A DNA stretch of 44,517 bases, from NCBI GenBank assembly GCA_002862205.1, contig PKCN01000143.1, forward strand, positions 1 through 44,517. Direction: 5' to 3'. Position numbers and translations under genes: made by a program. This DNA is from Planctomycetaceae bacterium. GTDB taxonomy: Bacteria > Planctomycetota > Planctomycetia > Pirellulales > Pirellulaceae. Shown one piece after another: positions 1 to 44,517 of the stretch (the stretch's first letter is position 1; each line of letters starts with the position of its first letter). Below the pieces are notes generated by a model. The model did no database searches and was not told the origin of the DNA. It saw only the letters and a program-made list of their open reading frames with translations.

Positions 1-51
1 AGTGATAGTGATAATGCAGTGTCCGCAACAACGTTCTGCTGCCCGGCGTGA

Positions 52-1782
52 TTATGGGCTACCCGCAACAACCCCGGGTTGCCGATTTCGGTTTGCGATG
101 CTGCTTCCCGTTGGTGTGGTGGCATGGAAGTGTTCCATGGCCCGTTGCAAAACGGTGTCTTCATGGTCCGACGTCAATTCGCCGGCTTCGTTGGGGCGTG
201 CTGCGATGTAGCTTGGCTGCACTTCAATGGTAGGGATGACACCGTTGCGGCTGATTGCCCGTCCGCTGGGTGAGTAGAACTTGGCAGTCGTAATGCAGAG
301 CCCAAACTTGGCGGCGTCCATTCTGAAAATGCCTTGCACACTGCCTTTGCCATAACTGGTCTCACCAATGATCGCTCCTCGCTTACTATCGGCGATTGCC
401 CCTGCGAAAATCTCGCTAGCGCTGGCGCTGTCGTTGTCGATCAGAACAACCAAAGGCACACTCCATGTGTTGGTAGCGTGGGCCCTGTACTCAAAGTTTT
501 CTCGAGCATTGCGTCCCCGAGTCGTGACGATTTTCCCTGATTGCAGAAAGCGATCAGCGACTTCAACAGCCGCCGAGAGCAGGCCGCCGGGGTTGCCGCG
601 AAGGTCAATGATGAGCGACTTCATGCCCTGTTTGTGGAGGTCTCGAAGTGCACGTTCGACGTCGCGAGTCGTCGTTTTCTGAAAGTTGGTCAGCCGCAAG
701 TAACCGACCCGCTTATCGACGTTGACGAATCGCACATTCTCCACACAGGGAACTTCAACACGTCGTCGCTGTACTGACATGTCGCGGGGCTGATCGTCTT
801 TCCCAATCACGGTTAATGATACGTAGGTATGCTCCAAGCCACGAAGCAGGTCAGCCACGACCTCGGGAGACACGTTGTCGGTGCGAGCATTCTCCACACG
901 CACGATTCGTTCTCCGGGGAGAATCCCGGCTTCTTGAGCGGGGCCCTTGGGGATCACGGATAGGATTTGGAGAGAATCACCAGTCGTCTTCAGTTCAATT
1001 CCGAGTCCTACAAAATTTCCCTCAATGTTGGAAAACATCTCGTCGAGTTGGTTGGGAGACAACAGGCGAGTGTAGGGATCAAGTGTGGAGACTGTCCCTC
1101 CCAGAAACTCCAGTACGGTTGCTGTTCCCGAAAGGCCAAGTTCCCGTTGAGCGATTTGAGCGACAAAGGCAACCGTGCCACGAAGATCAAATCGGGTCGC
1201 TGTGCTGCGATTTCTTGTTTTGCGGTGGATCGACTGACGGAATGCTTCAATCCGTTCCGCTGGAGCATTTGCCAGCATCCGCCCGACAAATTTTTCCTCG
1301 GTCAGCGCGACTTCCAGAGCGGCGGTGCCATGGATCATGATCCGTTGCCAGTCGACAGTGTCGACATAGTGCGTATTCAGGTTTGCCAACACTTCCGAAT
1401 ACAAATCAAGTGCCTGGCTGGTACTAAGTTCACGAACCGAGGCGAGGAAGCTTTCGTCCTGGTAGCGGCGATTCACATCGTAATGAAGTCGGCTGATGAT
1501 CAGTCGTTGGTAGAGCGTTGCGTTTTTGGGAAAGTCCCGAGAGGCGGATTCGTAATGGCGGACCGCTTCGCTCCAAAGCTGTTCCTTTTCCATTTCGAGA
1601 CCCTGGCTCAGCGCCTTGGCCTGCTGATCGGCCTGTTGATCAGCCTGTGGCTCTCTCATCTCAACCGGAGCCGCTTGCGATACCACTTGGGCATAGCCAG
1701 AGGTAGCAAGATAGAAACAGACCAGCCCGGCGGTCAGTCGTGCCAGGAAGGGGCGAGGTTTGACTCTTGGGAGTAGACCCAT
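52..1782 (-). CDS. Secreted S41 family carboxy-terminal processing protease (CtpA/Tsp-like) with PDZ domain
   Basis: A periplasmic serine protease of family S41, which trims or degrades proteins from their C-termini. With the start at the ATG at 1782 the product is 576 aa and begins with a basic n-region and a hydrophobic stretch ending in YAQ, a plausible signal peptide. An uncharacterised helical region with an imperfect QADQQADQ repeat follows, then a PDZ domain (about residues 255-340, FVGLGIEL) and the S41 core. The nucleophile is the middle Ser of SASASE (about S454) and the general base is Lys in YGKGS (about K479); their 25-residue spacing is that of Tsp/CtpA. Upstream GTG (1824) and ATG (1803) starts are possible but neither has a Shine-Dalgarno or improves the signal peptide. 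The gene is divergent from the hydrolase at 2311. The family assignment is firm; the substrate is unknown. Confidence 0.93.
   Translation of the reverse strand: MGLLPRVKPRPFLARLTAGLVCFYLATSGYAQVVSQAAPVEMREPQADQQADQQAKALSQGLEMEKEQLWSEAVRHYESASRDFPKNATLYQRLIISRLHYDVNRRYQDESFLASVRELSTSQALDLYSEVLANLNTHYVDTVDWQRIMIHGTAALEVALTEEKFVGRMLANAPAERIEAFRQSIHRKTRNRSTATRFDLRGTVAFVAQIAQRELGLSGTATVLEFLGGTVSTLDPYTRLLSPNQLDEMFSNIEGNFVGLGIELKTTGDSLQILSVIPKGPAQEAGILPGERIVRVENARTDNVSPEVVADLLRGLEHTYVSLTVIGKDDQPRDMSVQRRRVEVPCVENVRFVNVDKRVGYLRLTNFQKTTTRDVERALRDLHKQGMKSLIIDLRGNPGGLLSAAVEVADRFLQSGKIVTTRGRNARENFEYRAHATNTWSVPLVVLIDNDSASASEIFAGAIADSKRGAIIGETSYGKGSVQGIFRMDAAKFGLCITTAKFYSPSGRAISRNGVIPTIEVQPSYIAARPNEAGELTSDHEDTVLQRAMEHFHATTPTGSSIANRNRQPGVVAGSP
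1621..1650. repeat. In-frame imperfect 12-bp tandem repeat in the S41 protease gene
   Basis: Two 12-bp units (1621-1632 and 1633-1644, differing at two bases) and a partial third encode QADQ-like repeats just after the signal peptide. The unit length preserves the frame. Confidence 0.7.
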
Positions 1783-2310
1783 GCGTACGTATCCGACGAG
1801 CATCTTGGGGGAGGGGAGGTCCACGGACGTGTTGATTGGGATGTCCGTTTCACGGCCTTGCAGCGATGCTCACAACACTCGGCCATGGGAATATAGGTCA
1901 CAAAAAGTGCCTGGTCAAAAACCAATCTGACGGCCAATCCGGATAGATACCGTGATCTGCATAGACCGAACCTGGGCCAAACAGTGAGGACGGTTTTTCC
2001 GGTGATGCGTCCCAAAAAAATGGTCGCAACTCAGGGAAACAAGACGGTGGGTTTCACGTCTCGTTTCACAACGGGCCGATGCGCTTCCCGGCGCTTGAAG
2101 CGACAAATTCAATGTCGCGGCTTCTCGAAAATAATAGGCATTGTCCACTTCGTAGACAACGAGTTGAACGGCAGAAATTACGTTTTGAGGAACATGAGTT
2201 GACAGCGATCCAAGTTCCTTTCTACCGTCAGCCAGGACGCGAACCGGCGTTGCTGTGGGGGGAATTCAAAAACCTGCAGACCACCGAAGAAAATATCAAC
2301 TGATCGCTGT
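1783..2310. other. Intergenic region between divergent S41 protease and hydrolase genes
   Basis: About 530 nt with no ORF I can support. It must carry the promoters of the two divergent genes, but I see no convincing -35/-10 pair or operator. Confidence 0.5.
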
Positions 2311-4611
2311 ATGAACAGGGAACCGAAAGGTCCAACTTTGAGGATGAAAGCGAATTCCCGTTTGGGGAGCCTTTGCAATGCGCATCGGGGCGAGTTCGAA
2401 GCCCACGGTAAGTTGCTGGCCCGTCAAGCCTCAGCGGTTCCATCTTGTTTTGTTTCCCTGCCGTACCGAAGCTCCAAAATCTGGCAGCGATGCAACCCGC
2501 TGGGATATGCAGTTCTGCAAAATACAGGTCTGAAAAATACAGGTCTGAAAAATACCGCTTTACGATGGAAGGATCCACAACAACCAACTCTCCGACATCG
2601 ATTTGCTTTGCTGGTGCAGGTTTTGTTGTTGATCGTGATTGGATTGAGCACTGGTTGCACCACAACTCGTTATCTCTCAATGCGAAGTGTTCGTGAGAAC
2701 GCCTTGGCGAGCAGTCTGGGGTTGGGTGGCAAAGAGGGGCCAGGGATCAGTGCACGCACCTTGCACACGCTACGCCGATTTGCGTTGGAGGATCGTTACG
2801 AGGCTGATCCGAGTCAATGTTTTGCCCACATTCGTCAAAGAGTCAATGAGCATCCTGATTCAGACTTGATTTATGCACTCAGTGAGCTTTCGTACGTCGA
2901 GGGCAAGAGGGCCGAGCAGGAGGGGCGACTGGGTGATGCATTGAATCATTTCGGAATTTCACTCACCAATAGTTACGACTATCTTTTCAGTGATGATTTG
3001 GAAGATACCCGTAATGCATATGATCCCCAATTTCGAGCCGTGTGTGATCTTTACAACGAGTCGCTTGAGGATACTCTGCGTCTACTGTGCACGGACAACA
3101 AAATTGAGCCGGGCAAGACCTATCGAATTGAAACGCCGGATCGTGAGTTCATTGTTCGTGCGGAGGTACGTGGTCAGTGGGCGGCAGATGAATTTGACCA
3201 TTATGAGTTTGTGAGCGATTACGAGATAGAAACCTTGCGGAATCGTCACACCACGTTTGGTTTAGGTGTACCTTTGATCGCAGTCCGAAAGCCACCAACA
3301 AACGCCGATGATCGGGAGAAATATTATGCCGAAGGCCTCAGCTATGCTGTGACGGCGCTGATGCGATGCGTGGAGCCAACAGATGGTTCGCGGACCGGGG
3401 AAGCCAGCCACTGCGTGCTGGAATTCTTTGATCCACTGACGGCAAATCAGATTCATCTGGGTGATAAATGGGTGCCGTTGGAGACCGATCTGACAGCTCC
3501 CTTGGCCTTCTTTCTTGATAGCCCCGAATTTCGGCAACGCAACAAGGCCACGGAGGGCTTGTTGAATCCCAACGATTTGCAGAAAAAACGCGGGCTCTAC
3601 ATGCTGGAACCCTATGATCCAGATCGGATTCCGGTCTTGATGGTGCATGGGCTTTGGTCCAGCCCCATGACTTGGATGGACATGTTCAATGATTTGAGGA
3701 GTTTCCCGGAGATTCGGGAGCGTTATCAGTTCTGGTTCTATTTGTACCCCTCAGGCCAGCCTTTCTGGAATAGCGCCACCGAGTTGCGCCGCGATTTGCA
3801 GGATTTGCGGACCGCATTTGATCCCACCCAGCAAGATCAGATGATGGATCAAATGGTGCTTGTTGGGCATAGCATGGGGGGCCTCGTCAGTCGGCTTCAG
3901 ACGATCGAAAGCGGCGACGATTTCTGGCGGAGCATCAGTTATGAAGAAGCAGGGACTGCTGCGGAGGCGTTGAAGAAAATCAAGGGGCCCAATACCGAGC
4001 GTCATAAACTTGTCAGCACCCTGTTCTTCAAACCAAATGATTCCATCCGTCGGGTAGTTACCATCGGTACGCCGCACCGCGGTAGTGACTTTGCCAACGA
4101 CTACACCCGCTGGCTGGCTCGCAAATTCATCAAACTGCCCGCCATGGCAGTGATGTCCGGGAATCGATTGGTGTCAGAAAATCGAAGCTTGTTCCGAGAT
4201 ACCGATTTGCTCACGGTTTCAAACGCCATCGATTCACTGGCGCCTGATTCTCCGATTTTTCCCGTCATGTTGCGGGCCAAATCATCGCCAAACGTCAAGT
4301 ATCACAATATTGTCGGGATCACCGAAAGTTCCTTTACCTCCGGCAATGGTGACGGTGTTGTCGATTTCCAAAGCGCCACGATGGAGGATGTGGAGAGCGA
4401 GCTGATTGTTGATGCTCCCCATACCACCATTCACATGATCAGCAAGACGATTTTTGAAGTTCGCCGTATTCTACTGGAACACCTGCATGATGTTGATTCC
4501 GGCGATCGCGTGGCGCGGCGCGGTCAGCATCTGCTGAGACCAGCAGTGATGCAACTCAACAACAAGCAAAAAGATGTAAACTCTCGTGTACCCGTCGTGA
4601 TCACACGATAA
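2311..4611 (+). CDS. Alpha/beta hydrolase (lipase/esterase-like), probable lipoprotein
   Basis: A serine hydrolase with the alpha/beta fold, probably an envelope lipase or esterase. In the longest frame (766 aa) the oxyanion motif VHGLW lies at residues 445-449, the nucleophile elbow GHSMGG at 519-524 (Ser521) and a C-terminal DAPHTTIH could supply the catalytic His. A hydrophobic segment followed by GLSTGC (Cys116) looks like a lipoprotein signal, which would make the lipid-attached Cys the mature N-terminus. The start is doubtful: about 95 residues of non-conserved-looking sequence precede that signal, with no strong Shine-Dalgarno at 2311 or at the second ATG (2344). A later non-ATG start near 2590-2620 would fit a lipoprotein better. 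The N-terminal part contains a 15-bp repeat. The substrate is unknown. Confidence 0.85.
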   Translation: MNREPKGPTLRMKANSRLGSLCNAHRGEFEAHGKLLARQASAVPSCFVSLPYRSSKIWQRCNPLGYAVLQNTGLKNTGLKNTALRWKDPQQPTLRHRFALLVQVLLLIVIGLSTGCTTTRYLSMRSVRENALASSLGLGGKEGPGISARTLHTLRRFALEDRYEADPSQCFAHIRQRVNEHPDSDLIYALSELSYVEGKRAEQEGRLGDALNHFGISLTNSYDYLFSDDLEDTRNAYDPQFRAVCDLYNESLEDTLRLLCTDNKIEPGKTYRIETPDREFIVRAEVRGQWAADEFDHYEFVSDYEIETLRNRHTTFGLGVPLIAVRKPPTNADDREKYYAEGLSYAVTALMRCVEPTDGSRTGEASHCVLEFFDPLTANQIHLGDKWVPLETDLTAPLAFFLDSPEFRQRNKATEGLLNPNDLQKKRGLYMLEPYDPDRIPVLMVHGLWSSPMTWMDMFNDLRSFPEIRERYQFWFYLYPSGQPFWNSATELRRDLQDLRTAFDPTQQDQMMDQMVLVGHSMGGLVSRLQTIESGDDFWRSISYEEAGTAAEALKKIKGPNTERHKLVSTLFFKPNDSIRRVVTIGTPHRGSDFANDYTRWLARKFIKLPAMAVMSGNRLVSENRSLFRDTDLLTVSNAIDSLAPDSPIFPVMLRAKSSPNVKYHNIVGITESSFTSGNGDGVVDFQSATMEDVESELIVDAPHTTIHMISKTIFEVRRILLEHLHDVDSGDRVARRGQHLLRPAVMQLNNKQKDVNSRVPVVITR
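2521..2565. repeat. 15-bp tandem repeat, two perfect copies plus one degenerate
   Basis: Unit aatacaggtctgaaa at 2521-2535 and 2536-2550, with a diverged third copy at 2551-2565. In the hydrolase frame it reads NTGLK-NTGLK-NTALR. If the true start of that gene is further downstream, the repeat lies in its leader. Confidence 0.9.
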
Positions 4612-4614
4612 TAA

Positions 4615-5061
4615 TCACGTTGCTGAAACAAAAGCAGAAAGCGGGGCTCGCTTCGCATCTTCCATCGCAATGGATGGGTCTGCCGGCTTTACAAATGACG
4701 CTGGCGATTTTTCAGGACTCGTGTCACGTACCCGATTCCTGCTTCCCTGATTCCTGCTTCCCTGGCTTGTGCGGCTGGGCAGATTGGGGGCACTTGTGCT
4801 GCTGCTTGCTGCAGCAAGACGATTGGTACTTGGCGTATGTTTTTCCTGTGCCTCTGGGCGAGCGAATACCTCTTCGCGTTCCACCGTCAGGTCTGGGGTA
4901 TCCGCGGTGTCTTTGGCGGCCAATTCTCCGCGAACCACATGAATGTGTTTCGGGGCATCAATCCCGATCCGCACGCTGTTGCCACGAACTCTCACTAAAG
5001 TGATTTTGATTTCATTTCCAATCAAGATCTGTTCGTCTGCTTTCCTTGTAAGTACCAACAT
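4615..5061 (-). CDS. csrA: CsrA/RsmA carbon storage regulator with a long C-terminal extension
   Basis: An RNA-binding post-transcriptional regulator that binds GGA motifs in mRNA leaders. The ATG at 5061 is preceded by aaaggaa at 7-nt spacing, which decides the start. The first ~50 residues are a typical CsrA core: MLVLTRK start, GNEIKITLV, VRIGIDAPKHIHVVRGE. CsrA usually ends near residue 60-70, but this protein runs to 148 aa. The extra ~95 residues are rich in Ser, Pro, Arg and Lys, look disordered and include the in-frame repeat SRNQGSRN. The extension could be a protein- or RNA-binding tail. In many bacteria CsrA controls flagellar synthesis; an isolated fliG lies about 32 kb away, but no fliW is visible. 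The gene is divergent from the parvulin gene. Confidence 0.93.
   Translation of the reverse strand: MLVLTRKADEQILIGNEIKITLVRVRGNSVRIGIDAPKHIHVVRGELAAKDTADTPDLTVEREEVFARPEAQEKHTPSTNRLAAASSSTSAPNLPSRTSQGSRNQGSRNRVRDTSPEKSPASFVKPADPSIAMEDAKRAPLSAFVSAT
4734..4763. repeat. 15-bp perfect tandem repeat in the csrA tail
   Basis: Unit gattcctgcttccct at 4734-4748 and 4749-4763, inside the csrA extension, where it encodes the doubled GSRNQ/GSRNR stretch. The unit length keeps the frame. Confidence 0.9.
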
Positions 5062-5522
5062 GGCTGTTCCTTTGCCTGCATTAGTGGGGAGGTGTGTGAG
5101 GGTCAGTCGACCCTCGCTCTTTACGACTTCTGCTTCATGCATGGTTCGTGCCAATTGGAATTTTTAATTCGATGTTTTCTCTCAAAACAAACGATTTGCA
5201 ACGGATTACATCGAAACAGTGATTTGCGATTGGCGGAAATGAGCGACAACGCGGGGGTACCATGCAGCGGATTCGGTACGTCTTACAATCGTTTGTACAA
5301 ATGTCGGTCGCTGAAATGATAGCAACGCCGCATTGCCAGCAACGCCGCATTGCCAGTCATGCGGCTGTCGGCAATGAAGCCATTCGTCTTGAGGAAATCC
5401 GGGTGATTCTTTAGTCTTCGTGTGACCGTTGCACGAACAGAGTCCGTCCGGGGCATGGAGATTGCCGGCTGGCGGTGTGGAACGAGTCAGTGCAGACCCG
5501 AAACCGGTTCAAAGGAGTGACC
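5062..5522. other. Intergenic region between divergent csrA and parvulin genes
   Basis: About 460 nt without a supported gene. It holds the csrA Shine-Dalgarno, the 17-bp direct repeat at 5321-5354 and the Shine-Dalgarno aggag at 5512-5516 of the parvulin gene. Promoters for both genes should lie here, but I cannot define them by eye. Confidence 0.5.
5321..5354. repeat. 17-bp perfect tandem repeat
   Basis: Unit agcaacgccgcattgcc occurs twice back to back (5321-5337, 5338-5354) in the intergenic region upstream of the parvulin gene. Confidence 0.92.
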
Positions 5523-5525
5523 GTG

Positions 5526-7307
5526 ATGCCATTGCAATTTGCCCGAAACCAAGCCCGCCTGAAATCCGTGCGATTTTGGTTGCTTGTTTTCTCGATGACC
5601 CTGTTTGCTGCTGTGATGTCAGAGCGAGCTGAGGGTCAGGAAACCAATAACGTTGTCGCTGTTGCTAACGCTGAGCCGATCACTCGCAAGACTTTGGCCG
5701 ATGAGTCAGTCAAGCGTTACGGTCAGGGAGTGTTGGACAATATGGTGAACCGTCAATTGATCATGCAGGAGTGTGTGAATCGTGGCGTTGAGGTCACCAA
5801 TCAGGAGGTGAGTGATGAGATCCGTCGTTTGGCGGCGAAATTTGGTTTATCGTTGGAAAGTTACTTGCAGTTATTGCAGGAAGAACGCGACATCACGCCA
5901 GGCCAGTACAGCCGTGAAATCGTTTGGCCAATGCTTGCCTTGCGTCGGTTGGTTTCTGACAAGGTGAAGGTCAGTGAAGAGGAATTCAATCGGGCATATG
6001 TCGCCCAGTTTGGTGAGGCGGTCAAGTGTCGCTTGATCATGGTTGCTCAACGAGCCCGGGCCTTGGAGTTGCATGAGCAGGCCAAAGCGGCTCCTGAACA
6101 ATTCGCCATTTTCGCCAAAAAGTTCAGTGAAGACGAATCCAGTGCAAGTGTTGGTGGATTGATTCCACCGATCCGAAGATACAGCGGTGACACACGGCTT
6201 GAGGATGCCGCGTTTGCTTTGCAGACGGGTGATGTTTCCGATGTCCTGCAGCTTGGTGATCAATGGATCTTTCTTCAGGCAGTGCGTCGGATTCCGGCTT
6301 CGAGGCCCAGTCCCCAAGCCTTACCTGCGATTCGCGAGCAGATCAGTGACCGGATTCGTGATGAAAAAATGCGGGGTGCATCAGCTGAGTTATTCACAGG
6401 ACTTCAAACAGAAGCAAAAGTGATCAAAGTGCTGGGCAATCCCGAGTTGAGTCAGCAGTATCCAGGTATTGCAGCGGTGATCAACGGCGAGAAACTGATG
6501 GTTTCACTGGTGGCAGCTGAGTGCATCAAGCGTCATGGTCCAGAGGTGTTGAAAGGCGAAATTAACCGAACATTATTACGTCAGGCTCTTCGTGCCGCGA
6601 AGAAACAAGTCACGCAGCAGGATCTTCAGGCCGAGGTTGCCAACGCTGCGACTCGTTACGGGTATGTGACCGCGGATGGTAAAGCGGATATGACAACCTG
6701 GCTGGAGTCAGTCACGGCATCAGGTGAAACCTCGGAACAGGTGTATATCGCCGATGCGGTGTGGCCCAGTGTTGCGTTGAGGAAACTGGTTGAAGACGAG
6801 GTGGCGTTGACCGAGACGGATTTGGAGCAGGGTTTTCAGTCTGCTTATGGTCCACGTGTCGAGGTGTTGGCAATTGTTCTGTCGGACCAACGCAGTGCAC
6901 AAAAGTTGTGGGAAATGGCCCGTGACAATCCAACGGATGAGTTTTTTGGAAGGCTTGCTGAGCAATACAGTGTTGAGCCTGTTTCTTCGAGTAATTTGGG
7001 TAAGGTTCCACCGATCAGAAAGTATGGTGGGCAGCCTGCCATCGAGAAGGAAGCATTCGGTTTGAAGGCCGGCGAGCTAAGTGGAATCATTGCCACTGGC
7101 GGCAAGTACTTGATCCTACGTTGCCAAGGTTTCACCGAATCGGTTGTCACTGACCCTGCGGTCGTCCGTGAGGAACTGGTACGTGATCTCACTGAAACGA
7201 GGCGAAATAAGGCGATGGCAGATCGTTTCGAAAAGATTATCGACGAATCCGAAGTTGATAATTTTCTTGAGGCGGCCAAGACTCCCAAGGTTGCAAGCCG
7301 TCCATAG
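5526..7307 (+). CDS. Secreted double parvulin-type peptidyl-prolyl isomerase (SurA/PpiC-like)
   Basis: A periplasmic foldase of 593 aa that isomerises peptidyl-prolyl bonds or chaperones exported proteins. The ATG at 5526 (or the GTG at 5523) follows aggag at 5512-5516. A signal peptide with hydrophobic core WLLVFSMTLFAAV ends near the EGQ. The rest is two copies of one module: a SurA-N-like helical part (ANAEPITRK / INGEKLMVS, then IVWPMLALRRLV / AVWPSVALRKLV) followed by a parvulin domain (GGLIPPIRRYSG / LGKVPPIRKYGG, then FALQTGDVSDVL / FGLKAGELSGII). The tandem duplication is unlike SurA, which has one N-domain and two adjacent parvulin domains. A strong terminator follows, so the gene is probably monocistronic. 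Confidence 0.9.
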   Translation: MPLQFARNQARLKSVRFWLLVFSMTLFAAVMSERAEGQETNNVVAVANAEPITRKTLADESVKRYGQGVLDNMVNRQLIMQECVNRGVEVTNQEVSDEIRRLAAKFGLSLESYLQLLQEERDITPGQYSREIVWPMLALRRLVSDKVKVSEEEFNRAYVAQFGEAVKCRLIMVAQRARALELHEQAKAAPEQFAIFAKKFSEDESSASVGGLIPPIRRYSGDTRLEDAAFALQTGDVSDVLQLGDQWIFLQAVRRIPASRPSPQALPAIREQISDRIRDEKMRGASAELFTGLQTEAKVIKVLGNPELSQQYPGIAAVINGEKLMVSLVAAECIKRHGPEVLKGEINRTLLRQALRAAKKQVTQQDLQAEVANAATRYGYVTADGKADMTTWLESVTASGETSEQVYIADAVWPSVALRKLVEDEVALTETDLEQGFQSAYGPRVEVLAIVLSDQRSAQKLWEMARDNPTDEFFGRLAEQYSVEPVSSSNLGKVPPIRKYGGQPAIEKEAFGLKAGELSGIIATGGKYLILRCQGFTESVVTDPAVVREELVRDLTETRRNKAMADRFEKIIDESEVDNFLEAAKTPKVASRP

Positions 7308-7343
7308 GTGAGGCATTGGGTGACGAAATGCACCGAAAACACG

Positions 7344-7373
7344 AAGCCCGGCCATTCAGGTCGGGCTTTTTTT
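7344..7373 (+). terminator. Rho-independent terminator of the parvulin gene
   Basis: A 10-bp stem (7344-7353 with 7359-7368, one G-T pair) closes a 5-nt loop and runs into seven T residues. It lies about 37 nt after the stop codon of the double-parvulin gene. Confidence 0.88.
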
Positions 7374-7552
7374 GTCAATGAAGTGGAAACTTTCGCCACA
7401 TTTGAGGTTACCACTGGGCGAAATGCGATGTCTGATCGACAATGCATGTCGGTGGAATGGGTGTCGCTGGCAGGCACCAAGTCAAACGCCGTGAGCGGTC
7501 TGCCGATCCAAGCAGTATTCCCGATACATTTTCTAACACGAATTATTTGATC

Positions 7553-8839
7553 ATGAGTGAATCGTTCAATATCGATGCACCCAATATCGATGCGCCCGCA
7601 ATCGATATGCCTACGACCGATCCGGTTCCGAAACCGTTCGAGGTAAACTTTGCATCACGGGTCGACCGTTTGCCTCCCTACATGTTTGGAAGGATCAACA
7701 ACTCGCTGTACCAGAAGCGGCGGGCGGGTGACGATGTGATTGATTTGGGAATGGGGAATCCATCTGATCCACCCGACCCGGTTGTCATTGAAAAATTGGC
7801 AGCAGCAGCTGCCGACGAGGGCAATCATGGCTACAGCAAGTCCAATGGGATTGTCAATCTGCGTCGGGAGGTGGCCAGTAAGTACTATCGAAAATACGGA
7901 GTACGTTTGGATCCGGATTCAGAAATCATCGCATGTCTGGGAAGCAAGGAGGGTTTTTCACACATGTGTCTGGCGCTGATGGGACCCGGCGATACCGCCA
8001 TGATTCCATCGCCGTATTTTCCCGTTCACATGTATGGTGTCATTCTGGCTTCCGGCAATGTCGTTTCTCTTGATGTTGCAGATCCGGATCGTTTTTTGCG
8101 AAACGTGGCTTACACGTGCGAGCAAATGGCTCCACGACCTAAAGTGCTGATTGTCAATTATCCCCATAATCCATCTTCAGCAGTGATCGAAGCGGACTTT
8201 TTTGTCGACGTGGTCCGGTTGGCAAAAAAGTATGGCTTTCTCGTGATCCATGACTTTGCCTACGCAGACGTGGCATTCGATGGGTATCAGCCGCCGAGTT
8301 TTCTTGCAGCACCTGGGGCAAAGGATGTGGGTGTCGAATTCACCACGATGAGCAAGGGCTACAACATGGCCGGTTGGCGTGTCGGCTTCTGTGCAGGGAA
8401 TGCTGATATGATCCGTGGGCTTGGAACCATCAAAGGGTATTACGATTACGGGATGTTTCAGGCAATACAAATTGCGGCCATTGTTGCCCTTCGCGAGACG
8501 GAGGCAAATGTGGAGCACCAGTCAGTCATTTATCAGGGGCGGCGCGACGTGCTGGTCAATGGATTGCGACGTTTGGGGTGGAAGGTAGAGTCCCCCAAGG
8601 CTGGAATGTTTGTCTGGGCGGAGGTGCCAGAGCCGTGGCGCGGTTCCATGAGCACCATGGATTTTGCCATGAAGTTACTTGAGCAGGGAAATGTTGCGGT
8701 CAGCCCGGGTAGCGGGTTTGGTACGGCTGGCGAGGGTTTCTTGAGGATGTCGTTGGTTGAGAATGAGCAACGCCTGCGGCAGGCGGTTCGGCAAATTGGC
8801 AAATGCTTGGTGAGTAAGGCCGCTGCCAGCGACGATTGA
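7553..8839 (+). CDS. alaC: Class I/II aminotransferase, AlaC-like (alanine/aspartate aminotransferase family)
   Basis: A cytoplasmic PLP-dependent fold-type I aminotransferase (428 aa from the ATG at 7553). Visible landmarks are GMGNPSDPP near the N-terminus, NYPHNPSSA (the usual NYPxNPT substrate/PLP loop), HDFAYAD with the PLP-pyridine Asp, and [16 protein letters not shown], in which K268 forms the Schiff base. The [10 protein letters not shown] block is close to that of E. coli AlaC and of LL-diaminopimelate aminotransferases, so alanine formation from pyruvate is the likeliest reaction, with other substrates possible. The N-terminus carries a non-enzymatic 15-bp repeat ([15 protein letters not shown]). 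The upstream frame from 7442 has no good initiation signals. The gene follows a terminator and appears to be transcribed on its own. Confidence 0.9.
7568..7612. repeat. Imperfect 15-bp tandem repeat at the start of the aminotransferase gene
   Basis: Copies at 7568-7582 and 7583-7597 differ at one base, and a diverged third follows at 7598-7612. They encode [10 protein letters not shown] and AIDMP in a leader segment ahead of the enzyme fold. Confidence 0.8.
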
Positions 8840-9184
8840 ACGTTTGGTGAAAACAGGCAGCGTCCCGAAGGAGTCCTGCTTTGAGATGGGATTCAGTGGG
8901 GGCAGCATCGTCAAGTCGATCGTCCGAACTACCCGACTCGTTGCTGTTGAGTATCCTGAGATAATCCACCGGTGACCTTGAACTGCGGTTTTTGAGGTGC
9001 AAATCGGAATTTGTACGCAACTTCTTGCCGTTTGGGTGTCGCAATGCCAGCGGCGAATAGCATTTCTGGTCACAATGGATTATCGTTTTGAGGTCCCCTG
9101 ACTCAATCGTTTTGCTCGGCTGAACGGGGTCCTGTCGATCCCCCACCGTCAATCCTGCCGTTCCGTTCCTACGCACGATACGCC
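8840..9184. other. Intergenic region before the secreted propeller gene
   Basis: About 345 nt between two plus-strand genes. I see no ORF, RNA gene, repeat or clear terminator in it. Confidence 0.5.
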
Positions 9185-10153
9185 ATGAAACTCTTTCTGA
9201 ATGTTATGAATTCCGGCAAAGTTGCCTGCTACCTGCTGGCGATTGTTTTGTTCCCTTCTGTCGCTTTGGCTGAACACACAGTGCTGCTACAGGGCGGGCC
9301 ACGTCTGGCAATCGTTGATCCCGATGGCAAGGTGAGTTGGGAAATGCCGTGGGGCGGCATTCATGACATTCATCTCTTGAAGAACGGGCACATTTTGACC
9401 CGCCAGGGCAGAACAGCAGTGGTGGAAATTGATCCTGAGACACGTCAAGTGGTTTGGAAATATGATGCTGCTCAAGCAAACGGTAATGCAGGAAAGCGGA
9501 TGGAAATTCACGCTTTCGAAAGGCTTGCAGATGGGGCAACGATGATCGCCGAATCCGGGATTGGGCGAATTATAGAGATCAATCGTGATGGCAAATTGAT
9601 TCGTGAAATTCCGTTGGTACTCGATAACCCCAATGCTCACAGCGATACGCGGTTAGTGCGATCAAGTGGCTCCGGGAGTTATCTGGTCGCGCATGAGGCG
9701 GATGGCAAGGTTCGAGAGTACGATCGCAAGTCGGGCAAAGTCACATGGGAATATGAAGTGCCCATGTTCGGCAAGTCTGCTAAAAATGGGCATGGACCTG
9801 ATGCGTTTGGCAATCGTCTGTTTGCTGCCTTGAGACTCAAAAACGGGAATACCCTGGTTGCCACAGGAAATGGACACAGTGTCTTGGAGGTAACTCCTGA
9901 AAAGAAAATCGTCTGGCAGATCAACCAGGAAGATCTTCCTGGAATCCGGTTGGCGTGGGTGACAACTCTCGAAGTCCTACCCAACGGAAACTATGTCATC
10001 GGAAACTGTCACGCCGGACCAGGTCAGCCTCTGCTTGTTGAGGTTGATCCAAAAACAAAAAAAGTGGTCTGGCAATTCGATCGCCACGCCGATTTTGGAA
10101 ACAATGTTTCGAACTCGTTGTTGGTCGATGTTGCTGGAGAGTCATTGAGATAG
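9185..10153 (+). CDS. Secreted PQQ-like beta-propeller protein
   Basis: A 322-aa exported protein built from repeated propeller blades. The N-terminus has a classical signal peptide (hydrophobic core YLLAIVLFPSVALA, cleavage before EHTV). Recurrent blade motifs are GKVSWEM, RQVVWKYD, GKVTWEYE, KKIVWQIN and KKVVWQFD, each preceded by an LKNGxxL or VLPNGNY strand. These resemble the PQQ-repeat and arylsulfotransferase-like propellers common in planctomycetes; catalytic residues are not evident. It may bind a ligand or serve as a scaffold in the periplasm or outer membrane. The ATG at 9185 is directly upstream of the signal peptide. The function is not known to me. Confidence 0.82.
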   Translation: MKLFLNVMNSGKVACYLLAIVLFPSVALAEHTVLLQGGPRLAIVDPDGKVSWEMPWGGIHDIHLLKNGHILTRQGRTAVVEIDPETRQVVWKYDAAQANGNAGKRMEIHAFERLADGATMIAESGIGRIIEINRDGKLIREIPLVLDNPNAHSDTRLVRSSGSGSYLVAHEADGKVREYDRKSGKVTWEYEVPMFGKSAKNGHGPDAFGNRLFAALRLKNGNTLVATGNGHSVLEVTPEKKIVWQINQEDLPGIRLAWVTTLEVLPNGNYVIGNCHAGPGQPLLVEVDPKTKKVVWQFDRHADFGNNVSNSLLVDVAGESLR

Positions 10154-10280
10154 AGACTGTCTATCCAATTTTCATGTTAATCCTGCCTGTGATTCAGGCG
10201 GTTCACCTGTTCCGTTGTGGAACAGTGAATTGGCTTTTGGCACAGGCTTACTACCTGTTTTAAGTTTTGGAGATTCACGT

Positions 10281-10742
10281 ATGATGCGTTCTGCTCTTTC
10301 TGTTGCGTTTGTTTGTGCTTTCACTTCCCTTGCGATGGCTCATTGTCAGGTGCCCTGTGGTATCTATGGTGACCAACTGCGTTTTGAGCAGATGTTGGAA
10401 GACGGGCGTACGATCGCCAAGGCGCAAGACCAAATCAACGAAATGACTCAGGCTGAAATCACGGCTCAGAGTGTCAATCAGATGGGCCGCTGGGTTGTGG
10501 CCAAAGAAGACCACGCGACTAAAATTCAAAATACGATCGCGGCCTACTTCATGGCTCAGAGAATCAAGGCGGATAATAAGGATTACGTCAAGCAATTAAC
10601 TGCAGCACATGCTGTCATGGTCGCGGCAATGAAGTGCAAACAATCGGCTGATCCAGCGACTGCCGAAACTCTCAAGAAGAAGATTCTTGATTTGTACCGG
10701 GCCTATGAAGGTAAAGAGCCAGCGTTCGATCACAAACACTAA
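10281..10742 (+). CDS. sodN: Secreted nickel superoxide dismutase
   Basis: NiSOD disproportionates superoxide to oxygen and hydrogen peroxide. The ATG at 10281 has ggag at 10268-10271 as its Shine-Dalgarno. The 153-aa product has a 20-residue signal peptide ending SLAMA, followed immediately by the nickel hook HCQVPCGIYG. His21, Cys22 and Cys26 correspond to His1, Cys2 and Cys6 of mature NiSOD, and the Tyr of GIY to Tyr9. The remaining helical region (EQINEMTQ-type, MGRWVVAKEDHA) fits the four-helix NiSOD fold. The catalytic His1 amino group must be freed by proteolysis; here signal peptidase cleavage would do it, in place of the SodX protease of cytoplasmic NiSODs. That implies nickel insertion after export. 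A strong terminator follows. Confidence 0.93.
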   Translation: MMRSALSVAFVCAFTSLAMAHCQVPCGIYGDQLRFEQMLEDGRTIAKAQDQINEMTQAEITAQSVNQMGRWVVAKEDHATKIQNTIAAYFMAQRIKADNKDYVKQLTAAHAVMVAAMKCKQSADPATAETLKKKILDLYRAYEGKEPAFDHKH

Positions 10743-10832
10743 GGGTTCACTGAACGGGGATTTCACGTCGCGGGTAGTGACGAAGCCAAAATGAAGTGGT
10801 TTCGCGTTGTCCCGGGAAATCTGGTCTTGACC

Positions 10833-10860
10833 AACCGGCCCCTCGTGGGCCGGTTTTTTT
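10833..10860 (+). terminator. Rho-independent terminator downstream of sodN
   Basis: A perfect 9-bp stem (10833-10841 with 10847-10855), a 5-nt loop and a seven-T tract lie about 90 nt after the sodN stop codon. Confidence 0.92.
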
Positions 10861-11008
10861 GTGCGCGTTTCAGGTTGGAAACGGTGGCAACGGTTGGCAG
10901 GGAAGTTCTCGCAGCAATGCGGGTTTGAATTCTAAATTGAGAACAACGTTGCATCGCGATTTGGTTGCGCAGAGCAGCAGGGGCGATGGTGTTGCCAGAG
11001 GGAGAGTT

Positions 11009-12475
11009 CTAGGGATTCGCGGCTGGCTTGGGAGCGGCTGGCTTGGGAGCGGCTGGCTTGATAGGGAACCGAAGATTCATGGGGGCCTTTGGAACGCGTT
11101 CCGTTGCGGGCGGTGCAGGACGCATGTAGCTCAGATTGGGCAATTTTGACTTGATCGCTGCCATGCCCTGCGTGGTTACTTTGCTGCCGGTCAAGGTAAG
11201 GTGGCGAAGTTGCTTGAGTTCTGAAAGATTCAGCAGGCTGTCATCGTCGATGGGGCTGTCCCGGATCGATAGGGTTGTTAGTCGTGTCAGGGTTCCGATT
11301 GATTTCATTACCTCTTCCGTCACGCCGGTTTGAAACAGATTCAGTTGGGTGACGTTTGCATTCTCAAGTGAACGAATGCCTTCGTCTGTAAGTTCTTTTG
11401 AGTTTGCGATAGTCAGGCCAATCGAATCAGCCTTGCAATCTTTCACCCACAGCAGGTCGCTGTTCTGAAAAGACTGCACGTTCACGCGAATTTGGCGGGC
11501 TTTGATGTGACCCATCAGTTCGGCTGTTTGGGGGGCGACACGCAATTGTGTCAGCGTCAGGCTGCTCAATGGGGTTGATGCAATGGCACGAAGTTCATCT
11601 TCTCCTACGGGAAATGCCACAGTCAGATGAGTAAGTCGCTTCAGCTTGGTGATTGCTTTGAGGCTTTCTGTGGGGATGCTTCTCATGACTGAAACTCGCC
11701 GCAACTCACCGAGCGTCTGCAATTGAGCGATTCCCGTTGCAGAGATCGCCGGGCCTGAAAGGTAGAGCGACTGGAGGTTCGTGAGCTCGCAGAGGTGCTT
11801 GACGCATGCATCAGTAATGCCGCTGCCCTCAAGCGAGATAGTGCTCAGTTTTGGGAAATGCCGAAGTTGCTCTATTTGTTTGTCTTCAGTAAGGGAACGG
11901 ACATTGTAGACGGGGCCATTCGCACCGATCCGAGTGACTCGGGCTCCCGAGTCCGTGAGCGTACGAACCGCACGCGCCATCTGGACGTTTTTGAGTGCCT
12001 GGAATTCCCGTGACGCCCTGCCCGCTGATTGGAACTCCTGATTTTCACTCAGACGCCGCAAGGTTTCGATTGACTCATCCAGAAAACCTCTGTCGCGACC
12101 AATCAGAGCGATGATCGTGATACATTGATTTTGGTAATTGAGATTATGGAGAAGGGCTCGGCGTTCGGCCTCGGGCAGGACAGCGAGACCCGCCATGGCG
12201 AGCTGGCGTGTCGCCGCGCGACGGACGCCAAATTTTTGGTGGTTAAGATTTTCAAATGCCTGTTCGATATCGGCAGCCAGCTTGTCTGTTCCCGTGGGTC
12301 GCCGTTGCCCGGTAGCTGCTTCGCTCTGTGTCGCGCTTGCTTCGCTCTGTGTCGCGATTGCTTCGCTCTGTGTCGCGATTGCTTGGGCAAATGCATGACC
12401 CAACGAGAGCTGGCTGATGCATGCGAACGCGATTGCGCTGCCAACGTATTTGATGTAGCAGGAAATCATACGCAC
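11009..12475 (-). CDS. Secreted leucine-rich-repeat protein
   Basis: A 488-aa exported protein made largely of leucine-rich repeats. A signal peptide (SAIAFACISQLSLGHAFA) is followed by a low-complexity ATQSEA repeat, then a helical region, then LRR units such as LSTISLEGSGITD, LQSLYLSGPAIS, LTTLSIRDSPIDD and LRHLTLTGSKVT. The tail is PKPAAPKPAAPKP. Such LRR proteins are frequent in planctomycetes and are presumed to mediate binding at the cell surface; no partner can be deduced here. The ATG at 12475 and a second ATG two codons later are both possible. Two coding tandem repeats lie in the N- and C-terminal low-complexity parts, so the length may vary between strains. It appears monocistronic. 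Confidence 0.88.
   Translation of the reverse strand: MRMISCYIKYVGSAIAFACISQLSLGHAFAQAIATQSEAIATQSEASATQSEAATGQRRPTGTDKLAADIEQAFENLNHQKFGVRRAATRQLAMAGLAVLPEAERRALLHNLNYQNQCITIIALIGRDRGFLDESIETLRRLSENQEFQSAGRASREFQALKNVQMARAVRTLTDSGARVTRIGANGPVYNVRSLTEDKQIEQLRHFPKLSTISLEGSGITDACVKHLCELTNLQSLYLSGPAISATGIAQLQTLGELRRVSVMRSIPTESLKAITKLKRLTHLTVAFPVGEDELRAIASTPLSSLTLTQLRVAPQTAELMGHIKARQIRVNVQSFQNSDLLWVKDCKADSIGLTIANSKELTDEGIRSLENANVTQLNLFQTGVTEEVMKSIGTLTRLTTLSIRDSPIDDDSLLNLSELKQLRHLTLTGSKVTTQGMAAIKSKLPNLSYMRPAPPATERVPKAPMNLRFPIKPAAPKPAAPKPAANP
11021..11060. repeat. 15-bp tandem repeat encoding the PKPAA tail
   Basis: Unit ggctggcttgggagc at 11021-11035 and 11036-11050 with a partial third to 11060, near the 3' end of the LRR gene. 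It encodes the APKPA repeats. Confidence 0.9.
12318..12380. repeat. 21-bp tandem repeat encoding ATQSEA units
   Basis: Three 21-bp copies at 12318-12338, 12339-12359 and 12360-12380, the first differing at one base. They encode a heptad-length IATQSEA repeat directly after the LRR protein's signal peptide. Confidence 0.93.
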
Positions 12476-13384
12476 CTCTTCACTGTCAGATCGTGTTCGT
12501 TTGAATTCATCGCATAGGTCTCAGCCACAAGTTTCGCGTGACCCGAGTGGAAGACCTCAGTATAGCGTTGGCCTGAAGAAACGGCCAATCATCAGTGAGG
12601 GAAAAGTCGTGTTTCAGCCCGGGATTTTGTTGCTGGATTAGGCGGTTTCATGGTTGGATGCGAACGATTTCCGACACGAGAGACAACAAACAATCAGGAA
12701 ATGTAACTGAGCATTGTGATTCCATTACCCATTTTACGGCAACAAGCGTATTGCGTGACGGTATTTGTATCTTGAGACGGGTGGGTCGCATTGGTTTCCC
12801 AGCGGCATTTTGCCTGACTGTATGCCTGGCGATTGGCTCGCTGTTGCAACGTTGGCGATGGGGGGCAGGTTGTTGACATCAGCCACGGGTCGTATCGGTT
12901 CCGAAATGCTTGATGCGGCATTGGAGTTGCAAGAACGGGTTGGGTATCCCGGCAGTTGAGCTGAATTGATTCAAACGAGTCCCGCCGATCGTCAATCAGG
13001 CAGGAAGCGAGTTCTTCTTGCTGGACGAATTGTTAGAGTCATGAAGTGTCATGAATTCGCTGCAGATGACCGTGTGGCCGTCGTAATTTGGGCATCTGCG
13101 CTTTTTCAGATAGGACCGCTGTCTGATCCGGTCAGGGCAGTGTTCGCGATGCGTCAGCACCACACGAATCGCTGGTTTGGCAAGAGCAGAAACCGGAACA
13201 TGTCGTTCACTTTTTAGGCATTCGGATGTGCCCCCATTTGTCGCAGGACACTGGGGTGCTTCATGCAATCAGGTTTGCCTGGCTTCCTTTGCTGGCTCAG
13301 GTGCTGGAACACGCCTGACCGCGATCAAGTTCACGAGAATGCGGGTGTGTCATTCCACGTGCCCGATGGTCGGAGAAAAACAAG
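12476..13384. other. Long gene-free stretch between the LRR gene and tRNA-Glu
   Basis: About 900 nt. The ORFs here are short, lack ribosome binding sites and show no recognisable motif. A small hairpin at 12568-12588 (6-bp arms ttggcc/ggccaa) is the only structure I noticed. It may contain promoters for the LRR gene, decayed sequence or an unrecognised RNA. Confidence 0.45.
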
Positions 13385-13457
13385 TACCCCCTGGCAGATT
13401 TGAACTACCGTTTCTGGACTGAGAATCCAGTGTCCTGGGCCACTAGACGAAGGGGGC
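13385..13457 (-). tRNA. tRNA-Glu (anticodon CTC)
   Basis: A complete cloverleaf of 73 nt on the minus strand. The acceptor stem GCCCCCT pairs with AGGGGGT (position 1-72 is G-U). The D-arm has GTC/GAC, the anticodon stem CTGGA/TCCAG is perfect with loop TTCTCAG, and the T-arm is GGTAG/CTGCC with loop TTCAAAT. The anticodon CTC (plus-strand 13421-13423) reads GAG. The early TTCGTCTAG and GGCCCAGGAC segments match bacterial tRNA-Glu. The 3' CCA is not encoded, so it must be added by the CCA enzyme. Confidence 0.95.
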
Positions 13458-13699
13458 GGGGCAAGTTGAAGGATGGGGATCCCAAAGCTGCGGCCTGATC
13501 ATCACCGCTTCCAGCCCGGAATCCTAACACAACAAGGGGGAGTCACGGAAGTCTCGTTCAGTCAGTCAGCAAGCGTGGTTGGCTGGCTTTGAGTGGTTCT
13601 CGTGGGATCGATGTTCTTTCCTGCTCACAAACGACGTATGATCCAATGGGATCTTCGAAGGTTGTCTCATCAGAGTCGGCAGTTCACAGGAGTCGGATC

Positions 13700-14929
13700 A
13701 TGAACAAGCGAATCATTGCTGGCCAGCTGCTTCAGGAGATAGCGACCGGAGTTTGTGGTCTCGTGCCGGGAGCCGTCGTCATTCAGGACGAACGGATCAC
13801 GGATATCATTGAGGGGGAAATACCAGCGTCCGCAGATGCAGGGGGGCTGCAAGCGTTGATCTGTCCTGGCTTCATTGATGCCCATCTTCATTTGCCTCAA
13901 TTTGACATTGTTGGGGCACATGGTCTTCCTTTGTTGGATTGGTTGTCCGGGGTGACATTTCCTGCGGAGCAGCGGTGGGATGATCCAGCCTTTGCAGCTG
14001 GCATGACACGATGTGCTGCAAGGCGACTGTTGGCATCCGGGACTGTTTCCTTTGCAAGTTACGCGACGGTGCATCATGAGGCGACCAAGGCCGCAATGCA
14101 GTGTGTTGAGGCGTTGGGGATGAAGGCTGCTGTTGGGCAGGTGTTGATGAATCGCAATGCGATTCCGGAGCTGTGTCGGTCGACGTCCCAGTTGTTGCAG
14201 GAGGCAGCCAGTTTGGCGGACGCTTTTCCTCCTGAGAGCAGAGTTGAGTTCGCGGTGACACCGCGTTTCGCCGTCACTTGTACGGAAGATTTATTGATTG
14301 GTGCTGGCGCGTTGGCAGCAGAAAAAGGCGCGTTGATACAGACACACCTTGCCGAGACGGTCCCCGAATGTCAGAAGGTTGACGAACTGTTTGGTGGCGT
14401 CAGCTACGTCAATGTTTACCGAAATGCGAATCTCTTGAGTGGCAAATCGGTGCTGGGGCATGGCGTGCATCTGGACACTCACGACTTGATGCTTTTGCAT
14501 GAAGCCAACTCTGTGGTGGCGCACTGTCCCGTTGCCAATTCATTTTTGGGTTCGGGGGCCATGAATCGCAGTGGCTTGCAGCGACACGGCGTCAGGCTGG
14601 CACTGGGAAGTGATATTGGTGCTGGCTATGAGATCAGTATGGTGCGGGTGGCTCGGGCGATGATCGAGACCGCTGCGGCAACCGGTGACGCGTTTCCTTC
14701 GGCTGCTGAGGCATGGCATCTGATCACTGCAGGTAATGCAGATGCATTGGGGTGGTCTGAGGTGGGGCGTTTGCGTGTGGGGGCCTCAGCTGATCTTCTG
14801 GTTGTGCAGCCCGACATCCCATGGCTAAGCGGCGGGATCGACCCTTTGGCGATGTTGATGTTTGGCTGGAACGATCGCTGGATCAGTCAGACACTGATTC
14901 GAGGTCACTGCTGCTTTCGGCAAGGTTAA
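13700..14929 (+). CDS. guaD: Guanine deaminase (zinc amidohydrolase)
   Basis: It hydrolyses guanine to xanthine and ammonia in purine catabolism, in the cytoplasm. The 409-aa product starts at the ATG at 13700, with aggag at 13687-13691. Metal and active-site residues of the amidohydrolase fold are all visible: H62 and H64 in PGFIDAHLHLPQ, H216 in QTHLAE, H254 in LGHGVHL and D305 in LGSDIGAG. The PGFIDAHLHLPQ, RFAVTCT and HCPVANSFLGSG blocks and the AGYEISM segment are those of guanine deaminases rather than of atrazine or cytosine deaminases. The longer frame from 13589 lacks initiation signals. No other purine gene is nearby, and the downstream propeller gene starts about 120 nt later. Confidence 0.88.
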   Translation: MNKRIIAGQLLQEIATGVCGLVPGAVVIQDERITDIIEGEIPASADAGGLQALICPGFIDAHLHLPQFDIVGAHGLPLLDWLSGVTFPAEQRWDDPAFAAGMTRCAARRLLASGTVSFASYATVHHEATKAAMQCVEALGMKAAVGQVLMNRNAIPELCRSTSQLLQEAASLADAFPPESRVEFAVTPRFAVTCTEDLLIGAGALAAEKGALIQTHLAETVPECQKVDELFGGVSYVNVYRNANLLSGKSVLGHGVHLDTHDLMLLHEANSVVAHCPVANSFLGSGAMNRSGLQRHGVRLALGSDIGAGYEISMVRVARAMIETAAATGDAFPSAAEAWHLITAGNADALGWSEVGRLRVGASADLLVVQPDIPWLSGGIDPLAMLMFGWNDRWISQTLIRGHCCFRQG

Positions 14930-15050
14930 GTGGTTTGGCGTTGCTGTGGGGTTGTTGGCGGGCTATCGTCTCGCAGTTGGCGGTACCAGCATTGTTGGGT
15001 GCGCGTCTGTTAATCGCGTCAGTGTCTTGGACTTGAAAGTGGGGTGAGTG

Positions 15051-16976
15051 ATGAGTGGAAAACAACCCGATGGGGCGAGTGTGAAAGCCGAAAAACAGGC
15101 TGACCCCACTGATGCGTATTCGCAGTCGTCATCCTCTTCGTCCTCGTCCTCATCCTCGTCGTCATCATCCTCGTCGTCGTCGTCGGTTGCGGGTGAGGGT
15201 GCCGGTGCGGCAGACTCGATGAACCAAGGCACGGCAGGCTCCAAATACTCCAATCTCAGGATTTGGCCCGCGGTTCTCTTTTTGGCAGCGATGATCGTGG
15301 CAAAACTGCTGCCATCGATGATTGAGAATGGGCCATCGCAGATATGGATGAGTGCTGCGTTTGGCCCGCTTCTGGGGGCTCTGATGTTGTTGCTGTGGTG
15401 GCTACTCGCCAGTCGGGCTCGTTGGCAGGAGCGTCTTTTGGGGTTGGTCGGGCTTGCGGCAGCGTTCGGTGTGACGTCGGTGCTGCTTGATCCTACGATG
15501 CTTGGACCGTCCGTGTTGGTACTGACAATACCACTGGGGGTTGGCGGGTTCGCAATGGGGGGCATCGTGTTATCGAGAATTCATTCACCAGCAAGAACGG
15601 GCCTGGCTCTGCTGCTGGCATTGATCGGTTTTGCATACACCGATCTGCTGCGAGCTGAGGGCATGTGGGGTGACTTCGCCTTTGATTTGCATTGGCGGTG
15701 GGCGCCAGACGCCGAGGAGCGTCTGCTGGCGAGTCGGGGGGAATCCGGTGATGTTACCGAGGAGCTGTATTCCCAGGACGAGGTGAGGCAGTGGATGGCG
15801 GAACCTCAGTGGTCAGGCTTTCGAGGTGCAAATCGAGACTCACGCCAACAGGGAATGGTGTTTGCCAGCGACTGGGATTCCAATCCTCTTCAGGAAGAGT
15901 GGCGTGTTCCCGTGGGGCCGGGATGGTCATCCTTTGCTGTGGCTGGAAATATGCTGTACACACAGGAGCAGGTGTCTGATCGCGAACTGATTTCCTGTTA
16001 TGACGCTGCCACGGGAAAAAAAATATGGGCACAGGCGATCGAGTCAAGGTTTGATGACCCCCTGGGTGGTCCCGGGCCACGAGCCACACCGACGCTAGCA
16101 GAGGGTGGTGTATTCACTTTGGGAGCTCAAGGCTGGTTGTCGCGAGTGGATCCGTACAGCGGTGAACTGATTTGGAAAAAAGACTTGCGTGTGGTCGCTG
16201 ATTGTTCGCCGCCAATGTGGGGCTTTTGTGCTTCGCCACTTGTCATCGACGGACGTGTGATTGTCTACGCGGGCGGTAAGAATGGCAAAGGTCTGCTGGC
16301 GTTCAATGTGACGGATGGCGAACTGGCTTGGGCCGTGGATGCTGGAAGCAACTCGTACGCCTCCGCCCAAATTGCAACCCTTGCCGGACAGGTCCGCGTG
16401 TTGATGTTGACCGGTAGAGGAATCAGCATTCATGAGCCGGCGACTGGCGAAGTCTTGCTCGACTATCAATGGAAATCAGGAGGTTATCGCTCGCTGCAAC
16501 CGCAGGTGATCGATGGCAATAAGATTCTGTTGCCTTCGGGAATGGGGACTGGAACACGCTTGATCCAAATCAATGCAGATGAGCCAATTTGGTCGGCCGA
16601 GGAGTTGTGGACGACGTTGGCGCTGAAGCCGGATTACAACGACTTTGTTGTTCACCAAGGATATCTGTATGGTTTTGACAGCGGGATCTTTACCTGCATC
16701 GATATTGAGACAGGGGAGCGGCAGTGGAAGGGAGGTCGATATGGAAAGGGGCAGGTGTTGTTGCTGGAAGATTCCGGCTTGCTACTGATTACCGCAGAGA
16801 AAGGCCAGTTGGTGCTGTTGGAAGCGACGCCAGATGCGAGGAAAGAACGATTCAAGATGGATGCCCTCGACGGGCGTACGTGGAACCATCCTGTGGTGGT
16901 CGGCGATCGGCTGTACATCAGAAATTCCTCCGAGGCCGTCTGCTATCGCCTGCCCGTTCTGGAAACAACACCCTGA
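15051..16976 (+). CDS. Membrane-anchored PQQ-like beta-propeller with N-terminal poly-serine tract
   Basis: A 641-aa protein (ATG at 15051, or the adjacent GTG at 15048) in three parts. The first ~50 residues are hydrophilic and include 20 consecutive Ser codons. Then come about five hydrophobic segments (LRIWPAVLFLAAMIVAK, FGPLLGALMLLLWWLL, GLVGLAAAFGVTSVLL, VLTIPLGVGGFAMGG, LALLLALIGFAY). From about residue 255 there is a periplasmic or extracellular propeller beginning WSGFRGANRDS, with blades such as DAATGKKIWAQ, DPYSGELIWKK, NVTDGELAWAV and DIETGERQWKG. The WxxFRGxxRDG opening is typical of planctomycete PQQ-binding-like proteins. The role is unknown; a sensory or scaffold protein is plausible. 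PQQ dehydrogenase residues are not evident. Confidence 0.85.
   Translation: MSGKQPDGASVKAEKQADPTDAYSQSSSSSSSSSSSSSSSSSSSSVAGEGAGAADSMNQGTAGSKYSNLRIWPAVLFLAAMIVAKLLPSMIENGPSQIWMSAAFGPLLGALMLLLWWLLASRARWQERLLGLVGLAAAFGVTSVLLDPTMLGPSVLVLTIPLGVGGFAMGGIVLSRIHSPARTGLALLLALIGFAYTDLLRAEGMWGDFAFDLHWRWAPDAEERLLASRGESGDVTEELYSQDEVRQWMAEPQWSGFRGANRDSRQQGMVFASDWDSNPLQEEWRVPVGPGWSSFAVAGNMLYTQEQVSDRELISCYDAATGKKIWAQAIESRFDDPLGGPGPRATPTLAEGGVFTLGAQGWLSRVDPYSGELIWKKDLRVVADCSPPMWGFCASPLVIDGRVIVYAGGKNGKGLLAFNVTDGELAWAVDAGSNSYASAQIATLAGQVRVLMLTGRGISIHEPATGEVLLDYQWKSGGYRSLQPQVIDGNKILLPSGMGTGTRLIQINADEPIWSAEELWTTLALKPDYNDFVVHQGYLYGFDSGIFTCIDIETGERQWKGGRYGKGQVLLLEDSGLLLITAEKGQLVLLEATPDARKERFKMDALDGRTWNHPVVVGDRLYIRNSSEAVCYRLPVLETTP
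15126..15185. repeat. Run of 20 serine codons (TCN microsatellite)
   Basis: Sixty bases of TCG, TCC, TCA and one TCT codon, with TCG most frequent at the 3' end. The mixed third positions argue for selection on serine or an old expansion, while the final TCG run looks recent. Confidence 0.93.
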
Positions 16977-17096
16977 TGCCCCGGCACAGATGGAAACTCA
17001 AGAAAACATCGCTAACCATGCTCCAGTAAAACATGCTCGTGACCCACAGCAAAGACGAGGTAATGTAACGACCTGTGAGCATCCCCAGCGTTAGAT

Positions 17097-17118
17097 TGAT
17101 TCACCAGGGAATGAATCA
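17097..17118. promoter_or_regulatory. Small hairpin between convergent genes
   Basis: Perfect 7-bp arms tgattca/tgaatca flank an 8-nt spacer, ending on the stop codon of the DUF1805 gene. There is no T-tract, so it is at best a weak terminator or a processing site. Confidence 0.35.
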
Positions 17119-17460
17119 CACAGGTTCCGTCGTTGCCGCCAGCATCAGTTCAACGGCGGCCCTGCCTGGCATGCCAGGCTCGATGCCCAGGGCCAAGGCT
17201 TGAGGGGTAGCGGCGACGATGGATGCGTCCAAAAGATCATCGGGATCGACGAGTGGATGTTGCGGCGTGCCTTTGGCGATCGCGATCGCCTGCCCGAATT
17301 CGCCTGCTGTCGAAAGGTCGTAGATGCCGCAGCCCACAATTCCGGACGCTGTCATGATTGAGCAGTATTGACCGTTTTTCCAGCGGTGGCTCATGCCAGT
17401 TGCGCAACCATTTTTGAACTGCATCGACTGCGTGATGGTGCGTGGTAAACGATCATTCAT
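17116..17460 (-). CDS. DUF1805 (YunC-like) protein
   Basis: A small cytoplasmic protein of up to 114 aa. The segment VGCGIYDLSTAGEFGQAIAI, then VDPDDLLDASI and the C-terminal GIEPGMPGRAAVELM match the DUF1805/YunC family, known from Bacillus and Archaea and of undefined biochemical role. Start codons at 17460, 17424 and 17394 are possible; the conserved part begins after the third, so the protein may be only about 92 aa. It lies downstream of the sulfatase on the same strand, 69 nt beyond its stop codon, and could be the last gene of that transcript. The gap contains a 13-bp repeat. Confidence 0.75.
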   Translation of the reverse strand: MNDRLPRTITQSMQFKNGCATGMSHRWKNGQYCSIMTASGIVGCGIYDLSTAGEFGQAIAIAKGTPQHPLVDPDDLLDASIVAATPQALALGIEPGMPGRAAVELMLAATTEPV

Positions 17461-17492
17461 GTGGAAACTCTCGCGGAGAGATGGCGTTGAGT

Positions 17493-17518
17493 GGGGAGCT
17501 GGTGCGGGGAGCTGGTGT
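17493..17518. repeat. 13-bp tandem repeat, two copies
   Basis: Unit ggggagctggtgc at 17493-17505 and again at 17506-17518 with one mismatch at the last base, in the gap between the sulfatase and DUF1805 genes. Confidence 0.85.
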
Positions 17519-17529
17519 GGGCAGTCAAT

Positions 17530-19137
17530 TCAAGGAATCGGGCTTGCAACTTGGGTTCCCGAAGTTACCGCTCCCGTGCTTCGATTCGTCCACTGGAATG
17601 TCTCGGGATCGAAATCAAAATTGGATTTTGTTGCCGCCGGCGTTGCCCATTTCGTTGGAAGCCATTTTGATAACCTGTTCTTGATCGCTTTGGATTCGGG
17701 CCGGTTTGCCAGATTGTGCCATTCTTCAGGATCATTGGCATGGTCGTAAAGTTCTTCACCACCGTTGGCATATCGAATGAAGCGATACCGTGTGTCCCGT
17801 ACAGCCGCGTTGCCACGGCGAAACTCAATGACTGCAGGTTCTGTCCATTTTGTATCTGGTGTTGCAAGCAGCGGGACAAGGCTCGGTCCATCCAGCTGGG
17901 CAGGGATGGTTTGCCCACAAAGATCCAGTAGGGTGGGAAAGAGGCTTAACAAACTGACGGGTGCGTCACACACTGCTGGCGAGAAACCTGGTGCGTCGAT
18001 GATCAAAGGAACGCGAGTGGCCTCTTCCCAGAGTGTTGATTTGTGCCAGTGGCCTTTGGATCCGAGGTGCCAACCGTGGTCTGACCATAGCACCACGATC
18101 GTATTGTTGGCGTACGGGCTCGTATCAAGAGTTGAAATGATTTTTCCCAATTGTGCATCGGCGTAGCTGATGCTTGCCAGATAGGCCCGGACTGCATGTT
18201 TCCACTTTTGCTGATTCTTGATTGCATTCCAGTCGCTACGGCGATCTTTAGCGAGTTGTTTACCCTCCGAGGGCAGGTCGTCAAGATCATCCGAGCGTAC
18301 TGCGGGCAACTGAATTTCTTCGAGTGGATAAAGTTCGAAATATTCTGACGGAACGTACCATGGCAGATGGGGCCGGAAGAGACCGCAAGCCAGAAAGAAG
18401 GGGCGACGGTGTTGGGCCTGAAGAAACTCGGTAGCGTATTGAGTGGAACGGGCATCGTCGTAGGCAGACGATTCGATTTCCAGAGAACCCCAGTCGTTTT
18501 CATGCCCCAGTCCGGAGACGCCGCTAAAGGGAAAACCAGCCGGATTCGACCCGGATTTTGACCACGGGTAGTTCTTTTTCGAGCCGCGAAACCAGGGGTC
18601 ATTGCGAAAGCGGATCGGCTGGAAATCGTCCCACTGATTGGGAGGATGATTTCCTGCGGTGTGGTGAAATATCTTGCCAGCCCCGGCTACCTCATAGCCA
18701 ACGCTTCGAAAAAAGGCAGGCAAAGTGACAACGTCAGGGTAATTGGGAAGCAACCAATGTCCATTGTCGTAGAGGCCGGTCGTTGAAGGACGCAGGCCGG
18801 TCAGGATGGCTGCTCTGGAGGGAGCACATTTCGGTGAGGGACAATGGGCATTACGGAACAAGGTTCCCCGCTTTGCCAGGCGATCAATGTTTGGCGTCAG
18901 CACCCGCCCTTCGTAACCTCCCAGGCACCCGACCCAATCCTTCATGTCGTCGACCGCGAGGAACAACACATTCGCCATCGGTCCCGTTGCTGGCTGCGGT
19001 TTGGGATTGCCGTTGGTTTGATCCTCGGGTGCGGACCAACCCTTCGTGGCTATCACATTCCCCAGGATCGCAATGGCCAACGTCGCGAGGAGTTGGGATT
19101 TGAAGTACTGCCGCAGAGTCGGGACGGTGACGGTCAT
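17530..19137 (-). CDS. Secreted type I sulfatase (iduronate-2-sulfatase-like)
   Basis: A formylglycine-dependent sulfatase (535 aa) that hydrolyses sulfate esters, probably on polysaccharides, in the periplasm or outside the cell. A signal peptide (LLATLAIAILGNVIA) precedes the catalytic core. Metal-binding Asp residues are in AVDD (residues 61-64) and the formylglycine Cys is C104 in the CxPSR motif KCAPSRAAILTG. GAGKIFHH and the C-terminal WSDHGWHLG with KSTLWEEATRVPL are the usual metal/sulfate-binding blocks and resemble iduronate-2-sulfatases of planctomycetes. Its ATG overlaps the sialidase stop codon by 4 nt (ATGA), so the two are translationally coupled. Activation needs a formylglycine-generating enzyme or anSME encoded elsewhere. 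Confidence 0.93.
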   Translation of the reverse strand: MTVTVPTLRQYFKSQLLATLAIAILGNVIATKGWSAPEDQTNGNPKPQPATGPMANVLFLAVDDMKDWVGCLGGYEGRVLTPNIDRLAKRGTLFRNAHCPSPKCAPSRAAILTGLRPSTTGLYDNGHWLLPNYPDVVTLPAFFRSVGYEVAGAGKIFHHTAGNHPPNQWDDFQPIRFRNDPWFRGSKKNYPWSKSGSNPAGFPFSGVSGLGHENDWGSLEIESSAYDDARSTQYATEFLQAQHRRPFFLACGLFRPHLPWYVPSEYFELYPLEEIQLPAVRSDDLDDLPSEGKQLAKDRRSDWNAIKNQQKWKHAVRAYLASISYADAQLGKIISTLDTSPYANNTIVVLWSDHGWHLGSKGHWHKSTLWEEATRVPLIIDAPGFSPAVCDAPVSLLSLFPTLLDLCGQTIPAQLDGPSLVPLLATPDTKWTEPAVIEFRRGNAAVRDTRYRFIRYANGGEELYDHANDPEEWHNLANRPESKAIKNRLSKWLPTKWATPAATKSNFDFDPETFQWTNRSTGAVTSGTQVASPIP

Positions 19138-20291
19138 TTCAGGTCACCGGGGATTGTGCCGTCGCCCGTGGGCTCGCCCTGGAGCAACCAGGCAAGATTG
19201 AATCTGGCAACTTGCGAGCCACCTTTGGGGCCGCCCTCAAAATGCAGGAAGATGAGGCCTTCGCTGGGGGTTCCCGGTCGTCCTGCTGCCAGGGAAGAAT
19301 AACCGCTGGGACCGTCATACACTAATCGTTTGACAGGCCATGTTTTTCCACCATCGAAGCTGGCCCAAACGGTGGCGCGTTCGCGTTTGGGCTGGTCCGT
19401 ATCAATGTTACTGAAGATCAGGATGTCCCTGTCGGCTACCGGCAAGCGTGCCAGTCCCCCCATGCATCCATAGGATCGGTGTTGGTGGCCGTCCGGCAGG
19501 GTTTCGACGAGTGTCCAATTTTTCCATGTTTGTCCACCGTCTTCACTGAAGGCCGCACGGCGCCGCGTATTGTTGGGGCGTTCCTGCCAATGCACACGCG
19601 AGTTGTAATAAATTCGACCATCGGAGAGTTCCGCGAGCGTCGCTTCACCGGTTCCATTCTCCGGAAACGGATCGCTTGTTTGCCAGCTCTTGCCACCATC
19701 GTCGCTGTAAATTGCGTTGGTGTAGTGATCAGGCCAGCGTGAACGGTCGTTCTTGCCCGCGTACCAGCGTGCCGGGCGGATGAGTCGCCCCTTGTGTTTG
19801 CCATGTCGCAAGGTGATTCCATGCTCATTCATGTGCATCGAAGGAAGGTTACCTGACTTGTCAGGTGCGATCTTCGCCTGCTCTTTCTGCCATGTTTGGC
19901 CATCATCTGTGCTTCGGAAAAGAAAAATCTTTGCAGGGGGATGGTTTTCTTCGACAAATGTCAGGATATCCCCGCTGCCCTCATCGACTGTGGTGCCGCC
20001 ACCCTGAAAACCCGGATCCGCGATCGTGACGGGGGACTGCCAGGTCTTGCCACCGTCCTCGCTGCGCCGTGCGTGCACGTTCTTGTTGCCCCACGTTGTC
20101 AACACGGTTCCATCGAGTGTGACCACCACATTTGGAAAACGCTGGCCGGAAAATACCTGCTGCATTTCCATTGTCGGTTCAACCAAGTGCGGTCCGAGAG
20201 TACCCTCGATGTTGGGCTGCTTGGCTGAGGCCAGCGTGACCGTCATCAGGGCGGCAGCAAGTGCGTAGAAATGGGACATCGATTTGATCAT
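19134..20291 (-). CDS. Secreted BNR/Asp-box exo-alpha-sialidase family protein
   Basis: A six-bladed sialidase-fold protein (385 aa) with a signal peptide (MIKSMSHFYALAAALM to ASA). Asp-box motifs SxDxGxTW recur at least five times: SEDGGKTWQ, STDDGQTWQ, SDDGGKSWQ, SEDGGQTWK and SFDGGKTWP. The arrangement, with early GQRFPNVVVTLDGT and a C-terminal GYSSLAAG, fits the sialidase/neuraminidase superfamily. True sialic acid specificity is uncertain because many planctomycete members act on other glycans or are uncharacterised. It is coupled by ATGA to the sulfatase, which suggests successive attack on a sulfated, acidic glycan. PhyH lies 91 nt upstream on the same strand and may share its promoter. 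Confidence 0.9.
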   Translation of the reverse strand: MIKSMSHFYALAAALMTVTLASAKQPNIEGTLGPHLVEPTMEMQQVFSGQRFPNVVVTLDGTVLTTWGNKNVHARRSEDGGKTWQSPVTIADPGFQGGGTTVDEGSGDILTFVEENHPPAKIFLFRSTDDGQTWQKEQAKIAPDKSGNLPSMHMNEHGITLRHGKHKGRLIRPARWYAGKNDRSRWPDHYTNAIYSDDGGKSWQTSDPFPENGTGEATLAELSDGRIYYNSRVHWQERPNNTRRRAAFSEDGGQTWKNWTLVETLPDGHQHRSYGCMGGLARLPVADRDILIFSNIDTDQPKRERATVWASFDGGKTWPVKRLVYDGPSGYSSLAAGRPGTPSEGLIFLHFEGGPKGGSQVARFNLAWLLQGEPTGDGTIPGDLK

Positions 20292-20382
20292 TGGTTGGAG
20301 GAAGTAGCGGGGAAGTAGCTATCAGTTTATCGCAAGCGAAAGCTCTTGGAAATCGAGTTGTTGCCAACGCGAATGACGATTC

Positions 20383-21147
20383 CTAGATTCTACCTGCATC
20401 AGTCATCTTCTGCGTCAATCGTTCCTGATAGGCATTGTGGGCGATGATGTCCTGTTTTGCCTCAGTGGAATAATAAATGAATCCAATTGCCCGGCGTTGA
20501 CTCGCTGCAGATTCGTTGGCATCGGCGCGGTGCACCGTCAATGCATGGTGGGCAAGCAGGTCGCCCGGGGAAGCGTGGATTGGTGTTTCACTCTTCACGT
20601 CACAGCGTTGTGAGTAATCAGCAATTCCCTGACTGAAACCGAGAGTTCCGGTTAGCACATGTGGAAATAGACCCTTGTGATGCGAACCACTCAGGTAGCG
20701 GATACAGCCATTGGTTTCATCAACTTTATCCAGCGATAACCACATTGTGACCGCTTCGCAGGGAGTGAGCATGAAGTAGTGGCCGTCCTGATGCGGAGGA
20801 GTTGGTTTGCTGGACTTCGGAGGTTTGTTGAAGTACTGGAGGTTGATAGGAATGCAATCGCAGCCCAAAAGACTTTCAGCTAGCCGGTGAAAAGGGCTGT
20901 CCTCGAACAACGCAGAAAACCACGCGTCGTGATCTTCAAGATGCTGTATCTGCTTGAGTGTGCGATGGTCACCCTTGATCTCATAAAACACCTGGTCAGT
21001 TGGCATCGTTGGAACGGTGATATCGATGAACCGTTGTAGTTGTTGATCGACTTGGGTGATGATCGACGAATCCAGAAAAGCTGGCATCTGAACGTAACCG
21101 TCACGCTGGAAGCTTTCACGCAATTTTTGCGGATCACTGTGGTTCAT
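20383..21147 (-). CDS. Phytanoyl-CoA dioxygenase (PhyH) family Fe(II)/2-oxoglutarate oxygenase
   Basis: A non-haem iron, 2-oxoglutarate-dependent hydroxylase of 254 aa from the ATG at 21147, chosen because the PhyH fold (FQRDGYVQMPAFLD) begins just after it; the frame is open to 21276 but the extra residues look non-coding. The 2-His-1-carboxylate triad is H119 and D121 in PPHQDGHYF and H206 in LTVHRADAN. The segments MWLSLDKVDETNGCI and YLSGSHHKGLFPH are typical of PhyH-like and ectoine-hydroxylase-like enzymes. Substrate unknown; members near sulfatases in planctomycetes may oxidise lipids, osmolytes or sugars. The Shine-Dalgarno is weak. It is probably the first gene of a PhyH-sialidase-sulfatase transcript. 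Confidence 0.88.
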   Translation of the reverse strand: MNHSDPQKLRESFQRDGYVQMPAFLDSSIITQVDQQLQRFIDITVPTMPTDQVFYEIKGDHRTLKQIQHLEDHDAWFSALFEDSPFHRLAESLLGCDCIPINLQYFNKPPKSSKPTPPHQDGHYFMLTPCEAVTMWLSLDKVDETNGCIRYLSGSHHKGLFPHVLTGTLGFSQGIADYSQRCDVKSETPIHASPGDLLAHHALTVHRADANESAASQRRAIGFIYYSTEAKQDIIAHNAYQERLTQKMTDAGRI

Positions 21148-21623
21148 ATCACCGTTGTCAATGTGTCGGAGTTTTGCAATGGAAAGACGTTTTGCGAACA
21201 GACAGACAGGCTGTTGGTGGGTGGACTGTGTCGAATGTTTTACACGAATTTCATGCGGTGTGTTCGCATGTTGCAATCCAAGGGGGCATCACTTCGAGGG
21301 GCTTCACGCTTAGGTGGTGGGGGCGATGAAATTTGTGCATCGATTTCTTCGATGCAGCATCTTATTGCGATGCAGTGCCCCGTTTTTCAGGAGTTGGATC
21401 TGGTTCGCTATGGAAATTCTTCGGAGGTGCTTTGCAGGTGCCGTTGGCGTGCGCCGATGAAAGAAAAAAGGCTAGCTGCATTTTGCAGTTAGCCAGATGT
21501 TTTGTAACAGCGGGACAGGTGCCTGAGGCGACGAAGTGTAACAATTCGCGTTGCTAGGGCAGAATCCTGTCCGCCTGTACTCGTAGTACGAGGCACCGTC
21601 GGGAGAAAGGCGGTTCCCGTTGA

Positions 21624-23294
21624 CTAGAAGGGATTGCCGCCGAATGGATCGGCGTCTCCCTTGCCACCGCCTCCACCGAAGGGGTCGGCGCCACCGCCTC
21701 CACCACCGCCACCGAACGGATCAGCGTTGCCGCCACCACCACCAGCACCGAACGGATCAGCGTCGCCGCCAAAGGGATCTTTCTTGGCGGCACCAAATGG
21801 ATCGGTCCCACCCTGTTGTGTGGCAGGTTTTTCGGGGACAGTTTCGGTTGGATCGAGTTTGGCTTTCTTTTTGGGCTCCATTTGTGCGACAAGAGTTGGC
21901 AGGTCGGCTGTTTCGGTCTTGATGCATTGTACGTCACCACCATTGCTGACCAAGTAAAGACGGTCCGTCAGGGTATTGACGATAAAATATTCGGGGCGAA
22001 TGTTGTTGAATGTGGCAATCTTTTGACCCGTTTTTACATCCAGAACAACCAGTCCTCCGCTCATGGTGGTTGCATAAAGGCGGTCTTCCAACACACCTAG
22101 CAAATCGCCAATGTTCGGTACTGATGTTTTCCAGGTTTGCAGTCCATCCGTGACGCTCAAAGAAAACAGGTTGCCGTAGGTAGATCGAATAAGGACCTGT
22201 TCTTCGAATACCAGCGGGCGGTTGTAGAACGGTTCGGCGAAAGGCTGAATCCAGAGAACCTCTCCGGTTCGAGTTGCCCGAATTCCATACACTTGGCCTG
22301 TCTCGGAACCAAAGAAGAACCGGTTACCCGAGGCCGCAGCAATGCGTCCGCTGACAATTCCATCAGTCTTCAGAAAGAACTGAACTGACGGTTTGCCCTG
22401 AAGTTCCATGACATAGACGTAACCCTTACTTGTACCCCAAGCAGTCTTGGATGAATCGGGAGCCTTGGTTGGCATCGAAAGCGTTGTTCCGGTAACACGC
22501 TCGCGGAAGGGCACGCGTTCAGGATCATAAAGTGGGTATCCTTCTACACCTCCGCCAATCAGCGGTATTACCGCAAAATCACCCGAGTTCAACGCCCCAA
22601 ATGCTGGAGCGCCTTTTGTGCGTACTTCGTTAATGATCTCTCCATTGCTGGCGTCGACCTGAATCAGATTGCCGCCGTTGATCACGGTGACATACTGCTC
22701 ATCCACTCCCAGTTCGGAGAAAGGCAGGGAGGGACGTCCCACCCGGGAAATCCATATGGGTTCGCCGGTTTCGGCATTTCGGCACTCAAGCAATCCATCG
22801 CTGCCAATGGTGTAAAGATTGATGCGTGGTGATGTGATCAACTTCATCTCCGCATCAATTCCTCTTCGCTTCAATCGCCGGATTTGGTTGCTCGCCAGAC
22901 GCTCTGCTTCTTTTCTGCCAATGGGGGTCCCATTGATATCGATCCGGTCGGTAGGGATGCGGGCCAAGACGATGGTTTCGGCTTCTGCTGCATTCGCCTT
23001 TGGTTTGGCGTCTTGTCCTGCATCTTTGCCTGCTGCGTCCGTTGCTGCCGCACCCACGGGAGTTGCAGGTTTGGGGGCAACGATGACGATGTATTCGTGT
23101 GGTTTGGCTTCATGGGCGAAAAGCTGTTGATCGCGAATCGACTGGGCACCCGCGGGGACGTGAACTGGGCGGGCCCACGCTTGGGCAAGCCCCAGGCGGG
23201 ACATCGCATCGGGTGTCATCAGTTCACCTGCCGAGGCAAGAGTGAAGCTGCTGGTCAAAACGGTCGTGAGGAAAACTACCAACAAACGGTTCAT
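21624..23294 (-). CDS. Secreted PQQ-like beta-propeller with DPFG/Gly-rich tail
   Basis: A 556-aa exported protein. The signal peptide (LLVVFLTTVLTSSFTLASA) is followed by a spacer with TDRIDINGTPIGRKEAERLA. A BamB-like propeller follows with blades such as CRNAETGEPIWISR, VDASNGEIINEV, ATRTGEVLWIQ, SVTDGLQTWKT and DVKTGQKIATF. From about residue 490 the sequence becomes low complexity, with DPFG repeated about seven times between Gly runs and Lys or Asp-rich linkers, ending PFGGNPF. Gly/DPFG tails of this type recur in planctomycete proteins and might anchor or cross-link the protein in the envelope; that is inference. The propeller suggests a scaffold or chaperone role. Confidence 0.85.
   Translation of the reverse strand: MNRLLVVFLTTVLTSSFTLASAGELMTPDAMSRLGLAQAWARPVHVPAGAQSIRDQQLFAHEAKPHEYIVIVAPKPATPVGAAATDAAGKDAGQDAKPKANAAEAETIVLARIPTDRIDINGTPIGRKEAERLASNQIRRLKRRGIDAEMKLITSPRINLYTIGSDGLLECRNAETGEPIWISRVGRPSLPFSELGVDEQYVTVINGGNLIQVDASNGEIINEVRTKGAPAFGALNSGDFAVIPLIGGGVEGYPLYDPERVPFRERVTGTTLSMPTKAPDSSKTAWGTSKGYVYVMELQGKPSVQFFLKTDGIVSGRIAAASGNRFFFGSETGQVYGIRATRTGEVLWIQPFAEPFYNRPLVFEEQVLIRSTYGNLFSLSVTDGLQTWKTSVPNIGDLLGVLEDRLYATTMSGGLVVLDVKTGQKIATFNNIRPEYFIVNTLTDRLYLVSNGGDVQCIKTETADLPTLVAQMEPKKKAKLDPTETVPEKPATQQGGTDPFGAAKKDPFGGDADPFGAGGGGGNADPFGGGGGGGGADPFGGGGGKGDADPFGGNPF
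21627..21800. repeat. Degenerate DPFG/Gly-encoding repeats
   Basis: The 3' end of the propeller gene (minus strand) consists of GGN-rich runs separated by codons for ADPFG. On the plus strand this appears as ccgccacc runs with gaacggatc blocks recurring about every 30-45 nt. Confidence 0.8.
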
Positions 23295-23610
23295 AACGAA
23301 GCGGTTCCTGGGGACGAGTGCGGTACCCGATGGGCGTCTGGAAAAGGGGGCGAACCCCGACCCTCTATTCTAGTCGACTATCTGCGTTTCAGCGAATCTT
23401 TGCCGAAACGCTTTTCAAACACCTCCTCGAGACGTTCCCGCTTTGGGAACTATGCCGGTTGATCCGGTATTTTTGCCGTAAAACCGGCATGATTTGGGGG
23501 GATCTGGGTAGCCAGCGAGCAGGTTCAAATTGGGGACGTTGCTAACTCAGGCGGGATTGCATGATAATTCCAGAGAATTTCCTGCTTCTATCCCCGCTGT
23601 TGAATACGCC
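23295..23610. other. Divergent intergenic region with two adjacent hairpins
   Basis: About 316 nt between the minus-strand propeller and the plus-strand DJ-1 gene. No ORF is supported. Two inverted repeats sit side by side at 23434-23490 (listed separately). Confidence 0.5.
23434..23490. promoter_or_regulatory. Tandem inverted repeats (6-bp and 9-bp arms)
   Basis: The first repeat, gttccc/gggaac with a 5-nt loop, spans 23434-23450. One base later the second has perfect 9-bp arms atgccggtt (23452-23460) and aaccggcat (23482-23490) around a 21-nt spacer. Neither has a T-tract. Between divergent promoters they could be operators or an mRNA-leader structure. Confidence 0.45.
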
Positions 23611-24201
23611 ATGACCCAAAGTAAACCCCCTAAAAAAAACGTTTTGATGCTCGTTGGTGACTTTGTCGAGGATTATGAGGCGATGGTTCCGTTTCAAATC
23701 TTGCTTTGCGCCGGGCATCACGTCTCGACCGTCTGCCCCGGCAAATCCGCGGGTGACACCGTTGCCACTGCAATCCACGACTTTGAGGGCGATCAGACCT
23801 ACAGCGAGAAGCCAGGACATCGTTTTGCAGTGACCGACAATTTTCAAGGGCTGGACCCGAGTCAATACGATGCTCTGGTGATCCCCGGCGGGCGTGCTCC
23901 TGAGTACTTGCGACTGGATCCCCAAGTGTTGGATTTGGTGCAGCACTTCGGGAATGCCGGGAAACCGATTGCTGCCATCTGCCATGGCCCGCAGATTCTT
24001 GCCGCTGCCGGTCTTTTGAAAGATCGAGCCTGCAGTTGCTATCCTGCGGTCGCGCCCGAGGTGACCGCTGGTGGTGGTTCGTATGTGGAGCCCGACGCCA
24101 CCATGGATTCTGCGCATGTCGATGGAAATCTGGTCACTGCACCGGCTTGGCCCGCTCATCCAAAGTGGATGCGTGCCTTTTTAGACCTGCTGGCAGCCTG
24201 A
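23611..24201 (+). CDS. DJ-1/PfpI family protein (class I glutamine amidotransferase-like)
   Basis: A 196-aa cytoplasmic protein of the DJ-1/PfpI superfamily from the ATG at 23611. The nucleophile elbow [10 protein letters not shown] contains C124 followed by His, as in PfpI/YhbO. The acidic residue expected near the active site is in [12 protein letters not shown], and [14 protein letters not shown] precedes the elbow. Family members include intracellular proteases, deglycases and chaperones; the sequence does not distinguish them. [21 protein letters not shown] near the end is the usual C-terminal strand. The longer frame from 23530 lacks support. Next on the strand is PepF, 180 nt downstream. 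Confidence 0.88.
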
Positions 24202-24381
24202 TCCAGCTGTGGCGTGTTGGTTTGCGTTTGACGCTCAATGATCACGCCAGAACGGACCGCCACTGCCGGGACCTGCATCAGCCAGTGGCAACAGCGATTT
24301 CTAGGGGCATGATCGCTAACGCGGTTGCACGCTACAATGCTGGCCTCTTTCAAAAACTCAATTCTAGGATGCTTGTTTCGG

Positions 24382-26181
24382 ATGAGTACTGCTACGCTGC
24401 CGCCACGCAATGAAGTCAATCCCAACGATTGTTGGGACCTTACCAGCCTATGTGCAGATGATGATGCATGGGAACTTGATTTCAAAAAGCTTGAAGAGCA
24501 GATCCCGATTTACGAAACCTTCCGTGGGCGACTTGCAGAGTCAGCCGAGGTGTTACACGCCGCACTCGTATTCGACAGTGAGTTTGAGCAGGTCGCCGAG
24601 CGTCTGGGGACCTATGCCTTCTTGAAGACGACCGAGGACCAGGCTGACAGTAAGTACCAGGCTCTCAAAGCTCGCTATCAGAATCTTGCAGTCAAAGCGA
24701 GCCAGGCTGCCAGTTTCATGCGTCCCGAGATCCTGGCGATCGAGGCTGATGCAATGGCGGTCTTGATGAGCGATGAGCGACTTGAACTCTATCGCCTGCA
24801 GTTGGACCGTTTAGTGAGATATCGCTCTCACACCCTCAGTGATAATGAAGAGCGTTTGCTGGCAATGCAGGGCGAAATGGCTTCGGCCGCTGGTAATGCA
24901 TTCCGTCAACTCAATGATGCTGATTTGCGGTTTGGCGAAGTGGAAGACCATAACGGACGCTCTATCGAACTGTCGCATGCTACCTTTGGCCAACTGCTGA
25001 TTAGCCCTACACGTAAGGTCAGACGCAACGCGTTTGATCAGTACTACAGCCAATTTGCTGCCCATGAAAACACATTGTCCGCAACTCTTTGTGGCAGTAT
25101 CCAACGAGATGTTTACTACGCTCAAGCGAGAAATTATTCCAGCAGTTTGGATGCCGCGTTATTTCCGGACAATGTTCCTGTGGATGTCTACGACAACCTG
25201 ATCAGTGCCGTACGCGATGCACTTCCCAAGGTGCATCACTATCTCGATGTTCGGCAACGGAAAATGGGGTTGAAAGATCTGCACCACTACGATACCTACG
25301 TGCCGATTCTCAGCGATATTGACAAACGACATACCTGGGATGATGCCGTTGAGGTTGTGCTGGAATCGCTGACGCCGTTGGGGAGTGAGTACACCGCGGC
25401 GTTAGAGGACGGGTTGCGCGGCCGCTGGGCTGACCGCTATCCGAATCGCGGCAAGCAGAGTGGCGCGTTCAGTTGCGGGTCATTTGTGGGTGACCCCTTC
25501 ATTCTCATGAACTTCAAGCCTGAGGTCCTGAATGATGTGTTCACACTGACACATGAAGCCGGGCATTCGATGCACAGTTGGTATTCAGCGGCGAACCAGC
25601 CATTTGAGTACTACAATTACACCATCTTTGTCGCCGAAGTGGCGAGCACTTTCAATGAGCAGTTATTGACTGACCATCTGTTGAAAAATGCAAGCGATGA
25701 TAAAGAGCGTGCCTATCTGATCAATAATGAACTGGACAGTCTTCGTGCGACGGTCGTCCGGCAGACGATGTTTGCAGAGTTTGAAAAAATCACGCATGAG
25801 ATGGCAGAAGCCGGCGAGCCGCTGACGGTAGAATCCTTCCGGAGTGTCTATCGTGGCTTGCTGGAAGCTTATTTTGGGCCAAACTTCGTGATCGATAAAT
25901 GCTTGGAATTGGAGTGTTTTCGCATTCCCCATTTCTATCGGGCTTTCTACGTTTACAAATACGCGACGGGACTCAGTGCAGCCGTTGCTCTGTCACGCCG
26001 CGTGCTGGCTGGTGGTCAACAGGAACTCGATGATTACCTGAATTTCCTTCGTGGTGGCTGTCGTCAGGATCCATTGGATCTGCTGAAGGGCGCGGGGGTC
26101 GATATGACCGGGCCGGGACCTGTGGCAACCACTTTGCAAAGGTTTGCCGATTTGACCGAAGAGCTTGATCGTCTTCTGTGA
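24382..26181 (+). CDS. pepF: Oligoendopeptidase F-type M3 metallopeptidase
   Basis: A cytoplasmic zinc peptidase (599 aa) that cleaves short peptides. The zinc site is HEAGHSMHSW, with H391, E392 and H395, and the third ligand is probably E419 in VAEVASTFNE. The N-terminal SLCADDDAWELDF and LGTYAFLKT segments and the C-terminal YKYATGLSAAVALS are those of the M3B oligoendopeptidase F family, and the length is typical. The start at 24382 fits the family N-terminus; earlier starts at 24325 or 24337 would add up to 19 residues. The stop codon overlaps the start of the DNA glycosylase gene, so the two are probably co-transcribed. Confidence 0.92.
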   Translation: MSTATLPPRNEVNPNDCWDLTSLCADDDAWELDFKKLEEQIPIYETFRGRLAESAEVLHAALVFDSEFEQVAERLGTYAFLKTTEDQADSKYQALKARYQNLAVKASQAASFMRPEILAIEADAMAVLMSDERLELYRLQLDRLVRYRSHTLSDNEERLLAMQGEMASAAGNAFRQLNDADLRFGEVEDHNGRSIELSHATFGQLLISPTRKVRRNAFDQYYSQFAAHENTLSATLCGSIQRDVYYAQARNYSSSLDAALFPDNVPVDVYDNLISAVRDALPKVHHYLDVRQRKMGLKDLHHYDTYVPILSDIDKRHTWDDAVEVVLESLTPLGSEYTAALEDGLRGRWADRYPNRGKQSGAFSCGSFVGDPFILMNFKPEVLNDVFTLTHEAGHSMHSWYSAANQPFEYYNYTIFVAEVASTFNEQLLTDHLLKNASDDKERAYLINNELDSLRATVVRQTMFAEFEKITHEMAEAGEPLTVESFRSVYRGLLEAYFGPNFVIDKCLELECFRIPHFYRAFYVYKYATGLSAAVALSRRVLAGGQQELDDYLNFLRGGCRQDPLDLLKGAGVDMTGPGPVATTLQRFADLTEELDRLL

Positions 26182-26825
26182 TGCAACCGATCCTGAACTC
26201 GAGTGAGTTGAAACGGGCAGCCCAGCGTCTGGCACGGATCGACCCTGCTCTGGGCGAGGTGCTGAAGTGTCATGGGCCGCCTCCCCTTTGGAAACGTCCG
26301 GCAACCTTCGCGACGATGGTACATGTGCTGTTGGAGCAGCAAGTCTCTCTCGTTTCTGCGATGGCGACTTTCAAACGTCTGGAAGCTGCCTGCCAAGGGC
26401 GCGTGACGGCGAACCGGGTGTGCGATCTGGGGGAGAGTGCGCTGCGGAAATTGGGCCTCACACGACAGAAGTCGCGGTATGCGGCTGCCCTTGCTGCGGA
26501 AGTTCGGGCCGGTCACTTCAAAATTGGCAGACTGCGTCACATGGCCGATGAGCAGGCAAGAGCCGAAATCATGCAGCGCATCGGGTTTGGGAATTGGTCT
26601 GCCGATGTGTTCTTGCTGCTGGCACTGGCACGCCCTGATGTGATCCCCCTCGGGGATCTGGCCCTTGTCAAAGGGATGCATGAGCTCGATGGAGGAAATT
26701 ACGAACAAGTTGACGAGCTGCTGGCACGCGCTGAACGTTGGCGACCCTTCCGTGGCGTCGCAACTCGAATGATCTGGCAACTCTATTTGATCAATCGGAA
26801 TCGGCTGGATCAGATGCCTGGCTAG
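26181..26825 (+). CDS. AlkA-type DNA-3-methyladenine glycosylase (HhH-GPD)
   Basis: A base-excision repair glycosylase that removes alkylated purines, 214 aa from the ATG at 26181 (or one codon earlier from the GTG at 26178). The HhH motif is LGLTRQKSRYAAALA, followed by IGFGNWSADVFLLLAL and the catalytic Asp, D159, in PLGDLALVKG. ATFATMVHVLLEQQVS is the usual N-terminal helix. It lacks the N-terminal mixed domain of E. coli AlkA (282 aa) and resembles the compact AlkA-like enzymes. The ATG overlaps the pepF stop by one base (TGATG), so it is translationally coupled. Its stop overlaps that of the convergent Gfo/Idh gene in the palindrome CTAG. Confidence 0.87.
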   Translation: MQPILNSSELKRAAQRLARIDPALGEVLKCHGPPPLWKRPATFATMVHVLLEQQVSLVSAMATFKRLEAACQGRVTANRVCDLGESALRKLGLTRQKSRYAAALAAEVRAGHFKIGRLRHMADEQARAEIMQRIGFGNWSADVFLLLALARPDVIPLGDLALVKGMHELDGGNYEQVDELLARAERWRPFRGVATRMIWQLYLINRNRLDQMPG

Positions 26826-28165
26826 GTGATGCTTGCTTTGCTGCCGGGAACGGGAATCGTGTATCGGCCGTCCGTTGTCGGCTCAACTGGGGCAGAATCC
26901 TCAAGTGAATGCAAAGCATCGGTGTTCGCCAGCTGCGTTTTGCTATTCATCGCATCATTCCATGTCACGCGTTTGCCGCTGTAAGTTGCCATCCTGCCCA
27001 TGATCGCCGTCATCGTGCTGTAGGCCCCGTAATCACACTCGTTGGGGAAGCGACCAGCACGTAGAGCCGAAAATAAGGCATGCTGTTCCTGCTGGCAGCC
27101 CTGGCCGCGAGTCTCGGGGCTGTTGCCCTCCCACTGCTTCACTCCACTGCGGTCTCGGATCACCGAGCGGCTAATGTCCGCCACGCCCGTAGTTCCGTGT
27201 ACATGCTCGCTGATGCTGTTCCAGCATCCTTGAATATGCCGACACTGACTCAGCAGTTTGAGCCCGTTGCTGTAGGTGTATTCAATCATGTGATGGTCAA
27301 AAATCTGCCCGTGTTCCGGCCCCGTCCGCACCGCGCGGCCGCCCACACCCTGAGCTTCGATGGGATAGCTCTGAGCTACCCAGTTGATAATGTCCAAATT
27401 GTGGATGTGCTGCTCGTCGATGTGGTCGCCACCCAACCACGTGAAGTAGTACCAGTTTCGCAATTGGTAACTGAGTTCCGTCTGTTTTTTCTGTCTCGGG
27501 CGAACCCAAACTCCGCCACCGTTCCAATAAGCCCGGGCAAAAATCAGGTCGCCGATGGCACCGCGGTGAATTTGTTCAATGCACTGCTGGTACTGAACCT
27601 CGTGCCTGCGTTGCAGTCCCACCTGCACCGCAAGACCTTTCTCTTTTGCGAGTTGGTTTGCCGCGAGAATCCGGCGGATACCTGGAGCGTCTGTGGCAAC
27701 CGGTTTTTCCATGAAGATGTGTTTGCCTGCAGCAACTGCTGCCTCGAAATGCTGTGGTCGGAAACCTGGTGGGGTCGTCAGGAAAACGACGTCAGCATCA
27801 CTTTCCATGACGGATTTGTAGGCTTCAAGCCCGTCATGACGTTGACCATCACACTCAACCTTATCTGAGTGCATTCCCTTAATCGTGCGATAGGATTTTT
27901 GCAGGTTGTTATTGAACGCGTCAGCCATCGCGACAAGTTTGACACCTCCACCACTCGTATTGAGAGCTTGAATTGCCGCGCCGGTTCCCCGGCCACCACA
28001 ACCAATCAGGCCCAGTTTGATCGTGTCACTGCCCATTGCATGCGCGGATTGGGCGACGCTCAGGTTGCTGCCACCAATCGCACCGCCCGCCAGCATCATG
28101 CTGCCATTCTTGATGAACTTACGACGAGTCGCTGTCGTGTCTTGGGATGTGTTTTCTGACTTCAC
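26822..28165 (-). CDS. Tat-exported Gfo/Idh/MocA family oxidoreductase
   Basis: An NAD(P)-dependent sugar or polyol oxidoreductase of 447 aa. The N-terminus has a twin-arginine signal (TRRKFIKNG, then a hydrophobic segment to AHA), so the enzyme is probably exported already folded with its cofactor. The Rossmann motif is LGLIGCGGRGTGAA, and the family EKP signature is HIFMEKPVATDA, whose Lys is the presumed catalytic residue. The C-terminal domain includes WYYFTWLGGDHIDEQHIHNLD, frequent in planctomycete members. The substrate is unknown; a glycan-derived sugar fits the sulfatase-rich context. The coding ends of this gene and the glycosylase overlap by 4 nt. Confidence 0.92.
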   Translation of the reverse strand: MKSENTSQDTTATRRKFIKNGSMMLAGGAIGGSNLSVAQSAHAMGSDTIKLGLIGCGGRGTGAAIQALNTSGGGVKLVAMADAFNNNLQKSYRTIKGMHSDKVECDGQRHDGLEAYKSVMESDADVVFLTTPPGFRPQHFEAAVAAGKHIFMEKPVATDAPGIRRILAANQLAKEKGLAVQVGLQRRHEVQYQQCIEQIHRGAIGDLIFARAYWNGGGVWVRPRQKKQTELSYQLRNWYYFTWLGGDHIDEQHIHNLDIINWVAQSYPIEAQGVGGRAVRTGPEHGQIFDHHMIEYTYSNGLKLLSQCRHIQGCWNSISEHVHGTTGVADISRSVIRDRSGVKQWEGNSPETRGQGCQQEQHALFSALRAGRFPNECDYGAYSTMTAIMGRMATYSGKRVTWNDAMNSKTQLANTDALHSLEDSAPVEPTTDGRYTIPVPGSKASIT

Positions 28166-28416
28166 GTTTGCTTTTAGGGGGTGTGCGACAGGTCAAAATT
28201 CAGATGCAGGGACTCAGAATCAGGTTTTCAGAGGAATGACATGCTCAGCCAGAAGGCGTGGTCTGCGACTGTTCAAAATTCGCGGTCCTGAAGTTGGCTG
28301 CTTGTTCGTGACCGGTTTGCCACGTTAGCGTATCTTCTGCCACACCCGACCTCTGCCGGTTTTCCGCTGACGAAACGATCCTATTCTACGGGTGCGATCA
28401 GCTTGCTGCCACTTAT

Positions 28417-29856
28417 TTATCGCTGGGGAGTCCGTGCAGGTTCCGCATAGACCGGTTGGGGGAGCGTCTCGGGCCTTCGCAGGACAGTGGCTTGGATGAT
28501 CGAATCGGGCGGTTGAACGATCTCGCCTTTTTCCTTCTTTTTATTTGGGTCGACCCGGCGAAGACGTGAGATTGCGTTCATTCCTTTGATGACACGTCCG
28601 AATACAGTTTGTTTTTCGGAAGCCGAAACCACAGGTAGCAACAGGATCGTGAACTGGCTGCTACCGGAATCCGGGAAGAAATTGCCCGCGTCGTCCTGTG
28701 GGATTTTTGCCATGATGAGAGAACCTCGCAGCCCGTGGCGAGCATCCGCGCGTTGGTGCTCGTCCTTGATGAATTCACCAGAGTTGCCAAGGCCATCACC
28801 AGCGGGGTCGCCCGACAAGGCAAGCATATCCTGAATCACCAACTGGAAATCAAGCTCCTCGTAAAATCCATTTTCAACAAGTTTGATGAAGTGTGAGACA
28901 GCCGATGGGGCCTGGTTGATGTAGAGTTCGATAACAACATCACCTTGGGTTGTCTTCAAGAGAACTTGAGGCAGGTTGTCGTCCGCGGCTTCCTTCTCTC
29001 GAATCTCCATTTCCTGCTTGAACTTTTTTTCATGCTCGTCCAGGAAAAAACGCAGCGCAGCATCTGTGTCATTGAATTCTTTGTCACCCAAAACCTCAGG
29101 TTTGGTAAGGACGTCATAGATCTTTCTGGCCGTTTCAAATTGTCCAGTGGTCACCGCGGATCTCGCAGCAGCTTTCCAGATGTACTCAAGCTGCGAATTA
29201 TTGTCCATCAGAAAGGTAGCACCTCGCAGGGTGGAACTGTCGTAAATACTGTTTTCGAAACGATGCTGGATCATGGTGACAAGAAAGGTGATCGCATCTT
29301 CGTTGTATTCGCCGATCATGCTGAGATTCAAAGCAGCTTCGTAGTTTTCATCCAGTCGCTGTTGAACAATATTGCGTTGCTCGAAGAACAGTGTCCTGGC
29401 AGCCGGGGTACGGACGTCGCGATTCAGATAGCGAACAAAGGTTTCCCGCTGGTCGGCAATCGCGGTGGCAAGATTGGCACGGGTTTTCTTGTAGGCAGCA
29501 GCTCGCTTGTCCAGTTCAGCAACATACTCCGGGTCCTGCATCAATACTTTGCGATATTCTTCGGGGCTCATGTCCTCTGGCTGTCCCGCTTCTGCCGGGC
29601 CAATCTTCCCCGGGGACGCGAGCGGCGGAGCAGCCAATTCAGCGTTAGAGGCAGGTGCGGTAGGGGACGCAGGAGACACCTGCCCCGCATTCCCGGTTTC
29701 CACGACGACAGGAGGGTTGGTCCCCACGTCAGCAGCGACCGCAGTATCCGGCTCGGTGTCAGGTTCCTGCGCCGAGGAGTGGGATGCCACCCAACTGGTC
29801 GACATCGCCCAAGCCAGCATCGCAACGGAAAAAAAGCAGCGGGCAAGCCAAATCAT
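28417..29856 (-). CDS. Secreted cyclophilin-type peptidyl-prolyl isomerase with N-terminal extension
   Basis: An exported 479-aa PPIase. From the ATG at 29856 the N-terminus is a signal peptide (IWLARCFFSVAMLAWAM), followed by a Pro/Ala-rich linker and a long helical region (EEYRKVLMQDPEYVAEL and later FETARKIYDVLT) of unknown role. The cyclophilin domain starts near residue 297 with VLLKTTQGDVVIELY and continues through NFFPDSGSSQFTILL and KQTVFGRVIKGM. The expected FHR of canonical cyclophilins is FQLVI here, and the Trp of the cyclosporin site is not evident, so isomerase activity may be reduced. The frame is open to 29913, but those residues do not fit a signal peptide. No clear Shine-Dalgarno. 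Confidence 0.88.
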   Translation of the reverse strand: MIWLARCFFSVAMLAWAMSTSWVASHSSAQEPDTEPDTAVAADVGTNPPVVVETGNAGQVSPASPTAPASNAELAAPPLASPGKIGPAEAGQPEDMSPEEYRKVLMQDPEYVAELDKRAAAYKKTRANLATAIADQRETFVRYLNRDVRTPAARTLFFEQRNIVQQRLDENYEAALNLSMIGEYNEDAITFLVTMIQHRFENSIYDSSTLRGATFLMDNNSQLEYIWKAAARSAVTTGQFETARKIYDVLTKPEVLGDKEFNDTDAALRFFLDEHEKKFKQEMEIREKEAADDNLPQVLLKTTQGDVVIELYINQAPSAVSHFIKLVENGFYEELDFQLVIQDMLALSGDPAGDGLGNSGEFIKDEHQRADARHGLRGSLIMAKIPQDDAGNFFPDSGSSQFTILLLPVVSASEKQTVFGRVIKGMNAISRLRRVDPNKKKEKGEIVQPPDSIIQATVLRRPETLPQPVYAEPARTPQR

Positions 29857-30005
29857 GTAAATTGCGGGGGTGTGAGAAAATGGAGTCCGAAATCCATACG
29901 CTTGGGATGGCATTTACGTTCGTTTGATTCGAGCCAATATTTTGAGGGAAAAACCGTGATTGGGGGATGGTGCTGAATTTCCAACACGGTCGCTATACTC
30001 TGGGC

Positions 30006-30701
30006 ATGAACTCTCCGAGAAAAAATACACGCCGTAGCAAGAGCGGCGCAACGATCAAGCCGTCCGGCTCGTCAAAGTCCAAACACGCAGGCGGCTCCAA
30101 ATCGTCAAAGCCTACCAAGCTTCGCGTGATCGGAGGGGACATGCGTGGGCGGATCATTCATTATCACGGGGAAGAATTCACTCGGCCAATGAAGGACAAT
30201 ATTCGAGAAAACCTGTTCAATATTCTTGGAAAAGCAGTGAAAGGGGCGATCTGCTTCGATCTGTTTTCTGGCACAGGTGCGATGGCATTTGAGTCGCTCA
30301 GTCGTGGTGCTGTCTCTGCAGTCTTGGTTGAGCAAAATCGTCAGGCCGTCAAGTTCATCAACAAGACCGCCGATACACTCGATCTTCAATCACGGCTTCG
30401 CGTCGTGACCGGTGACACCTTTCGGCTGGCAGCAAACTTGCTCAAGCCACCACAAGATGACACGCCGTGGATCGTTTTTCTATGCCCTCCCTACATTCTG
30501 TGGGAAGAATCGCTTGAAAGTTTGAATCGGATGATTCAATTGACTCTCGACCATGCACCGCCCGGGAGCGTCTTGGTCGCTGAGACGGAAAAAAAGTTTG
30601 ATGCGACCAAACTGCCGCCTGCAGAGTGGGACTTTCGTGAGTATGGAGGCACTCGTTTGGCCTTCATCGAACCCGCCATGAAATGTGGACTGCGGATGTG
30701 A
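30006..30701 (+). CDS. rsmD: RsmD-like 16S rRNA (guanine966-N2)-methyltransferase
   Basis: A SAM-dependent methyltransferase that modifies G966 of 16S rRNA. From the ATG at 30006 it is 231 aa, with a Ser/Lys-rich basic N-terminal extension of about 35 residues before KLRVIGGDMRGR. Family motifs are RPMKDNIRENLFNIL, the SAM-binding DLFSGTGAMAFESLSRGA and the later VAETEKKFD. The catalytic motif IV, normally DPPY/F (or NPPY), reads LCPPY, with Cys in place of the acidic residue. That could be a lineage variant or impair activity. The gene is on its own between the divergent PPIase and a small membrane protein. Confidence 0.85.
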   Translation: MNSPRKNTRRSKSGATIKPSGSSKSKHAGGSKSSKPTKLRVIGGDMRGRIIHYHGEEFTRPMKDNIRENLFNILGKAVKGAICFDLFSGTGAMAFESLSRGAVSAVLVEQNRQAVKFINKTADTLDLQSRLRVVTGDTFRLAANLLKPPQDDTPWIVFLCPPYILWEESLESLNRMIQLTLDHAPPGSVLVAETEKKFDATKLPPAEWDFREYGGTRLAFIEPAMKCGLRM

Positions 30702-31037
30702 TCCGTGGGTAGCCCCCAAAAGTATCCCCACTTTCCCTGATTGCTCGGCCGATACACAGGCCAGCTCGAAACTGGCAACTCTGGCTCGGGGGGAAATCTC
30801 GTTCACTCAGCATAACTCCCGGTTTAACGCTCCTTTGAGGAACTGGGTAGCTGGTGATTCATGCCAGCCGCAAAGCCTCTGGTTCTTGCAAATTCAAGTT
30901 TTCTGGCCGCATATCCCTCCCATTGCCCCCAGGTCTCCAATGCTGCGTCGTCGGACTTGCCTTCACTGGTTGCCATGCAGTATCAACAGTTTGTTGGATT
31001 CCCGTTCTGGTTCCGTACTCTGGCATTGTGATCCGTC
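30702..31037. other. Intergenic region downstream of rsmD
   Basis: About 336 nt. I see no gene, terminator, RNA or repeat that I can support. Confidence 0.45.
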
Positions 31038-31328
31038 ATGTCACGTTTTTTCTTCGGTATGTTGACCGGTGCTGCTCTGCTCTACGTAGCCATGCACTTC
31101 CACTTCGTTCGTGGTGACGGCGGCGTCTTTCTGGTTCCAAAGACAAAGAGCAGTCTTTCTGACGTCTACGTCGATATTCGTGATTTCCGACTCGATCATT
31201 GGAAAGCCCACCGACCTTTGGCCGAAGCGATCATGGTGAGCAATCAAAAGCATCTCTCAAAAGAAACGCCTCCACTTGCATTTCGCGATACAGTTGAAGG
31301 TGTTGTCAGTGGTTTGCTGAGCCGATAG
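31038..31328 (+). CDS. Small single-pass membrane protein, function unknown
   Basis: A 96-aa protein with one N-terminal hydrophobic segment (FFFGMLTGAALLYVAMHF) followed by a short soluble part (FLVPKTKSSLSDVYVDIRDF and LAEAIMVSNQKHL). The look, a short anchor followed by VPK and DIRDF motifs, resembles small proteins I associate with planctomycetes, but I cannot name a family. It could be membrane-anchored facing the periplasm. No clear Shine-Dalgarno precedes the ATG. Coding status is supported by the coherent amphipathic composition and by the absence of any better overlapping ORF. Confidence 0.65.
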   Translation: MSRFFFGMLTGAALLYVAMHFHFVRGDGGVFLVPKTKSSLSDVYVDIRDFRLDHWKAHRPLAEAIMVSNQKHLSKETPPLAFRDTVEGVVSGLLSR

Positions 31329-31900
31329 CGTCTCGCATGTTGGTGGAGAGACCAGGGTGCAGTGTCTTGCTGTCTCTGTGAGCGGTGTCTCTGTAAAAAA
31401 GGGTCGTTGTTCACAACGTGATTTGTGGGAGATCACATCCCGCTCCCCAACGCAACTCCAAACACAATTTTGAATTTCCAAGGCCGATATTATGTCGTGG
31501 TTGGATAACGCTGGGGTGGCTTCCTGTTTCCACACTCAAGTTACAGTGGCGTGTTGTTCATTACACGGCGTCAGGTCACGATAACCCATTTCGCTCCGGT
31601 TGCCGCATGACAACGTAACCGTCAATCGCGTCATGAATCGCATTGCGGTCATGATTGGCTTTGCGTGCGTGACTGTTTTCCCATGCATGACCCTTGTTTC
31701 CTGCAGGATTGCGCCATCGCATGCGATGTGTCATCTGAGTAATTCGGTCTAGTTGTTCATGTTTGAAAACCGATCGCCTCTTAAGTTGGGAATCCCAAAC
31801 CAACCTCTTTTACCTCCCGTCGCCTTCATGTTCGGATGCCGCCCATGGCTGATGTCCGCACTTGTCGGATCCTTGGTGGCAGCTTAGGAACTCCGTATCC
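31329..31900. other. Gene-free stretch between two small membrane-protein genes
   Basis: About 570 nt. A near-duplicate gtgtctctgt motif lies around 31362-31395. The short ORFs on both strands have no motif or initiation signal. I see no RNA gene. Confidence 0.45.
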
Positions 31901-32188
31901 ATGTCCATGTATCGAAACCGTTACTTTCTGGCAGGGCTTCTCTTGATCCTGCTGGGAATTCAATTCCGAATGGTCGATTCGTTCGTGCTTAACGAGCACG
32001 CGACCCGAGCTCTCGCCCGAGTATCAAAGAGTGGGGCGGTGGCTGACACGTCGAGCATGAGTTCGATGATGTTGGGCATTCACCCAAATCCGACAAAACG
32101 GGTAGAACCACCGCGTTGGCTTGGATTGGCAATGATTACGGTTGGCGCGATTGTCAGTTTTCACGCGATCGCCATTCCGAAGACCTGA
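31901..32188 (+). CDS. Small two-helix membrane protein, function unknown
   Basis: A 95-aa protein from the ATG at 31901, with aggaa upstream at about 12-nt spacing. Two hydrophobic helices are visible: YFLAGLLLILLGIQFRMVDSFVL and LGLAMITVGAIVSFHAIAI. The loop between them (about 45 residues, including VAD-TSSMSSMMLGIHPNP) is hydrophilic, so both ends are probably on the same side. An ATG two codons later is an alternative start. I recognise no family. A long gap with an 18-bp inverted repeat follows. Confidence 0.62.
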   Translation: MSMYRNRYFLAGLLLILLGIQFRMVDSFVLNEHATRALARVSKSGAVADTSSMSSMMLGIHPNPTKRVEPPRWLGLAMITVGAIVSFHAIAIPKT

Positions 32189-32610
32189 CATCGTCAGCTG
32201 GTGGTGCATTTGCTCAACGAGGGTGCCGCTGACGTACCCCGCCGCGATCTCCTGCGTTCGTGGTTGAGTGATTCCGATGCAGAGAACGATCACGCTCTTT
32301 CCCATTGGTTTCGTAAATCAGTCTGGCGAGCCGAATGGGCGTCGCCCTCGTGTTCTCTCCACTCAGGTTATTGATTAAAATGGTTCTTTGCGGCACCCGG
32401 ACCTACCCTCCCACCGGATGCCGCCCGGATCGGTCGCGTGCAGAATTTACCCTCCCGTCTGCACGCGACCGATCCTACCCGCAACGTCCAAGAGGCAAAC
32501 TTTCGGATTCGTAGTGGGTCGGGGCCGCGTCAGCAGAATGCTGGCGAAAATGGAGCAGCGAGCTTCGCAAGGGTACTATCGCATTCCACCCATCTGGTTG
32601 ATTGACTGTC
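32189..32610. other. Intergenic region with a strong inverted repeat
   Basis: About 420 nt. The main structure is the 18-bp perfect inverted repeat at 32427-32475. taccctccc occurs both just upstream of it and in its loop. No gene is supported. Confidence 0.5.
32427..32475. repeat. Perfect 18-bp inverted repeat with 13-nt loop
   Basis: Arms 32427-32444 (ggatcggtcgcgtgcaga) and 32458-32475 are exact reverse complements, with loop atttaccctcccg. Stem stability would be high. No T-tract follows on either strand, so it is not a canonical terminator. It could be an RNA hairpin, a REP-like palindrome or a protein-binding site. Confidence 0.9.
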
Positions 32611-33327
32611 ATGGATATCTTTACCACTCGCAAGCATCGGCAATGTAAATCGGCTGTCCTTCAACGATTAGCACTTGGCGTTTCCGGTTTGAAACTTCCT
32701 GCATTGCCCAAGGTTGTCCCGAGCGTCTTGGGCTGGTTTGTCCTGATCGCCTTGGTCTGGGGGGCTGCGGGGGCAGTTGAGTTTCTGGATGCCGCTGAGC
32801 CTCAAAACCCACCGCCAACAATGTCTCAAAGTGATGGGCGATTTCTTGGCTACACGCGGCTCAGAGAAGGCACCCGCGTGCCGGCAACCCTCGGCACGGT
32901 CGTCGCATTGGGACCGCGCAGGTGGGCGTTCATTCCAGCTGCCCGGCCTGTGGTCGAAATGCCGCAACCCGTCACCCAATCCGAGTCAGTTGAGATTACG
33001 GTGACCCAGCAGAATGGAACGGTAACCCGCCGTGTCGATTCGCTGACGCTTTCGACGAAAGTTCCAGCCGGGCGGGGGAGTGCCGCTGCTTCTGCCTTGA
33101 GGCAGGCAGTTGACTCGGATGCAGAGCAAGAAAATCGTGAGCAGATTGTGCTTATTACCGAAAATCTGATGCTTCAGAGAATTGTTCAAGCAGTCACCGA
33201 AGACGAACTTGATAGCTCGTGGCAAGTGACTGGCCAGGTGACTGAGTATTTTGGGGAAAATCGACTCACCATTTTGACTGCTCAGAGGGCTCAGGCAAAG
33301 CAGCTCGCGCCCGCGGTGGAGCGCTAA
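32611..33327 (+). CDS. Uncharacterised protein with one N-terminal hydrophobic segment
   Basis: A 238-aa protein (from the ATG at 32611; the frame is open from 32602). A basic N-terminus is followed by one hydrophobic segment (VLGWFVLIALVWGAAGAV), which could be a signal or an anchor, and then a soluble part. Segments GRFLGYTRLREGTRVPATLG and ALGPRRWAFIPAA suggest a compact beta-rich domain; ENLMLQRIVQAVTEDELDSSW and VTGQVTEYFGENRLTIL form the C-terminus. I recognise no family. The AEPQNPPPT after the hydrophobic segment is consistent with signal peptide cleavage and a periplasmic location. It is flanked by a long upstream gap. Confidence 0.68.
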   Translation: MDIFTTRKHRQCKSAVLQRLALGVSGLKLPALPKVVPSVLGWFVLIALVWGAAGAVEFLDAAEPQNPPPTMSQSDGRFLGYTRLREGTRVPATLGTVVALGPRRWAFIPAARPVVEMPQPVTQSESVEITVTQQNGTVTRRVDSLTLSTKVPAGRGSAAASALRQAVDSDAEQENREQIVLITENLMLQRIVQAVTEDELDSSWQVTGQVTEYFGENRLTILTAQRAQAKQLAPAVER

Positions 33328-33544
33328 TTGCAAGCGAAACGCGATGCTTTGAGGGTTGCGCAAAGTAGCCGGCCGTCTTCGTCGGGAATTGCCCAATCTA
33401 ACGCCCTGCGACGCCGTGCCACGTTGTTGTCTTGAACGTGAATTGCTAGCTTATGCACAGTGCGGGACGGGGGGCTGGGACGGAAACTCAGCGGAAAATC
33501 GCTCGTCATGCTACTGTCCTAAAACAGTCTCACTGGGCGGATTC

Positions 33545-33898
33545 ATGAGTCAGGCAGAAATTAGCAAGAACGGTTTCGAGGCACAGTGCCGTGTGCTTTC
33601 GTTGTCACACAAAACCCTCAACCAAACCGGGGCCCTGAAAGATTGCATGGGGGTTCTTGCTGAGCTGGCAGAGGAGGCCGATTCTGGTGGCCCCACGCCT
33701 ACCTTGTTCGTCGATATGTCGGATATCGAACGGATCACCAGTGAAGGGCTCAACGAGCTGATCGGTCTCAATAGTGAGGCCCGAGGCTCAGGCGTTTCAG
33801 TGCAGTTGCTCGATGTTTGCCCCGCCGTTCGCGACGTGTTCAAGCTGACGAGGCTCGAGAGAATGTTCGAGTTCGGTACGCTCGAATCGAGCACGTGA
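33545..33898 (+). CDS. STAS-domain protein (anti-sigma factor antagonist-like)
   Basis: A 117-aa single STAS domain from the ATG at 33545. The strand-helix segment FVDMSDIERITSEGLNELIGL corresponds to the region where SpoIIAA-type antagonists carry the phosphorylated Ser or Thr before an SxGL turn; here Thr-Ser-Glu-Gly-Leu supplies it. SGVSVQLLDVCPAVRDVFKLTRLERMFEF is the typical C-terminal half. The likely role is binding and releasing an anti-sigma factor kinase, but no partner kinase or sigma factor is beside it. The longer frame from 33356 lacks initiation signals. Immediately downstream is a 15-bp tandem repeat. Confidence 0.82.
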   Translation: MSQAEISKNGFEAQCRVLSLSHKTLNQTGALKDCMGVLAELAEEADSGGPTPTLFVDMSDIERITSEGLNELIGLNSEARGSGVSVQLLDVCPAVRDVFKLTRLERMFEFGTLESST

Positions 33899-33910
33899 AG
33901 GGGCCAACCG

Positions 33911-33963
33911 AAATACGGCGAATCCAAACACGGCGAATCCAAACACGGCGAATCCAAACACGG
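33911..33963. repeat. 15-bp tandem repeat, three and a half copies
   Basis: Unit aaacacggcgaatcc at 33911-33925 (one mismatch), 33926-33940 and 33941-33955, followed by a partial copy to 33963. It lies between the convergent STAS and pheS genes. Confidence 0.93.
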
Positions 33964-34126
33964 TGTGGTTGCGGCATTGATACGCCCAAGCGAACCGGCA
34001 CCTTCCGCTAGCGTGATTGCGGCAAGCGTCTTCCCTGTTCGCGAAACAGTCGCTGCTCAAGCAAAGCACGGTTGTCTGCGAGATTCCTGATTTGTCCCAT
34101 GAGAGACTAACGGTGTTTCCGGGATG

Positions 34127-35158
34127 CTAGAACTGCTGCAGGAAACGCAGGTCGCCACTATACAGATCGCGGATATCCGTGATGCCGTGCCGCCGCATGC
34201 AGAGGCGTTCTACACCGAGCCCGAACGCAAACCCGCTGTACACCTCGGGATCGTATCCAACGGCTTCAAACACAGCTGGGTCAACCATCCCAGCTCCTCC
34301 AAATTCAATCCAGGCACCGTTCCAATAAAAGTCGACTTCGACGCTTGGCTCGGTGAATGGGAAGAAAGACGGGCGAAATCGGATTTCGACGTCGTCCCCA
34401 AGGTAATTCGTCGCAAACACCCGCAAAACGGTTTTCAAGTTCGCCATCGTGACGTGTTTATCGACCAGCAACCCTTCCATTTGATGAAACATTGGGAAGT
34501 GCGTTGCATCCGGTGCATCAGGCCGATACACCCTGCCCAGTGAGATGACACGCACAGGGGGTTGTTTGTTTTCCATCACCCGGATCTGAACCGTGCTGGT
34601 TTGGCTGCGAAGCAGTTGGCTTCCCTCCCGCGTTCGATCTCCTGTACCGCTCTTCGCGGTTGCCAGATAAAAATTGTCCAGGGGATCTCGAGCAGGGTGA
34701 TCTTCGGGGATATTCAAAGCGACAAAGTTGTGCCACGGGTCTTCAACCTCTGGGCCTTCGGCTGCCTCAAATCCCATTCGTCCCATGATTTCCATGAGGT
34801 GATTGATCGTCTGGGTCACGGGGTGGACGTGCCCGATGGTGGGCCGCGTTCCCGGCAGGCTTGGGTCGAAGGTGGGGTCCGCACCCGTGGAGTCAACGCT
34901 GCCCAGTCGTTCCTTTGCGTTTTCAAACGTGCTTTGAACGTTTGATTTGAACTGGTTAAGCCTCATGCCGGCCGTCTTGCGGTCGGCTTTGTCAATCGAC
35001 CCCATCCGTTTCTGCACATCGCGAAGTGCACCGCTCTTTTGCCCGAGGTAGCGCACGCGGGCCACCTCAAGTGAATCAGCATCGGAAGCCGTCTCGAAGG
35101 CTGATGAAGCCTCCTCTTCCATACCATCCAAGGTCGATAAGAAGTCCTGAAGCGACAT
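34127..35158 (-). CDS. pheS: Phenylalanine-tRNA ligase alpha subunit
   Basis: The catalytic alpha subunit of the alpha2beta2 phenylalanyl-tRNA synthetase, 343 aa. The N-terminal coiled-coil arm (residues 1-90, EVARVRYLGQKSGALRD) is followed by the class II core: motif 1 around HPVTQTINHLMEIMGRMGF, motif 2 near VRVISLGRVYRPDAPDATHFPMFHQMEGL, and motif 3 at GFAFGLGVERLCMRRHGI. It starts three bases after the rplT stop (TAGCTCATG), so it is translationally coupled to the ribosomal genes. The usual partner pheT does not follow; the next gene on this side is the convergent STAS protein. pheT must be elsewhere. Confidence 0.97.
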   Translation of the reverse strand: MSLQDFLSTLDGMEEEASSAFETASDADSLEVARVRYLGQKSGALRDVQKRMGSIDKADRKTAGMRLNQFKSNVQSTFENAKERLGSVDSTGADPTFDPSLPGTRPTIGHVHPVTQTINHLMEIMGRMGFEAAEGPEVEDPWHNFVALNIPEDHPARDPLDNFYLATAKSGTGDRTREGSQLLRSQTSTVQIRVMENKQPPVRVISLGRVYRPDAPDATHFPMFHQMEGLLVDKHVTMANLKTVLRVFATNYLGDDVEIRFRPSFFPFTEPSVEVDFYWNGAWIEFGGAGMVDPAVFEAVGYDPEVYSGFAFGLGVERLCMRRHGITDIRDLYSGDLRFLQQF

Positions 35159-35161
35159 GAG

Positions 35162-35530
35162 CTAGGCCGTCGCGGATTCCGCGAGCGATTCCTTCACCTT
35201 GTCACAAATGTCTTTGAAAGCCGCAGCATCGTGGATCGCCATTTCGGACAAGGTTTTTCGATCCAACTCGATGTTGGCAAGCTTCAAGCCATAAATGAAC
35301 TCGCTGTATCGCAAGTCATGCTGACGTGTCGCAGCATTGATACGCGTAATCCAGAGCTTTCTGAAGTCACGCTTGCGGACGCGACGATCGCGAAATGCGT
35401 ATGCACCGCTTCGCAGCAGAGTCTCTTTGACCGTTCGCGTCAGTTTTCCTCGACCGCCACGGTAGCCCTTGGCTCGTTTGAACAGACGTTTTTTTGACTT
35501 GTTTCTTGCTGAACCGATTGTGGTACGCAT
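35162..35530 (-). CDS. rplT: 50S ribosomal protein L20
   Basis: A primary 23S rRNA-binding ribosomal protein that also autoregulates its operon in many bacteria. The product is 122 aa from the ATG at 35530, slightly longer than E. coli L20 (118 aa). Typical blocks are [44 protein letters not shown] and [24 protein letters not shown]. It sits between rpmI and pheS on the minus strand. The gap to rpmI is 273 nt, far longer than usual, and contains a palindrome. No strong Shine-Dalgarno precedes the ATG. Confidence 0.97.
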
Positions 35531-35644
35531 GGTGCTTTCAATGCCTTGAATTAATTGAATGCTGCTTGGTTGACTGTATTTCCAACTCAGGTCCCAGGAG
35601 CAGTTCCGCGATGATCGGAAATCCTGAAGTTTTACCCAGCTGAA

Positions 35645-35664
35645 TTGAAGGAACATTCCTTCAA
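35645..35664. promoter_or_regulatory. 20-bp hyphenated palindrome in the rpmI-rplT gap
   Basis: Perfect 9-bp arms ttgaaggaa and ttccttcaa flank the centre ca. On the coding strand it lies about 115-135 nt before rplT. It could be an operator, a hairpin attenuating or stabilising mRNA, or a site for L20 autoregulation; the sequence does not decide. Confidence 0.6.
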
Positions 35665-35803
35665 GGGGGGATCATTTGATCTGCAACGTTGGCACTATTA
35701 CCGAAAGTTCGGAGGCACAACGTGATCTGGTGTTCGCGAGCGATCGAATCGAAGGCTCGTTCCAACTATCTTCACACCCAAGGGCGGAAATGTCGAGACG
35801 CTG

Positions 35804-36025
35804 TTAGTAGCTATTTCCGTTCAACGCAGCGTGGATCGTGGCTTCCATGCAGCCATCCACTGACGTGGTTCCACGCAGATTCCGCCGACGCTTGGACGAT
35901 ACCGCCTGGGCCAAGTGGCTCGTTCCGCTGCTGCGATGCATCGCTTTGCCTTTGGCAGAAAGCCGAAAACGCTTCTTGGTGCCTTTGTGCGTTTTAATCT
36001 TGGTTTTGGCTTTAGCCTTAGTCAT
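35804..36025 (-). CDS. rpmI: 50S ribosomal protein L35
   Basis: A small 50S subunit protein, 73 aa from the ATG at 36025 (a GTG at 36028 is directly before it). The pattern of Lys/Arg-rich segments, KTHKGTKKRFRLSAKGK, then RSSGTSHL and KRRRNLRG, is that of L35. The C-terminal half ends VDGCMEATIHAALNG, slightly longer than the usual family. It heads the rpmI-rplT-pheS group. The usual upstream infC is not present in the 766 nt before fliG. Confidence 0.93.
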   Translation of the reverse strand: MTKAKAKTKIKTHKGTKKRFRLSAKGKAMHRSSGTSHLAQAVSSKRRRNLRGTTSVDGCMEATIHAALNGNSY

Positions 36026-36277
36026 CACTCTCGCCCGGATGGGATGTCGTTAAATCTATATCTACGGTGTGTTTACGAAGGCGGAAGAATAACGGAGCCG
36101 CCCAAACTTGGGAAGTCCTAATACCATTTCCTTCACAGATCTGGTCAAAGTTGTGCTCTCCGACTCGGAGGCTTTCACACTGGTAGCTTGCTGCACAGCT
36201 GCGAATTTACCTGATAATCATTGGAAATCACCCCAATGTGGCGAAAACCAAGCTGCCAAAAATGCGTGTTTATGAAC

Positions 36278-36304
36278 AAAAAGGCTCCCCGAGCCGCTGT
36301 TTTT
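36278..36304 (-). terminator. Terminator-like hairpin, possibly bidirectional
   Basis: A 5-bp stem ggctc/gagcc around ccc (36283-36295) is preceded by five A residues, which make a T-tract on the minus strand. On the plus strand five T residues follow four bases after the stem. The minus-strand reading is the better terminator. No annotated gene ends here, so the transcript it would stop is unidentified. Confidence 0.45.
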
Positions 36305-36725
36305 GCCCATCTTCTGCAACTCGACCGCTGCACTCCCATTGCTTCGCTCAGTCATTTCTATCGTCAGTTTCCACGCATTGCTCCAGTTTCCCGATTTTAC
36401 GCCATCAGGATTCCAGCAGCCCGTTTGGCGGAATCCATCCAGTGAGCGTCCTTGATTTCGGGATCTGGCCGTCGTGGTCGGGAAAGTTGGCTGGCAAACG
36501 CCAGGTGGCAGCTCAATCGTGATCCGGGCAAGCATGATCCGGACAATCGTCTCCGACCGCTCCCAATCTTGGGGGGCGGAGTTGCAGGCAGCCAAAGGAT
36601 CAAGCTGCGGTGCTCCGGCGAAGTGTCAGTCGAATCAAGGGATTGCGACCGTTCTTATCGTCAAAATAGGAATTCTCGATCGTGCTTGGCTGCCTGCGAG
36701 GTCTAGCCGCCGATAAATCACTAAA

Positions 36726-36753
36726 AGCATCGGTGGGTCACCATTAAGATGCT
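36726..36753 (+). promoter_or_regulatory. Hairpin in the fliG leader
   Basis: Arms agcatc (36726-36731) and gatgct (36748-36753) enclose a second stem ggtg/cacc around ggt, leaving an attaa bulge. It ends 38 nt before the fliG ATG and could shape the mRNA leader. No GGA in the loop marks it as a CsrA site. Confidence 0.4.
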
Positions 36754-36791
36754 GAGACTGCGCAATTCCACACCGGAACTACGACCACATC

Positions 36792-37799
36792 ATGCCCACT
36801 TTTGACGAACAAGGCCTACGCAAAGCAGCCATCTTGCTGATGAGTATGCCCACCAAGAATGCCGCCCAGGTATTGGGGCAACTGCCTCCCTCGTACATCG
36901 AGGCGGTCAGCATCATGATCGCGCAAATTGATTCGGTGGGCGGAGACGATCAGGAAATTGTGATCGCTGATTTTCTGACCAGTAAAGCGAGTTCGTTGTA
37001 TGCGAGTCCCGGTGGTTTGGAGCGTGCCAAGGAACTGATCAAAGAGGCGCTAGGGCGTGATGCCGGTGAGCTGATTGGCAACTTGCAGCAGACGATTGAA
37101 GCGATGCCCTTCAGCTTCATTAAAAAAGTTGAGCCTCAGACACTGTTGCAGTTCATTGGTGACGAGCATCCGCAAACCATCGCGTTAATGCTCAGCCACT
37201 TTCCCAGCAATTACGCTGCTGAGGTGATTGCGGGCCTTGATCCTGATAATCAACTGGAAGTGATCCGCAGAGTGGCAGCGATTGGGCGCACCAGCCCTGA
37301 GGCTGTCAGTGAGCTTGAGTTCGGGCTCGAAATGCGATTGAGCAGCATGGTGAATCAGAAGCACAGTAACGCTGGCGGTGTCGAGAGTGTTGCGGAAATC
37401 CTGAATGTTTGCGAGCGGTCCATCGAACGCACAATCATGGACTCGATTGGACGTGAAGATCCCGAACTGTCAGAAGAAATTCGCCGGCTGATGTTCGTGT
37501 TTGAAGATATCTCCAAACTTTCAGATCGAGATATTCAGTCACTTTTGAAAAACGTCGAAACCGCACAATGGGCCATGTCGCTTAAGGGAGCAAGTGATGT
37601 TCTGCAGGAAAAAATCATGAGGAATATGAGTACCCGCGCCTCGGAGAACCTGAAAGAAGAGATGGAGTATCTTGGTAGCGTTCGGGTCAGTGAGGTCGAG
37701 GCAGTGCAGCAAAAAATTGTTGATGTGGTCCGGCAGCTCGAGGACAGCGGTGAAATATCGCGTCCAACCGGCGACGAGGAAGAAGAATACGTCAACTGA
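36792..37799 (+). CDS. fliG: Flagellar motor switch protein FliG
   Basis: A C-ring rotor protein that couples stator ion flow to rotation, 335 aa. The three FliG regions are visible: the N-terminal FliF-binding part (RKAAILLMSMPTKNAAQVLGQL), the middle domain with the EHPQ motif (GDEHPQTIALMLSHF) and the C-terminal torque helix region (DDRDIQSLLKNVETAQWAMSL, then GSVRVSEVEAVQQKIVDVVRQLEDSGEI). Length and order match the family. It is isolated: neither neighbour is a flagellar gene, consistent with scattered flagellar genes in planctomycetes. A small hairpin precedes the start. Regulation by CsrA is conceivable, but no site is evident. Confidence 0.96.
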   Translation: MPTFDEQGLRKAAILLMSMPTKNAAQVLGQLPPSYIEAVSIMIAQIDSVGGDDQEIVIADFLTSKASSLYASPGGLERAKELIKEALGRDAGELIGNLQQTIEAMPFSFIKKVEPQTLLQFIGDEHPQTIALMLSHFPSNYAAEVIAGLDPDNQLEVIRRVAAIGRTSPEAVSELEFGLEMRLSSMVNQKHSNAGGVESVAEILNVCERSIERTIMDSIGREDPELSEEIRRLMFVFEDISKLSDRDIQSLLKNVETAQWAMSLKGASDVLQEKIMRNMSTRASENLKEEMEYLGSVRVSEVEAVQQKIVDVVRQLEDSGEISRPTGDEEEEYVN

Positions 37800-37892
37800 C
37801 AGGGATGGCTGTTTCCATCAGCTCAATGGACTGCGAACGGTGGACTTTGGGGAACAGGTAATCGATCGATTGCAGAAGGCAATGCTCACCTG

Positions 37893-38010
37893 CTGTGTTC
37901 TGAAACCTGTGTTCTGAAACCTGTGTTCTGAAACCTGTGTTCTGAAACCTGTGTTCTGAAACCTGTGTTCTGAAACCTGTGTTCTGAAACCTGTGTTCTG
38001 AAACCTGTGA
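37893..38010. repeat. 14-bp tandem array, eight perfect copies
   Basis: Unit ctgtgttctgaaac repeats eight times without mismatch from 37893 to 38004, with six further bases (ctgtga) at 38005-38010. There are no spacers, so it is not a CRISPR. Identity across all copies indicates recent expansion. Confidence 0.97.
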
Positions 38011-38045
38011 CCTCCGGTCTCTCAGACAGGTCTACCCGTGCAGTC

Positions 38046-38102
38046 GTGAGCCGCGGCAAGTGCAGTGAGCCGCGGCACGTGCAGTGAGCCGCGGCACGTG
38101 CT
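38046..38102. repeat. 19-bp tandem repeat, three copies, with palindromic cores
   Basis: Copies at 38046-38064, 38065-38083 and 38084-38102 of gtgagccgcggcacgtgca, the first with one mismatch and the last with a different final base. Each contains the palindrome gccgcggc and two also contain gcacgtgc. It lies just downstream of the antiporter stop codon and could act as a terminator or binding cluster. Confidence 0.92.
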
Positions 38103-38122
38103 GGGGAAATGCCGTCTGTGAT

Positions 38123-39313
38123 TCACTCTGAATCGTCATTTTCCGAAGGCGTCTGCCGAGTGTCCGCGGCGTGTTGGTCACTGGCGGCAAGGTCCGCCCC
38201 ACTTTCTGCTTGCAAAAGCGGGTCCGGGGGATTCTTGCCTCGCAGATGTTTCCCCAGTGAAATGCATAGTGCAAATGCCGTAAGCGGGAGCACGCCGTAC
38301 AGAACGATACTACCAAAACGCTCTTTCAAGTCCGGGTTGTTGGCGGCCGCGATCAAAAATCCCGTGTAAATGCCGTAATAGATTAGGAACAGCGCAGCTT
38401 CGTGTCGGCGAATGACGTTACCAGAAAGGAAAATCGGGAAGCACAAAATAGCGACAGCAACCATGATCGGGATATCGAAAATGATGGCTTCACTGGAGAC
38501 ATTGATGCCCGCGGGGGAAACCACTCCTGTAAGCCCCAGTACGCACAGGATGTTGAACAGATTGCTTCCCACGACATTGCCCACCGCGATGTCGCGTTCT
38601 CCCCGGTAACTCGCAACCACCGAAGTCACGACCTCCGGAAGCGAAGTTCCAATGGAAACGATGGTCAGACCAATGAGCAGTTCACCGACTCCAAGTTCAG
38701 TGGCAACGGTTACCGCGCCATCGACCAGTAAGTTGGAACCAAAGCCAAGCAAGGCTAAGCCAGCAACCATCAAAGCAATTTGCTTCAAAACAGCGGCCCT
38801 GCTTTTGGCCGCTTTTGAGTACTCCTGTGCGAACTCTTCGACGACTTTCTTCTCTTCATTACGGCTCTTGCGAATGCAGAATACGATGTAGACCAGCAGG
38901 GCTGCGAACAGCAGAACGCCCTCCCAGCGGGTAATCAGCCCGTCGGCAGCAACAGCCCACATCGCCAGCGAAGCAGCAATCATCAACGGTACGTCAATTC
39001 GAATCAACTGGCTGCTGACCACCAATGGTGTTACCAATGCGGATGTGCCCAGAATCAACAGAATGTTGATGATATTACTACCAATCACGTTGCCGACAGC
39101 CACGTCAGCATTGTTGGTCAATGCGGCCTGCAGACTCACGCCAAGTTCGGGGGCACTCGTGCCAAACGCCACAACAGTCAGGCCAATCACGAGTGGCGAG
39201 ATACGAAACGTTGCCGCCATCGCCGATGCACCATGAACCAGCAATTCACCGCCGCCCACCAGCATGATAAGGCCAACGATGAGTTGTCCGGTGACCAAAA
39301 GCGTATCGTTCAA
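38123..39313 (-). CDS. Calcium/sodium antiporter family (CaCA/YrbG) membrane protein
   Basis: An inner-membrane exchanger of 396 aa with about ten hydrophobic helices. The two inverted alpha-repeats carry the family signatures: VAFGTSAPELGVSL with GNVIGSNIINILLILG, and VSIGTSLPEVVTSV with GNVVGSNLFNILCVLG. The conserved Glu and Asn/Ser in these motifs bind the transported cation. Between the halves is a short hydrophilic loop. The C-terminus is about 45 residues of Asp/Ser/Ala-rich cytoplasmic tail (ending TPSENDDSE), longer than in YrbG. Its direction, sodium- or proton-coupled calcium export, is inferred from the family. It is isolated from other genes by 454 nt upstream. Confidence 0.93.
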   Translation of the reverse strand: MNDTLLVTGQLIVGLIMLVGGGELLVHGASAMAATFRISPLVIGLTVVAFGTSAPELGVSLQAALTNNADVAVGNVIGSNIINILLILGTSALVTPLVVSSQLIRIDVPLMIAASLAMWAVAADGLITRWEGVLLFAALLVYIVFCIRKSRNEEKKVVEEFAQEYSKAAKSRAAVLKQIALMVAGLALLGFGSNLLVDGAVTVATELGVGELLIGLTIVSIGTSLPEVVTSVVASYRGERDIAVGNVVGSNLFNILCVLGLTGVVSPAGINVSSEAIIFDIPIMVAVAILCFPIFLSGNVIRRHEAALFLIYYGIYTGFLIAAANNPDLKERFGSIVLYGVLPLTAFALCISLGKHLRGKNPPDPLLQAESGADLAASDQHAADTRQTPSENDDSE

Positions 39314-39767
39314 AGCTGTTCAGCCTAAAATGAAGATCGGAAGTAGGAGCAGGTGTCTGAAGGTTGCAATTTGCCGTGTGATCTCAATCCCGCCAGATAG
39401 CAAGGTCCGTGGAAACAGCCCCCTGCATCTTCATGCTCCTGTTGGATGGCACTGTTACTGTCTAACCGCGTACTGTCCACTCACGTTGGGTGCTTTATGT
39501 ATCACAGGTCCACTTGGCGTGCCTCGCGGTCGTCCTGTGCCACAGGTTAGCACACTCGACCGATGGGCTCGACCCAGTGGAATGCTCAGCATGCAATGGC
39601 TGGGGACTCGTTATCAATTGATCGGCTTGCCAGCAGTCGTCTGGCCTTGAGCACTTCTGGCAACACGACTTGGGATGCCACTGTGCAGCGGTTCAAGCCC
39701 AACTGGATTTCGCGATCTTCAGCGAATTACTGTGATGGAGTGATCCGCGGGACGGAGCTGGTTGCTT
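39314..39767. other. Intergenic region between the antiporter and the HtrA-like operon
   Basis: About 454 nt. I find no ORF, RNA gene or repeat that I can support. The antiporter promoter is expected here. Confidence 0.45.
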
Positions 39768-41735
39768 CTAAATCGCTTGCAGCAAGCGAACCCAGTTCAG
39801 CAGCGTGACCGCATCGGTATCTCCACCGAGAACGACAGGGTAGCCAGCTTTTTTGATCGCAGTGCTCCACTCGGGGAGTTCTTTCTCGGATGAGATTGGC
39901 AGCAGGATTTGCAGCGACGCCGAGGGGTTGTTCTCTTTGACTCTCATTGCAGGGCTGCGGGTCAGCGGCGAGACGGAGACGCCGAAGAAAGTGGAGCTTT
40001 GCGAGACCGCCACCGCAAGGGCCATCGAATCGGCTGCCTCAGCTCCAGTTCCGGAAATCGCCCCTGGTGCTGCGACCGCAACTGCTGTCGGATCAATGGT
40101 AGTTTTTTTCATGACCGCGGCAGCGAAGTTACCGATGGCATTGATTTCTTTTGGCTGCCATCGGCGGGTATCTTCCGGTGCAACCGCACAAATGGTGACT
40201 CCAGCTGACATCGCCGCATCACGCCATTTGTCAAGCGCTTCTGTTGGCGATCCCTCGCTGGGATTCAGAAGAAGCACCAGCAGGCCCTGATCCTGCGGTG
40301 CCTCAGATGCCTTGGGTGCCAGAAATGCCGCTGCATTTCCAGCGTCCGGTAATTTAAGCTCCTCCGTTTTCCACTCAGCTGTTTCTGTTTCTGCCCAGAT
40401 CTTGGGCGGTTGCTTCAGGGCAGTGCCTGATACGGTGCCGGGTGTGATCTTGATTGTCTGTTCTTTTTGTGCACGCTTGATCGTCAATTCGATCTCGGTC
40501 TCGGGGTCAGCCGACATCAATAAACTGCGAAGAACGGTCAAGCTGCTGATCTCTGCATCGCCGAACCTGAGGAGCTGATCGCCTCGTTCCAGTTTCCCAT
40601 CGGCGGGTGTGCCCAGCAGTACTGAGTTGACGATCACCGTCGCATCGCCATCGTCCTCCGCATCCTGTTCGTCAGCGAGGACGCCAAGACGTTGTGGTTG
40701 TAGCGGCGGTATCGTTTCCGCCAATTCGGTAGTGATCTCGATCTCTTTGCCGTCACGACGTAACTTGATTCGGATGGTTTCTCCAGCATCGAATCTGCCC
40801 AACGACTGTTTGATTTCCTGATGACGTTTGACGGGGCGTCCGTCGATCTCGATCACTTCATCACCCGCTTTGATCCCAGAGGCTTCCGCAGGTGATCTTT
40901 TTCGGACAGCCGAGATTTCCGTGCCGTCGTCGTAAGGGTCTTTGGTTTTTGATGCGATTCCAATCAGGCCCCGTTTGATGTCAGTCCCCGATTTGAGTCG
41001 CGTCAGCTTGGTGAGGATCACGTCGCTAGGGATCGCGAATGCGATTCCCGAATCGTACCAACCGGTGGGGTCAGATCCTGCACCACCCGCCACGGCAGGA
41101 ATCAAGATTCCCAGCGTGTTCCCGTAGAGGTCGATCAGCGGACCACCGTAAAATGCGGGTGACACACGAGCGTCCGTTTGTAAAGCCACGCCATCAAGTC
41201 GCTCCGCGCCGCTCAAAACACCCCGACTGATAATGGGAGAGGCGGCGTTTCCAAAACGCCCCACGGCCACAGTGGTCTTTCCAATCTTGAGATCCAGTTT
41301 CGACGGCAGTTCGATGGCTGCCAACTCCTTGGTGGTTTCGATTTTCAGGAGTACCAGATCCCGGTGGTAGTCACGTGCGACCACTTTGGCTGCATGGCGG
41401 GAGCCATCGGGCAGCACGATCAGGATACTGGCAGCAGGGCGGCGTACCACAATGCTCGATGCCAACACAAACCCATCAGAGTCGATGATAACACCCGACG
41501 TGGGCGCATCCTGCTCGACCTCGCCTGATGGGCTCTGTGCGGTGCCCACAATCTCGACAGACACGACCGAAGGTAGAACCCGGTTGGCTGCATTGCGTAC
41601 CGCTTTGGCCATCGCTTGGCGGTATTGGTTGTCTGCGCGGGACGGTCTTGCACTCGAGATACAGAGGCACGCGAACAAGGTCAGGGAAAACAGTGCAATG
41701 CTGTGGGGTTGAGAAAGGCGAGGCATGCGAATCAT
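39768..41735 (-). CDS. HtrA-like pseudoprotease with PDZ domains and C-terminal hydrolase-like domain
   Basis: The third gene of the operon, 655 aa with a signal peptide (IALFSLTLFACLCISSA). Residues 50-240 have the chymotrypsin/HtrA fold: SGVIIDSDGFVLASSIVV, then RDYHRDLVLLKIE, then QTDARVSPAFYGGPLID. Aligned to the first protein of the operon, the catalytic His is Ile95 and the Ser is Tyr196; only the Asp (D126) remains, so it cannot be a serine protease. Two PDZ-like domains follow (SPAEASGIKAGDEVIEIDGR and TPADGKLERGDQLLRFG). The last ~200 residues (LLVLLLNPSEG, then RRWQPKEINAIG, then IDPTAVAVAAPGA) resemble an alpha/beta hydrolase without the GxSxG nucleophile. Its ATG overlaps the previous stop by 4 nt. 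A scaffold or substrate-adaptor role is inferred. Confidence 0.86.
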   Translation of the reverse strand: MIRMPRLSQPHSIALFSLTLFACLCISSARPSRADNQYRQAMAKAVRNAANRVLPSVVSVEIVGTAQSPSGEVEQDAPTSGVIIDSDGFVLASSIVVRRPAASILIVLPDGSRHAAKVVARDYHRDLVLLKIETTKELAAIELPSKLDLKIGKTTVAVGRFGNAASPIISRGVLSGAERLDGVALQTDARVSPAFYGGPLIDLYGNTLGILIPAVAGGAGSDPTGWYDSGIAFAIPSDVILTKLTRLKSGTDIKRGLIGIASKTKDPYDDGTEISAVRKRSPAEASGIKAGDEVIEIDGRPVKRHQEIKQSLGRFDAGETIRIKLRRDGKEIEITTELAETIPPLQPQRLGVLADEQDAEDDGDATVIVNSVLLGTPADGKLERGDQLLRFGDAEISSLTVLRSLLMSADPETEIELTIKRAQKEQTIKITPGTVSGTALKQPPKIWAETETAEWKTEELKLPDAGNAAAFLAPKASEAPQDQGLLVLLLNPSEGSPTEALDKWRDAAMSAGVTICAVAPEDTRRWQPKEINAIGNFAAAVMKKTTIDPTAVAVAAPGAISGTGAEAADSMALAVAVSQSSTFFGVSVSPLTRSPAMRVKENNPSASLQILLPISSEKELPEWSTAIKKAGYPVVLGGDTDAVTLLNWVRLLQAI

Positions 41736-42736
41736 GGTTGCAGTGTTACGGGAAGGATTTGTGTATCACGTTGAACTGTCAGCTCAACATCGTCACGGCG
41801 GTCGATTGTTCGGAGCAAGGAACGCAGCGTCCGTTGGCTGTCCACTCGTTGCCCGTTGACCAGCAGGATCAAGTCATCGGGTCGAAGAGAAACGCGGGCC
41901 GCGGGGCTGTTGGGCGCAACCGTGTCGATATACGCGGGAGTCGTCTCAAGCACGTCAGGAACCATCACTAAGCCCAGGAATCCCGGGTTGTGTGAGTCCT
42001 TGCGGGGCAATGTGGCTGTCGAGGAATTCACCACAGTTGTTTTTCTGCCAGCGATGATGTCACCGATGGTCGTACGCAACGCGTTGGCGGGAACGGCATA
42101 ATTCAGCCATACACCGGTGGTTGAATCGCGAAGCTCTTTGCCGAGCATTCCAGCCAATTGACCGTTACTGTCAATCACTGCACCACCGGCTGCGCCGGGG
42201 TTGTTGGCAATCAAGTCCAGAATCAGGACTTTACCTCGGTACGGGGTTTTGAATGTTCCTCGTCTTGCATTCAGATCTGTCACCGATGCAACTGTCCCCT
42301 GCATCACGCTCGCCGGTTCGTTTCCGGTCGCAATGTTGAAAAGGTTGCTCACTGCGATCACTGGATCACCCCAATCCACCGTTCGCTCATTGTTGAGTTC
42401 AAAAAATGGCGTCTCGGTCGCTTCAATCTTCAGCACCGCCAGTTCTAGGGCGGGTTCAAAGCCAACAATTTTTGACTCAAATCGACGCCCGTCATCAAGC
42501 AGCACGATGGGCTCGACGTCCAGGACGTAACTCCAAGCGGTGGCAATGTGCCCTTCGGGAGAAACCAGGAAACCGCTTTGGTAAGCTTCCAGGCCTTTCA
42601 GCCCACCGGCACCATAGACCTTGACCACGCGTTTCTGCGCATCGCGAACCCACTTGCCCAAGGGGGCTTCGGCGCGAACGTCTGGCACATCCGCGAGGAA
42701 CAGAATTGCAATGGCGAGAACAAGGAGACGATTCAT
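41732..42736 (-). CDS. HtrA-like pseudoprotease with PDZ domain (all three catalytic residues replaced)
   Basis: The middle gene of the operon, 334 aa with a signal peptide (LLVLAIAILFLADVPDVRA). It has one trypsin-like domain and one C-terminal PDZ (FLGLVMVPDVLETTP, then SPAARVSLRPDDLILLVNGQRV). By alignment with the active neighbour, the His position is S69 (EGHIATAWSYV), the Asp is E98 (FEPALELAVLKI) and the Ser is A183 (NNPGAAGGAVID, against NPGNSGGP). The fold-preserving parts, such as DSNGQLAGMLG and WLNYAVPANAL, are retained, which indicates purifying selection on structure rather than decay. It overlaps both neighbours by 4 nt (ATGA). The likely role is as a partner or regulator of the active protease, or as a PDZ peptide-binding receptor. 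Confidence 0.88.
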   Translation of the reverse strand: MNRLLVLAIAILFLADVPDVRAEAPLGKWVRDAQKRVVKVYGAGGLKGLEAYQSGFLVSPEGHIATAWSYVLDVEPIVLLDDGRRFESKIVGFEPALELAVLKIEATETPFFELNNERTVDWGDPVIAVSNLFNIATGNEPASVMQGTVASVTDLNARRGTFKTPYRGKVLILDLIANNPGAAGGAVIDSNGQLAGMLGKELRDSTTGVWLNYAVPANALRTTIGDIIAGRKTTVVNSSTATLPRKDSHNPGFLGLVMVPDVLETTPAYIDTVAPNSPAARVSLRPDDLILLVNGQRVDSQRTLRSLLRTIDRRDDVELTVQRDTQILPVTLQP

Positions 42737-44517
42737 GCTTTCACCTCATCAGTTGCGTTTGTCTCTGGCAATGCATCTGCTGCTTTGGGCAGGTTCGAGT
42801 TGTCGCTATTCATCGCATTCTTGTTTTCCGCAGCCCATTCGAGCTCCGAAGCGGGGACTTCTTCCCACGACTTAACCTTGATTTTCAACAGGCTGCCAAT
42901 ACCGTACCGCAGGTCGAGAATATTCGGCATCGACTTGGAATCTCCCTCTCGCATTAACCATAGTTCTGCAGGGTCTTCATCGCGGTCGGCGAACACTTCA
43001 ATGGCTTCCACGGCGCCCGATTCGGGATGGCTCAGCCAACGCACTTCCAGCTCACCAGCGATGCCGACCATCACATCACGCAGTGGACGTTCACCACCCA
43101 AAGGCATGGTGCCCAAGTAATATGACTCTCCGAATTTGCGTGGCCCCTCCCTCAGCATCCTCCGCCAGGCATCCAGAGCCGGCAGCAAGCCTGCGGCTTT
43201 CCCATCGGTGATGGCGTCGTACAGTTTGCTCCGCTTGTCGATCTCAACGCTCTTTTGACCAATTGCAAGCGACATCCTGTTTGTTGCGACTTGAATGATC
43301 ACCGGTTGTGGGGGAGTCTGGTCCGTTTCTCCTATGATCCGCCACGCATTTTCAGTTGCGACTTTTCCATCTTCTGGTTCCGGCGGCGGGATAGTTTCAC
43401 TGACAGCTGGGAACTGATTTCGCAGCTCGGTGATGAACGAGTCCTGTTCTTGCAGATTGAAATGGTAGTTGGCAAAACCTTTTCGCTCCACAAGTTGATC
43501 CTGCACCTGTTTTGGGATTTTCACAGCAGGCTTTCGAGGCTGCTGGCCTCCGGGGCGTCTTTGCGGCGGCTGCTGGCCGTCTTCTTCTGGTGCTTTGCCT
43601 TCCGGCTTTTCTTCGCCTTCTTTTTCGGGCTGCTGAGGACGGGGAGGTGGAGGTGGGAGTGCACCTGCCATCTTTTTCAGAAGTTCATCTTCACCATGCA
43701 CGCCCATCAGACGCACGAGCGTATCGACGGTTTTGCCCTCGGATCTGTATGACATTTTGACTCGCCACCCGTTGGGCAAAGTCGCCATCACATTTTGAAG
43801 GTCATTGGCAGTTTGAACGACTCGACCATCAATTTCCAGAATCTCCGAACCATAGCGAAGACCTCGTCGGTAGGCGTCACTCGATTCAAGGATGTTCGAT
43901 ACAACCACCCCGCTGTCAGGATCAGTCGACACTGTCGCCCCCAGAGTCGCGTGATCAACGATCCGGCCGCTCCGCAAATAACCCAGAAAGTTCTTCGCCT
44001 GATTGATTGAAATGGCATATCCGACGCCGACATTCACGCGGCCACGTTTCTCAAATGAGCAGCGACCGATGATCCCGAGCAGGCGTCCTGCTGCATCGTA
44101 GATCGGGCCACCGGAATTGCCGGGGTTCACCGAAGCGTCTGTTTGCAGGCAGTCACCGTATTCCAGCAAAGTTCCGGAGGGGTATTGGTAACGCCCCACC
44201 CCGCTGAGAATTCCATAAGTCACGGTGGGCTTCAAGTTGGTTGCCAGCAGGAATGGGTTGCCGATCACCATGCACCAGTCACCTGCCTGTGCCGCACGGC
44301 TGTCACCCAATGCGGCGGCTGGAAAGTCGCTCCGCCCCAACAAACGGATCATGGCCAAGTCACCGACTGGGTCAATGCCAACAATCACAGCGTCGTAAAC
44401 ATTCCCATCGCTCATGCCGCAACGCATGAATGAACCAGCGGGGCTGGTCACGTGGAAATTGGTGAGCGCATAGCCATCCTCGGAAATCATCACTCCGCTG
44501 CCACCACCGCCACCCCC
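42733..44517 (-). CDS. HtrA/Deg-like trypsin-PDZ serine protease with novel C-terminal domain (5' end outside window)
   Basis: The first gene of the operon in this window; the frame is open through the window edge, so the N-terminus, including any signal peptide, is missing. The triad is intact. Counting from the first visible Met (44493), His is H14 (TNFHV), Asp is D45 (DPVGDLAMI) and Ser is S127 (NPGNSGGP). A PDZ domain (LGATVSTDPDSGVVVSNIL to DLQNVMATLPNGW) follows, then a Pro/Glu/Gln-rich linker and about 220 residues of a domain I do not recognise (GFANYHFNLQEQDSF, then GESYYLGTMPLGG, then DILDLRYGIGSLL-like). A Gly run precedes the visible domain. It is likely periplasmic or outer-membrane associated and would be the active subunit of this three-gene set. 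Confidence 0.92.
   Translation of the reverse strand, partial: GGGGGGSGVMISEDGYALTNFHVTSPAGSFMRCGMSDGNVYDAVIVGIDPVGDLAMIRLLGRSDFPAAALGDSRAAQAGDWCMVIGNPFLLATNLKPTVTYGILSGVGRYQYPSGTLLEYGDCLQTDASVNPGNSGGPIYDAAGRLLGIIGRCSFEKRGRVNVGVGYAISINQAKNFLGYLRSGRIVDHATLGATVSTDPDSGVVVSNILESSDAYRRGLRYGSEILEIDGRVVQTANDLQNVMATLPNGWRVKMSYRSEGKTVDTLVRLMGVHGEDELLKKMAGALPPPPPRPQQPEKEGEEKPEGKAPEEDGQQPPQRRPGGQQPRKPAVKIPKQVQDQLVERKGFANYHFNLQEQDSFITELRNQFPAVSETIPPPEPEDGKVATENAWRIIGETDQTPPQPVIIQVATNRMSLAIGQKSVEIDKRSKLYDAITDGKAAGLLPALDAWRRMLREGPRKFGESYYLGTMPLGGERPLRDVMVGIAGELEVRWLSHPESGAVEAIEVFADRDEDPAELWLMREGDSKSMPNILDLRYGIGSLLKIKVKSWEEVPASELEWAAENKNAMNSDNSNLPKAADALPETNATDEVKA

Follow-up and report, generated by a model that had tools for sequence, protein, structure and literature searches.

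Why should a planctomycete carry three genes for HtrA-like proteins side by side, of which only one encodes a complete catalytic triad? The question is raised by one end of a 44,517-nt stretch of DNA from a Planctomycetaceae bacterium (the whole stretch is referred to as the window), in which the ORF list places three reading frames, designated P1, P2 and P3, back to back on the minus strand. Coordinates are those of the window.

42733..44517, minus strand: P1, serine protease of the HtrA type, His-Asp-Ser complete; ORF of 594 aa, 5' end open; Pfam Trypsin_2, E 3.6e-28; exact 123-nt overlap with contig C35
44071..44502, minus strand: P1 trypsin-like domain (TNFHV, VGDLA, GNSGG); Pfam, residues 6-149
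43714..43944, minus strand: P1 PDZ domain; Pfam PDZ_2, residues 192-268
42736..43680, minus strand: P1 C-terminal extension, Pro-rich linker and predicted mixed alpha/beta domain; model of the L012 orthologue
42733..42736, minus strand: ATGA overlap of P2 start and P1 stop; sequence
41732..42736, minus strand: P2, HtrA pseudoprotease with Ser, Glu and Ala in the triad columns, signal peptide (by eye) and one PDZ domain; ORF of 334 aa; Pfam Trypsin_2, E 2.1e-19
42146..42577, minus strand: P2 trypsin-like pseudo-domain; Pfam, residues 54-197
41744..41974, minus strand: P2 PDZ domain; Pfam PDZ_2, residues 255-331
41732..41735, minus strand: ATGA overlap of P3 start and P2 stop; sequence
39768..41735, minus strand: P3, HtrA pseudoprotease with Ile, Asp and Tyr in the triad columns, signal peptide, two PDZ domains and C-terminal alpha/beta-hydrolase-like domain; ORF of 655 aa; Trypsin_2, E 2.5e-19
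41106..41498, minus strand: P3 trypsin-like pseudo-domain; Pfam, residues 80-210
40722..40967, minus strand: P3 PDZ1; Pfam, residues 257-338
40446..40682, minus strand: P3 PDZ2, approximate limits; second PDZ_2 stretch, model strands between residues 352 and 430
39783..40373, minus strand: P3 C-terminal alpha/beta-hydrolase-like domain (predicted), nucleophile Ser absent; model residues 455-651, weak BD-FAE/Abhydrolase matches in relatives

One complete and two triad-less HtrA proteins

A preliminary description of the window had reported three trypsin-fold/PDZ genes on the minus strand with a 4-nt ATGA overlap at each junction, in agreement with our reading of both overlaps. Alignment also returned the triad residues it had named, i.e. 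His/Asp/Ser in P1, Ser/Glu/Ala in P2 and Ile/Asp/Tyr in P3; in the P2 block ATAWS, it is the last Ser that aligns to the catalytic His. A trypsin-like domain with one or more PDZ domains behind it, the arrangement by which HtrA/Deg proteases (S1C) are recognized, was detected by Pfam in P1, P2 and P3. DegP, DegQ and DegS, which share this arrangement, provided the best sequence and structural matches among the proteins compared. They differ from the trio in that the characterised members are homo-oligomeric, while P2 and P3 lack the triad.

The missing 5' end of P1, which the preliminary description had proposed to seek in an adjoining contig, was traced to another contig of this genome, C35 (L213). 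The last 123 nt of C35 match the window end exactly, and the additional sequence provides P1 with a signal peptide. Signal peptides had been described as retained; within the window this holds for P2 and P3, and that of P1 lies outside, on C35. Export signals were judged by eye as N-terminal hydrophobic stretches, and by the hydropathy of separate P2 N-termini (n=129, median 2.48).

The C-terminal extension of P1 gave no Pfam match. In the model of the L012 orthologue, residues 451-610 form a block with pLDDT values of 65-91, mostly >80, within a P1 model that is weak overall (pLDDT 63). The match lists obtained with Foldseek and VIA were taken up by the HtrA part of the P1 and P3 models.

The triad is lost throughout P2 and P3, and both genes are under purifying selection

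Relatives were collected as 154 loci from 145 genomes picked by a P2 match, so that all counts of synteny presuppose a P2 match; of the P2 matches, most were included, but not all (G007 and G062 are among those left out). The His-Asp-Ser triad was intact in 140/143 P1 proteins, the other three (L182, L073, L144) being truncated where the contig ends. Among 152 P2 and 148 P3 proteins none has the full triad, as expected if the dead triads are conserved. Single triad residues do occur: P2 has His in one protein (L120) and Ser in two (L201, L205), and P3 has His in L187. Not counted were P1 rows L208 (a P3 match), L132 and L133 (which looked misaligned at the His column) as well as P2 row L210 and P3 row L194 (cut or misaligned). 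Six other HtrA-like proteins of the window's genome (L003-L008; 6 of 11 further matches) all keep H, D and S. The dead triads of P2 and P3 therefore exceed what chance would give.

Whole-gene dN/dS of P2 and P3 was about 0.03-0.13 wherever it could be computed. Values against the window are uncertain, synonymous sites being close to saturation, and pairs among relatives (dS 0.5-1.7) give safer estimates. Both genes are thus far below 1, the sign of purifying selection, and the low dN/dS together with conserved order and frames bears out the initial view that the substitutions are not random decay.

P3 carries a second, presumably dead enzyme module

Structure comparison of the P3 model revealed that the HtrA protease and PDZ folds are kept, and the folds of chloroplast Deg5/Deg8 were among its structural matches. 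Trypsin_2 and PDZ_2 matches were found by Pfam in 20/20 P3 relatives scanned. The serine position is occupied by Tyr in 146/148 P3 proteins, and Gly193, established in the family as part of the oxyanion hole and treated in this sense in the MamO report (PMC4794232) too, is missing in 146/148 as well. A WYDSG block is invariant in the 20 relatives aligned. In the C-terminal domain, Ser is present at the nucleophile column in only 4/116 relatives, and the elbow is only moderately conserved in the alignment. Judged from the model, the C-terminal part of P3 probably is an alpha/beta-hydrolase-like module that has lost its nucleophile.

P1, P2 and P3 are three lineages of common ancestry

In a tree of 32 chosen rows of each protein, P1, P2 and P3 each formed one clade. 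Other planctomycete classes contain related trios, mostly in the order dead-dead-active. In four of 13 such divergent loci the second dead gene keeps Ser and has lost His (L277, L283, L285, L286). When ten divergent three-gene sets were combined with 20 rows each of P1, P2 and P3 (L279, L281, L285 and L290 left out), they joined P2 (100/91), P3 (100/95) and P1 (94/58), the P1 side being weakly supported and the placement possibly affected by long branches. The three lineages thus share common ancestry.

Protein distances, like synteny, also reflect common descent. Distance correlations, for which L208, L132, L133, L182, L073, L194 and L144 were left out, gave r 0.90 for P1 versus P2, 0.68 for P1 versus the neighbour U1 and 0.56 for P1 versus P3; U1 and P3 distances may saturate and therefore this comparison is only suggestive. 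As P1-P3 co-divergence is weaker, P3 could be a looser partner.

Gene order is conserved, and P1 and P2 are fused in several loci

The order P1-P2-P3 was found in 138/154 loci; synteny, the conservation of which had been named as a check, is kept across the order and beyond. Some loci depart from it. No P3 match lies beside P1-P2 in L064, L157 and L021, though room exists there, and P2 has no adjoining P1 or P3 in L100, L101, L022 and L024. In G203 and G221 (L100, L101) all three genes are apart in the genome, in G071 P1 is located away from a P2-P3 fusion, and in G004, a draft genome of the same genus, P2 is split in two frames. The P2 match was only weak or partial in 2 of 112 genomes (G062, G056). 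Four of five relatives without a P2 match have no P1 orthologue either; in G055 (72% complete) P1 is present and P2 was not detected.

In 5/154 loci (L118, L120, L131, L202, L207) P1 and P2 are joined in a single protein, in which no signal peptide separates the two portions. On the P1 tree (L208, L132, L133, L182, L073 and L144 left out) these fusions require 5 changes. Hydropathy of the junction stretch was 0.63-1.12 in the fused proteins, a level reached by only 2-3 of the 129 separate P2 N-termini; over a shorter stretch that ended inside the signal, fused and separate P2 could not be told apart. Simple frame errors at the ATGA overlap are ruled out as the source of the fusions, since their junction hydropathy is below that of nearly all separate P2 N-termini. 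The fusions support a physical partnership of P1 and P2.

A putative mixed HtrA assembly and its alternatives

We propose that P1, P2 and P3 constitute one exported, PDZ-bearing protease system in which the pseudoproteases assemble with P1, most likely as a 1:1:1 trimer; we give this reading an even chance (probability roughly 0.5). P1 would be the sole catalytic subunit, and P2 and P3, as long-established pseudoproteases, would replace the identical subunits of an HtrA trimer, leaving one active site per ring. Their PDZ domains and surface sites may select or hold substrates, the two proteins may also switch P1 on, and P3 would contribute its second dead enzyme module. In favour of a mixed assembly are the conserved order and the fusions, the lost triads under purifying selection, the clades that the divergent trios join, the tight co-divergence of P1 and P2, the joint absence of both from four relatives, the HtrA fold kept by P3 and the trimer as basic unit of known HtrAs. 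Against it stand the weaker P1-P3 co-divergence, the loci with missing or scattered members, the split P2 of G004, P1 without a detected P2 in G055, the divergent loci that keep Ser, the lost MoxR linkage in the window's lineage and the failure to detect an interaction of MamE with MamO. A stricter version, for which the odds fall a little short of even, envisages an obligate 1:1:1 heterotrimeric HtrA that had a single origin early in Planctomycetota and was retained thereafter, with catalysis and substrate selection split between subunits and a dead hydrolase fused to one of the dead ones.

Protease complexes or systems that include inactive relatives of a catalytic subunit are represented by ClpP/ClpR, the proteasome and the iRhoms, the folds or architectures of which are unrelated to those of the HtrA trio. 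Chloroplast Deg5/Deg8 is a hetero-oligomer of two different HtrA subunits that are reported to work together; both of these are catalytic.

Alternatively, P2 and P3 might each form homotrimers of their own and serve as chaperones or PDZ adaptors that pass substrates to P1 without cutting them, i.e. as pathway partners rather than parts of one particle. According to a 2024 review, characterised HtrAs are all homo-oligomers with a trimer as basic unit (PMC11642142), which speaks for this possibility, as do the retained PDZ domains of P2 and P3 (in P3, all 20 relatives scanned) and the unlinked genes of G203 and G221. However, P1-P2 fusions without an internal signal peptide and the tight co-divergence of P1 and P2 speak against separate particles, and we regard this explanation as doubtful.

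A mixed assembly must also be weighed against indirect activation, P2 and/or P3 being ligand or metal sensors for P1, as has been proposed for MamO and MamE. In the MamO report, MamE is an active HtrA that needs the trypsin-like pseudoprotease MamO for its activation, and no physical interaction of the two was detected (PMC4794232). By analogy, MamE/MamO is the closest characterised precedent: as in P1-P2-P3, and as in MamE1/MamE2, an active HtrA is co-encoded with a trypsin-like protein with degenerate triad. MamE/MamO has one dead partner per set, a location in the magnetosome island, and in MamO a TauE domain plus a di-His metal site, whereas in the planctomycete trio the dead members form two lineages, each with PDZ domains, the neighbouring genes are of another kind, and P1 and P2 occur naturally fused in some loci. 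The curated cut-off of 800 bits for the MamE/MamO family models was not reached (P2-MamO 44.7, P3-MamO 44.5, P1-MamE 118.5 bits). The near-fixed Tyr and the invariant WYDSG block of P3 could form a new putative binding site, in favour of a sensor. In contrast, the TauE transporter domain had no Pfam match in P2 or P3, and the P1-P2 fusions favour direct contact; a sensor role appears improbable.

Very improbable is a different catalytic arrangement in P2 or P3: it could draw on the near-invariant Tyr of P3 and the four divergent P3-like genes that keep Ser, but His and Ser are nearly absent from P2 (1/152 and 2/152) and Gly193 from P3. Decay of P2 and P3 as duplicates, for which the split P2 of G004 might be cited, is rejected on account of their dN/dS, the conserved triad state and long frames in relatives and their retention across the phylum sample.

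The preliminary description knew of no characterised system of this design. This needs amendment insofar as the pairing of an active with a dead HtrA is already known and has been characterised in magnetosome formation; a three-member set with two separate dead lineages did not turn up in our searches of an open-access library. An active/dead/dead set of three lineages that is widespread in a bacterial phylum, and in which the active and one dead member have repeatedly fused, would permit a direct test of what dead subunits contribute to a quality-control protease and provides an entry point to the study of protein homeostasis in the planctomycete envelope.

Genomic surroundings of the trio

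In many planctomycetes a MoxR/DUF58/BatA cluster ends with the trio, and therefore the system probably has a role in the quality control of envelope proteins or in stress. Using cluster genes identified by Pfam on L233, MoxR was found upstream in 11, DUF58 in 12 and BatA in 10 of 20 stretches from relatives; three of the 20 (L222, L227, L230) contained no conserved cluster member. MoxR-vWA ternary conflict systems likewise have genes for trypsin-like proteins, some of them inactive, close to those for MoxR and vWA, in planctomycetes among others (PMC7159879). In contrast, for the MoxR of L233 the match to AAA_3 (E 1.4e-62) is much stronger than that to bpMoxR (E 2.9e-10), DUF58 and BatA belong to the cluster, and the trypsins of the trio are HtrAs that are exported and bear PDZ domains.

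In the window's own genome the MoxR cluster is not upstream of the trio; the genes ahead of P1 are U1 and an arginine decarboxylase. Homologues of U2/U3 are present on contig C66 and one of the cluster gene C2 on C324. In this lineage, trio and MoxR cluster are no longer linked. Finally, a plasmid search with P2 returned 6 records with 27.6-29.0% identity, four of which are annotated as ordinary HtrAs and two carry no annotation.

The trio in the window and its missing 5' end

The window belongs to a Pirellulales-type genome, for which Rhodopirellula and Rubripirellula are the nearest named records, and carries three adjacent HtrA-like genes, each matching Trypsin_2 and PDZ profiles. These genes and their upstream neighbour U1 are as follows.

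42733-44517, minus strand, 5' end open: P1, ORF, Trypsin_2 and PDZ match
41732-42736, minus strand: P2, ORF, Trypsin_2 and PDZ match
39768-41735, minus strand: P3, ORF, Trypsin_2 and PDZ match
3925-5208 of contig C35 of the same genome (locus L213): U1, gene upstream of P1

In agreement with the preliminary description, ATGA overlaps are read in the sequence at both junctions, P1 possesses an intact His/Asp/Ser triad, P2 has Ser/Glu/Ala and P3 is dead, with Ile/Asp/Tyr at the corresponding positions. The triad is kept in six other HtrA-like proteins of the same genome. The 5' end of P1, which the window lacks, was located on contig C35, the last 123 nt of which are identical to the window end; the open frame on C35 includes a signal peptide (read by eye). 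Further upstream on C35 lie U1 and an arginine decarboxylase. The domain assignments, NPCBM for U1 and those of the decarboxylase, come from the orthologues at locus L012.

P3 also comprises a C-terminal alpha/beta-hydrolase-like domain (39783-40373, minus strand). In most relatives the nucleophile Ser is missing from this domain, so that P3 appears to combine two dead enzyme folds. The motif WYDSG (41046-41060, minus strand; P3 residues 226-230) is invariant or nearly so across P3 relatives, and none was seen in the P1 alignment.

Gene order and dead triads are conserved

P2 matches at E <= 1e-15 were obtained in 112 of 117 relatives, two of these being weak or partial. In a sample of 154 loci from 145 genomes, selected by P2 matches, P1, P2 and P3 follow each other in this order on one strand at 138 loci. 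P1 and P2 share one frame at five further loci and P2 and P3 at one (L208), while the trio is partial at ten: P2 stands alone in L100 and L101, P1-P2 lack P3 despite room in L064 and L157, and the remaining ones run into or near contig ends. The triad is intact in 140/143 P1 proteins, 0/152 P2 and 0/148 P3; both the order and the loss of the triads, as seen in the window, hold among relatives. Tyr occupies the Ser position in 146/148 P3 proteins; position 193 is non-Gly in P3 (146/148), Gly193 being kept in all 152 P2 proteins. Among the junctions examined, P1-P2 reads ATGA at 55 and GTGA at 16 of 141 loci, and P2-P3 at 39 and 22 of 147, respectively.

Selection was assessed by the Nei-Gojobori method. 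For four pairs of close relatives (dS 0.5-1.7), dN/dS was 0.04-0.07 for P2, 0.06-0.13 for P3 and 0.08-0.10 for P1. Where the ratio could be computed from whole-gene comparisons with the window, in which dS is near saturation, it was 0.03-0.09 (P2) and 0.05-0.08 (P3). Values for the two pseudoproteases (0.03-0.13) thus lie well below 1.

The P2 frame of draft genome G004 is broken into two that overlap (L134, 2715-3859), reflecting either a pseudogene or an assembly error. The P3 tail at the contig end of L010 (3' end) differs from the other 16 aligned sequences and is likely an assembly or adapter artefact. A second, divergent operon copy is present in nine genomes (G024, G067, G069, G040, G079, G116, G096, G048 and G038; L197-L202, L205-L207). 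Its P3 frame is short (376-443 aa) and therefore leaves no room for the C-terminal domain.

Ancestry of the trio

A tree built from 102 protease domains, with 32 rows each for P1, P2 and P3, recovers each of the three as a single clade. The matches of a P3 profile run against 294 genomes of the phylum form two tiers, the first comprising 46 rows with E <= 1.2e-85 (window included, counted by eye) and the second being weaker; judged by E-value, the second tier also takes in at least one true P3, that of G059. Among 19 second-tier loci inspected in 14 genomes, 13 have two HtrA genes that lack an intact triad and, after them, an active gene. The active gene is cut before Ser in one of them (L281), and the second gene has Ser without His in 4/13. 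Genome G122 has the order active, dead, dead. In a joint tree including ten second-tier sets, the dead genes join P2 (100/91) and P3 (100/95), and the active genes join P1 (94/58). Most simply, these findings are read as a single old trio with changed gene order.

Evidence for a partnership of P1, P2 and P3

The five P1-P2 fusions require five changes on a P1 tree. Hydropathy at the fused junctions is 0.63-1.12, whereas the 129 separate P2 proteins have a median of 2.48 and only 2-3 of them are as low; the fusion junctions are without a signal-like stretch. Over 120 loci, the distance correlation is 0.90 for P1-P2, 0.68 for P1 and its neighbour U1, and 0.56 for P1-P3; values over 136 loci are similar, and the permutation maximum is 0.20. 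Of the five relatives without P2, four also lack a P1 orthologue, their best P1 matches being at the level of ordinary HtrA proteins; the fifth (72% complete) has P1. However, there is counter-evidence: G203 and G221 carry the trio genes at unlinked sites, no P3 match was found downstream of P1-P2 in L064, L157 and L021 though the contig continues, and P2 is solitary in L022 and L024. Altogether, the fusions, the co-divergence and the co-loss lend support to the proposed hetero-oligomer of one active and two dead HtrA-like proteins, whose assembly and mechanism are inferred.

A 2024 review describes every characterised HtrA as homo-oligomeric with the trimer as basic unit (PMC11642142). The nearest characterised system is MamE/MamO, in which an HtrA is reported to be activated by a dead trypsin-like protein; according to the same source, such pseudoproteases arose in three magnetotactic taxa, each time independently (PMC4794232). 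Searches of an open-access library listed no published account of the trio. A PDZ survey describes planctomycetes as rich in PDZ proteins (PMC6411480), and one htrA gene of R. baltica, which may or may not belong to the trio, is reported to be induced in cold shock (PMC2754498).

Genomic setting

Twenty further stretches of 14.5-20 kb upstream of the trio were surveyed (L215-L234), with Pfam names taken from L233. U3-like genes were present in 17, DUF58 in 12, MoxR in 11 and BatA in 10, and 3/20 had no cluster member. Therefore, in many planctomycetes the trio closes a long cluster in which MoxR, DUF58, BatA and several uncharacterised genes all run in one direction. Inactive trypsins are reported as part of MoxR-vWA conflict systems (PMC7159879), but there the MoxR type differs, and the trypsins of the trio are exported and PDZ-bearing.

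Of the upstream genes seen in relatives, U1 is the only one still linked to the trio in the window's genome; its profile matches in 125 of the 154 fetched loci. Homologues of the upstream genes U3 and U2 are found on contig C66 (L214, 3-2151), not beside the trio, and their neighbours resemble a phosphate transport and PhoU operon (named by eye). Downstream of the trio, complete genes for FliG (36792-37799, plus strand) and a sodium/calcium exchanger (38123-39313, minus strand) are present, homologues of which occupy the same place in 8 and 11 fetched loci, respectively.
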